Part shown: one piece after another, positions 1 to 45,298 of the stretch
Layout: the number at the start of each line of letters is the position of its first letter
Position numbering within the stretch: position 1 is the stretch's first letter
Source of the DNA: Synergistaceae bacterium
GTDB taxonomy: Bacteria; Synergistota; Synergistia; Synergistales; Aminobacteriaceae
Direction: 5' to 3'
Assembly: GCA_017470785.1 (NCBI GenBank)
Contig: JAFUXM010000161.1
Coordinates: forward strand, 1-45,298
Length of the DNA stretch: 45,298 nt
Notes under the pieces: generated by a model
Databases searched by the model: none
What the model was told of the DNA's origin: nothing
What the model saw: only the letters and a program-made list of their open reading frames with translations
Translations under genes and position numbers: made by a program

Positions 1-1
1 G

Positions 2-535
2 TATATCATGGACGATATAGGCTACGCGATGATACGCAACATGATGCGCATTATACCGGACTTGCTCGAAGACCCAAGAAATTATGACTTAAGAGCCGAG
101 TACGCGTGGATTGCGAGCATGGCGCATAACGGGATATTATCATGCGGCCGCGTTGGCCGCGGCGACTTTGCGTCTCACAGGCTCGGCCATTCGTTAAGCT
201 TATTATTTGATGTGCCGCACGGCGCTTCGCTCTCGGTCATGACCCCGGCTTGGGCAAGGTATTTATACGAAGATAATCCGGTGCCGTTCGCAAGGCTTGC
301 TGAGAATGTATTTGACATATTTGACGGCTCTGACGAAGAGAAAGCCATTGACGCGATAGAGTCGCTCGAGGATTTCTTTAGTTCGATAGGCGCACCTGTG
401 ACGTTAAGAGAACTTGATATAGATGAGGCTGAAATTGAGCGCATAGCTGAAAATGCGTCTAAAGGCGGCGCCTTCGGCAAGTTAAGCAAGCTTGAGCCCG
501 AAGACGTGTTAGAGATTTATAAATTAGCTTATTAA
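2..535 (+). CDS. Iron-containing alcohol dehydrogenase, C-terminal part (cut by window edge)
   Basis: The reading frame is open from base 2, so the start lies upstream of the window; 177 residues are visible. The fragment has the C-terminal signature of group III (Fe-ADH) dehydrogenases: SHRLGHS followed by DVPHG, with the two His (about residues 59 and 73 of the fragment) spaced 14 apart like the two C-terminal metal ligands of FucO. These enzymes reduce aldehydes to alcohols with NAD(P)H in the cytoplasm, usually as a fermentation sink. The rest is the helical C-terminal domain. Butanol-dehydrogenase-like is the best guess for subgroup; the substrate cannot be told. A strong hairpin terminator follows. 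Confidence 0.88.
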   Translation, partial: YIMDDIGYAMIRNMMRIIPDLLEDPRNYDLRAEYAWIASMAHNGILSCGRVGRGDFASHRLGHSLSLLFDVPHGASLSVMTPAWARYLYEDNPVPFARLAENVFDIFDGSDEEKAIDAIESLEDFFSSIGAPVTLRELDIDEAEIERIAENASKGGAFGKLSKLEPEDVLEIYKLAY

Positions 536-570
536 AATATTTTTATAATTAATTTAATAAATATAAAAAT

Positions 571-604
571 CTCCGGCTATGATTTATATTCAGCCGGAGT
601 TTTT
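571..604. terminator. Rho-independent terminator after the alcohol dehydrogenase
   Basis: CTCCGGCT (571-578) and AGCCGGAG (592-599) form a perfect 8-bp stem with a 13-nt loop, followed by TTTTT on the plus strand. An A-run precedes the stem, so it may also stop the minus-strand uracil-DNA glycosylase gene that ends at 614. Confidence 0.85.
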
Positions 605-613
605 ATTTAATTT

Positions 614-1204
614 TTAATTCAGCTCATCAAGTCTTAGTTTTAATTCCTGAACGTCGTGCCATGTTAATTCTTTAGGGCTGCCGACGGCGCGTGAGTCCTC
701 GCGGAGCAAATAGCTTGGGTGAAACATCGCAAATAAAGGCACGCCGCGCCACATTTGCCATTGGCCGCGCATCTTAGTTATGCCGCCGCTGACTTTTAAA
801 AAAAATTTTAACGGCGTGTTGCCCAATGCGACTAAAATTTTAGGCTTTATTAGCGCGATCTGCGCCTCTAAAAATCCGCCGCACTTTAAAATTTCGTCCT
901 GAGTGGGCGTTCTATTATTAGGCGGACGGCACTTTACTACATTTGCGACATAAGCGGCCTGTCTGTCTATCTTAGCGGCAATTAAAATTTTGTCCAGTAA
1001 TTGCCCAGCCCTGCCTACAAACGGCCTGCCTGTTTTATCTTCGTCCTCGCCCGGAGCTTCGCCTACAAGCATTAGCTTAGAGTTTAACTTGCCCTCGCCG
1101 AAGACTGTCTGAGTGCGTGAGCTGCACAGGCCGCAGCGGTCGCAGCGTTTAACCTGCTCTTCAAGCTCTTGAAAAGCGCTTTGATAATTAGACTCGCGGT
1201 TCAA
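614..1204 (-). CDS. Uracil-DNA glycosylase, family 4 (Fe-S type)
   Basis: This enzyme excises uracil from DNA to start base-excision repair. At 196 aa it matches the family. CDRCGLC (Cys21, Cys24) plus Cys92 and Cys108 supply the four ligands of the [4Fe-4S] cluster that defines family 4. The active-site motif GEAPGEDED lies at about residues 48-56, GRPFVGRAG follows, and the C-terminal motif HPSYLLR sits near residue 160. The start is a TTG without an obvious Shine-Dalgarno. The gene overlaps the end of the upstream reductase gene by 17 bp on the same strand, so translation is probably coupled. No ATG alternative would keep the cluster cysteines. Confidence 0.9.
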
Positions 1205-2057
1205 AATATTTTATAAGGGCCTGCGTGCCCAAGTTGCCCATGCCCCGTGCCTCAAGCTCTTTATACTCATCAAGCACTGTTTTAAGCATATTTAAATTCA
1301 AGCCGCTTTGCGCTGCCTCTTCGCTGGCGAGCTTCATGTCTTTAATAAAATGCTTTATGAAGAAACCCGGGGCGAAATTGCCCTCGAGTATTCTTGGGCC
1401 GAACATGTCAAGCTGCTTGCTGCCGGCTGAGCCTGTAGCAGTAGATTTTAAGAACGCGCCTAAGTTTAAGCCCTTAGCCTGAGCATATGCCAGAGCTTCA
1501 CACAGGCCGCTCATAGCGCCGGCAATCATGATTTGATTTGCGAGCTTTGCGTGCTGGCCGCAGCCTGCCTTGCCGTGATAAATTATATTCGTACCCATTG
1601 CCCTGAACAGCGGCAAGCACTCGTCAAAATCTTTTTGGTCGCCGCCGACCATAATCGACAGCGTGCCGTTCTTAGCGCCGGTATCGCCGCCGGTGACCGG
1701 TGCATCCATGACGTGAAAGCCTTTTGCCGTTCCGGCCTCGTAAATTCTCTCGGCAAGGCTCGGGCTTGTAGTAGTCATATCGATTAGATATGCGCCGCTG
1801 TTCGCGCTGTCTAAAATATTGCCGGGCTTAAAGTAAACTTCTTCGACATCAGGCGGAAAGCCTACGATAGTTATAACAGTCTCTGCCTCTTTGACGCAGT
1901 CGGCTATAGTGCTGTGAAATATCGCGCCTTCGCCTATTACATCCGTAACTTTCGCCATGTCGCGGGCAAATATATGAAGTTCAAAGCCGGCCTTCATTAA
2001 GTTGCGTACCATTGACTTGCCCATGATGCCGACGCCTATGAACCCTATCTTTCGCAT
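1188..2057 (-). CDS. 3-hydroxyisobutyrate dehydrogenase family NAD(P)-dependent reductase
   Basis: A 289-aa member of the beta-hydroxyacid dehydrogenase family (HIBADH, tartronate semialdehyde reductase GarR, succinic semialdehyde reductase). Visible are the Rossmann motif GFIGVGIMGKSM at residues 5-16, the substrate loop DAPVTGGDTGA at 118-128, and the catalytic lysine in HAKLANQ (Lys171). I chose the ATG at 2057 because AGAGGTGA lies at the right distance upstream; a GTG four codons earlier overlaps that site. The exact hydroxyacid cannot be told. It forms an operon with the uracil-DNA glycosylase gene, with no evident functional link. Confidence 0.88.
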   Translation of the reverse strand: MRKIGFIGVGIMGKSMVRNLMKAGFELHIFARDMAKVTDVIGEGAIFHSTIADCVKEAETVITIVGFPPDVEEVYFKPGNILDSANSGAYLIDMTTTSPSLAERIYEAGTAKGFHVMDAPVTGGDTGAKNGTLSIMVGGDQKDFDECLPLFRAMGTNIIYHGKAGCGQHAKLANQIMIAGAMSGLCEALAYAQAKGLNLGAFLKSTATGSAGSKQLDMFGPRILEGNFAPGFFIKHFIKDMKLASEEAAQSGLNLNMLKTVLDEYKELEARGMGNLGTQALIKYFEPRV

Positions 2058-2157
2058 GTTAAAAATCACCTCTGTTTTTATGATTTACTGATTATATTAT
2101 AAAATAATTAAATTAATATTTAAATTTTAATTAATCGAGAGGAGCGCGCTTGACAAC

Positions 2158-3150
2158 ATGCTCACGGTGAACACGGCGGGTAAGTCCGCGAAAGCAGCGG
2201 CGGATTTAACGGCTGAGGCGTTAAAGAAATTTGCAAATCAGAACGAACAGGAAATTCAAGTTATAGTTGAAGATACGATGTCCGCGTTTGAGATCCAAAA
2301 AATTTTGGAAAAATTTGGCTTGAGCGTATCTATACAGGATGACGACGGGCGCATGACATTAACGGGCAGCGTTAAGACAGCAGCGGCTAAAGTTCAAGAC
2401 AGGCAAGAGCCGTTGCAAGAGACAGCGCCAGTGCAGCCTGAAAAATTATTTGAGCCTGAGCAGCAAGCGCCAGTGCAGCCCCAAAATTTATTTAAGCCTG
2501 AGCCTGAGACAGCGCCAGTTCAAGCCGAGCCGGAAAAATTATTTAAGCCTGAGCCAGTGCAAAGCAAGCCGGAAATTTTATTTAAGCCTGAGCCTGAGCA
2601 GCCAGTCAAGCCTCAAAAATTATTTGAGCCTGAGCGAGATAAGCTTGAGCAGGCTGAACGCGAATTTTTTGAACGGGATAATATTAAAGTAGAAGAAGAT
2701 TTTAGAAATAGCAGCGCGATAGCTGATAAAGCAACTGAGAGCAAAGAGATTCAGGAATTGAATTTGAAAGTTAAGCAAGCTATAGCTGATAAAGAGGCCG
2801 GGGCTAAGCATGAGGCCGGCGGCGTGTTTGTGATCATGGGCAGGACGTTAGGGCGCGGCGACGATAAGCTCGGCGGAATTTTGATTAAGGGTTTTCTGGC
2901 CGGCCTTGCAAGGTCTGAGCCTGCGCCGGACTCGATTATATTATTAAACGGCGGCGTGAAGCTTGCGCTGTTTGACTCGTCAACATGCGACCACTTGAAA
3001 GATTTAGAGGCCCGCGGCACGCAGATATTAATCAGCGGCGTCTGCACAAGCCATTTCGGCATAACTGACAGCATCGGCGCAGGCGTTATAGCTAATATTT
3101 ACGAGATAGTCGATGTGATTAATAAAGCTGTCAAGGTAGTCTGCCTGTGA
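2158..3150 (+). CDS. yedF: YedF-type selenium-metabolism protein with degenerate TusA domain
   Basis: Three parts are visible. Residues 1-72 have the TusA fold pattern (VNTAGKSAKAAADLTAEAL, then IQVIVED), but the CPxP active-site motif expected near residues 11-14 is missing, so no sulfur- or selenium-carrying Cys is present there. Residues 73-215 are a charged Pro/Glu-rich linker with five LF[KE]PE repeats. Residues 222-330 are the DsrE-like YedF domain: MGRTLGRGDDKLGG, then a LLNGGVKLAL-type strand and an SGVCTSHFGI segment keeping one Cys. YedF co-occurs with SelD in selenium-using bacteria; its reaction is unknown. A selD gene lies 38 kb downstream. Ordinary YedF proteins are around 200 aa, so the linker explains the 330 aa. 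The gene overlaps the next by 4 bp. GAGAGGAG precedes the ATG. Confidence 0.82.
   Translation: MLTVNTAGKSAKAAADLTAEALKKFANQNEQEIQVIVEDTMSAFEIQKILEKFGLSVSIQDDDGRMTLTGSVKTAAAKVQDRQEPLQETAPVQPEKLFEPEQQAPVQPQNLFKPEPETAPVQAEPEKLFKPEPVQSKPEILFKPEPEQPVKPQKLFEPERDKLEQAEREFFERDNIKVEEDFRNSSAIADKATESKEIQELNLKVKQAIADKEAGAKHEAGGVFVIMGRTLGRGDDKLGGILIKGFLAGLARSEPAPDSIILLNGGVKLALFDSSTCDHLKDLEARGTQILISGVCTSHFGITDSIGAGVIANIYEIVDVINKAVKVVCL
2425..2640 (+). repeat. Five degenerate LF[KE]PE protein repeats inside yedF
   Basis: The DNA encodes LFEPE, LFKPE, LFKPE, LFKPE and LFEPE at residues 97, 111, 128, 141 and 155, separated by Pro/Gln/Glu-rich spacers of 13-17 residues per period. Short LFxPE motifs in a disordered linker look like peptide ligands for a partner protein, but that is inference. 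Confidence 0.8.
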
Positions 3151-3725
3151 AATATAATTTAAATTTAGCATTAAGCTATGTCTGGGAAATTTTCACAGGC
3201 GTGCGCGACGCAGGCGACATAGTTAAACACTCTGAAATCCAGTTTAAGTTCAAGGCATATGCAGCGTTAGTTATAAAATTAATAAGGCTGTTAGTTATAC
3301 TTGCGCTGATATTCGGGGGCTGCTTGGCTGTATTTTTTTATTATGAAAATTTTATTAAAGTTCATGAGCAAAATTTAAAGATTAAAGCCAAGGCAGATAG
3401 ATCACAGGAGCAAGAACTGCAGGCGCTGGCCGAGAAAGTATTAAAGTTTCGTGCTGACGCTCATATCTTAGCTGACAGGATAAATCTATTTGACAGCGAG
3501 CCCGAGGCTGAAGCTAATGATAATTTGCCTGAGATGAGCGTTAAGGCAAAAATTTTAAGCAATAATAAACGCAAGAGCTTAATTATATTAAGCGTGAATA
3601 AAAATAATTTTAGGCTGCGGACTGGCGAGGCTTTCACGTTTGACGGAATGCAGGGGCGTGTTATCAGCATTAATCGCGACAGCGTGTTAATTAACTTTAA
3701 CGGCAGAGAAATAGAAATTAAATAA
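3147..3725 (+). CDS. Single-pass membrane protein, unknown, coupled to yedF
   Basis: This 192-aa protein is not recognised. Residues 1-43 would be cytoplasmic, a hydrophobic helix spans about 45-66, a coiled-coil-like stretch covers 70-115, and the C-terminus (140-192) reads as beta strands ending in VLINFNGREIEIK. That order (cytoplasmic stub, one membrane helix, small periplasmic beta domain with a GEAF...GRVISI turn) resembles inner-membrane partners of secretins such as GspC or PilP, and a secretin gene lies 1.6 kb downstream; this is only a structural guess. The GTG start overlaps the yedF stop (GTGA), so translation is coupled. Confidence 0.7.
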   Translation: MKYNLNLALSYVWEIFTGVRDAGDIVKHSEIQFKFKAYAALVIKLIRLLVILALIFGGCLAVFFYYENFIKVHEQNLKIKAKADRSQEQELQALAEKVLKFRADAHILADRINLFDSEPEAEANDNLPEMSVKAKILSNNKRKSLIILSVNKNNFRLRTGEAFTFDGMQGRVISINRDSVLINFNGREIEIK

Positions 3726-3750
3726 TTATAAATTACAGGAGGCTTAAAGC

Positions 3751-4659
3751 TTGGCCGGAAAGAAATTTAATATTAAAAAATACAAAGAGCTTGAGAAAAA
3801 ATATAAAAAGCTTGAGGCGACTTTGCCTTATGATAAGCGCATTGAAAATGTCGATATTTCGAATGACTTTATGTTTTGCTATATCATGCAGGATAAAGAG
3901 ATATTTGCCGAGGTCTTGAGCAGGATTTTGCCGGATATTCAAATCGGGCGGGTTGAGTTATGCGAGTATCAAAAGACTATGCGCGAGTATATCGACATGC
4001 AGGGCGTGCGTTTTGACGTTTACGCCAAGACGAGCTTAAACGGCGAGATGAAAATTTTTGATGTTGAGATGCAGAACGCTAACGAGGACAGTCTGCCGAA
4101 GCGGGCTCGGTATTATCATTCTATAATGACGTCTAATATTATGAATCGTGCTAAAATAAAAAATTATAAATATCTGCCGTGCGAGTTTGTAATTTTTATT
4201 TGCAAATTTGATTTATTTAAACGGGGCAAATATATTTACGAATTTGAAAATTTGTGTATAGACGATAAGGATTTGAGTTTAGGCGACGACACGCATACGA
4301 TATTTGTAAACGCTGCCGGTTCAATCGGCGAGATTAGCCCTAAGCTCAAAAATTTTTTAGATTTTGTTTTGGGCAAGACGTCTAACGATCCGTTTATCAC
4401 GGAGCTTGAGGACAGGATAGTACTTGCTAAGCAAAGACCTGAATGGAGGATGGATTACATGAAGTTATTAATGCGCGACAGTTTGAATTTTGAAGCAGGG
4501 CTAGCAGAAGGGGAGAAGCAGGGTATTGTTAAGGGTACTCTCGGCGAGAAATTTGCTACGGCTAAGAGAATGCTGAGCTTGAACTTTAAACTTTCTGAAA
4601 TTATGGAAGCGACGCAGTTATCACTTAATGATTTAAATTCTCTCTTGCAGCAGGCATAG
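3751..4659 (+). CDS. Rpn-family PD-(D/E)XK nuclease (recombination-promoting nuclease / 'transposase' family)
   Basis: A 302-aa protein with a Lys-rich N-terminus, then the family core: ISNDFMFCYIMQD (36-48), VRFDVYA with Asp89, and FDVEMQ with Asp104, Glu106 and Gln108, forming the PD-(D/E)XK active site, then RARYYHS (118-124). Rpn proteins are Mg-dependent DNA nucleases; in E. coli they are growth-toxic, take part in phage defence, and are held in check by a small protein translated from an internal start in the same gene. The C-terminal module (237-302) begins with an internal ATG behind a strong Shine-Dalgarno, and three more copies of that module follow. The start is TTG, 9 nt after AGGAGG. 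No transposon ends are seen, so 'transposase' is probably a misnomer. Confidence 0.88.
   Translation: MAGKKFNIKKYKELEKKYKKLEATLPYDKRIENVDISNDFMFCYIMQDKEIFAEVLSRILPDIQIGRVELCEYQKTMREYIDMQGVRFDVYAKTSLNGEMKIFDVEMQNANEDSLPKRARYYHSIMTSNIMNRAKIKNYKYLPCEFVIFICKFDLFKRGKYIYEFENLCIDDKDLSLGDDTHTIFVNAAGSIGEISPKLKNFLDFVLGKTSNDPFITELEDRIVLAKQRPEWRMDYMKLLMRDSLNFEAGLAEGEKQGIVKGTLGEKFATAKRMLSLNFKLSEIMEATQLSLNDLNSLLQQA
4459..4659 (+). CDS. Predicted intragenic small Rpn product (antitoxin-like), same frame as the nuclease
   Basis: Within the nuclease gene, GGAGG at 4445-4449 stands 9 nt before an in-frame ATG (4459), giving a 66-aa product that begins MKLLMRDSLNF and ends ...DLNSLLQQA. The site is as good as those of real gene starts in this window. 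In E. coli, comparable internal starts in rpn genes yield RpnS proteins that bind and inhibit the full-length nuclease. The three downstream copies begin at exactly this methionine, which independently supports it as a functional start. Expression is not shown. Confidence 0.6.
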   Translation: MKLLMRDSLNFEAGLAEGEKQGIVKGTLGEKFATAKRMLSLNFKLSEIMEATQLSLNDLNSLLQQA

Positions 4660-4663
4660 GATT

Positions 4664-4840
4664 ATGAAATTATTAATGCGCGACAGTTTGAATTTTGAAG
4701 CAGGCGAGCGGCATGGTACTCTCAGCGAGAAATTTGCCACGGCTAAACGAATGCTGAGCTTGAACTTTACACTGTCTGAAATTATGGAAGCAACGCAGTT
4801 ATCTCTTAATGATTTAAATTCGCTCGTGCTGCAGGCATAG
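4664..4840 (+). CDS. Rpn C-terminal module, tandem copy 2 (58 aa)
   Basis: A free-standing ORF that repeats the C-terminal module of the upstream nuclease: MKLLMRDSLNFEAG, a variable middle (ERHGTLSEKF), then ATAKRMLSLNF and a conserved end ...LNDLNSLVLQA. It starts 4 nt after the nuclease stop (TAG-GATT-ATG) with no strong Shine-Dalgarno, so it would be read by reinitiation. Length differences from the parent are multiples of three, which argues that it is translated. Likely an extra small partner or inhibitor of the nuclease, or a recombination donor for its C-terminus. Confidence 0.6.
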   Translation: MKLLMRDSLNFEAGERHGTLSEKFATAKRMLSLNFTLSEIMEATQLSLNDLNSLVLQA

Positions 4841-4844
4841 GATT

Positions 4845-5033
4845 ATGAAATTATTAATGCGGGACAGTTTGAATTTTGAAGCAGGGCGAGCAGAAGGGGA
4901 GAAGCAGGGTATTATTAAAGCAAATCTTGCCACGGCTAAACGAATGTTGAGCTTGGGCTTTAAAATTTCTGAGATTATGGAAACAACGCAGTTATCACTT
5001 AATGATTTAAATTCTCTTTTGCAGCAGGCGTAG
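4845..5033 (+). CDS. Rpn C-terminal module, tandem copy 3 (62 aa)
   Basis: Closest to the parent module in its middle part (RAEGEKQGI is shared with the nuclease), then IKANLATAKRML and the conserved end ...LNDLNSLLQQA. It begins 4 nt after the copy 2 stop with the same TAG-GATT-ATG junction, so reinitiation is likely. The ORF is intact. Confidence 0.6.
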   Translation: MKLLMRDSLNFEAGRAEGEKQGIIKANLATAKRMLSLGFKISEIMETTQLSLNDLNSLLQQA

Positions 5034-5039
5034 GCTTAC

Positions 5040-5207
5040 ATGAAATTATTAATGCGGGACAGTTTGAATTTTGAAGCAGGCGCACTCAAAGAGAAATTTG
5101 CCACGGCTAAACGGATGTTGAGTTCTGGCTTTAAAATGCCTGAAATTATGGAAGCAACGCAGCTCTCACTCGAGGATTTAAATTCTCTCGTGCATTTGCA
5201 GGCGTAA
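5040..5207 (+). CDS. Rpn C-terminal module, tandem copy 4 (55 aa)
   Basis: The shortest copy: MKLLMRDSLNFEAG is kept, the middle shrinks to ALKEKF, and the end diverges slightly (LEDLNSLVHLQA). It starts 6 nt after the copy 3 stop. It is intact and ends with TAA just before an A+T-rich hairpin that may terminate the array. Confidence 0.57.
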   Translation: MKLLMRDSLNFEAGALKEKFATAKRMLSSGFKMPEIMEATQLSLEDLNSLVHLQA

Positions 5208-5251
5208 AATTTAAAATTAAAATTAAATTAAAAATTTAAAAATAAAATTTT

Positions 5252-5303
5252 AAAAATTAAGTGAAATTTATTATAATAATTTAATAAATTTTACTTAATT
5301 TTT
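5252..5303. terminator. Long A+T hairpin between the Rpn array and the secretin
   Basis: A 21-bp inverted repeat (5252-5272 and 5283-5303; one G-T type mismatch) with a 10-nt loop, ending in TTTTT on the plus strand. It could terminate the Rpn array transcript. The stem holds almost no G or C, so a cruciform or protein-binding site is an alternative. Confidence 0.5.
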
Positions 5304-5333
5304 ATTTTATATGATAAGGGGAAATAAAATTTT

Positions 5334-6974
5334 ATGAGACGCGCTGGCTTTGTGACTTTCAAGCTTGTTATATTTGCAGCAATAATTATATTTATGCTTG
5401 CGTCTCAGAGTGCTGCAGCAGCGCCGTTAAAGCAAAATAAAATATTAAATAATTTAAATATCTATCAGCTGGGCGAAGCTGATGTAGTAATTAGCTTTAA
5501 CGGCAAAGACCTGCCAGAGCCGGAAATTATTTTGAGCGATGATCTTTTGCAGTTTAAATTTATAAATTCTGAAAATAAATTAAATTATAAAAATTATGAT
5601 TTAAATGCAGTGCCTTTAGTTTTAGATTATGAAATAAAAAATTTAAGCGGCGATGTGATAATAAATATAGCGACGCAGAGGCCGATGCAAATTCATAGCC
5701 GTAATCGCAGTACTTTCAGGTTTGAGCTTAAAGGCAATAATAAAAATAATATTAAGCTGTCAAAGCCGGTTAAAGATAATTTAAATCTTGAAGTTATCTT
5801 TCCCAAGAACGAGAAAATTAGTTTTGAAGCAGATGATATATCACTGCGAGAGGTCTTCTCGCTGTTCGTAAAGTATATTAATAAAAACGTAATTATAGAC
5901 GCATCGTTTCCGGTTAAAAATATAACTATGAGTTTGCATAACATGCCGCTCTATGACGCAATGCGTAATTTTATGGCGGCTAATAATATTGCGTTTAGAT
6001 TATTAGATAATAATACAGTGGTGTTTGGAAGTGCGGACGGGCTGTCGCATTTCTCAGGCAGTGAGAAGTTAGCTAAAATTAATATAGCTTACGCTGACTT
6101 AAAAGAGCTTCAGGAGCGTTTAATAAAGCTGTTGAATTTAAACGGCGAGAAAATTATAGTTGATAATAGAACGCGCGATTTATATATTAAGACTAATCCT
6201 GAGAAATTAGAGCTTGCTAAAAATTTAATTCAGAAATTGGACAGTCCAGGCCGGCAAGTTAAAATTTACGCAAGAATATTTGAATTTTCTGATAATTATA
6301 ATAAAGAACTTGAGAGTGCGCTTGACGCAGTTTATAAACACTGGCAGTTTAACTTCACGCCTCAAAGCGGCGGCAGAGTCAGATATTTATACAGCAATCC
6401 TGAAAGTTTAATTAACGGTGTATTAAGGCAGTTTGATATGACGTTTAGAAGTCTTGAGAATAAAGGCCGCGGCAGGACGATTGCCAGTCCTTCGGTGACT
6501 GCGATAAGCGGCCAAGAGGCAAAGATTAGCCTGACTGAAGAGTATCCGTATATAAAAGAACATGACGAAGCGGGCAACACTGAATGGGGAACGCAGACCG
6601 TCGGCCCGCAGCTTTTAATAACGCCGCGCATAGGCCGCGATAATTTAATCAGCATGAAGATAGATATTCAAACTGGAGACGTAATCGAGATGATAACGGG
6701 CAGCAACGGTGAGCAAATGCCAAGGACGTCAAAGCGCAGCGTCGCTACTAATTTACTTGTGCATGACGGCGAGCCATTTGTGATAGGCGGCCTGTTTCAC
6801 GAGAGCGAAGCGACAAGACGCGCCGGTATCCCAGTATTAAGTGACACGCCTTTATTAGGCAGCTTATTTAAATATAAATTTCAAGAATATAATAAAAATC
6901 AGGCCGTGATATTAGTCGTACCGTATATTATAGACACTCAGGACTCACCAATCGAGTTTGAAATTATAGAATAA
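5334..6974 (+). CDS. Secretin (PilQ/GspD-type outer-membrane pore)
   Basis: A 546-aa secretin that would form the outer-membrane ring of a type IV pilus or type II secretion machine. A signal peptide spans about 1-29 (cleavage in SAAAA|PLK). An AMIN-like beta domain covers about 40-135, an STN domain 160-215 (ISFEADDISLREVF), and an N1-type domain 245-300. The C-terminal secretin domain includes IASPSVTAISGQ, VATNLLVHDGEPFVIGGL and the hallmark GIPVLSDTPLLGSLF. It stands alone here; the only possible partner is the membrane protein at 3147-3725. GGGGAAA precedes the ATG. PilQ-like is favoured because of the AMIN domain. Confidence 0.88.
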   Translation: MRRAGFVTFKLVIFAAIIIFMLASQSAAAAPLKQNKILNNLNIYQLGEADVVISFNGKDLPEPEIILSDDLLQFKFINSENKLNYKNYDLNAVPLVLDYEIKNLSGDVIINIATQRPMQIHSRNRSTFRFELKGNNKNNIKLSKPVKDNLNLEVIFPKNEKISFEADDISLREVFSLFVKYINKNVIIDASFPVKNITMSLHNMPLYDAMRNFMAANNIAFRLLDNNTVVFGSADGLSHFSGSEKLAKINIAYADLKELQERLIKLLNLNGEKIIVDNRTRDLYIKTNPEKLELAKNLIQKLDSPGRQVKIYARIFEFSDNYNKELESALDAVYKHWQFNFTPQSGGRVRYLYSNPESLINGVLRQFDMTFRSLENKGRGRTIASPSVTAISGQEAKISLTEEYPYIKEHDEAGNTEWGTQTVGPQLLITPRIGRDNLISMKIDIQTGDVIEMITGSNGEQMPRTSKRSVATNLLVHDGEPFVIGGLFHESEATRRAGIPVLSDTPLLGSLFKYKFQEYNKNQAVILVVPYIIDTQDSPIEFEIIE

Positions 6975-7115
6975 AAAATTTTTCACACAAGCCTTTCCAA
7001 AATACCCGCCCTTAAAATAATTTTTGAATTTAAAATCAAGAATATTATAATAATTTTTAAAATTTATTTAATAATAAATTTAATTAAATTTTAAAAATTA
7101 AAGGAGATTTTAGAG

Positions 7116-7622
7116 ATGAGTTTTCTTGAGCTTGCGAAAGCTCGTTACTCGTGCAGGAAGTTCACGGAGCAGGCGGTCGAGGACGAGAAGATCGCAAAAA
7201 TTTTAGAGGCGGCGATGTGCGCACCGACGGCAGTGAATAAGCAGCCGTTTAAAATCTGGGTAGTGAAGAGCGCTGAAAATTTAGAGAAAGTTAAAAGCAC
7301 TACGCATTATAGTTTTGATGCAAAAGTTATTTTAGTGTTGGGCGGCAAGAGAGAAACTGCATGGGTCAGGCCGTTTGACAACAGAAATTTTGCAGATGTT
7401 GACGCGTCGATAGTCGGGACGCAGATAATGCTTGAAGCGCATGATTTAGGTCTGGGCAGCACGTGGGTAGGATATTTCGATGCGCCGAAACTTGCGGAAT
7501 TATTGCCTGACATGGCCGACTATGATTTAATCGCTTTGTTCCCGTTGGGCTATCCGGCCATGGGTCCCAGCCCGAGGCACTTAGAGAGCAAGAGCGAGGC
7601 CGAACTGGTGAGATATATTTAA
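7116..7622 (+). CDS. Nitroreductase-family FMN oxidoreductase
   Basis: A 168-aa protein starting with the family signature LAKARYSCRKFTEQAV, whose Arg residues contact the FMN phosphate, followed by ILEAAMCAPTAVNKQPF (about 30-48) and the C-terminal GLGSTWVGYF and FPLGYPA motifs. Such enzymes form dimers binding two FMN and reduce nitroaromatics, quinones or similar with NAD(P)H; the natural substrate is rarely known. GGAG lies before the ATG. The M20 peptidase gene follows 37 bp downstream and may share its transcript. Confidence 0.9.
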   Translation: MSFLELAKARYSCRKFTEQAVEDEKIAKILEAAMCAPTAVNKQPFKIWVVKSAENLEKVKSTTHYSFDAKVILVLGGKRETAWVRPFDNRNFADVDASIVGTQIMLEAHDLGLGSTWVGYFDAPKLAELLPDMADYDLIALFPLGYPAMGPSPRHLESKSEAELVRYI

Positions 7623-7659
7623 TTTAAAAAATTTAAAAAGAGGCTGAAATTAATTAATC

Positions 7660-8889
7660 ATGAATAATAATTTAAAAGTTTTAAAAGAAGTTGAAGCGCT
7701 GCAGGATGATATGGTAAAGGCGCTTACGCGGATTTGTAAAATCCCGGCGGTATCGCCTCATAACGGCGGCACTGGCGAGCAGCAAAAGGCTCTTGAGCTT
7801 GAAAAGATTGTTAAAGAGCTTGGCCTTGGCGAAGTGAAATGGGAATATGTAGATGACGCGAAGTCGCAGACCGGCAACAGACCGTCGCTGTTTGTCGAGA
7901 GAGCTGGAAAAAATAAGCGCAGGCTGTGCATATTAAGTCACATGGACATAGTGCCTGAAGGCGACAGAAGTGCGTGGACGCATGATCCGTATGATCCCAT
8001 AGTGAAAGGCGGCAGGTTATACGGTCGGGGCGTTAGTGATAACGGGATGTGTTTAATTGCGTCGTTATTTGCGCTGAAGGCGTTAATGAACGCTGGGCTT
8101 GAGCCTGAATATACTGTAAACTTAGGGCTTGTAGCTGACGAAGAGATGGGAAGTCATTTCGGGCTTGAGCCGCTTATCGAGCGCGGGTTATTTAAGACTG
8201 ATGATTTGGTTATCGCGCCGGATGCGGGCAACGAGAACGGCGATTTTATCGAGATAGCTGAGAAGGCAATGTGGAAATTAATTTTCACGGTGAACGGCAG
8301 GCAAGCGCACGCGTCGCGGCCTAACACGGGGCTTAACGCCTGCAGAGCTGCAAATATCTTAGCGGTCGAAGTTGACGAGGCGCTGCATAAAGCATTTGGA
8401 GCGATACGCGATGACAGATTTAATCCTGACGTGTCGACTTTCGAGCCGACGCGCAGATTTGCCAACGTGCCGAGTACGAATATTATCCCGGGCAAAGAGC
8501 GCTTTGAATTTGACTGCCGCGTATTGCCTTCGGTGTCTCTTGACGAGGCGTTTAATGCAGTAAATAAAGTTGTAAAAGATGTTGAGCAAAGAACCGGTGC
8601 GAAGATTGAGCTTGAAGTTGACAGGTCTGACGCAGCCGAGCCTACGAGCGCAGATAGTGACGTCGCGAAAATTTTAATTAATGCTGTTAAGCAAGTATTA
8701 AATATCACGCCGAAGACCGGCGGCATAGGCGGCGGCACGTTCGCAGCGTTATTTAGGCGCAAAGGCATTCCGGCGGTCGTATGGTCGCAGGAGATCGAGA
8801 GCGCGGCGCATCAGCCCGATGAATATATAGAGATAAAATATTTAGTGAATAACGCAAAGGTCTTCGCGCTTATGATGCTTGGAGAATAA
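7660..8889 (+). CDS. M20-family metallopeptidase (dipeptidase / deacylase type)
   Basis: A 409-aa binuclear zinc hydrolase. SHMDIVPEGD supplies His94 and Asp96, GRGVSDNG the bridging Asp127, VADEEMG the catalytic and ligand Glu161/162, IAPDAG Asp188, and the C-terminal AAHQPDEY the last His. The lid domain (about 195-310) contains GRQAHASRP. The family includes DapE, ArgE and peptidase V/dipeptidases; sequence alone does not fix the substrate. In a peptide fermenter a dipeptidase role is reasonable. A weak GAGG site lies upstream. Confidence 0.88.
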   Translation: MNNNLKVLKEVEALQDDMVKALTRICKIPAVSPHNGGTGEQQKALELEKIVKELGLGEVKWEYVDDAKSQTGNRPSLFVERAGKNKRRLCILSHMDIVPEGDRSAWTHDPYDPIVKGGRLYGRGVSDNGMCLIASLFALKALMNAGLEPEYTVNLGLVADEEMGSHFGLEPLIERGLFKTDDLVIAPDAGNENGDFIEIAEKAMWKLIFTVNGRQAHASRPNTGLNACRAANILAVEVDEALHKAFGAIRDDRFNPDVSTFEPTRRFANVPSTNIIPGKERFEFDCRVLPSVSLDEAFNAVNKVVKDVEQRTGAKIELEVDRSDAAEPTSADSDVAKILINAVKQVLNITPKTGGIGGGTFAALFRRKGIPAVVWSQEIESAAHQPDEYIEIKYLVNNAKVFALMMLGE

Positions 8890-8951
8890 ATAATTTAATT
8901 TAATTTAAATTTTTATTTTAATTGAAATTTAGGCAATAAAAAATTTTTATG

Positions 8952-8960
8952 TGTTAAAAT
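8952..8960 (+). promoter_or_regulatory. Extended -10 promoter element (TG-T-TAAAAT)
   Basis: TGTTAAAAT about 60 bp upstream of the small exported protein gene reads as an extended -10 box. There is no convincing -35 at 16-18 bp. Confidence 0.35.
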
Positions 8961-9020
8961 AGCTAAAGCTTTTTAATAATTAAAATTTATTTTAAGAATT
9001 TACGAAAGGCAGAGTGTGTA

Positions 9021-9569
9021 TTGAAAATGAAGAAGTTTGTGTTAAGCGTTTTATTAGTTGCGTTAGTGCTGAGCATTGCGGGTTCGGCGTTTGCATTTGA
9101 TCAGGCGAAGGTCAGGAGACTCGGCGAGGACAAGAACAAGATGACGTGGTGGATCGTTGACTACGGCAAGACCGATGACGGCGCACCGTTTGCAATCTCC
9201 AGAAAGTACTACACCAACGAGACCATCAAAGAAGAGACGATTGATTTGCTTATGTCAAAGTACGGTCTGTCAGCCGAGGTTGCAGGCAGCCTTTACTTCA
9301 CCGAGTACGGCTATGAGTACACAGCCGACGGCAAGCAGTTCGCAATGACTTATTTAAGACATTATGACATGCTGGGCAATGAGATTCACGGCACGGTCTA
9401 TGACGGCAGCTCGGATGCTACCCAGAAGACGTTTTCAGGCATAGTCGCCGGTCACGCTACCGCGAAGTGCGCGCCGTATGCCTTAGGCAAGCCCGTTCCT
9501 CAGCCCAAGGCCGCCGCTAAAAAGGCAGCAACTAAGACCCCGGCAAAGCGCATCGTCCGCAAGAAATAA
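9021..9569 (+). CDS. Small exported protein, unknown, Lys/Ala-rich tail
   Basis: A 182-aa protein with a classic signal peptide (MKMKKF, a hydrophobic core, then SAFA|FDQ). The mature part is polar with many aromatic residues (TWWIVDYG, YYTNET, YTADGKQFAMTYLRHYD) and ends in a basic KPxxKAAAKKAATK tail that could bind peptidoglycan, nucleic acid or acidic polymers. No family recognised. Codon choice differs from its neighbours (many C-ending codons), as in highly expressed genes. The start is TTG at 9021, with ATG at 9027 the alternative. It is monocistronic, closed by a strong terminator. Confidence 0.75.
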   Translation: MKMKKFVLSVLLVALVLSIAGSAFAFDQAKVRRLGEDKNKMTWWIVDYGKTDDGAPFAISRKYYTNETIKEETIDLLMSKYGLSAEVAGSLYFTEYGYEYTADGKQFAMTYLRHYDMLGNEIHGTVYDGSSDATQKTFSGIVAGHATAKCAPYALGKPVPQPKAAAKKAATKTPAKRIVRKK

Positions 9570-9598
9570 TTTAATTTAGCTTAAAAAAATTTTAAAAT

Positions 9599-9633
9599 AA
9601 AAGGGGCTGGATGAATTTCCAGCCCCTTTTATT
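9599..9633. terminator. Strong bidirectional terminator
   Basis: AAAAGGGGCTGG (9599-9610) pairs perfectly with CCAGCCCCTTTT (9619-9630) around an 8-nt loop. With A-runs on the left and T-runs on the right it works in either direction. Confidence 0.92.
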
Positions 9634-9752
9634 ATTATTTAAAATTAAATATTATGCTGCTTTAATTTTAATCCTGCAGCTTTACAGCCTCGCCTCAGCT
9701 CTAAACTCTGCTCTAAACTCTTCATGGCGATTAATGCCTGCGGGCGTCTCGT

Positions 9753-9947
9753 CTATTGTGAAATAGAATCTGAAGCAATCATTGTTTGAAGCTGCGAGTT
9801 AATTGTGTCCAGTTCATCTGCAATGCTGTTGTCATCAAACATTTCAAGTTCAGGAATTGACAATTTCTGTATAGATTCAAAATGTTCAAGTCCCGTTTCG
9901 ATCAGAACGATGACCGCACTGGCGCTTTGTTCAACCTGATAATATAA
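9753..9947 (-). pseudogene. In-frame 64-codon extension beyond the stop of the coiled-coil gene
   Basis: Directly after the TAA of the 9948-11306 gene, the same frame stays open for 64 codons and ends with TAG. The extension reads as coding: LYYQVEQSASAVIVLIETGL, then LSIPELEMFDD and an acidic helix ending SDSISQ. It prolongs the preceding coiled coil naturally, so the TAA probably arose inside a longer gene. Readthrough, or a separate remnant, are the alternatives. Between 9634 and 9752 I see only a short direct repeat (CTCTAAACTCT, twice) and no gene. Confidence 0.55.
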
Positions 9948-11306
9948 TTACTGAAAATCGCGGTCTTCGCGGAGCAGCGCCAATGTTTTTTCGGCACTTT
10001 CGCGCTGACGTTTCAGAACATCGACATACAATTTTCCTGCCTTTAACAATTTTTCTGTAGTCTGGACAGCCCTTTGGGCGGCTTTTTTATTACGGTCGGT
10101 GCTGTAGCGGTCTCTGGCCTCAAGAGACAGTTTATATGTTCCCTCTGCTTCGGCTAAAATTTTATTAAGCTGAGGAATATACAAATCGTTAATTTTCGTT
10201 ATAAAGTCCCCGTAAATATAAATCAAGAGGTCGTAAAGCACAATCCGTATCCCGAGATAACGGTTCTCAATTTCAATATTTCCCTGATTTTTACGCATGA
10301 GAGAAGCAAGCTGTTCCATAACAGTCTTGACACTTGCAAAGATCGCTGCGTTCTGGAGATAGTCATCGCCGGTAACAAAAGAGAAAAGATGATTCCATTG
10401 CGAAGAAGTCAGTTTTAAGTCCGTCTTTTGCAATGTTTCAATCATTGCAATCTTTGAAGCTTTAATGGCCTGCTGCGTCATCGGGATCTGCTGTTCAATT
10501 TCAGCAATGCGCTTCGTTATAATCTCTAAATCTCTTCCTTTTGCGCTCAACTGCTGATTTTGAAGCTTATCAAGCTCAAACTGGAGATTACGAAGCGTCT
10601 GTTTCAGCGTTTCATTTTTATGACGGAAATTTTTGACTTCTTCCGACGTAAGAATTTCAATTGCTTTGTCAAGAAGCTGATTTATTGTCTTTCCGCGCAA
10701 GCGTTCATTTTCAAGTTCAATGGCGGAAATATTGTCCTGAATTTGTTTCTCCAACTTATCGAGCGCCTTGCTGTAACGCGCATTCGGCTTTTGATCATCT
10801 GATTCGGCAACGGTCGTTTTAAGCTCTCTCAAAACAGCCTGATTTATCCTGTTGAGCCTTGCCCTTCGGATTAAAAGACTATTTTCAATTTCTCCAAGTT
10901 TTAAATCAATTTGAGGGCGCGTCTTCCTAAGCCACGCTTTCTCCGGAGCTTCGCCGCGCTGTTTCAAAAGATCTTGTTTCTCTCTTTCAAGAGCTTCAAT
11001 CTGTGATGCTTCGGCCTTTGCCCCCGTCTCAAACTCTTCAGTCCACTTTACCAGCTCGGCCTCAAATTCTGAAGTCCCTATGCTGGTCTTCAGAGCTTCT
11101 CCCTGAGCTTTCAAGCTCTCATTGTCTTTCACAACAAGTTTTACGGGCATATCGCGCTTTGCAAAAGCAAGCGAAAGAGTGCCGGTCAATTCGCCCCAGC
11201 GGTCTGAAATCTCAGACGGCAAAATCTGTTCGGCAGACTGAGCCGCTGCTGCCACGGACAAAAGCAACAAGACAATTACTGCAAAAATTTTTACACGGTG
11301 TTTCAT
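9948..11306 (-). CDS. Exported coiled-coil protein, unknown
   Basis: A 452-aa protein with a signal peptide (MKHRVKIFAVIVLLLL...AAAQSA) and a long, mostly helical body rich in Glu, Lys, Gln and Leu: coiled-coil stretches at about 95-150, 170-300 and 380-450. Between them lies a less polar part (NQGNIEIENRYLGIRIVLYD) of predicted amphipathic helices. No catalytic motif was found. It ends at TAA, but 64 further codons are open in frame. Base and codon use are more even than in the neighbours, suggesting transfer. A small membrane-protein gene lies 22 bp upstream, so the two probably act together at the envelope. Confidence 0.68.
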   Translation of the reverse strand: MKHRVKIFAVIVLLLLSVAAAAQSAEQILPSEISDRWGELTGTLSLAFAKRDMPVKLVVKDNESLKAQGEALKTSIGTSEFEAELVKWTEEFETGAKAEASQIEALEREKQDLLKQRGEAPEKAWLRKTRPQIDLKLGEIENSLLIRRARLNRINQAVLRELKTTVAESDDQKPNARYSKALDKLEKQIQDNISAIELENERLRGKTINQLLDKAIEILTSEEVKNFRHKNETLKQTLRNLQFELDKLQNQQLSAKGRDLEIITKRIAEIEQQIPMTQQAIKASKIAMIETLQKTDLKLTSSQWNHLFSFVTGDDYLQNAAIFASVKTVMEQLASLMRKNQGNIEIENRYLGIRIVLYDLLIYIYGDFITKINDLYIPQLNKILAEAEGTYKLSLEARDRYSTDRNKKAAQRAVQTTEKLLKAGKLYVDVLKRQRESAEKTLALLREDRDFQ

Positions 11307-11328
11307 TGTGTAGCCTCACTTTCTGTAT

Positions 11329-11670
11329 TTATTTTGATTGTCTTATAATTTTCATTATGTCAACGTCTTGATTTTCAATATTTTCCGGCGAAGCCGGCTG
11401 CTTCTGCTGTTGAGATATTGCTGACGGTGCTTTACTTGCTTCGGGCTGCACCTGCTGCTGAGATATTGCTGTCGGCGTTTTCACTGCTTCGGAAGCGGCG
11501 CTCGAGTTAAACCCATAATAACCATAATACATAAGTCCCGCACCAATAATGAATAATATAAGTGCCACTTGTAGATCACTTTCCCCGACAGCATAAAGCG
11601 CACCAAGAATAAACAACACTCCCAAACCAAATATAATAACCCGCAGCGCTCCCCAAAACAACCACGCCAT
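11329..11670 (-). CDS. Small two-helix membrane protein with Gln/Pro repeat tail
   Basis: A 113-aa protein: two hydrophobic helices at about 5-27 and 32-52, then a polar tail with two copies of a roughly 16-residue repeat, (T/S)AISQQQ with flanking Pro and Glu, then DVDIMKIIRQSK. The family is unknown. GGTGA precedes the ATG. It shares the composition of the coiled-coil gene 22 bp downstream and is probably in one operon with it. Confidence 0.62.
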   Translation of the reverse strand: MAWLFWGALRVIIFGLGVLFILGALYAVGESDLQVALILFIIGAGLMYYGYYGFNSSAASEAVKTPTAISQQQVQPEASKAPSAISQQQKQPASPENIENQDVDIMKIIRQSK

Positions 11671-11744
11671 AAAAAATCACCATCCATAACAATAAAATTT
11701 CTCTAACTTTGCCTTTTTATTTTATAAGTTTTTTAGCTATAAAA

Positions 11745-11836
11745 TAGACTTGTTCACTAACTTATAAAAATATTGAAAATATTTGTGCGAAAATTTGAAT
11801 TTTCGCGGTTTTTATCTTAGTTAGTGAACAAGTCTA
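11745..11836. mobile_element. 92-bp element with 17-bp perfect terminal inverted repeats (MITE-like)
   Basis: TAGACTTGTTCACTAAC (11745-11761) recurs inverted as GTTAGTGAACAAGTCTA (11820-11836). The inner 58 bp contain a second palindrome (GCGAAAATT/AATTTTCGC). Each outer end carries TA, consistent with the TA target duplication of IS630/mariner-type elements. It sits at the upstream edge of the compositionally distinct two-gene block. A terminator or regulatory hairpin is the alternative; no transposase gene is present. Confidence 0.5.
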
Positions 11837-11866
11837 ATATAAAATTATAAAATATTAAATTAATTA

Positions 11867-12589
11867 TTAATCATAGTCGGCATCGTGGGAGCGGCGGTGA
11901 TGACGCGGGCGGTTGTTATCGTAGTCGTCGTGATGCGGACGGGCGACTTGAACGTAAGTGCTGCTCGGGTTGGTTACATACCAGCGGCCGTCGTCGTATC
12001 TTGATGTGTAAACAGTGCGCGGGCTGTCAGCGCCGGAGCTCTTAATTAATACTTTCAGATCATCGCGCTCGATCTGCGGCCTTGAGTTTACAAAATTAAT
12101 TCTGAAGCTGCCGTCCCTGATAGAGCCCATGCCGCCTTTAGGCGTATAGTTATTCTCAGGCGATGTGCCGGTTAAGAAACTCCTGAAGATGTGGGCGCTG
12201 CCCGGGTCACGCAAGCGTCTTACTAACTCAGACAGGCTCGGCGAGTTCTCGATGGGATTGTCAGAGTGCAATGCGTATCTAATCATCTTGCTTGCCTCGC
12301 GTTCCCAGTGCTTATCGCCGGTGCGCACCGCCTCAGTGAACGCAAACACGCCGTAGAAATATAATCTCACGGCTGCGTGCGGATGACGGGCGTGCTGATT
12401 ATAATAGTCCTTGAAGTCCTTGAACTCCCTGAACAGGCTGTGCGTCTCCTGCGAATAATTATAATAACGCTTAGGATGACGGCTCGGCCTGCGCTTCGGC
12501 GCTGCATAGCCCGCTGAGCATACAAGAACCGCAATTAAAACCGCAGCAAAGAAATTCTTGCTGAAATTAAAACTTAAACGCTTAAACAA
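11867..12589 (-). CDS. Exported basic, His-rich protein, unknown
   Basis: A 240-aa protein with a signal peptide (FFAAVLIAVLVCSAGYA|AP). The mature N-terminus is very basic (KRRPSRHPKRYY). The middle is helical (about 60-130). The 140-210 region reads as a small beta domain (GSFRINFVNSRPQ, DDGRWYVTNPSS). The tail (213-240) is packed with His, Asp and Arg, a possible metal-binding or polyelectrolyte tail. The start is TTG, 8 nt after GGAGGG. It sits just downstream of the TerB_N gene on the same strand and may be co-transcribed. No family recognised. Confidence 0.68.
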   Translation of the reverse strand: MFKRLSFNFSKNFFAAVLIAVLVCSAGYAAPKRRPSRHPKRYYNYSQETHSLFREFKDFKDYYNQHARHPHAAVRLYFYGVFAFTEAVRTGDKHWEREASKMIRYALHSDNPIENSPSLSELVRRLRDPGSAHIFRSFLTGTSPENNYTPKGGMGSIRDGSFRINFVNSRPQIERDDLKVLIKSSGADSPRTVYTSRYDDGRWYVTNPSSTYVQVARPHHDDYDNNRPRHHRRSHDADYD

Positions 12590-12630
12590 TTTAAAACCCT
12601 CCTGTTTTAAATTAAATTTATATAACTATA

Positions 12631-14667
12631 TCATGAATTTTTAAATAAAGGCTCGAGCAAAGCTAATATATTTGCGCCGCGGGTCTTCGGCTCTTCAAGC
12701 TCTGCCGGATTGTTAGGGTCTTGCGGCGGGACGTCAAGCGATACGTTAAGCAATGGCGTGATGACTTTAATAATACTCGGGCCGCCGGGCAAAGTGTTTA
12801 ATAATTCTATTATGAAATCGCGCACACTCGCGCGGGCTGCCGGATCAGCAAGCCATATCTGCACAGGCGATCCGTAATATTCGGGGTTATACGCCGCTGG
12901 GATATTTAACACTATTTGCGCGTTTAATCTCGAGTTCTCGTCATCGCTTAAATTAAAATAATTATTTAAATTTGCCCGCAATAAATCAAAATTTTTAACG
13001 TCAAGCATAGAGCCTGCGGCCTCGCACAGTGAGCAAATAAATTCGAGCAAATAAGATGAGGCGTAATAGTCACGCGATAACACCGCGCCGAACTCAATAG
13101 GCAAATATAATAATTTATCGTGCCAGTAATACTCGCGGCCTGATAGGCTCAAGTTCGGGACGATCTGCCAGCCCTCGATAGCAATAGTATCAAGTATAGT
13201 CTTGCGGTCGCGGCCTCTTAATTTATACTCGTCTATGTTCTCGTTAGTTACATTATTAATATCAGGATGCGTTAAATTTAATAAATCACCCAGTGCAGCA
13301 ATACTTGAGATTAGCGGCGCATTTTCATTGCCGTTGGGAATCAGCGACAGCAAGAACTGCTCAAAGTCCGGCCGCTCTTCTAAGCTTTCAGCTGCGGTCT
13401 CAGGCTCTGACTTCGGCAATTTTATACCCGGCGCAAAATCCCGCCAGACTTTTATTAGCGGCGTGAACGCATCTAAATTATCAAAAAAGTTCGGAATAGT
13501 TATAGTTGCGTCGGCCTCTTGCTTTGCCTTCTTAGACTTAGCTTCGCGCTCGTCTTCGATAGGCTTATTTAACGACGGGTTGGTCGGCTTGTAAGTTAGC
13601 GTAATGATTTTATCTGTCTTGGGCAAGACCATGCCGCCTGAGCAAGCGTTTTTATATATCGGCGTGAACTGCTGTAAAATTTCGTCCGAGTGCGGCAGCT
13701 CAAATGCATTGTCGCCCAATGCAGCACGTCTTAACTTCGCGCTCGTCCGCATGACCGTAAACGCTACGGCTGAAGGCAAAGGCAGCTTTGAATTTGCGTA
13801 AGAGCTTACTAACATGCTTAATAACTCATCAGGCACTGTCTGAATTTTTTTACATAAATTTAATAATTCATCTTCAGGCAGCCAAATTTTTACAGCAAGC
13901 CAAGTTATAAAATTTATATAATTTTTCAGCACTTCGTCCCAGCGGGCTAACGGCAGCATTCTAAACGCTTCTGATATACATACGCCTAAATCTAATCTGT
14001 CGGCGACAGCGCGGCGCTCAAGGCCATAAAGCCAAATAGCCGGATAGCATAAATGTAATGGCGGCTGGATGCGGCCGCCGGCGAGCCATGTCAAATAAAT
14101 TCCGCGCTGCACGGGTGTCATCTCAGCATAACTCACTGCGCCTTTGGACGGCAGCGGGTCGCCCGGGGCAAGGAACTCAACCGGAAGCGTTATGTCTATA
14201 CAGCAGGGTTCTTTAACAGTGCTTGGGCCATTTGACCAGTACGTTACCGGATTTAAAACTTCAAATTCATTTTCTTGGCCTTCGTTTACTTTAATAGAGC
14301 TTGAGCGGCCGCACCAGCGCAGTAAATTAGCAGCCGGTTTAGTCTTCTGCTTGGCCTCGTGAGCTGCACCGTAGCCATACGGTGAATCGCTGCCCGCGCT
14401 TAACGGCGCTGCACTTGAGTACGTCGCGCTTGAAACAGTGTCGGGCGATGATATAGGCTTCACTGACAGCGCCGAGTCCAAATCAGGCTCGATAGCTGCA
14501 ACGCCGGGCACTGGCACACCTAAGCTATTAACAACAGGCGCTGCACTCTCTGCATTCTCACTTGCATTCTCAGCATTATTATTATTTTCAGCACCGTTCT
14601 TGTACCTCGCCTTCATCAATGCTCCGAATGCCGCCGCGAAAAATAAGCCGATTAATATATAAAGCAC
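12631..14667 (-). CDS. Membrane-anchored TerB N-terminal domain protein
   Basis: A 678-aa protein: an N-terminal membrane helix (3-20), a low-complexity linker rich in Asn, Ala, Ser and Pro (25-110), then a TerB_N-like domain from about 140 with the diagnostic MTPVQRGIYLTWLAGGR (183-199) and WLYGLERRAV (212-221). The C-terminal half is helical and may carry a TerB_C-type region. TerB-type domains belong to tellurite-resistance and stress-surveillance modules; the biochemical role is unknown. The start is GTG, with GGAG upstream. No other ter genes are present. The next gene upstream is the flavoprotein, 21 bp away. Confidence 0.75.
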   Translation of the reverse strand: MLYILIGLFFAAAFGALMKARYKNGAENNNNAENASENAESAAPVVNSLGVPVPGVAAIEPDLDSALSVKPISSPDTVSSATYSSAAPLSAGSDSPYGYGAAHEAKQKTKPAANLLRWCGRSSSIKVNEGQENEFEVLNPVTYWSNGPSTVKEPCCIDITLPVEFLAPGDPLPSKGAVSYAEMTPVQRGIYLTWLAGGRIQPPLHLCYPAIWLYGLERRAVADRLDLGVCISEAFRMLPLARWDEVLKNYINFITWLAVKIWLPEDELLNLCKKIQTVPDELLSMLVSSYANSKLPLPSAVAFTVMRTSAKLRRAALGDNAFELPHSDEILQQFTPIYKNACSGGMVLPKTDKIITLTYKPTNPSLNKPIEDEREAKSKKAKQEADATITIPNFFDNLDAFTPLIKVWRDFAPGIKLPKSEPETAAESLEERPDFEQFLLSLIPNGNENAPLISSIAALGDLLNLTHPDINNVTNENIDEYKLRGRDRKTILDTIAIEGWQIVPNLSLSGREYYWHDKLLYLPIEFGAVLSRDYYASSYLLEFICSLCEAAGSMLDVKNFDLLRANLNNYFNLSDDENSRLNAQIVLNIPAAYNPEYYGSPVQIWLADPAARASVRDFIIELLNTLPGGPSIIKVITPLLNVSLDVPPQDPNNPAELEEPKTRGANILALLEPLFKNS

Positions 14668-14688
14668 TCAATCACTCCCTGTTATTAA

Positions 14689-16005
14689 TTATTTATTATT
14701 TTTATAATTTAATCCTGCGCTCATGCCTGCAACGTAGCCGGTACTCCAGCATAGCTGCAAATTAAATCCGCCGGACGGGCCGTTTAAATCTAAAATCTCA
14801 CCGGCGAAATATAAATTCTCACACAGCTTAGATTGCATCGTCCCGGGATCAACTTCTTTTAAGTCAATGCCGCCGCGAGTTATTACAGCATGATTAAAGC
14901 TTAATAAGCCGCAGTCATGATTAGAATTATCTAACGTCATGCGAATATCTTTTATTAAATTTGCCAGATCGTGAATTTCCTCACTTGAGATATACGCCGC
15001 CGGTTTGTCATGCGGCACGTCCGACAGCTCGAGTACAATGCTGATAATTTTCGACGGCATGAGCTTACGCAGCACCTGCGCGAAAGTTTTGCTGCCGAAT
15101 TTATTAAAGTCGCTTGCTATGCGATTACGCAGAACTTCATGCGTTAATGCAGGCTTTAAATCAAGCGAGAACTGCAGCACGTCATCACTGTCTTCAGGCT
15201 CAATCCAGTCCGGAATATGCGAACTTAAATCCATTACTATCGGCCCGCTGATGCCGAATGGCGCGAACTCCATCTCACCGAAACGAACCGCAATTTTCTC
15301 ACCGGCCTTATACACGCTTAAATTTACATTCTTCAAGTCGCAGCCGCTTGCGAGCTTCACCCAGCTTTCTTTAATCTTTACCGGTACTAAGGCCGGATAG
15401 ATTTTAATAATATTATGGCCGAGCTTGCTTGCTAAGCTGTAGCCGTCGCCGGTTGAACCGGTCTTAGGATATGACCGGCCGCCGGTTGCTATAATCACGC
15501 TGCCGCATTCTATCTCATCGTCGCGTGTGATAACACGTTTAATTTTATTATTATTATCAATATCAAAGCCTATGACAGGCGACCGCCTTAATATGCGCAC
15601 ACCGTATTTTTTGCATAAATTAAGCAGCGCGTTTAAAATTATCTGGCCGCCTTTTACATCAGGCTTGACGCTCTCATCCGGAAAAATTCTGCCGCCGCGC
15701 TCATGCACCGTCGGTACGTTAACCGAGTTAAAGAACGCCTCGGCATCTTTTTGATTAAATTTGCTGAATGCTGAGTTTAAAAATTTATAATTAGAGCTTG
15801 AAGAACTATAGCGCGACAAAAATTTTTGAACGTCAGGCTCTGAATTTGTGAAATTACAGCGGCCGCGGCCTGAGATTAATAATTTTTCGCCTAAATTTAA
15901 ATTCTTCTCGATTAATATAACGCTTGCGCCGACCTTGACCGCTTGAATTGCTGCCATCAGCCCTGCAGGCCCGCCGCCTATTACTATTACGTCAACGTGT
16001 CTCAT
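14689..16005 (-). CDS. HI0933/BaiN-family FAD-dependent oxidoreductase
   Basis: A 438-aa flavoprotein with the FAD-binding GGGPAGL motif at residues 10-16 and the family signature ISGRGRCNFTNS (44-55), plus VIIATGGRSYPKTGSTGDGY near 170-190. The C-terminal FAD motif is GEILDLNGPSGGFNLQ. Members are cytoplasmic and mostly of unknown substrate; one gut homologue (BaiN) was implicated in bile-acid reduction, so no specific reaction is assigned here. Length and motif order are normal. It lies between tex and the TerB_N gene on the same strand, with short gaps. Confidence 0.9.
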   Translation of the reverse strand: MRHVDVIVIGGGPAGLMAAIQAVKVGASVILIEKNLNLGEKLLISGRGRCNFTNSEPDVQKFLSRYSSSSSNYKFLNSAFSKFNQKDAEAFFNSVNVPTVHERGGRIFPDESVKPDVKGGQIILNALLNLCKKYGVRILRRSPVIGFDIDNNNKIKRVITRDDEIECGSVIIATGGRSYPKTGSTGDGYSLASKLGHNIIKIYPALVPVKIKESWVKLASGCDLKNVNLSVYKAGEKIAVRFGEMEFAPFGISGPIVMDLSSHIPDWIEPEDSDDVLQFSLDLKPALTHEVLRNRIASDFNKFGSKTFAQVLRKLMPSKIISIVLELSDVPHDKPAAYISSEEIHDLANLIKDIRMTLDNSNHDCGLLSFNHAVITRGGIDLKEVDPGTMQSKLCENLYFAGEILDLNGPSGGFNLQLCWSTGYVAGMSAGLNYKNNK

Positions 16006-16032
16006 GCTTTATTATTCCCTTAATTAAATTTT

Positions 16033-18201
16033 TTAATTTTTATATTTATTTAAATCCGATTTTCTCAGCGACAAAGATATTCGCCTGCGATTAGCATCTA
16101 CGTCTGTTATTAAAGCTGCGTTAATCTGCTGGCCTGGCTTTAAATAAGCGCTTGCGTTATCTATAAACTTATCAGCTATTTTGCTCACGTGAATTAACCC
16201 GTCCTGATGAACGCCTATATCAATGAAAGCTCCGAACGCAGTTACATTAGTTATAATCCCGGGCAATATCATGCCTGGCTTTAAGTCGCTTATGTCATGA
16301 ACGTCCGGACTGAAATTAAAAACTTTAAACTCGGCTCTGGGGTCGCGGCCCGGACGTTCCAGCTCTGATAATATATCCTGCAGCGTAGGCAGCCCGACTT
16401 TATCTTTTATTATAAATTTATCTAAATTAGCCTTAAGCTTTAATCTCAACTCAGGCTTTTTAATTAAATCTTTAACGCTGCAGTTCAGCGATGCGGCCAT
16501 CTGCTCGACTAATTTATAATTCTCGGGATGCACGGCGCTTGCATCTAAAATATTTTCACTGTTAAGAATTCTCAAAAAGCCTGCGCACTGTTCAAAGCTC
16601 TTAGGGCCGAGCCGCGGCACTTTCTTTAACTCATCGCGGGATTTAAACGCGCCGTTCTCATCACGATATTTTATAATCTGACTTGCTGTATTTTTATTTA
16701 GCCCTGATATATAAGCCAGAATTTCAGGACTTGCAGTGTTGACATTAACGCCTACAGCATTTACGCATGATATAACTATGTCATCAAGCGCTTGCTTTAA
16801 TTCTTTTTGATCTACGTCATGCTGATACTGACCTACGCCTATTGATTTAGGCTCTATCTTGACGAGTTCGGCCATTGGGTCTATCAGCCTTCGGCCTATT
16901 GACACCGCGCCCCTTACAGTGACGTCATACTCGCCCAGTTCACGCCGCGCTGCTTCCGACGCTGAATACACACTCGCGCCGCTCTCGTTCACTGAAGCAA
17001 CTATAATATTTTCTAAATTTAAATCTCTAATAAAGCTCTCGGTCTCGCGGCCTGCCGTGCCGTTGCCTATTGCTATTGCCTCGGGCTTATATTTATTAAT
17101 TAATTCTTTAATAATTTCTGCTGCCTGCAGCAAATTATTATTATTAATAAATATCACGGTGTGATACAGCAATTTGCCCTGCGCGTCGAGACACACGACT
17201 TTGCAGCCTGTGCGAATACCTGGGTCAATCGCAAGCACTGCCTTTTGGCCAAGCGGCGCTGCCATTAACAGCTCACGCAGGTTACCGGCAAAAATTTTTA
17301 TAGCCTCGAGATCGGCCCGCTTTTTCAACGCATTGCGCAGCTCAGTCTCAATAGAACTTTTTAATAATCTTTTATAGCTGTCCTCTATTGCTAATGCTGC
17401 AAGTTTTGCAGCTTGACTGTTATTCTTAATAAAGCGCGATTTTAAAATTGCAATCGCTTCATTATCGTCAGGCGGTGCTGCCGTAACGTTTAAAAATCCT
17501 TCGCGTTCACCCCGAAAAATTGCAAGAACCTGATGTGAAGGCATGGATGCGGCCTGCCTCGCATATTCAAAATAGTCTTTATAATTTAACGCCTCTTGAT
17601 CTGACTCTTTGCCTTTGACGCACGTGCTTTTTAAAATTGCCCGGCGGGCAAATAATTTGCGCATGGCATAACGCGCATCTGCGTCCTCGCTGACTTGCTC
17701 GGCTATGATGTCGCAAGCTCCGCTCAACGCATCGTCTATGTCTTTTATATTTTCATTTATGAAATTATTTGCGGCTTGCTCCGGATTAAAATCTAAATCT
17801 TGATTAAATATTAATTCGGCCAGCGGCTTTAAGCCATTCTCGATTGCAATTAACGCCCTTGTACGGCGCTTAGGTCTAAACGGCAAGTAAAGATCTTCAA
17901 GCTGCGTTAAACTCTGCGCTGTTAAAATATTTTGCTCAAGCTCTTGAGTTAATAGCCCGCGCTCTTGCAGCGATTTTAAAATCGCATCGCGCCGCTTATT
18001 AAGCTCGATTAATTTTAAATTTTTGTCCCGAACGGCAGTTATTAAAACTTCGTCGAGTGATCCGGTCGCTTCTTTACGGTAACGCGCAATAAACGGCACG
18101 GTACAGCCTTCATCAAAAAGCTTCAGCACCGCGCCGACTTGTTCAGGCTTTAAGTTAAGTTCTTCAGCAATTAAATTAATAAAATTTATATTAGCATCCA
18201 T
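16033..18201 (-). CDS. tex: Tex family RNA-binding transcription accessory protein
   Basis: A 722-aa protein with all Tex parts in order: N-terminal helical domain (DEGCTVPFIARYRKEATGSL), YqgF/RNase H-like domain (VLAIDPGIRTGCKVV), helix-hairpin-helix pair (VNTASPEILAYISGL; VPRLGPKSFEQCAGFL), and a C-terminal S1 domain (VTAFGAFIDIGVHQDGLIHVS). Tex binds RNA and acts with RNA polymerase; it is widely conserved and often non-essential. I place the start at the ATG (18201) that matches the usual Tex N-terminus, although no Shine-Dalgarno precedes it. An ATG 17 codons upstream, only 3 nt after GAAAGG, is the alternative. Confidence 0.92.
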   Translation of the reverse strand: MDANINFINLIAEELNLKPEQVGAVLKLFDEGCTVPFIARYRKEATGSLDEVLITAVRDKNLKLIELNKRRDAILKSLQERGLLTQELEQNILTAQSLTQLEDLYLPFRPKRRTRALIAIENGLKPLAELIFNQDLDFNPEQAANNFINENIKDIDDALSGACDIIAEQVSEDADARYAMRKLFARRAILKSTCVKGKESDQEALNYKDYFEYARQAASMPSHQVLAIFRGEREGFLNVTAAPPDDNEAIAILKSRFIKNNSQAAKLAALAIEDSYKRLLKSSIETELRNALKKRADLEAIKIFAGNLRELLMAAPLGQKAVLAIDPGIRTGCKVVCLDAQGKLLYHTVIFINNNNLLQAAEIIKELINKYKPEAIAIGNGTAGRETESFIRDLNLENIIVASVNESGASVYSASEAARRELGEYDVTVRGAVSIGRRLIDPMAELVKIEPKSIGVGQYQHDVDQKELKQALDDIVISCVNAVGVNVNTASPEILAYISGLNKNTASQIIKYRDENGAFKSRDELKKVPRLGPKSFEQCAGFLRILNSENILDASAVHPENYKLVEQMAASLNCSVKDLIKKPELRLKLKANLDKFIIKDKVGLPTLQDILSELERPGRDPRAEFKVFNFSPDVHDISDLKPGMILPGIITNVTAFGAFIDIGVHQDGLIHVSKIADKFIDNASAYLKPGQQINAALITDVDANRRRISLSLRKSDLNKYKN

Positions 18202-18352
18202 AATAAAAATTAAAAATTTAAAGCCGTGCGCAGATGGCTTTAATTCTTTCATCAACCTTTCAAGTCAAGTAATTATAACTATTTAAATTTTAGTTTACAT
18301 AATTATAATATAACAAAATAATTTTAATTTTTGTTTTAAAGGAGTTGCTGAC

Positions 18353-19723
18353 TTGTTGCTTAAAAAGTTTGGGCTTTTAATTTTGATAATTGCTTTGGCT
18401 GCTCATGACGCGCAGGCGTCGGTGAAGATGAAGCTGAATGATTACATGCGTGAGATATTGCTTAATAATCATGAGCTGCAGGCTGGGATTAAGAGCGTTG
18501 AAGCAAAATATTATGAAGTGCTTGCGTCGGTGAGTTCGCAGAGGCCGAGTTTCGGAGGTGCATTGAACGGCGTATGGCTGTCCAAGAATGATGCGATGGG
18601 CGGCCGTAATGCGACGGCAGGAAGTTTAGTGTTCCAGCTTACGCATCGTATAGACATATCAGGCATATACGGCCTGAGCGAACAGCAAAGCATATTAGGC
18701 TATGAGACTGCACGGGCGCAGTTCGACGCCGGCCTTAACGCCTTGCTTGCAACAGCCGAGGAGACATGGTGGGGCGCCGTGCTTGCGCGTGAGAACGTGA
18801 AGCTGCAGCAGGAAGTTTTAAATCAGCGGGCTGAAAATCATCGCGTCACAATGGAGAAGTATAAGCAGGAGTTAGTGCCGAGACTTGACATAGTGCGCAG
18901 TGAGGCGCAGGTTGTGCAGGCGGAGAGCTTAGTTAAAGAGGCTGAGACAAGCTATCAGAACTTGCTTGCGAATTTATCGTATCTGGCCGGCGGCCTCGAC
19001 GTTGAGCCTATCGAGCAGAATTTGCAAGTGCCGGAGTTTGATGTAGATATAGACTATGATACGGCATTGAAAGTAAGACCCGACGTCCGCGCTGCCCGTA
19101 TCATGACCGAGCAGACTAAAGTGATAAAGAAGTTACGGGCTAAAGGTCTCTCGCCGACGGTGGACTTTGGATTCCAGTGGAGCGCATGGGCTGACCCTGA
19201 TACGTTCACTACGCCGCAGAAGAAGGAAGTCGGCGCATCGATTACGTTAAATATGCCGTTCTTTGACGGTAATAACACTAAGTATAACGTCATGAACTCG
19301 GACAGGTTAATTCAGCAGAGCGAGTCTAATTTAAAGGATTTGGAAGAGCAGACGCGGCGCGATATTGCCGTCGCCCTTAACAACTGGAAGAACGCCTCGG
19401 CGATTGAAGTTGACAGGAAGCGTCAGGTTGAACGCGCTGAAGAGGAACTGCGCATCACTGAGTTAATGTACACGGAAGGAATGGGTGCGCAGATTGATTT
19501 AATTAATGCGCAGGTGAGCTATAGGTCTGTAAGGACTGAATATTTATCGGCTGTGCAGGGAATGTACACGGCGTTAGTCGCACTGCGTAAGGCCATGGCT
19601 GAGTACGCGCCCAGCGAGGACGGCTCATGGCGTGAGGCAGTCAAGCGCTACGGCAAAGGCAATAATATTATCGGTGAGGTCGGCCTTAAGTCACTGCGCG
19701 ACGTGAGACTGAATGTAAAGTAA
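18353..19723 (+). CDS. TolC-family outer-membrane channel protein
   Basis: A 456-aa exported protein (signal peptide about 1-22, ...HDAQA|SV) with the two-repeat helical pattern of outer-membrane efflux proteins: long coiled-coil helices at about 100-190 and 310-410, and two shorter strand regions that would form the barrel (LVFQLTHRID; VGASITLNMPFFDGN). TolC proteins trimerise to link inner-membrane pumps to the outside. No membrane-fusion or pump gene lies next to it, so its substrate is unknown. The start is TTG behind AAGGAG. A transglycosylase gene follows 28 bp later. Confidence 0.88.
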   Translation: MLLKKFGLLILIIALAAHDAQASVKMKLNDYMREILLNNHELQAGIKSVEAKYYEVLASVSSQRPSFGGALNGVWLSKNDAMGGRNATAGSLVFQLTHRIDISGIYGLSEQQSILGYETARAQFDAGLNALLATAEETWWGAVLARENVKLQQEVLNQRAENHRVTMEKYKQELVPRLDIVRSEAQVVQAESLVKEAETSYQNLLANLSYLAGGLDVEPIEQNLQVPEFDVDIDYDTALKVRPDVRAARIMTEQTKVIKKLRAKGLSPTVDFGFQWSAWADPDTFTTPQKKEVGASITLNMPFFDGNNTKYNVMNSDRLIQQSESNLKDLEEQTRRDIAVALNNWKNASAIEVDRKRQVERAEEELRITELMYTEGMGAQIDLINAQVSYRSVRTEYLSAVQGMYTALVALRKAMAEYAPSEDGSWREAVKRYGKGNNIIGEVGLKSLRDVRLNVK

Positions 19724-19751
19724 GTTATATATAAATAGGAAGAAGATTGAT

Positions 19752-20357
19752 ATGAAAATTAAAAGATTTTTAGGATTTTTATTAATATTTGCGCTGATAT
19801 TTGCAGTTAATCTTGATGCTGCCTATGCTAAAAAGAAGCGCGGCAAGAAGCAGAGCAGCCTTGCAACTCTGCAGCCGGTGAAGGATAAAAATTATAAATA
19901 TAATAATAAAGCTCTGCAGATTAAGAGCATAGTTAAATTATTTAAGGAAACTAATCCGAGGCTGAGCAATAGAGATGCTGAGAGCTACGCTAATTACGTT
20001 ATCGAGGCGTGCGACAAGTTTAATCAAGACCCGTTTGCGATTGCCGCGCTGATAGTTCATGAATCGACTGTCAATACTAAGGCGGTGTCAAAGGGCGGAG
20101 ACTATGGCTTAATGCAGGTGCGCTGGAAGTATCACAAGGATCATATTAGACGCAGCTATCCGGCGATTAATCACGCTAAGGACATGCTGACGCATCCGCG
20201 CGAAAATATTTTAATCGGCACGGAAATATTTGCAGGTTACCGCGGCAATAAAGATATAAGCGCCGGAGTTCGCGGCTATAGTTCGGGCAATTCTAAGCTT
20301 GTGAATAAAGTGCATAATACTATCAGCAAGCTTCAGAGCTATTATAAAAAATTTTAA
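19752..20357 (+). CDS. Exported lytic transglycosylase (SLT-type)
   Basis: A 201-aa protein with a signal peptide (to about residue 26, DAAYA) and a Lys-rich segment, then a small SLT-like domain. The catalytic Glu lies in IVHESTVN (about residue 102), followed by DYGLMQVRW, the glycine-rich signature of family 1 transglycosylases, and GYRGNKDISAGVRGYSSG. It would cleave peptidoglycan between MurNAc and GlcNAc. It is near the minimum length for an SLT fold, with no LysM domain. It could open the wall for the adjacent envelope channel. Confidence 0.85.
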   Translation: MKIKRFLGFLLIFALIFAVNLDAAYAKKKRGKKQSSLATLQPVKDKNYKYNNKALQIKSIVKLFKETNPRLSNRDAESYANYVIEACDKFNQDPFAIAALIVHESTVNTKAVSKGGDYGLMQVRWKYHKDHIRRSYPAINHAKDMLTHPRENILIGTEIFAGYRGNKDISAGVRGYSSGNSKLVNKVHNTISKLQSYYKKF

Positions 20358-20379
20358 TTAAAGAAGGCATGAATAAATC

Positions 20380-21606
20380 ATGTACACAACGCTTGAGCAT
20401 TTTTTGAAGTATGTAAAATACGACACGCAGTCGCGTGAGAACGCGGACACTGTGCCGAGTACGCCCGGGCAGTGGGACTTAGCGCGTGAGATGGTCAGAG
20501 AGCTTAATGATCGCGGGCTTAGTGACGTTAATATAACTGAGCACGCGTATGTCACCGGCTGCATTAAGTCTAATATTGCTGATAAAAAAGTTCCGGCCAT
20601 TGGCTTTATCGCGCACATGGACACCGCAACTGAGGCATCGGGCAAAGACGTTAAAGCACGGGTTGAGGTAAATTATCAGGGCGGCGATGTGATATTAAAT
20701 AAAGATTTAAATGTTGTATTATCGCCGAACGACTTTGCATTCATGAAAAATTATATCGGCCAAGACTTAGTTGTGACTGACGGGACGACTTTATTAGGTG
20801 CTGATAACAAGGCCGGTATGGCTGAGATAATGGGCATGGTCGATTATGTGCTTGAGCATCCTGAGTTTAAGCACGGCGATATTAAAGTTGCGTTCACGCC
20901 CGATGAAGAAGTCAGCGAGCTGGCGAAAGGTCTTGACATTGAGAAATTTGGAGCTGATTTCGCATATACGCTTGACGGCGGCCCGGTCGGCGAGCTGTGC
21001 TATGAGAATTTTAACGCGGCCAGCGCGGATATTAAAATTCATGGCCGGTCAGTCCATCCCGGCACGGCAAAGGGTTTAATGTTAAGCGCAGTTACGCTTG
21101 GGCATGAATTATTATCGATGCTGCCGGCTAACGAGACGCCCGCGACGACTGAGAAGTACGAGGGCTATTATCATTGCCTTGAATTTAAAGCCGACTGCGA
21201 GAACGCAGCGCTGCATTTTATTATTCGCGACCATGATTTAAATAAATTTAATGCGCGTAAAGAATTTATTAAAAAGTGCGTTGACTGGATGCGGGATAAG
21301 TACGGCGCAGAGCGCTTTGAACTTGAGATTAAAGACCAGTATTACAACATGGCCGATAAAATTAAAGATCACATGGAAGTTGTTGACATGGCGTTAAACG
21401 CTATGCGTGAGCTTAATATCGAGCCGAATATAATTCCCATGCGGGGCGGCACGGACGGCGCAGCTTTAACATGGCGCGGCCTGCCCACTCCGAATTTATT
21501 CACCGGCGGCCATAATTATCACGGCCGTTTTGAATTTATTCCGGTTCAGGCAATGGAACTCGGCACGAGCATGGCATTAAAAATTTTAGAGCTGGCGGCA
21601 AAATAA
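20380..21606 (+). CDS. pepT: Peptidase T (tripeptide aminopeptidase)
   Basis: A 408-aa cytoplasmic M20 zinc peptidase that removes N-terminal residues from tripeptides. FIAHMDTA supplies His79 and Asp81, LLGADNKAG the bridging Asp142, and FTPDEEVS the Glu175/176 pair; GRSVHPGTAKG is the lid motif, and IPMRGGTDGAALTWRGLPTPN with GGHNYHGRFEF is the PepT-specific C-terminus. Length and motifs match E. coli PepT closely. It begins 22 bp after the transglycosylase. It fits the peptide-fermenting lifestyle suggested by the other peptidases here. Confidence 0.95.
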   Translation: MYTTLEHFLKYVKYDTQSRENADTVPSTPGQWDLAREMVRELNDRGLSDVNITEHAYVTGCIKSNIADKKVPAIGFIAHMDTATEASGKDVKARVEVNYQGGDVILNKDLNVVLSPNDFAFMKNYIGQDLVVTDGTTLLGADNKAGMAEIMGMVDYVLEHPEFKHGDIKVAFTPDEEVSELAKGLDIEKFGADFAYTLDGGPVGELCYENFNAASADIKIHGRSVHPGTAKGLMLSAVTLGHELLSMLPANETPATTEKYEGYYHCLEFKADCENAALHFIIRDHDLNKFNARKEFIKKCVDWMRDKYGAERFELEIKDQYYNMADKIKDHMEVVDMALNAMRELNIEPNIIPMRGGTDGAALTWRGLPTPNLFTGGHNYHGRFEFIPVQAMELGTSMALKILELAAK

Positions 21607-21640
21607 AATTTAAATTAAGTAATTTTTAATAATTTCTTAA

Positions 21641-21671
21641 TTGTAAATTTCTTTATAACTTGTGATAGAAT
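21641..21671 (+). promoter_or_regulatory. Promoter before the antiporter leader
   Basis: TTGTAA (21641-21646) and an extended -10, TG-A-TAGAAT (21663-21671), with a 19-bp spacer. Transcription would start near 21678, just upstream of the GC-rich hairpin. Confidence 0.5.
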
Positions 21672-21687
21672 ATATAGCGTTTACTTC

Positions 21688-21721
21688 TTGCCCCTCAGCT
21701 TGCAACGGGGGGCAAATTTTT
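21688..21721 (+). terminator. Terminator/attenuator hairpin in the antiporter leader
   Basis: TTGCCCC (21688-21694) pairs with GGGGCAA (21709-21715), followed by ATTTTT. It begins only about 10 nt after the predicted transcription start and lies before the antiporter genes, so it is placed to act as an attenuator. It matches no riboswitch consensus I know. Confidence 0.6.
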
Positions 21722-21753
21722 ATTATTTAAATTTATGATAAAGGAGGTTTGCA

Positions 21754-21777
21754 GTGTTTGTGCGGCGGCTTGCTTAG
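21754..21777 (+). CDS. Candidate 7-codon leader peptide (MFVRRLA)
   Basis: A GTG-started ORF of seven codons sits 6 nt after GGAGG (AAAGGAGG overall), the best Shine-Dalgarno in this intergenic region, whereas the antiporter ATG 25 nt downstream has none. The peptide contains two adjacent CGG arginine codons. It is in the same frame as the antiporter but separated by TAG and TAA. It is best read as a leader peptide that couples or regulates translation of the antiporter; a relic of an old N-terminus is the alternative. Confidence 0.5.
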   Translation: MFVRRLA

Positions 21778-21801
21778 CTCTGCATGTAAATAATAAATAA
21801 A

Positions 21802-23253
21802 ATGTTGCATGAAATTTCTTTAACGCTTCGTAACGGGTCACCGGCGGCAGCCGGAGTAATTACTGTCGCAATAATGTTATTTTGCGGCTTTGCTTTAACG
21901 CGTGTTACTAAGCTATTAAAACTTCCGAACGTAACGGCCTATATCGTGACCGGTATATTAATCGGGCCGTACTGTCTTGATTTAGTGCCGCAGGCAGTCG
22001 CGGACAACACGGGCTTCCTGCCGGATATTGCGCTGGCGTTCATAGCGTTCAGCACCGGCCAATTCTTTAGATTTGCTGCGCTGCGCGGCAATGGGGCAAA
22101 GGTTTTAATTATAACTATACTTGAGGCGTGCGTAGCGTCTATATTTGTATTTATTGCTGCATATTACGTACTGGGAATGAACTTGGCGTTCTCGGCAGTG
22201 ATAGCGGCTCTGGCCAGTGCCACTGCGCCTGCTTCAACGATGATGACCATCCGGCAGACCGGCGCTAAGGGCGACTTTGTTAATACTTTGCTGCAGGTCG
22301 TTGCGCTTGATGACGTAGTTGGCTTATTGGCCTATAGCATGGCCATATCTGTTGCGCTGGCTTCGCTTGCAAGCGCAAATTTTAATGTCAGCGCTGTCGT
22401 AACGCCTATATTAATTAATATCGGGTCTTTTATATTGGGCGGAATATTAGGCTTTGTGCTGAAAATTTTATTGCCTGAAAATCGCTCGACTGATAATAGG
22501 CTAATAATTGCAGTTGCAGTGTTATTTGCATTCTGCGGAGTGTGTCAGCTTGCGGGAGTATCGCCGTTATTAGGCTGCATGTCCATGGCCACTGTGTATA
22601 TTAATATCACTCAGGACGATAAATTATTTAAGCAATTAAATTATTTCAGTCCGCCGTTTTTAGTATTATTTTTTGTTAGGTCGGGCGTGTGCTTTGACTT
22701 AGGGATGTTATTTGCAGCTGGAAAATCCGGCTCATCGTCGCTGCTGACTATCGGAGTTGTATATTTTTTAGTCAGGATTGCAGGCAAGTATGCCGGAGCA
22801 TTTATGGGCTGCTTAATCACCGGCAAGCCGCCGTTAGTGCGGAATTATTTAGGTCTTGCGTTAATTCCGCAGGCCGGAGTTGCAATAGGTCTTGCTGAAC
22901 TCGGCGCAAGGACTTTAGGCGGCGGTATGGGCAGTGCGCTTCGCACTGTGATATTAGCATCGAGCGTGTTGTACGAGCTGATCGGCCCGGGCTGCGCTAA
23001 ATTATCGCTTGCACTGTCGCATTCGTATGGCTTTAATAATAATGATAATAATAATGCGGAGCCTGAAGACGTTAAGACGTTAAGTTATGTAAACAGCCAT
23101 GAACACGCAGTGAATTTATTAATCGAGCGTATTAAAGAAATTCAGTCGGAGCTGCCGCAGCATGAGAAGAGCGCGCAGTTTGTAAACTCAGGCGATGACA
23201 ACAGGCCGCAGCAGTCCATACGCAATAGAATGTGGTCGAGATTAAAGAAATAA
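21802..23253 (+). CDS. CPA2-type cation:proton antiporter
   Basis: A 483-aa integral membrane protein with about 12 hydrophobic segments, matching the Na+/H+ or K+/H+ exchanger domain (PF00999): LPNVTAYIVTGILIGPYCLD in helix 2, SATAPASTMMTIRQTGAKG in the helix 4/5 region, and VVALDDVVGLLAYS with the Asp pair typical of transport sites. The soluble tail (about 410-483) is short and lacks an obvious TrkA-N domain, unlike full KefB/C. It would exchange Na+ or K+ for protons at the inner membrane. No Shine-Dalgarno precedes its ATG. MgtC follows 30 bp downstream. Confidence 0.87.
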   Translation: MLHEISLTLRNGSPAAAGVITVAIMLFCGFALTRVTKLLKLPNVTAYIVTGILIGPYCLDLVPQAVADNTGFLPDIALAFIAFSTGQFFRFAALRGNGAKVLIITILEACVASIFVFIAAYYVLGMNLAFSAVIAALASATAPASTMMTIRQTGAKGDFVNTLLQVVALDDVVGLLAYSMAISVALASLASANFNVSAVVTPILINIGSFILGGILGFVLKILLPENRSTDNRLIIAVAVLFAFCGVCQLAGVSPLLGCMSMATVYINITQDDKLFKQLNYFSPPFLVLFFVRSGVCFDLGMLFAAGKSGSSSLLTIGVVYFLVRIAGKYAGAFMGCLITGKPPLVRNYLGLALIPQAGVAIGLAELGARTLGGGMGSALRTVILASSVLYELIGPGCAKLSLALSHSYGFNNNDNNNAEPEDVKTLSYVNSHEHAVNLLIERIKEIQSELPQHEKSAQFVNSGDDNRPQQSIRNRMWSRLKK

Positions 23254-23283
23254 ATTTATAAATTAAGGGAGTTTATATAAATT

Positions 23284-24009
23284 ATGAGCATAGTAGTGCA
23301 GGATCCGATAGCGGCGTTGTTAGGGCCGTGGTCGGTGAGGGTGAATTTATATTCTATCTTGTTCAGGCTTGTCATGGCGGTAATAATGGCGGCGGTTATC
23401 GGCTGTGAGCGGTCAAGCAAAAGACATTCAGCCGGCCTTAGAACTTTTATATTAGTATCGTTGGGTTCGGCTGTCGCTGCCATAACTGATATTTGTTTGC
23501 TTAATGAGTCCGGCGAGAGCTTCGCGATAGTGTCGGCAGCAGCTGTAGTGTCGGCAGCGATGATAAGCGGCAATTGCATAGTGTTTAGCTCTAAGAGTCA
23601 GATTAAGGGCCTTACAACCTCGGCTGGCCTTTGGGTGTGCGGGATAGTCGGCATTGCAATCGGCGCGGGATTTTACACGGTTACGCTTGTGTCATATCTG
23701 GTGTTATTATTCGTGCTGTCGAAGCTGCCGTTAATCGAGGCTATATTAAAAGAACGGTCAAATCATTTTGAAGTGCATTTAGAGCTTAAGAACTCGAGCA
23801 ATCTTCAGGACTTTGTAAGTACGATTAGAAAGCTTGGCCTGAGAATAGACGATATAGAGTCCAATCCGGCGTATGCTAATTCAGGCTTGAGCGTTTACTC
23901 GGTCTCGATGACGGTCTATGAGCGTCACGCCGGCGAGTATGAAAAGCACAGCGAGGTAGTCGAAGCTCTGCGGTCGCTTGATTATATTAATTATATAGAA
24001 GAGATTTAA
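23284..24009 (+). CDS. MgtC/SapB-family membrane protein
   Basis: A 241-aa protein. The N-terminal membrane domain carries the MgtC signature: AAVIGCERSSKRHSAGLRTF (about 38-57), then LVSLGSAVAAI and GLTTSAGLWVCGIVGIAIG. The C-terminal 80 residues look like an ACT-like soluble domain. MgtC of Salmonella inhibits the F-type ATP synthase under Mg2+ starvation or acid; in other bacteria the role is open. Pairing with a cation/proton antiporter suggests ion or pH homeostasis. A terminator follows. Confidence 0.9.
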   Translation: MSIVVQDPIAALLGPWSVRVNLYSILFRLVMAVIMAAVIGCERSSKRHSAGLRTFILVSLGSAVAAITDICLLNESGESFAIVSAAAVVSAAMISGNCIVFSSKSQIKGLTTSAGLWVCGIVGIAIGAGFYTVTLVSYLVLLFVLSKLPLIEAILKERSNHFEVHLELKNSSNLQDFVSTIRKLGLRIDDIESNPAYANSGLSVYSVSMTVYERHAGEYEKHSEVVEALRSLDYINYIEEI

Positions 24010-24028
24010 AAATTTACATTTTAAAATT

Positions 24029-24056
24029 GCTCCCGTGAAGTTTTGCGGGAGCTTTT
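24029..24056. terminator. Rho-independent terminator, mgtC end / PPTase end
   Basis: GCTCCCG (24029-24035) and CGGGAGC (24046-24052) with a 10-nt loop and TTTT on the plus side. It separates the two convergent genes and may serve both. Confidence 0.88.
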
Positions 24057-24061
24057 AATTA

Positions 24062-24673
24062 TTAATTATTTTGCACGCATACGCCGCATATTGCATCAGG
24101 CAAAATGAAATTCGCTGCTTTAAGATTTGCATCGCTATTTAATAATTTAAACGTGTCAACACTGCTCCAGTTATTTAAATTTAAGCATTTTAAACAGCTT
24201 TCTTTGAGCGTCCAGATTTTTAAAAATTCTTGTTGAGAGTTCTGATGATTTAAAATATATTTATATTCATGCTCGAGGAAAAATCGTTTAGCGATATTTA
24301 AATCTATATTAGCTCTTGTCTCGATGTCGACGCCGTTAGGCCGCTTGCCTATGCTTAACGCTATATAATTGCCCGAGTGCGACAGCGAGAAGTGCAGATT
24401 ATATTTATTATCTATAAACGGCCTGCCGCTTGCATCGCGGTTTATGATAATCTCATGAAAATTTGCGCTAAGCTTGCGGGCAATAATTTTACGCGCTAAT
24501 AGCTCAGCGTAAAGCGTTCTGTTGCGGTCGGGATTGAATTTATAATTTAAAATCTTTTGCTGCCGCTCCGGCGAAAATAATTTTAAATATTTATGATTTA
24601 CCGGCCTGTCCAGCCTGCGGGCGATATTTAAAATATAAATCTCTGTGTCTAAAAAATTTAAAATTTTAAGCAT
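24062..24673 (-). CDS. 4'-Phosphopantetheinyl transferase (Sfp/HetI type)
   Basis: A 203-aa enzyme that moves phosphopantetheine from CoA to a carrier-protein serine. Signatures are NLHFSLSHSGNYIALSIG (about 95-112), the metal-binding GVDIETR (116-122), FLEHEYKYI, and the catalytic KIWTLKESCLK (about 151-161). It is the larger Sfp/Gsp type, not AcpS, so it may act on fatty-acid or secondary-metabolite carriers; no such genes are nearby. I chose ATG 24673, which matches family length; an upstream start would overlap the divergent HAD gene. No clear Shine-Dalgarno is visible. Confidence 0.85.
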   Translation of the reverse strand: MLKILNFLDTEIYILNIARRLDRPVNHKYLKLFSPERQQKILNYKFNPDRNRTLYAELLARKIIARKLSANFHEIIINRDASGRPFIDNKYNLHFSLSHSGNYIALSIGKRPNGVDIETRANIDLNIAKRFFLEHEYKYILNHQNSQQEFLKIWTLKESCLKCLNLNNWSSVDTFKLLNSDANLKAANFILPDAICGVCVQNN

Positions 24674-24721
24674 AGTATAATAATTATAAATTAAAATTTT
24701 AGAAGGCTGCGGATTAATAGC

Positions 24722-25375
24722 ATGAATAAAAATATTAATACTGTGATATTTGACATAGGCAACGTGCTGGCAAATTTTGGCTGGCATCTTTATATTGATG
24801 AGCTGTTAGCATCTATGGGATCGCTTGATAAGCGGGCTGAAGTAGAGCGGGCAATCTGGCTGTCGCCGTCGCCCGTCAGGCCGCAATATAAACTATGGGA
24901 CGAGCTCGATATAGGTCTTATGAGCGACGAAGAAATTATAGACGGGTTTGTGAGCCATGCGCCGGACTGCGAGCGTGAGATTAGAACGGCGTGCAGCCCT
25001 GAGCATATCGGCAAGTGCATTATCAAGCTTAATACTGCCGTGCCTTGGATCTGTCACGTTAAGAATAATAATTTTAGAGCTTTGTTCTTGTCTAATTACT
25101 CGAAAATTATTATGAACGCAAATCCCGAGGCGTTGGATTTCTTGCCGTTCTTAGACGGCGGGATATTCTCGTGCGATGTGCATTTAATCAAGCCGGATTT
25201 AAGAATTTATGAGGCGTTAATTAATAAATATAATCTTGAGCCGGAGCGCTGCGTGTTTATAGATGATATAGAACGCAATGTGAACGCTGCGCGTGAGGCC
25301 GGATTAAACGCAATTAAGCTTGACACTCAAGAGCAGGCGCGTTTTGACCTCGATAAATTTTTAGGGATTAATTAA
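24722..25375 (+). CDS. HAD-superfamily hydrolase (subfamily IA)
   Basis: A 217-aa phosphatase-like protein. Motif I is VIFDIGNVLANF (nucleophile Asp at about residue 10, with Gly rather than Asp at +2, as in the YihX group), motif II is LFLSNYSK, motif III lies in LIKPDLRIYEAL, and motif IV is CVFIDDIERNV. The helical cap lies between motifs I and II. YihX-like enzymes dephosphorylate glucose-1-phosphate, but the substrate here is unassigned. It is read divergently from the PPTase across 48 bp and is followed 4 bp later by pgpA. Confidence 0.87.
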   Translation: MNKNINTVIFDIGNVLANFGWHLYIDELLASMGSLDKRAEVERAIWLSPSPVRPQYKLWDELDIGLMSDEEIIDGFVSHAPDCEREIRTACSPEHIGKCIIKLNTAVPWICHVKNNNFRALFLSNYSKIIMNANPEALDFLPFLDGGIFSCDVHLIKPDLRIYEALINKYNLEPERCVFIDDIERNVNAAREAGLNAIKLDTQEQARFDLDKFLGIN

Positions 25376-25379
25376 TATT

Positions 25380-25823
25380 ATGCTTGATAAAATTGCTGTA
25401 TTAATTGCGACGCTGGGACGTATAGGCTTTTACACTAAGGCTCCCGGGACTTTAGGCTCGGCGTTTGCTGCTGTGATAAGCGCATTGATTAACGTAAATA
25501 TATTTGCAATTATTTTAATAATAATTTTAGGCACATGGGCTTCGTGCAGGGCTGAGAAAATTTTAGGCGCAAATTATAATAAAGCTCACGACCCGGGCTG
25601 CATAGTAATAGACGAAGCCGTTGGCGTATGGCTTGCAGTGTTGTATTTGCCTAAGAGTTTTATTATTCCGGCGTTAGTATTATTTAGAATAGTAGATATA
25701 TTAAAGCCGTGGCCGGTGTATTTATTTGAAAGGCTGCCGTCCGGCTATGGCATCATGGCTGACGACATAGCCGGAGGAATTATAGTAAATATTTTATTGC
25801 AGGCGTTTATAATTTATTATTAA
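25380..25823 (+). CDS. pgpA: Phosphatidylglycerophosphatase A
   Basis: A 147-aa membrane enzyme that converts phosphatidylglycerol phosphate to phosphatidylglycerol in phospholipid synthesis. Family motifs present are KAPGTLGSAFAA (about 21-32), HDPGCIVIDEAVGVWLA (about 70-86), FRIVDILKPWPV (102-113) and the C-terminal GIMADDIAGG. Several hydrophobic helices are seen. The start lies 4 nt after the HAD stop, so the pair is one operon. Its 3' end is repeated just downstream. Confidence 0.92.
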   Translation: MLDKIAVLIATLGRIGFYTKAPGTLGSAFAAVISALINVNIFAIILIIILGTWASCRAEKILGANYNKAHDPGCIVIDEAVGVWLAVLYLPKSFIIPALVLFRIVDILKPWPVYLFERLPSGYGIMADDIAGGIIVNILLQAFIIYY

Positions 25824-25836
25824 ATTAAAATTAAAG

Positions 25837-25930
25837 CATGGCTGACGACATAGCTGGATTAAATGCCTGAATGGCATTTAAATTATTATAGTAAATATTT
25901 TATTGCAAGCGTTTATAATTTATTATTAAA
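25837..25930 (+). repeat. Partial duplicate of the pgpA 3' end with an inserted palindrome
   Basis: Bases 25837-25930 repeat 25754-25824 (the CATGGCTGACGACATAG end of pgpA through its stop) with few changes, except that the middle is replaced by a segment carrying a palindrome, TAAATGCC-TGAAT-GGCATTTA (25860-25880). The copy lies between convergent pgpA and yitT and is non-coding; the hairpin could act as a terminator. Confidence 0.75.
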
Positions 25931-25933
25931 ATA

Positions 25934-26818
25934 TTAAAGGCTGCGCCAGCTCTTGAAGCCCTGACCCAGTACTTCGGTTGCGTCACAGATAGACACAAAG
26001 GCTTTAGGGTCGCGTTCTTTTAAAAATAATTTTAACTGCACGACTTGCCGAGGCTCTAACAGCGATATTAATACCGGGCGTTTCTGGCCGGTGTATGCGC
26101 CGATGCCGTCCAAGCGCGTTACGCCCTTGCCCTTTGAGTTAATAAACTCGCTGACCTCGTCGGGAATGTTTGTAATTATAAATGCTTGCTTGCGTTTGTC
26201 GAAGCTGCGCGTGACGCTGTCGAGCGTAATACCGTTGACGTATAAGCCTGCTGCGCCGTAAACGACTGCCTCAAGTCCTACGACGCTTATAGACAAGCCT
26301 AATATAAATAAATTAACGAGAATAGAGAACTGGCCGACTTCAATGCCGTGTTTGCGCCTGACTACCATAGCTATAATATCAAGGCCGCCGGTCGAGCCGC
26401 CTATGTTAAAAATTATTCCCGTGCTGATGCCTTTTAATAAGCCTGTAATTATCGTTGCCATGAATTTATCTTCAGGTAAAGCGAGCTTTATATCTAAAAA
26501 TTCAAATAGTGATAACCCAAGCGAGAACATGCCGACTGATATTAAAGTCAAGATTAAAAACCTGTCGGATAATTCGCGTCTTCCCCAGATTAATAATAAA
26601 ATATTGCAGATTAATATAAGCCAGCTTGGAGATATGTTAAATAAATAATATGACAGCACAGCCAAGCCTGAGATGCCCAAGTCAGGAAATTGATAGTGCA
26701 GCGTGAAGTAATGCACGGCGAACGCCTGAACTAAGCAGGCTATAATAATTATTAGCACGCTTTTAAATTCTTTCTTGATTTCATAAGCGCAAATTGCAAA
26801 TAAATTTTTTAAGCTCAA
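25934..26818 (-). CDS. YitT-family membrane protein (DUF161 + DUF2179)
   Basis: A 294-aa protein with about five or six N-terminal membrane helices, the conserved GISTGIIFNIGGSTGGLDIIA segment (about 130-150), and a C-terminal soluble DUF2179 domain (about 210-290; KGVTRLDGIGAYTGQKRPVL). The family is widespread and its function is unknown; transport has been suggested. It is divergent from gyrB. Confidence 0.9.
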   Translation of the reverse strand: MSLKNLFAICAYEIKKEFKSVLIIIIACLVQAFAVHYFTLHYQFPDLGISGLAVLSYYLFNISPSWLILICNILLLIWGRRELSDRFLILTLISVGMFSLGLSLFEFLDIKLALPEDKFMATIITGLLKGISTGIIFNIGGSTGGLDIIAMVVRRKHGIEVGQFSILVNLFILGLSISVVGLEAVVYGAAGLYVNGITLDSVTRSFDKRKQAFIITNIPDEVSEFINSKGKGVTRLDGIGAYTGQKRPVLISLLEPRQVVQLKLFLKERDPKAFVSICDATEVLGQGFKSWRSL

Positions 26819-26937
26819 GTTACAAAGACCTTTCGTTAAATTAAATTAAAAATTAAATAATTTTAAATAAAAATTTCAAAATATATCGCTGTAGTATAAT
26901 ATATTTAATTTTAAAAGCAAGAAACAGCAAGAATTAG

Positions 26938-29524
<2,587 letters not shown>

Positions 29525-29572
29525 CTTTAATATAATTTATAATTTTATAAAAATTTTAAGGAAATATTTGAC

Positions 29573-29932
29573 ATGCAGGTTAAGAGCATTCGAGAGCGCG
29601 ACGAAGCAAACGATAAAATCAGCGATATGCGCATTGAAAGGCTGGAAGCTTTAGTTGATAAAGCTCTTACAGAGATTAAAATTGGAAACGCTCAGCTGAT
29701 CTCTGAGCTAAGACATGAAACTAAAGAAACTAAGTCAGAACTCAAGGTCATGAATGCCCGCATTGACCAAAATTTGGCCGAGTATAAGGCAATAGCGGAA
29801 AGTATCAACGGTGAAGTTAAAGCCCTTAAGACTGGGTTCGATACCCTTCAGAACAAATTTAGCTGGAACTTGGCATGGGTAGGTATAATCATGGGGCTTG
29901 TGCTTGCGATCGTCCAGCATTTTTGGAAGTGA
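29573..29932 (+). CDS. Coiled-coil protein with C-terminal membrane helix (paralogue A)
   Basis: A 119-aa protein: a charged coiled coil (about 1-93) followed by one hydrophobic helix (NLAWVGIIMGLVLAIVQHF) and two or three last residues. The layout resembles haemolysin XhlA and Bdr-type tail-anchored proteins, but family membership is uncertain. It is the shorter of two tandem paralogues: codons homologous to KEIFD of the second copy lie upstream of its ATG, and here they hold the AAGGA ribosome site. Function unknown. Confidence 0.7.
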   Translation: MQVKSIRERDEANDKISDMRIERLEALVDKALTEIKIGNAQLISELRHETKETKSELKVMNARIDQNLAEYKAIAESINGEVKALKTGFDTLQNKFSWNLAWVGIIMGLVLAIVQHFWK

Positions 29933-29998
29933 AGAGAGGATAAAGCCCGCAGCCTGATTGCAGGATTGAGGCGGCAGATATTTTAAAAATTTTTAGCG

Positions 29999-30030
29999 GC
30001 AGCTGTTTAATCAGCTGCTTTAATTTATTT
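29999..30030 (+). terminator. Terminator after paralogue A
   Basis: GCAGCTG (29999-30005) pairs with CAGCTGC (30012-30018) around a 6-nt loop, followed by TTTAATTTATTTTT. Confidence 0.8.
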
Positions 30031-30096
30031 TTACGGGGCTTCATGCTGTGCGTTATATAATAATTAAATAAATTAAATTATTAATAAGGAAGTGAG

Positions 30097-30513
30097 ATGC
30101 AGATGCCGGACGTTCAGTATGTTACTAAAGAAATATTTGACATGCAGGTTAAAAGCCTTCGGGATCGCGACGACGCAAACGATAAAATCAGCGACATGCG
30201 CATTGACAGAATAGAGTCTTTTATGGCAAAGACGCTCGCGGAGATAAGAATGGATAACGCCCAGTTAAGGTCTGAATTAAAGGGCGAGGTTAGGGCTATG
30301 AACGAGCGCATCGAGAAAAATCTTGAGGAATACAAGGCCATTGCAAACGAGATGCAGGGCAATTTTAACACAAGCGTTGCCCGTCTCGAGGGCAAAATCG
30401 AGGCCGTCAATTCAAAGGTTGACGCATTGCAGAATAAATTTAGCTGGAACTTGGCATGGGTAGGTATAATCATGGGGCTTGTGCTTGCGATAGTCCAGCA
30501 TTTTGGGAAGTGA
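30097..30513 (+). CDS. Coiled-coil protein with C-terminal membrane helix (paralogue B)
   Basis: A 138-aa paralogue of the upstream gene with a longer N-terminus (MQMPDVQYVTKEIFD) and an extra coiled-coil segment (NTSVARLEGKIEAVNSKVDA). The last 78 nt, including the membrane helix, differ from paralogue A at only two positions, far more alike than the middle. GGAAGTGAG precedes the ATG. It is probably a tail-anchored membrane protein; function unknown. It has its own terminator. Confidence 0.72.
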   Translation: MQMPDVQYVTKEIFDMQVKSLRDRDDANDKISDMRIDRIESFMAKTLAEIRMDNAQLRSELKGEVRAMNERIEKNLEEYKAIANEMQGNFNTSVARLEGKIEAVNSKVDALQNKFSWNLAWVGIIMGLVLAIVQHFGK

Positions 30514-30526
30514 ATATAGAGTATAA

Positions 30527-30567
30527 AGCCGCAGCTCTGCAATCAAGCTGCGGCTGAAATTTTTTAA
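30527..30567 (+). terminator. Terminator after paralogue B
   Basis: AGCCGCAGCT (30527-30536) pairs perfectly with AGCTGCGGCT (30546-30555), loop of 9 nt, followed by a T-run at 30561. Confidence 0.88.
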
Positions 30568-30574
30568 ATATTAT

Positions 30575-33213
30575 TTAAATTTTTAAATTTAAGCATCCCT
30601 TACTGAAGCACAAAGCCAAAATAAATATCAATCCGTAAACTCCAACGCCGAAATCGCATCCGCCGCTTGAGCTTGAGCTTGATTTATTATTATCGCCGTT
30701 GCTGTTGCTATTGCTGTATGAAGCCATGACATCAACACTGAGCGTAACGCTGAAGCCGCTATAACTCGCAGTGAGCGCAGTGCTGCCGGCCTTGAGGCCT
30801 TTAATAAGTCCCGTGTCCATAACCTCGGCTATGCTTGGATCGCTGGCTGTCCAGACCGTTCCCATCTTAGGAGATGCAACGTCAAATTCGCGCCCGTCAG
30901 AGAGCTTTGCATAAAGTCCAACGCCGACCGCTGAATCAACTTGAGTAAATACTGTTGCCAATCTGTCTGACAGCTCAAGGCCTGTCACGCTTGCGCCGTT
31001 TAAATCCGGCTTGACTATGAACAATGCGCCGTTTGAAAGATATACAAATCCGTCGCTGCCCTCTACGAAGCATCGCGCTCCGTTGAGTCCAACGTCTAAA
31101 CTTGCGGCGTTAATCTGAGTTTCAAATAAAGTTTTAGCATCGTTGCTCGGCTTTAACGATAAAAATATTTTGTTGTCGTGCGCGGTATTGATTGTCATGA
31201 ATAAATCTCCGCTTGCCGGAGTGTCCAAGCTTGCCCTGAGCATCAAAGTCTCGTTAGAGTTTAAAGCTTCCGGCGATGCCGTGAGCGTTAATTCATCTTC
31301 TATTAAATAATTTACTGCGCTGTCATTGCTCGCTGTGATATTAATATTTGATGAGCTTGTATTGCTTGAGCTTGAATTAGAACTCGAGAAGACTTTAAAC
31401 TTATCTACCGGGCCTTTTAATAAATCCAGCACTTCTTCGCCTATAGTCGTCTGCTTGCAAATAGCAGAGTGCCAGAAATCTGCGCCGTCATGACCGGAGC
31501 TCTTACTTGAGAAGTTAGCCATTGCGCTTATAACTGAGACTGCTAAATCGTGCCCTAAACCTGCAAATACGTTATCATTAATAAAATTCATGGCAAATTC
31601 AGGTATATCGTACGGCCAGTCGTCTCTTGCATTGCCGTAGATTGAATACATGGGTACACCGCCATGAAAGCCAAAAGCCGCTGCGTTTTCAGCTCTGAGA
31701 TCACGCCATGCGCTTGCCGCGTTCCTGCCAGCGCCCTCATCTGAACCCCACTCCATATAGGTTTCAAATACAGTCTTTGCTTCAGCTTGTGCTAGAGCCG
31801 TTTGCCAATTAGGTGCTTCGTCAATCATAATATTCGCCCAAGGGCTTCCCCTGTGCGGAGTGGCAACTGTGATAATTCTACGTACTGGATGATTGCTTTT
31901 AGCAAAAGAGTCGGCCTGCAAAAATCGTCTGGCCATAAGGCCGCCCATACTGTGAGCTACTATATCAACTTTCTTACAAACTATGCCTTTCTGAACCCTT
32001 AAATTCCTCTGTATTTCTTTTATCAAACCTGCTAACGCGCTTTCCTGATTTTCAGCTATGACGTCATTAGGTCCATTCGAGTTGTAATAATTCCAAGGAT
32101 GAGGGGTCAAGCCTGCATACTCGAGCGAGGCCCATATGCCAGTCCCGTTGCCTTTGCCGAATGTGCCTTCACTTTTGCCGAATATACCGTGAATTAACAC
32201 TACCGGCGCAGCGTGAAGCGTAAGAATTTGGCTTGCTTTAATTTCGCTCGTGTTTAAATCGTCAGCATTCTCAGCGAAAGTTGCATACACTGTGAAATCA
32301 CGCTGCGGGAAATTGCCGTCAGGAAAAGCTTCCGGCGCAGTGATAATTGCCGTACTCTCGTACGTTCCGGCGGCGCTTGCTTTCATCTTCATGATCTTTG
32401 AACTGCTAGCATACGATTCGTCAAGTTTAAGTGAGAGACCAAGGCCGTCAGTCATTCTGAACGCGACATAGCCGTCTTTATTAGTGACTGCTTTGATTAA
32501 AAGCTGCGATGCTCCGTCAGCAGTCAGGCCGTGCTTAGGACTTGAGTCGTCAACGCCGGTCACGCTTATAGTCACGTACGTCATAGGGCCGTGTTCAATA
32601 GGATTAACGGGGTCTGTACCTGTCCCGGTATCTGTGTCTGTGTCGGGACCAGGATGAATATTATTTATGTCTCCGCCCGCGGTCATCTTAATACCGGATA
32701 TTTTGCCCGATATGCCGTTACGGTTGCCTGATAGAACAGCTGTTGCCGCTGTCGGTGACGAGAGCGTAAAGGTCATCATTTCTCCGAATGACGCATTGCT
32801 AATCGTCCATGTGTTGCCGCTGTGCGTAACCGTAATATCGTCCGTATCGTTCCAGTCAAACTCATGCAGAGCCTGTCCGGTTTTCGAATTGACCACAAGA
32901 GACCTGAGCTGGACGCCTGGGGTACCTGTATAGTCGCGGCCATATACATATAAACTTACGTATTTCATAGTGATTGGGATCGTCTGGCCATAGGCCGATG
33001 CAGTGCCGCTGCCGCCCGAGCCTGTCCACGTACCGTAGATCGTGCTGTCTGAAATCGCTGCCGCCGTGAGTTCATCAGCTTGAGCAATATTAACAATGAG
33101 AAGAAGAGATGATAGTATTAATATAAGAAGCGTGAGAGTTAAACGAAGAGAAAGTTTACTACCCCCCCCCCGTTACGGGATGAGAACTTTGCAAAAAAAT
33201 TTTTGCGTTGCAT
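30575..33213 (-). CDS. Secreted/surface lipase-like alpha/beta hydrolase, out of frame at a G10 tract (candidate phase-variable gene)
   Basis: The gene starts at ATG 33213, 8 nt after AAGGAGG. Fifteen codons in, a run of ten G (33162-33171 on the plus strand) puts the frame off, and it stops after 24 codons. With one more G (or two fewer) the frame joins the long ORF to give about 879 aa: a signal peptide ending NIAQA|DEL, beta-rich N-terminal domains, a D/T/G-rich linker, a hydrolase domain (VVLIHGIFGKS, then the nucleophile elbow VAHSMGGLMARRF), a Big_2-type Ig-like domain, and a C-terminal tail of Ser-rich stretch, GGC and membrane helix resembling Synerg-CTERM. Without the shift only the frame from 32968 on remains, lacking export signals. 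A homopolymer sequencing or assembly error is the alternative. Confidence 0.8.
33162..33171 (-). repeat. Poly-G tract (10 G on the coding strand) near the lipase start
   Basis: Ten G in a row inside codons 15-18 of the lipase gene, just before its signal-peptide core. Lengths of 8 or 11 restore the frame; 9 and 10 stop it at once or within 10 codons. This is the usual make-up of slipped-strand phase variation. Confidence 0.85.
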
Positions 33214-33284
33214 AACAAAAACCTCCTTAAATAAAATCAAGATATTTTGATTATATAATAAATTTTAAATTTAATAAAATAAGT

Positions 33285-33836
33285 TTATGCCGAGGCGCGG
33301 CTCGGCAGGCAGCCGCAATAATTTTGCCTGTATAAGCCCATCTCACGCGAAATTTTAATTGACCTCAAAAAGCCATTTTGTTTACGCCAAATTTTAGGCA
33401 GCCAGATTAAATTATATTTTGCCGCAATTTCCTCGCCTATTTTTATAATTAAATTCACGTCCTTGTGCGGGCTGATAGTCAAGCTGGTAGATATATGCGT
33501 GCAGCCGAGCCTCACGGCCTCTTGTGCAGCCGCTTCAAACTGCAATTTAAAACACTCGGCGCAGCGCAGCCCGCCCTCCGGCTCGTGAATTAAATTTAAA
33601 CTTTCCATGTGAGTGCGCCACTGCTCCGGCTCGTATTCGCCTTCTATAACTTTAATATCTTCATGATTGCTCATTAAAATATGCAGCGCCTCGAGCCGTT
33701 TTACATACTCGCCCTTAGGCTGAATGTTCGACCCGTAAAAATATCCGGCTATGTCCCAGCCCTCAAGTTCCAAATCATCAAGCGGCACCGTCGCATCCGG
33801 CGCACAGCAGATATGCAGCAAAATTTTATTCTTAAT
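33285..33836 (-). CDS. queH: Epoxyqueuosine reductase QueH
   Basis: The last step of queuosine synthesis in tRNA: reduction of epoxyqueuosine. The DUF208 pattern is complete: KILLHICCAPD at the N-terminus, YFYGSNIQPKGEY, GLRCAECF, TSLTISPHKD and the C-terminal GLYRQNYCGC. The familiar CCAPC is CCAPD here. I extend the start five codons upstream of the TTG to an ATT (33836) that stands about 7-9 nt after GGAGAG and gives an N-terminus (MKNKILLHICC) like the family; the TTG has no ribosome site. It is separated from the transketolase gene upstream by a terminator. Confidence 0.85.
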   Translation of the reverse strand: MKNKILLHICCAPDATVPLDDLELEGWDIAGYFYGSNIQPKGEYVKRLEALHILMSNHEDIKVIEGEYEPEQWRTHMESLNLIHEPEGGLRCAECFKLQFEAAAQEAVRLGCTHISTSLTISPHKDVNLIIKIGEEIAAKYNLIWLPKIWRKQNGFLRSIKISREMGLYRQNYCGCLPSRASA

Positions 33837-33880
33837 TTTAATTCTCTCCAGTAATTTTTAAAATTTTTATAAATAAAAAA

Positions 33881-33911
33881 GCCGTCCCGCAAAATAATTT
33901 TACGTGACGGC
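33881..33911 (-). terminator. Terminator after the transketolase gene
   Basis: GCCGTCCCG (33881-33889) and CGTGACGGC (33903-33911) pair with one mismatch; on the minus strand the stem is followed by a T-run (33880-33875). Confidence 0.78.
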
Positions 33912-33951
33912 CTTATTATAAATTAATTTTAAATTTTTAAAAATTATTTAG

Positions 33952-35889
33952 CTAAATTACAAATTCTTTAGCGATATTCTCGGCTGTGAGACCCATAGCC
34001 GCCCTTGCAGCATCAGCTGCGCAAGAATCGCCCCAGCGCGTGACGCCCAAATTCTTAATCTTAGCGCCTAAATTATTTCTCGCGATCTCTAATGCCATAA
34101 TTGCGCCCATGCCCGTATCTGCAACGTGATCTTCGACAGTCAAAATAAATTTAGACCTGCAGGCCTCTTTAAGCGCATCTAAGTCCGGCTCTAACGGACA
34201 GGCAACGCTCCATACGGCAACATTCAAATTATTTTTATTATTTAAAATCTCGGCTGCTTCAAGCGCAGCGCCGGCCATATAGCCCAGCGCAAATATTGCA
34301 CCGTCATTACCGTCTCTTAATTTAACGGCTTTGCCGTATTCAAATTCATAATTATTCTCGCTGCCGAATACTAATTTATCATCGAGCTTTAATGGCTTAA
34401 GCTTGCTGCGGCCGACGGCCAAGCAAATGCAGCCCGGCGTCTTCAGCATCCAGCGCGTAACCCTGTCAGTCTGGCTCGGGTCTGCCGGCACAACTAATTT
34501 CCAGCCGAACATATTTTTAAATAAGCCTACATAATCTACGCACTGATGCGTTTTGCCGTCCTCGCCGACATCAAGGCCGACATGCGTCAGCACAGTCTTA
34601 TTGCCGGCATAATTAATTGCGTTTAAGCGCTGGTTATTATAAACTTCGTCAATTCCGAATATTCCAAAGTCCGCCCACACTGAGACAACTCCGGCTGAAG
34701 CTGCCGCGCCGCTCACAGTCGCCGCGTTATGCTCCTGTATTCCAACCTGAATGAAATTGCCCTGACATATCTTCTTGAAATCGCCGGTCATGACCGACGG
34801 CATTAAATCGCAGTCAAAGACTAAAATCGGCGTGCTGCCCTGTTTATATTTATTAATCGCCGCGACGTCAGCCAGCGCATGACCGAAAGCCCCCCTGTTG
34901 TCTGCAACTTTATCATAGTCAAACGGCGTTCCGGTTGCTAAGTCCGGCTCAAAATATTTTACCTCACGGCCTTTAAATTTAATCTCGCTATTGCGCTTCG
35001 CTTTCATCCGGCTCAAAAATTCTTCAGGCTCAGCAACGCCCAAATTTTTTATCACGTTAAAATAAATTTCGTCGCTCGGGGCTTTGCCGTGATACTCCGG
35101 CGTGTCCTCCATTGCGCCGCCGCATTTGCCTATTAAAGTCTTGCATAACAAAAGCGTAGGCTTGTTATTAGCTCCGGCATTCTTTAAGGCTAAATAAAGC
35201 TCGTTAAAATCATGGCCGTCACACTCAATAACTTCCCAGCCGTCAGCTTCCCATAACGCCTTGAGATTGCACGGCATAACGTCATAAGTTCTGCCCGATA
35301 TCTGAATGCTGTTATAGTCAATTAATGCAATTACATTATGCAGCCTTTCATGAGCGATTAAGCGTCGTGCCTCGGCTAACTGGCCTTTAGTCTGGCCGCC
35401 GTCGCCCATTAATACATAAACTCTATTTCTAAAATTATTTGCTCTTGCTGCCAGTGCGAAGCCTGCGCCTGCTGAGAGGCCTTGGCCTAATACGCCGGTG
35501 CCCCAGTCAACGCCCGGGACGTGCCGGTCAACGTGACCTTGAAAGACGCTGCCAATCTGCCTAAAGTGCGCCGCCGCTTCTTCAGCATCAAAAAATCCCC
35601 ATTCTGCCATAGCAGCATATGCGCCTGCCGACGTATGACCGTGCGAGACAACTACATAATCCCGGTTTAAGTCATTGCAGTTAGCTAAATTTAAATTCGC
35701 CACGCCATATACAGCTAAGAACATATCAATGCTTGAGAAAGCGCCGCCCGGGTGGCCGCTGTTAGCAAGCTTAACCATAGTCAAAGCATTAACTCTCGCT
35801 CGCCTTGCTGCAGCTTCAAGTTCTTTTACGTGTTCAGATGAAAGATTTTCAAACGGAAAGTTAGTTAATTTTAATTCAGTAAGGGCCAT
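33952..35889 (-). CDS. tkt: Transketolase
   Basis: A 645-aa thiamine-diphosphate enzyme of the pentose phosphate pathway. Visible are ANSGHPGG at the N-terminus, SHGHTSAGAYAAMA, WGTGVLGQGLSAGAGFAL, the ThDP-binding GDGGQTKGQ-x-DYNSIQ region (the usual Glu after GDG is Gly here), and in the Pyr domain VGIQEHNAATVSGAA with the catalytic Glu, and HVGLDVGEDGKTHQ. It is one chain, unlike the split transketolases of many anaerobes. It stands alone on its strand. A paralogous ThDP enzyme is possible given the altered GDG motif, but overall it reads as transketolase. Confidence 0.85.
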   Translation of the reverse strand: MALTELKLTNFPFENLSSEHVKELEAAARRARVNALTMVKLANSGHPGGAFSSIDMFLAVYGVANLNLANCNDLNRDYVVVSHGHTSAGAYAAMAEWGFFDAEEAAAHFRQIGSVFQGHVDRHVPGVDWGTGVLGQGLSAGAGFALAARANNFRNRVYVLMGDGGQTKGQLAEARRLIAHERLHNVIALIDYNSIQISGRTYDVMPCNLKALWEADGWEVIECDGHDFNELYLALKNAGANNKPTLLLCKTLIGKCGGAMEDTPEYHGKAPSDEIYFNVIKNLGVAEPEEFLSRMKAKRNSEIKFKGREVKYFEPDLATGTPFDYDKVADNRGAFGHALADVAAINKYKQGSTPILVFDCDLMPSVMTGDFKKICQGNFIQVGIQEHNAATVSGAAASAGVVSVWADFGIFGIDEVYNNQRLNAINYAGNKTVLTHVGLDVGEDGKTHQCVDYVGLFKNMFGWKLVVPADPSQTDRVTRWMLKTPGCICLAVGRSKLKPLKLDDKLVFGSENNYEFEYGKAVKLRDGNDGAIFALGYMAGAALEAAEILNNKNNLNVAVWSVACPLEPDLDALKEACRSKFILTVEDHVADTGMGAIMALEIARNNLGAKIKNLGVTRWGDSCAADAARAAMGLTAENIAKEFVI

Positions 35890-36003
35890 TGTCTACACAC
35901 ACACCCCTCTTCAAGTATTTAAAACTGCGAGGCCAAATCCGTATGGCCTCTTAAAAAAATTGGGCTCTCAACCTGCAGCCCATGCAACTCTTAATTTTAA
36001 AAC

Positions 36004-36030
36004 TGGTCGGGACGAGAGGATTTACCTCCG
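36004..36030 (-). pseudogene. tRNA-Pro 3' fragment
   Basis: The last 27 nt of a tRNA-Pro, including encoded CCA and the acceptor 3' strand, but with the T-loop shortened (GATTTACC against GATTCGAACC in the intact gene, read on the plus strand). It cannot fold into a tRNA. Confidence 0.8.
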
Positions 36031-36066
36031 CTCGAGCCCCGCGAGGCCAAATCCCTATGGCCTCTT

Positions 36067-36095
36067 AAAAAATTGGGCTCTCAACCTACAGCCCA
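36067..36095 (-). terminator. tRNA-Pro terminator
   Basis: On the minus strand, TGGGCT (36095-36090) and AGCCCA (36079-36074) enclose a 10-nt loop and are followed by ATTTTTT. The same hairpin recurs in the upstream repeat unit (35961-35982). Confidence 0.75.
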
Positions 36096-36116
36096 TGCAA
36101 CTCTTAATTTTAAAAC

Positions 36117-36194
36117 TGGTCGGGACGAGAGGATTCGAACCTCCGACCCCCTGCACCCCATGCAGATGCGCTAGCCAGACTGCGCTACGTCCCG
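36117..36194 (-). tRNA. tRNA-Pro (anticodon GGG)
   Basis: All arms fold: acceptor CGGGACG/CGTCCCG, D-stem GCGC/GCGC, anticodon stem TCTGC/GCAGG with loop ATGGGGT (anticodon GGG), T-arm GGAGG-TTCGAAT-CCTCT, discriminator A and encoded CCA. Reads CCC and CCU codons. Confidence 0.95.
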
Positions 36195-36208
36195 AACAAA
36201 CTTATTAT

Positions 36209-36236
36209 ATTTTAGCTTATTTTTACAGTTTGTCAA
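36209..36236 (-). promoter_or_regulatory. tRNA-Pro promoter
   Basis: On the minus strand TTGACA (36236-36231), a 16-bp spacer and TAAAAT (36214-36209), 15 bp before the tRNA. A second possible -10, TATAAT, overlaps downstream. Confidence 0.7.
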
Positions 36237-36280
36237 ATTTTATTTTACAAATTTAAAATTTATTTAAATTAGTTTGTTTC

Positions 36281-36309
36281 TTGATATTTTTTAGGCTCAA
36301 AATTATACT
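36281..36309 (+). promoter_or_regulatory. Promoter for the glycosyltransferase gene
   Basis: TTGATA (36281-36286), 17-bp spacer, TATACT (36304-36309), about 95 bp before the gene. Confidence 0.55.
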
Positions 36310-36406
36310 TGTTTATGCTATATATAAGTAGAAAGGATTTAATAAAAGCAGTGTATCTTGAGAGCATAAATTAAATTTTATTTAAAATTTAAAGGAGGAA
36401 TGCAAA

Positions 36407-37528
36407 ATTTTACGCGTATTGCATGTCTTGGCCGCGATGAACCGAGCCGGTGCTGAGACAATGTTAATGAATTTGCATAGACGCATTGACAGAAATATTT
36501 TGCAGTTTGACTATGCTGTGTGCGCTGAGAATAAATGCGACTATGACGATGAGATTTTAAATTTAGGCGGCCGTTTAATTAAATATCCCAGATATAAAAT
36601 TAAAAATCACTTTAAATATATGAAATTCTGGGATAAATTTTTTGCGCAGCATGATGAATATAAAATAGTTCACGGCCATATGGGCAGCACTGCGCCGCTG
36701 TATCTCGCTATGGCGAAGAAGCACGGCAAATTTGTTGTTGCTCACGCGCATAATACACGCGGGCGTTTTTATATGCCTGAGTTTATGTATAAAATATATT
36801 CGCATGAGATTCATAAATATGCTGATTATTTTATGGGCTGTTCGATGCAGGCGCTTGAAGCAATATACGGTGAAAGCACTGCGCATGATAATTCAAAGTC
36901 AAGCGTGTTTAATAATGCTATAGAGGCAGAGAGATATATATTTAATAAATCTGTACGCGATGAAGTCAGACATGAATTAAATTTAAGCGCAGCTGATTTT
37001 GTAATCGGCACTGTCGGCAGACTTTCACAGCAGAAAAATCCCGGCAAAATTATTGAAATATTATTAGCTTTAAAAAATCGCGGCATAAATTTTAAATTTT
37101 TATGGGCAGGAGCCGGTGAGCTGAAAGACGAGATCGAAACATTAATTTACGCAAATAATTTAAGTGAAAATATAAAAATGCTTGGATTAAGAAATGATGT
37201 AAATAGAATTTTGCAGGCTCTTGACGTATTTATTTGCCCGTCGTTATGGGAAGGCTTGCCGATAGTCGCAATAGAGGCGCAGGCTGCAGGGCTTGCAAGT
37301 TTATGCAGCGACAGGTGCGCCCCTGAAATTAATATCACGTCTTTATGCAAATTTTTGCCGATCGATAATGAGCTTGATAATTTAAAATGGATTGATGCAA
37401 TTATGAAATGTAAAGATATAGCGCGGCGCAATACTTTTGATGAGATTAAAGCCGCCGGATTTGATATAAGTGCGACAGCTGAGTGGCTGCAGAATTTTTA
37501 TATTAATAAAGCAGCAAGTTTATTTTAA
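36407..37528 (+). CDS. GT4-family glycosyltransferase (GT-B fold)
   Basis: A 373-aa sugar transferase, probably for envelope polysaccharide. The acceptor domain begins LRVLHVLAAMNRAGAET; the donor domain has IGTVGRLSQQKNPGKIIE and the nucleotide-sugar motif CPSLWEGLPIVAIEAQAAG (E-x7-E). The start is odd. AAAGGAGG (36391-36398) is only 1 nt from an ATG that is out of frame and closes after 18 codons. The in-frame ATT at 36407 is 8 nt from it and gives the expected N-terminus; the next in-frame start, TTG 36419, is 20 nt away. I take ATT, with a one-base frameshift after the ATG as the alternative. No other polysaccharide genes are nearby. Confidence 0.82.
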   Translation: MLRVLHVLAAMNRAGAETMLMNLHRRIDRNILQFDYAVCAENKCDYDDEILNLGGRLIKYPRYKIKNHFKYMKFWDKFFAQHDEYKIVHGHMGSTAPLYLAMAKKHGKFVVAHAHNTRGRFYMPEFMYKIYSHEIHKYADYFMGCSMQALEAIYGESTAHDNSKSSVFNNAIEAERYIFNKSVRDEVRHELNLSAADFVIGTVGRLSQQKNPGKIIEILLALKNRGINFKFLWAGAGELKDEIETLIYANNLSENIKMLGLRNDVNRILQALDVFICPSLWEGLPIVAIEAQAAGLASLCSDRCAPEINITSLCKFLPIDNELDNLKWIDAIMKCKDIARRNTFDEIKAAGFDISATAEWLQNFYINKAASLF

Positions 37529-37601
37529 AAATATTTTATGCGTACTTTTACTGATGTTTTTTAATTAAAGAAAGTTTAATATTCTGTCTTGAAAAAATTA
37601 A

Positions 37602-37628
37602 TTAGCGCTCTTGCTTAACGAGTGCTAA
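37602..37628. promoter_or_regulatory. CIRCE operator (HrcA binding site)
   Basis: TTAGCGCTC, nine bases, GAGTGCTAA: the CIRCE inverted repeat with one change from consensus, 40 bp before groES. It implies HrcA repression of groESL. Confidence 0.92.
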
Positions 37629-37667
37629 TAGAAAAAATTAAAAATAAAATTAAAAGAGGGATTTATT

Positions 37668-37958
37668 ATGAACTTGAAGCCATTAGGGGACAGAATAGTT
37701 GTAAAAGTGCTTTCGCGTGAAGAGAAGACGAAGGGCGGCATCGTGCTGCCGGACACGGCGAAGGAGAAGCCGACCGAGGGCGAAGTTATCGCAGTGGGTT
37801 CGGGCAAAGTGCTTGACAACGGCCAGAAGCAGCCGGTTGAAGTGAAAGTCGGCGACAGAATTATATTCAGCAAGTATGCCGGCACTGAAGTTACGATTGA
37901 TTCAGAAGAGTACGTAATTTTCAGTGAGCGCGACGTGTTAGCTATTATTGAGAAGTAA
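37668..37958 (+). CDS. groES: Co-chaperonin GroES
   Basis: A 96-aa subunit of the heptameric lid for GroEL. It shows the start [14 protein letters not shown], the mobile loop [18 protein letters not shown], the [11 protein letters not shown] strand and the end [21 protein letters not shown] precedes the ATG. It sits behind the CIRCE operator and 29 bp before groEL. Confidence 0.97.
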
Positions 37959-37963
37959 TTTAA

Positions 37964-39622
<1,659 letters not shown>

Positions 39623-39654
39623 TAAATAAATAATTTAATTTATAAAATAAATTT

Positions 39655-39690
39655 AAGGCCGGAGAGATTTGCTCCGGCCTTTTGATTTTT
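39655..39690 (+). terminator. groESL terminator
   Basis: AAGGCCGGAG (39655-39664) pairs perfectly with CTCCGGCCTT (39672-39681), loop of 7, followed by TTGATTTTTT. Confidence 0.93.
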
Positions 39691-39723
39691 TAATGTATTT
39701 TTATAGTGAAAGCATTTTTATTG

Positions 39724-39750
39724 AAAGCCTCTGTTTTTCTCGGAGGCTTT
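39724..39750. terminator. Second hairpin before the foreign-looking cassette
   Basis: AAAGCCTC (39724-39731) and GAGGCTTT (39743-39750) form an 8-bp stem with an 11-nt loop; only a weak T-rich stretch follows. Confidence 0.55.
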
Positions 39751-39825
39751 CTTCTTGATTTATTTCAGTAATTTTATTATTATTAATTATACTTTTATTA
39801 TAGAATTTGGAGGCGCTTTGCGATT

Positions 39826-40803
39826 ATGGACAAAATTGATGAAATTATTCGTGACGTGGCTTACAATCAAGACATTGACGCGCTCATGTCTGAATACCTT
39901 ATGGGCAAAAATTTAAGTCAAAATCCTTTGCGTGATTTCGTTCAATACCAAATCAACGAATGCAAGAGAAACAACTTAGAACTCGAAAAGGAAGGGTTTC
40001 AAATCGGCGAACCTTGGAACGGTGATATTCTCAATGCTCCTATTTTGTTCCTGAGTTCTAACCCCGCGTTTAATTTCAATGAAGCCTCGCCTCGGTACAT
40101 GGGAAACGGCAAAATTGTCATGCCAGCACATGAAAACAATCCTGAAGAAGGAGTCGATCTTGATTACATAAAGAATTTTTTGCGTTACAGGATTCAATCT
40201 TCTCCTGCGTACTCTACTAGAGACGACTTGGGTATCCCTTTAAAAGATGGAAATGTTTATCGCGTTAATTACTGGAACAATGTAAAAAATAGAATTGAAG
40301 AAATTTTGCCTGATTCAATTAAAAAAACATGGCAAGCAATGGTTCAAAACGGCGAAATGACCCAGAGAAATTATGCGCAGAAGCTCATGAAATATGCTGT
40401 ATGTATGGAAATTGTTCCTTTCAGATCGAATGGACAGTTTGGCGTGAACCAATCATCAATCAACTACTGCTGGGACAAGTTCACCCAAAAGATACTCGCT
40501 TTATCTGGAGCTTCAATTTTCGTGATTGTTGGTAACAACAACAATGCGGCAGCCCCCATGTACGTTTTTGACACCTTCACAGAAAAAATGTTGGGAAATA
40601 ACCTTGCGGACGCCCGAGAAACTCTCAAGAAGGGTAAAGAGAAAGCTGAAGAGAAGGGTGATGTTTACCACAGAAATATTGGCGGCAAGGATCGCCTTAT
40701 TGTTAGCATTGGTTTTGATGCAGGGGCAATATATACGTTTACTAATCATTTGACCACAAAGGCAATGGACGAACTGAGATCAACATTTGCAAAAGCCATA
40801 TAA
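39826..40803 (+). CDS. Unrecognised 325-aa protein, possibly with a uracil-DNA-glycosylase-like fold
   Basis: No family is recognised with confidence. Residues 72-82 (PILFLSSNPAF) and about 230-240 (IFVIVGN) are hydrophobic strands ending in Asn, spaced like motifs A and B of the UDG superfamily; MEIVPFRS lies between. There are no membrane segments or signal peptide. Codon choice and base composition differ from its neighbours (more A-ending and evenly used codons), suggesting transfer. GGAGG is seen upstream of the ATG at 39826. It is followed 30 bp later by a second unknown gene of like composition, then a strong terminator: a self-contained two-gene cassette, perhaps defence-related. The function is open. 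Confidence 0.65.
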   Translation: MDKIDEIIRDVAYNQDIDALMSEYLMGKNLSQNPLRDFVQYQINECKRNNLELEKEGFQIGEPWNGDILNAPILFLSSNPAFNFNEASPRYMGNGKIVMPAHENNPEEGVDLDYIKNFLRYRIQSSPAYSTRDDLGIPLKDGNVYRVNYWNNVKNRIEEILPDSIKKTWQAMVQNGEMTQRNYAQKLMKYAVCMEIVPFRSNGQFGVNQSSINYCWDKFTQKILALSGASIFVIVGNNNNAAAPMYVFDTFTEKMLGNNLADARETLKKGKEKAEEKGDVYHRNIGGKDRLIVSIGFDAGAIYTFTNHLTTKAMDELRSTFAKAI

Positions 40804-40833
40804 ATTTTTTGCATAGCCGGACGGGATTTTATA

Positions 40834-41292
40834 ATGATACATTTCCACGATATTGAAAATAAAAAATTATGCAAAGAATTTTTTAATCGAGTTCAGTTCC
40901 TTTCTTTCGCTGGAGGCGGCGCAATGGGAGATGCTGGCGGAGTGATTGCTGTTAAATCTTATGGAAAGGTCTTTTACGGCAATATCGCCTATGAACATCG
41001 CGCCCATGAGTTGCTCGACTGCGATAAGCTGATCGCTTCTTTCCCTATTCTTAACATGGAAGTCCCGGAGTTAGAGACTAAAGGCTGGAAATGGATTTAT
41101 ATGGGCATGGGAAATAATCTATTTGTCAGAGATGATATTTATGACGAATTTTGGAAAGCTGTTTCTTCGGACTTCGCGAGAATAGAAAAAGAAAATAAAA
41201 ATAAATACGATGGTGATATTGAAGTTTATCTTTATCAAAATTGGGTCGATTTAGCTTTGAAAGTTATCGCAAGTAGAAAAGCGAGAGCTTAA
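40834..41292 (+). CDS. Unrecognised 152-aa protein, second gene of the cassette
   Basis: A soluble protein of unknown family: MIHFHDIENKKLCKEF, a Gly-rich turn (FAGGGAMGDAGGVIAV), then GWKWIYMGMGNNLFVRDD and a helical, Lys-rich end. It follows the 325-aa gene by 30 bp on the same strand. The pair likely forms one functional unit. It is closed by a perfect hairpin terminator. The Shine-Dalgarno is weak. Confidence 0.62.
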   Translation: MIHFHDIENKKLCKEFFNRVQFLSFAGGGAMGDAGGVIAVKSYGKVFYGNIAYEHRAHELLDCDKLIASFPILNMEVPELETKGWKWIYMGMGNNLFVRDDIYDEFWKAVSSDFARIEKENKNKYDGDIEVYLYQNWVDLALKVIASRKARA

Positions 41293-41302
41293 GGCAAAAT
41301 AA

Positions 41303-41338
41303 AACGGGCTGCGCAATTTCGCAGCCCGTTAAAAATTT
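41303..41338. terminator. Bidirectional terminator between the cassette and selD
   Basis: AACGGGCTGCG (41303-41313) pairs perfectly with CGCAGCCCGTT (41320-41330) around 6 nt, with A/T runs on both sides. It serves both convergent units. Confidence 0.88.
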
Positions 41339-41357
41339 TCATTTTAAATTTTTAAAT

Positions 41358-42470
41358 TTACATCACTTTAATCCGCCCTAAACCCTGCACAAACTCGCCT
41401 ATCACACAAGCCTTGTCAAAGCCTTTTAACTTAGCTAACTCTATAATCGCATCGGCCTTATCAGGACTTGCAGCTAAGAGCAATCCGCCTGATGTCTGAG
41501 CATCGAACATTAAATCTATATCGCTTTCACGTCTCGCGCCGACAGCTATACTACTCACCGAATGCGCATTATTTATAAAGTCAACGCGGCTTTCGTACTC
41601 GGCTCTGTTTCTATACGCGCCCTCAGGCACAAGTCCCATATCAGCAAGTTCTTTTACGCCCGTTATCGCCGGCAAAGCATTTAAATTTAATTCTAAATCG
41701 ATTAAATTATCACTTAGCATGTCGAGCGCATGGCCGGCTAATCCAAAGCCAGTTACGTCAGTCGCCGCGTGCACTGCATCATGCAATTCATCACTTAAAT
41801 AAAGCGGCAGCGAGTTCAACATAGTCATATATTTAACTGCCTCAAGCTCAGTGCGCTTATCTTCTATCATGCCGGCCTTAATTGCGGTCGCAGCTATGCC
41901 CGTGCCCAAAGGCTTAGTTAATATTAATTTATCGCCTTGTCTTGCCCCGGTTGTACGCCAAATTTTATTATTTTCAACCTCGCCATAGACAACAAGGCCA
42001 TATTTAGGCTCGTCATCCTGCACGCTGTGGCCGCCGACTAAGAACGCTCCGGCCTCACGCGTCTTTGCGTAGCCGCCGTCCAAAATTAATTTTAAAATAT
42101 CTAAGCTTAATAATTTAGTCGGGAAATTCACGACATTTAAAGCAACTACAGGCCGGCCGCCCATCGCAAATACATCGCTTATTGAATTTGCCGCAGCTAT
42201 CTGTCCCCATGTGTAAGCGTCGTCAACTATCGGCGTGATAAAATCTATAGTCAAAATACCGATGCGCTTATCATCAAGCGTCCATAAGGCCGCGTCCTCA
42301 CCGCCGCTCCACGACGCTAAAATCCTGCCGCTCGGATCATTCACCGCCGGAATGTCAGCTAATACTTTCGCAAGGTCCCCCGGACCTATCTTAGCTGCTC
42401 ACCCGCCCGAGTGCGACAGCTCAGTAAGTCTTTTCTTGTTTAATTGTTCGTTATTATCGCAGCACGGCAT
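41358..42470 (-). CDS. selD: Selenide, water dikinase SelD, selenocysteine-containing
   Basis: Makes selenophosphate, the selenium donor for selenocysteine and selenouridine, from selenide and ATP. The 370-aa protein begins at ATG 42470 and reads through an in-frame TGA at 42401-42399 as Sec24: LSHSGG-U-AAKIGPGDL, exactly where SelD carries its catalytic Cys or Sec. A bSECIS hairpin lies right after the TGA. Downstream are GILTIDFITPIVDDAY, IAAANSISDVFAMGG and ATDVTGFGLAGHALDM. A caller that treats TGA as stop would lose the first 42 residues. The ATG is 5 nt after the asparaginase stop, so translation is coupled. The organism must have SelA, SelB and tRNA-Sec elsewhere. Confidence 0.94.
42373..42401 (-). 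promoter_or_regulatory. bSECIS element with the UGA Sec codon of selD
   Basis: On the minus strand: TGA, 11 nt, then AGGTCC-GGG-GGACCT, a perfect 6-bp stem with a G-only 3-nt loop starting 17 nt after the TGA. The distance and loop G match bacterial SelB-binding hairpins. Confidence 0.88.
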
Positions 42471-42475
42471 GATCT

Positions 42476-43498
42476 CTATATAATATCATCGCAGATATTT
42501 AAATTTAAATTATTAACGCTAAAAGTATCTGACGCAAATAATAGCGTGAGCTTTGCAATTAAGCTTTCACAGGTTGCATTCAAAGCCGGTACTGCGCCGA
42601 CGTCAAGCAAACGCCGTCCTACCTCGTATATGCTTAAGTCAACACCGCCGAATAACGTCTGCGTCCGCACGATCACGCTAATATTATTTGCTACGCAATT
42701 TTTAATCGCACTTAATAAATTTTCCGGCGCACCGCCTAAGCCATAGCCCTCGAGTATAATTGCCCTTGGCTCAAGCTCACAAACTTTATCTATTACAGCT
42801 GCGCTCAAGCCCGGGAAGACCGGCAGCGTTATAATCTTAGAGTTTACAAAATTAAAATTATCAGGCCAAGGTCTCTTAGGCGTGAAGGCCGGAACTTTCG
42901 AGCCGAGCCACGCGATTTTATGGCCGCCCTTGTCCTTCATCTCGCCTAAGACGGGATAGTCAACGCTGATAAATGCCTTGACATGTCTGCTATCAGCCTT
43001 ATATGCTCTCAGGCCGTGAATTAAAACTCCGCCGAATGCAACATATACGCCCTTACGTCCATACATCGCAAGCTGCATAGCAAACTGCACAGCATCATAA
43101 ATATTATCTCCTGCGTCACTTCCTACTTCAGTCTCACGTCTCACGCCGACAGCTTGCGGCGCAAGCATCGCGCCCGTTATCACAACCGGAACATTTAAAT
43201 TATTTAATAGATACGCAAGCGCACTGGCCGTATATGCAAGCGTGTCCGTGCCGTGCAGCAAAATTACAGCGTCAGACTTTACAGATTTAATATTCTCAGC
43301 CATAGCAAGCCAGTCGCACGGCTGCATATCCGAGCTGTCCTTACTCATGACGCTTATAAAATCTATATCATGCTCAAAGCCCATCAAGGCCGGACAAATT
43401 TCTACAAGCCTCTGGACGTTCAGACTGTCAGGTCTAAGTCCTTTGTCACTATCAACCGACGCAATAGTCCCGCCGGTGCTCAGCATCGCAAACTTCAT
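42476..43498 (-). CDS. L-asparaginase (type I, AnsA-like)
   Basis: A 340-aa hydrolase that turns asparagine into aspartate and ammonia. STGGTIAS carries the first catalytic Thr (about residue 11), and LLHGTDTLAYTASALAYL carries the second Thr and the Asp-Lys-linked TDT motif. There is no signal peptide, so it is the cytoplasmic type. ALNATCES-like and EGYGLGGAPEN segments fit the family. It forms an operon with selD, 5 bp apart. This supplies aspartate for fermentation; the pairing with selD is probably incidental. Confidence 0.9.
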   Translation of the reverse strand: MKFAMLSTGGTIASVDSDKGLRPDSLNVQRLVEICPALMGFEHDIDFISVMSKDSSDMQPCDWLAMAENIKSVKSDAVILLHGTDTLAYTASALAYLLNNLNVPVVITGAMLAPQAVGVRRETEVGSDAGDNIYDAVQFAMQLAMYGRKGVYVAFGGVLIHGLRAYKADSRHVKAFISVDYPVLGEMKDKGGHKIAWLGSKVPAFTPKRPWPDNFNFVNSKIITLPVFPGLSAAVIDKVCELEPRAIILEGYGLGGAPENLLSAIKNCVANNISVIVRTQTLFGGVDLSIYEVGRRLLDVGAVPALNATCESLIAKLTLLFASDTFSVNNLNLNICDDII

Positions 43499-43603
43499 CT
43501 ATTTAATATAGCTCCTGAAATTTTAAATTTATTTTTAATATCATTATACTATTTATAAAAATTATTTATAATTTATTAAAAATTTTTGACCGGAGGATTA
43601 ATT

Positions 43604-44521
43604 ATGAAAACGCGTAAAATTATTGCTTCAATAATTTTAATTTTAAATTTCACTATTGCAGCTCACGGAGCTGATTTAAATTTAAGATTTATGACCGGCC
43701 CTGTCGGCGGCAACTGGAATATTTTAGGCGAAGTCTTAGCTAAAGCGTGGAGCAGCGCACGAATTGCGAACGTCAGGACTAATATCGGCGGCGGCGTGTC
43801 TAATATTTTAAACATTCACGCTAAGCGCTGCGATATTGCGTTTTCAGTGCTGTCACTCTTCCGCGCGGCGATAAAAGGCGACGGCGATTTTGAAGGCCGC
43901 AGCGTCGATAACGCCATGCTATTAACTAATTTATATACGCAATGCACTTACTTCGTCATGCGCCGCGACTTCGCCGAGCGAAATAATATTAAATCTCTTG
44001 AAGATATAATAGCTAATAAAATTCCCGTCAAATTTGCCACGCTCAAACCCGGCACAAGCACCGAGTTTATAGTCAAGGCAATCTTCGATAAAGGCTTTAA
44101 TATCGATTATAAAACAGAGCTGAGAAAATGGGGCGGCTCGGTCGAGTACGTCTCTTACGAGAGCGGTGCGGAATTATTAAGCGACCGGCATATTAACTGT
44201 TTCGCATTCTCGATTGGCCGCAGCTCTAACGCGCTGCAAAATATTTTAAGCAAGCTCGACGTGATTATATTAAATATCTCGCCTGATACGTTAAGCAAGC
44301 TTGCTGACGCATACGGCACTGTGACCGTGAGCTTAGGTAATAATATTAATACAGTCGGCGACTATACGTGCTTAGTCGTGCGGAAAGATTTAGACCAAAA
44401 TTTAATTTACAGCCTGTGCAAGGCCATATGGCAGAACCGCGACGAGATATTAAAGGCAGTGCCGGATATGCAGGAGTTCATGGACAGGCCGTCCATCCGC
44501 TGGATCTCAGAGCTGAATTAA
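43604..44521 (+). CDS. TAXI-family TRAP transporter solute-binding protein
   Basis: A 305-aa exported binding protein. The signal peptide is about 1-22 (ending AHGA|DL); the family start is LRFMTGPVGGNWNILGEVLA, then NVRTNIGGGVSNILNIHAKR and DIAFSVLSL. TAXI proteins deliver organic acids such as glutamate or 2-oxoglutarate to fused DctQM permeases; no permease gene is in the window. I take ATG 43604, after GGAGG; a TTG six codons earlier would place the ribosome site inside the gene. Confidence 0.88.
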   Translation: MKTRKIIASIILILNFTIAAHGADLNLRFMTGPVGGNWNILGEVLAKAWSSARIANVRTNIGGGVSNILNIHAKRCDIAFSVLSLFRAAIKGDGDFEGRSVDNAMLLTNLYTQCTYFVMRRDFAERNNIKSLEDIIANKIPVKFATLKPGTSTEFIVKAIFDKGFNIDYKTELRKWGGSVEYVSYESGAELLSDRHINCFAFSIGRSSNALQNILSKLDVIILNISPDTLSKLADAYGTVTVSLGNNINTVGDYTCLVVRKDLDQNLIYSLCKAIWQNRDEILKAVPDMQEFMDRPSIRWISELN

Positions 44522-44565
44522 TTAGCTGTCGGCGTGAGACGTGAAAATAATAATTAATTTATTTA

Positions 44566-45030
44566 ATGCCTGATAATAATATAAATTTAATTAAAAGCCG
44601 TTTAGACATAGTTGAACTCATCGGCGACTACGTGAGGCTGACGCGGCGGGGCAAAAATTTTTTAGGCTTATGCCCGTTCCATAACGAGAAGACGCCGTCG
44701 TTCACTGTGTCGCCCGAGCGGCAGAGCTGGCACTGTTTTGGCTGCGGCCGCGGCGGCGATATATTCACGTTCATAATGGAACATGAGCGCATGGACTTTC
44801 ACCAAGCTTTGGAGTTCTTAGCTCAGCGCGCCGGCGTCGAGCTTAAGCTTAATTTTAATAACTCTATTAACTCTAAGTCTCAGGCTAAAGCTAAAGCAAG
44901 CTTATATGACATCATGAGCTTAGCGTCGCGTTATTTTGAAAATAATTTAAAATCTGACGGCACGGCGCAGGCGTACTTAGCGCGGCGGAATTTAAAATCG
45001 AGTGAAAATAAATGCCTGATAATAATATAA
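44566..45030 (+). CDS. DnaG primase N-terminal fragment, tandem copy 1 (truncated)
   Basis: A 154-aa ORF with the complete CHC2 zinc domain of primase: LCPFHNEKTPSFTVSPE, then SWHCFGCGRGGD, giving Cys36, His39, Cys57 and Cys60. The first helices of the next domain reach about residue 145 (AYLARRNLKSSENK). The frame then runs into the start of a second copy and stops after CLIII. It lacks the RNA polymerase (TOPRIM) core, so it cannot prime. Whether it is expressed is unknown; no Shine-Dalgarno is evident. A relic of tandem duplication is likely, but the conserved coding pattern could mean a free zinc-domain protein. Confidence 0.8.
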   Translation: MPDNNINLIKSRLDIVELIGDYVRLTRRGKNFLGLCPFHNEKTPSFTVSPERQSWHCFGCGRGGDIFTFIMEHERMDFHQALEFLAQRAGVELKLNFNNSINSKSQAKAKASLYDIMSLASRYFENNLKSDGTAQAYLARRNLKSSENKCLIII

Positions 45031-45298
45031 ATTTAATCAAAAGCCGTTTAGACATAGTTGAACTCATCGGCGACTACGTGAGATTGACGCGGCGGGGCAA
45101 AAATTTTTTAGGCTTATGCCCGTTCCATAACGAGAAGACGCCGTCATTCACTGTATCGCCCGAACGGCAGAGATGGCACTGCTTCGGCTGCGGCCGCGGC
45201 GGCGATATATTCACGTTCGTCATGGAACGCGAGCGCATGGACTTTCATCAAGCCTTGGAGTTCTTAGCTCAGCGCGCCGGCGTCGAGCTTAAGCTTAA
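45012..45298 (+). CDS. dnaG: DNA primase DnaG, tandem copy 2 (start of gene, cut by window edge)
   Basis: The frame opens at ATG 45012, inside the 3' end of copy 1 and in a different frame, and stays open to the window end (95 codons visible). The zinc motif is complete (CPFHNEKTPSF, RWHCFGCGRGG). It differs from copy 1 at about 15 bases, mostly silent; S54R, I68V and H72R-type changes are the protein differences. GAGTGAAAATAA before the ATG gives a better ribosome site than copy 1 has. This is presumably the functional primase gene. Confidence 0.85.
   Translation, partial: MPDNNINLIKSRLDIVELIGDYVRLTRRGKNFLGLCPFHNEKTPSFTVSPERQRWHCFGCGRGGDIFTFVMERERMDFHQALEFLAQRAGVELKL

Follow-up and report, generated by a model that had tools for sequence, protein, structure and literature searches.

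The window, the whole stretch of 45,298 nucleotides analysed here from a Synergistaceae bacterium (contig JAFUXM010000161.1), carries an rpn nuclease gene followed by three stand-alone copies of its own carboxyl-terminal RpnS module. Stand-alone rpnS genes downstream of a nuclease gene are already known from E. coli (PMC10327210). What is new is the row of three graded copies, each a whole number of four-residue steps off the resident module, an arrangement found nowhere else in the collections searched. It suggests that the extra copies do not just add to the supply of one inhibitor. The reading that is preferred here, with a probability of roughly 45%, is that the array may hold legacy or reserve antitoxins that are also donors of nuclease carboxyl termini. 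The array is a natural test of a question left over from the work on Rpn proteins, namely how a nuclease with its antitoxin in its own carboxyl terminus changes this terminus without self-killing.

Anatomy of the rpn locus

The features of the locus are listed in Table 1. The array lies between a 192-aa ORF (3147-3725) and a secretin gene. Among the relatives examined, insertion of rpn beside the secretin gene is found in the window and in RGIG3311 (probably G127), the nearest relative, only; it is absent next to the matched secretin gene in 29 other relatives. The ORFs and alignment scores bear out the preliminary description of an rpn gene followed by three open module copies. The copies share the start sequence MKLLMRDSLNFEAG, and gaps of 4, 4 and 6 nt separate copies 1, 2 and 3, respectively, from the stop codon before them. 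Their similarity to the 66-aa module is not due to chance because the local DNA alignment scores of 227, 256 and 115 (copies 1-3) are far above the maximum reached by shuffled sequences (25-33). Misassembly of identical repeats is an unlikely origin since the longest exact stretch common to any two module copies has only 41 nt; the tails are 10-20% apart. The first 14 residues are identical across the module and its copies. Note that the DNA of these 14 codons (4459-4500 and the corresponding region of the copies) is nearly identical in all four modules, synonymous sites included, which may reflect either a constraint on the initiation region or local gene conversion.

Table 1. Features of the rpn array and the adjacent secretin gene (positions in the window).
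Feature	Position	Strand	Evidence
rpn gene (RpnL), PD-(D/E)XK nuclease, 302 aa, TTG start	3751..4659	+	ORF list, profile matches, invariant catalytic positions, AF2 model
Internal Shine-Dalgarno (SD) TGGAGG, 9 nt 5' of the internal ATG	4444..4449	+	sequence; AGG codon use
RpnS module inside rpn, 66 aa, with three additional four-residue repeats (LAEG EKQG IVKG)	4459..4659	+	
RpnS copy 1, stand-alone, 58 aa, one repeat; sister to the current nuclease C-terminus	4664..4840	+	
RpnS copy 2, stand-alone, 62 aa, two repeats by length	4845..5033	+	
RpnS copy 3, stand-alone, 55 aa, no extra repeat; tail closest to RGIG3311	5040..5207	+	
Secretin gene	5334..6974	+	PF00263 E=2e-36

The nuclease matches TIGR01784 (E=2e-38) and PF12784 (E=2e-12), both above cut-off, in agreement with its initial assignment to the Rpn family; the small ORFs match the family at its carboxyl-terminal end only. 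The active-site residues D89, E106 and Q108 recognized in the preliminary description are invariant across 28 relatives, as are D39 and R118. Compared by motif and spacing, the five positions resemble the catalytic residues D11, D63, E82, Q84 and R94 of E. coli RpnA (PMC5350276). The AF2 model of the nuclease (mean pLDDT 82.6) features a long helix (residues 230-276) that spans the internal start (residue 237), with two short helices after it. Searches of the PDB yielded no match by sequence and no significant match by fold; the best relevant one, a Shedu nuclease domain (E=0.02), is given no weight here. Two distant relatives of the nuclease are found in viral contigs. PADLOC gave no match, which does not count against a role in phage defence.

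Several features point to internal initiation at the RpnS module. The Arg codon of the WRxx(Y/F) motif is AGG in 30 of 30 relatives, AGG representing 23% of the Arg codons in these genes, and the start position after the motif is ATG, GTG or TTG in 29 of the 30. Of 96 genes, 63 have a strong SD paired with an in-frame start at 50-110 codons from the gene end; two neighbouring control zones give 5 and 1 such genes. These counts come from related genes and are thus not independent events. The preference for AGG suggests that internal initiation at RpnS is under selection, which is consistent with the intragenic RpnS-type module proposed initially. For E. coli and C. difficile there is experimental proof of such initiation (Zhong et al. 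2023, PMC10327210). As judged from these sequence features the locus fits the Rpn (RpnL/RpnS) toxin-antitoxin type, in which RpnL would be inhibited by the intragenic RpnS. Copies 1-3 have no strong SD of their own; their translation would require coupling to the stop codon 4-6 nt upstream.

Four-residue steps, descent and distribution of the copies

The region between FEAG and KRM has 21 residues in the resident nuclease and 13, 17 and 9 residues in copies 1, 2 and 3, respectively. The syntenic gene of RGIG3311 has 33 residues between the equivalent anchors YEAG and KRM. All these lengths differ by multiples of four residues. The indels were described before as multiples of three nucleotides, which holds and can be refined: those in the middle of the modules are multiples of twelve, and apart from these there is a single indel, an additional codon close to the end of copy 3. 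The four-residue quantum is the step found in RpnS helix 1 by Zhong et al. (PMC10327210). In RpnC the addition of one repeat to RpnS or to RpnL abolishes inhibition, which is restored when the repeat is added to both (Zhong 2023, PMC10327210). Should this matching rule apply to the window locus, the resident nuclease would be inhibited by none of the three free copies. Some resident/stand-alone pairs of Synergistota are equal in length (L121, L115, L102). A stand-alone copy at another locus (L106, G005:C37) is seven residues off its resident, which is not a multiple of four; its helix lacks glycine repeats.

The tree of the module tails (~102 columns, rooted on RGIG3311) has the topology (RGIG3311,(c3,(c2,(c1,L)))) with bootstraps of 99 and 99. 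The order of descent of the modules is thus their order on the DNA. Repeated duplication of the nuclease-linked module would yield such an order, with the oldest tail most distal. The anatomy of the locus, its origin by duplication and the four-residue steps are well supported. The dN/dS ratios are 0.13-0.17 between the resident module and the copies and 0.21-0.35 between copies, none near 1. The ratio pooled over other Synergistota resident/stand-alone pairs with at least 60% identity is 0.27. A value of ~0.5-0.6 is estimated for neutral free copies paired with a strongly constrained resident. The synonymous excess is clear for the pairs with the resident and for copies 1 and 3; it is marginal for copies 1 and 2 and for copies 2 and 3 under a high transition bias, the neutrality tests between copies giving p values of 0.03-0.19 at kappa 4. 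Gene conversion with a constrained resident could mimic constraint on the copies, which on these sequence comparisons look moderately constrained. Decay of the copies is disfavoured by the synonymous excess and by the lack of stops, none of which was found in any of the detected copies.

Of 152 distinct rpn genes of Synergistota whose downstream DNA could be read, 29 have downstream copies of the carboxyl terminus, counted with masking. This result, together with the stand-alone rpnS genes reported by Zhong 2023 (PMC10327210), leaves the initial statement, that no described expansion of this kind was known, unsupported. The search for arrays suggested at that stage gave three separate downstream ORFs at the window locus only. 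Two matches were obtained at two other loci: at L105 (G035:C3) a 123-aa ORF downstream of rpn (locus 3237-3608) is a fusion of two RpnS-like modules, and at L032 one ORF is matched in two pieces. The syntenic rpn of RGIG3311 has no downstream copy, and a second rpn of this genome is followed by a single stand-alone copy that has one repeat less than the resident module. A candidate role of the window copies as antitoxins of further Rpn proteins encoded in their own genome was rejected: the other rpn examined closely (C88, L005) has a carboxyl terminus of a different type. The number of rpn candidates at first look is very high in two Synergistota genomes, G156 (93) and G112 (80).

Possible roles of the free copies

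Stand-alone rpnS genes are often unmatched to the resident module in repeat number, including at the rpnE locus of E. coli K-12, where the effect of the mismatch is directly testable: RpnE has GWQEG-MHEQ and YpaA GWQEG-KLEG-LHEQ, a difference of one repeat. RpnE is annotated as inactive. The two-copy rpnE loci of E. coli compared (n=22) display 10 distinct length combinations, all multiples of four apart and none matched. Random pairing of the E. coli lengths gives ~0.55 expected matches and a probability of 0.54 of obtaining none, which leaves a test of avoidance without power. Because random pairing also gives few matches, the safe statement is that repeat-number matching is not maintained in two-copy rpnE loci of E. 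coli, the mismatch not being shown to be selected. The main text of Zhong 2023 (PMC10327210) does not discuss the match in repeat number between the downstream copy and the resident.

The nuclease tails of the two-copy rpnE loci end in IPN(C/G/S)(H/Y) while the stand-alone tails end in AANNH (AAKNH once). In four of the single-copy rpnE strains sampled it is the nuclease itself that carries the AANNH tail. Among these nucleases the one of L192 has a repeat array like that of a two-copy nuclease and the one of L188 an array like that of a stand-alone copy. The AANNH tail on a single-copy nuclease is the product expected from deletion between two copies, so that a stand-alone copy can become the carboxyl terminus of the nuclease. 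The role of donor put forward in the preliminary description thus stays a live idea, in view of the tail swap in E. coli.

We propose that the rpnS module of an Rpn toxin-antitoxin locus was tandem-duplicated in successive rounds, each of which would have pushed an older carboxyl terminus one step further downstream, leaving behind three stand-alone RpnS genes. The nuclease-linked and the free copies would have changed by whole four-residue helix repeats, to reach 3 in the resident and 1, 2 and 0 in the copies. The resident nuclease would be restrained by its intragenic RpnS, which always matches. The free copies, translated by coupling from the upstream stop codon, would be mainly antitoxins of other specificities, directed to earlier or alternative forms of the nuclease carboxyl terminus. 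They may serve also as recombination donors, and the nuclease could then change its carboxyl terminus without killing the cell. A more demanding version, which we regard as possible but doubtful, is that the array is a working antitoxin ladder of graded helix length in which each free RpnS neutralises a nuclease form with a different repeat number. The lineage would then be protected from its nuclease in past as well as alternative forms, and the carboxyl terminus of the nuclease could be switched among these when phage pressure demands.

The common module start with its 14 identical residues, the constraint on the copies and the polycistronic layout would also be expected if the free copies inhibited the resident nuclease and raised the RpnS:RpnL ratio, and the Synergistota pairs of equal length are in line with such an effect. 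An increase of dose, proposed in the preliminary description, is nevertheless unlikely: all three copies are off the resident in repeat number, a mismatch that abolishes inhibition in RpnC, and none of the 22 E. coli two-copy loci has a matched pair. It seems somewhat less improbable, though still rather doubtful, that the copies are functionless by-products of tandem duplication at a recombination-prone carboxyl terminus, kept only for a time. The instability of the repeats, a downstream copy often gained or lost in E. coli and sporadically distributed in Synergistota, and the weak SD of the window copies all agree with a transient state, which accounts poorly for the lack of stops in the detected copies, for the synonymous excess in both the window copies and the pooled set, and for the detection of the YpaA protein in E. 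coli (Zhong 2023, PMC10327210).

The copies could finally matter only as DNA, as silent cassettes that replace the nuclease carboxyl terminus by deletion or gene conversion. The identical 5' stretches of the copies supply homology for such exchange, and a stand-alone tail is indeed found on the nuclease of single-copy E. coli rpnE strains. A pure donor need not, however, retain a start codon, a stop codon and a tight coupling spacing, and ypaA is translated (Zhong 2023, PMC10327210); this is the least probable of the roles considered.

Comparison with known systems

The stand-alone rpnS genes that follow rpnE (ypaA) and rpnC have each arisen independently from the gene upstream, and loss or fusion of stand-alone copies was described in E. 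coli (Zhong 2023, PMC10327210). In most records seen ypaA (L067 3817-4002, NC_000913; other E. coli) is annotated as a pseudogene or as amino-terminally partial; despite this annotation the ORF is complete, of the RpnS type, and preceded by an SD of its own. A tandem ypaA pair at rpnE was not found in 5,426 E. coli genomes with a junction query, whose single high-coverage match is an ordinary two-copy locus.

The rpnE-ypaA and rpnC-rpnCS loci of E. coli (PMC10327210) have the same organization as the window locus, a nuclease gene followed within a few nucleotides by a stand-alone copy of its own RpnS, and share with it the four-residue repeat variation. As in these loci, the window copies cluster with the resident module, that is, with their own upstream rpnS. 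The E. coli loci differ in having one downstream copy with its own SD, whereas the window has three copies with three repeat numbers and no strong SD. The single-copy loci of Synergistota (such as L224, L138, L005, L120 and L091) resemble the window in that the copy is downstream, on the same strand, open and short, and often at least one four-residue repeat off the resident; they have one copy instead of three. The esaG work (PMC9484751) describes strings associated with type VII secretion toxins in which tandem, non-identical inhibitor paralogues face one polymorphic nuclease and recombine among themselves, features that liken them to the window array. The immunity gene esaG is distinct from the gene of the nuclease, which is secreted, while RpnS corresponds to part of a nuclease gene whose product is intracellular. 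The likeness is one of arrangement and implies no homology.
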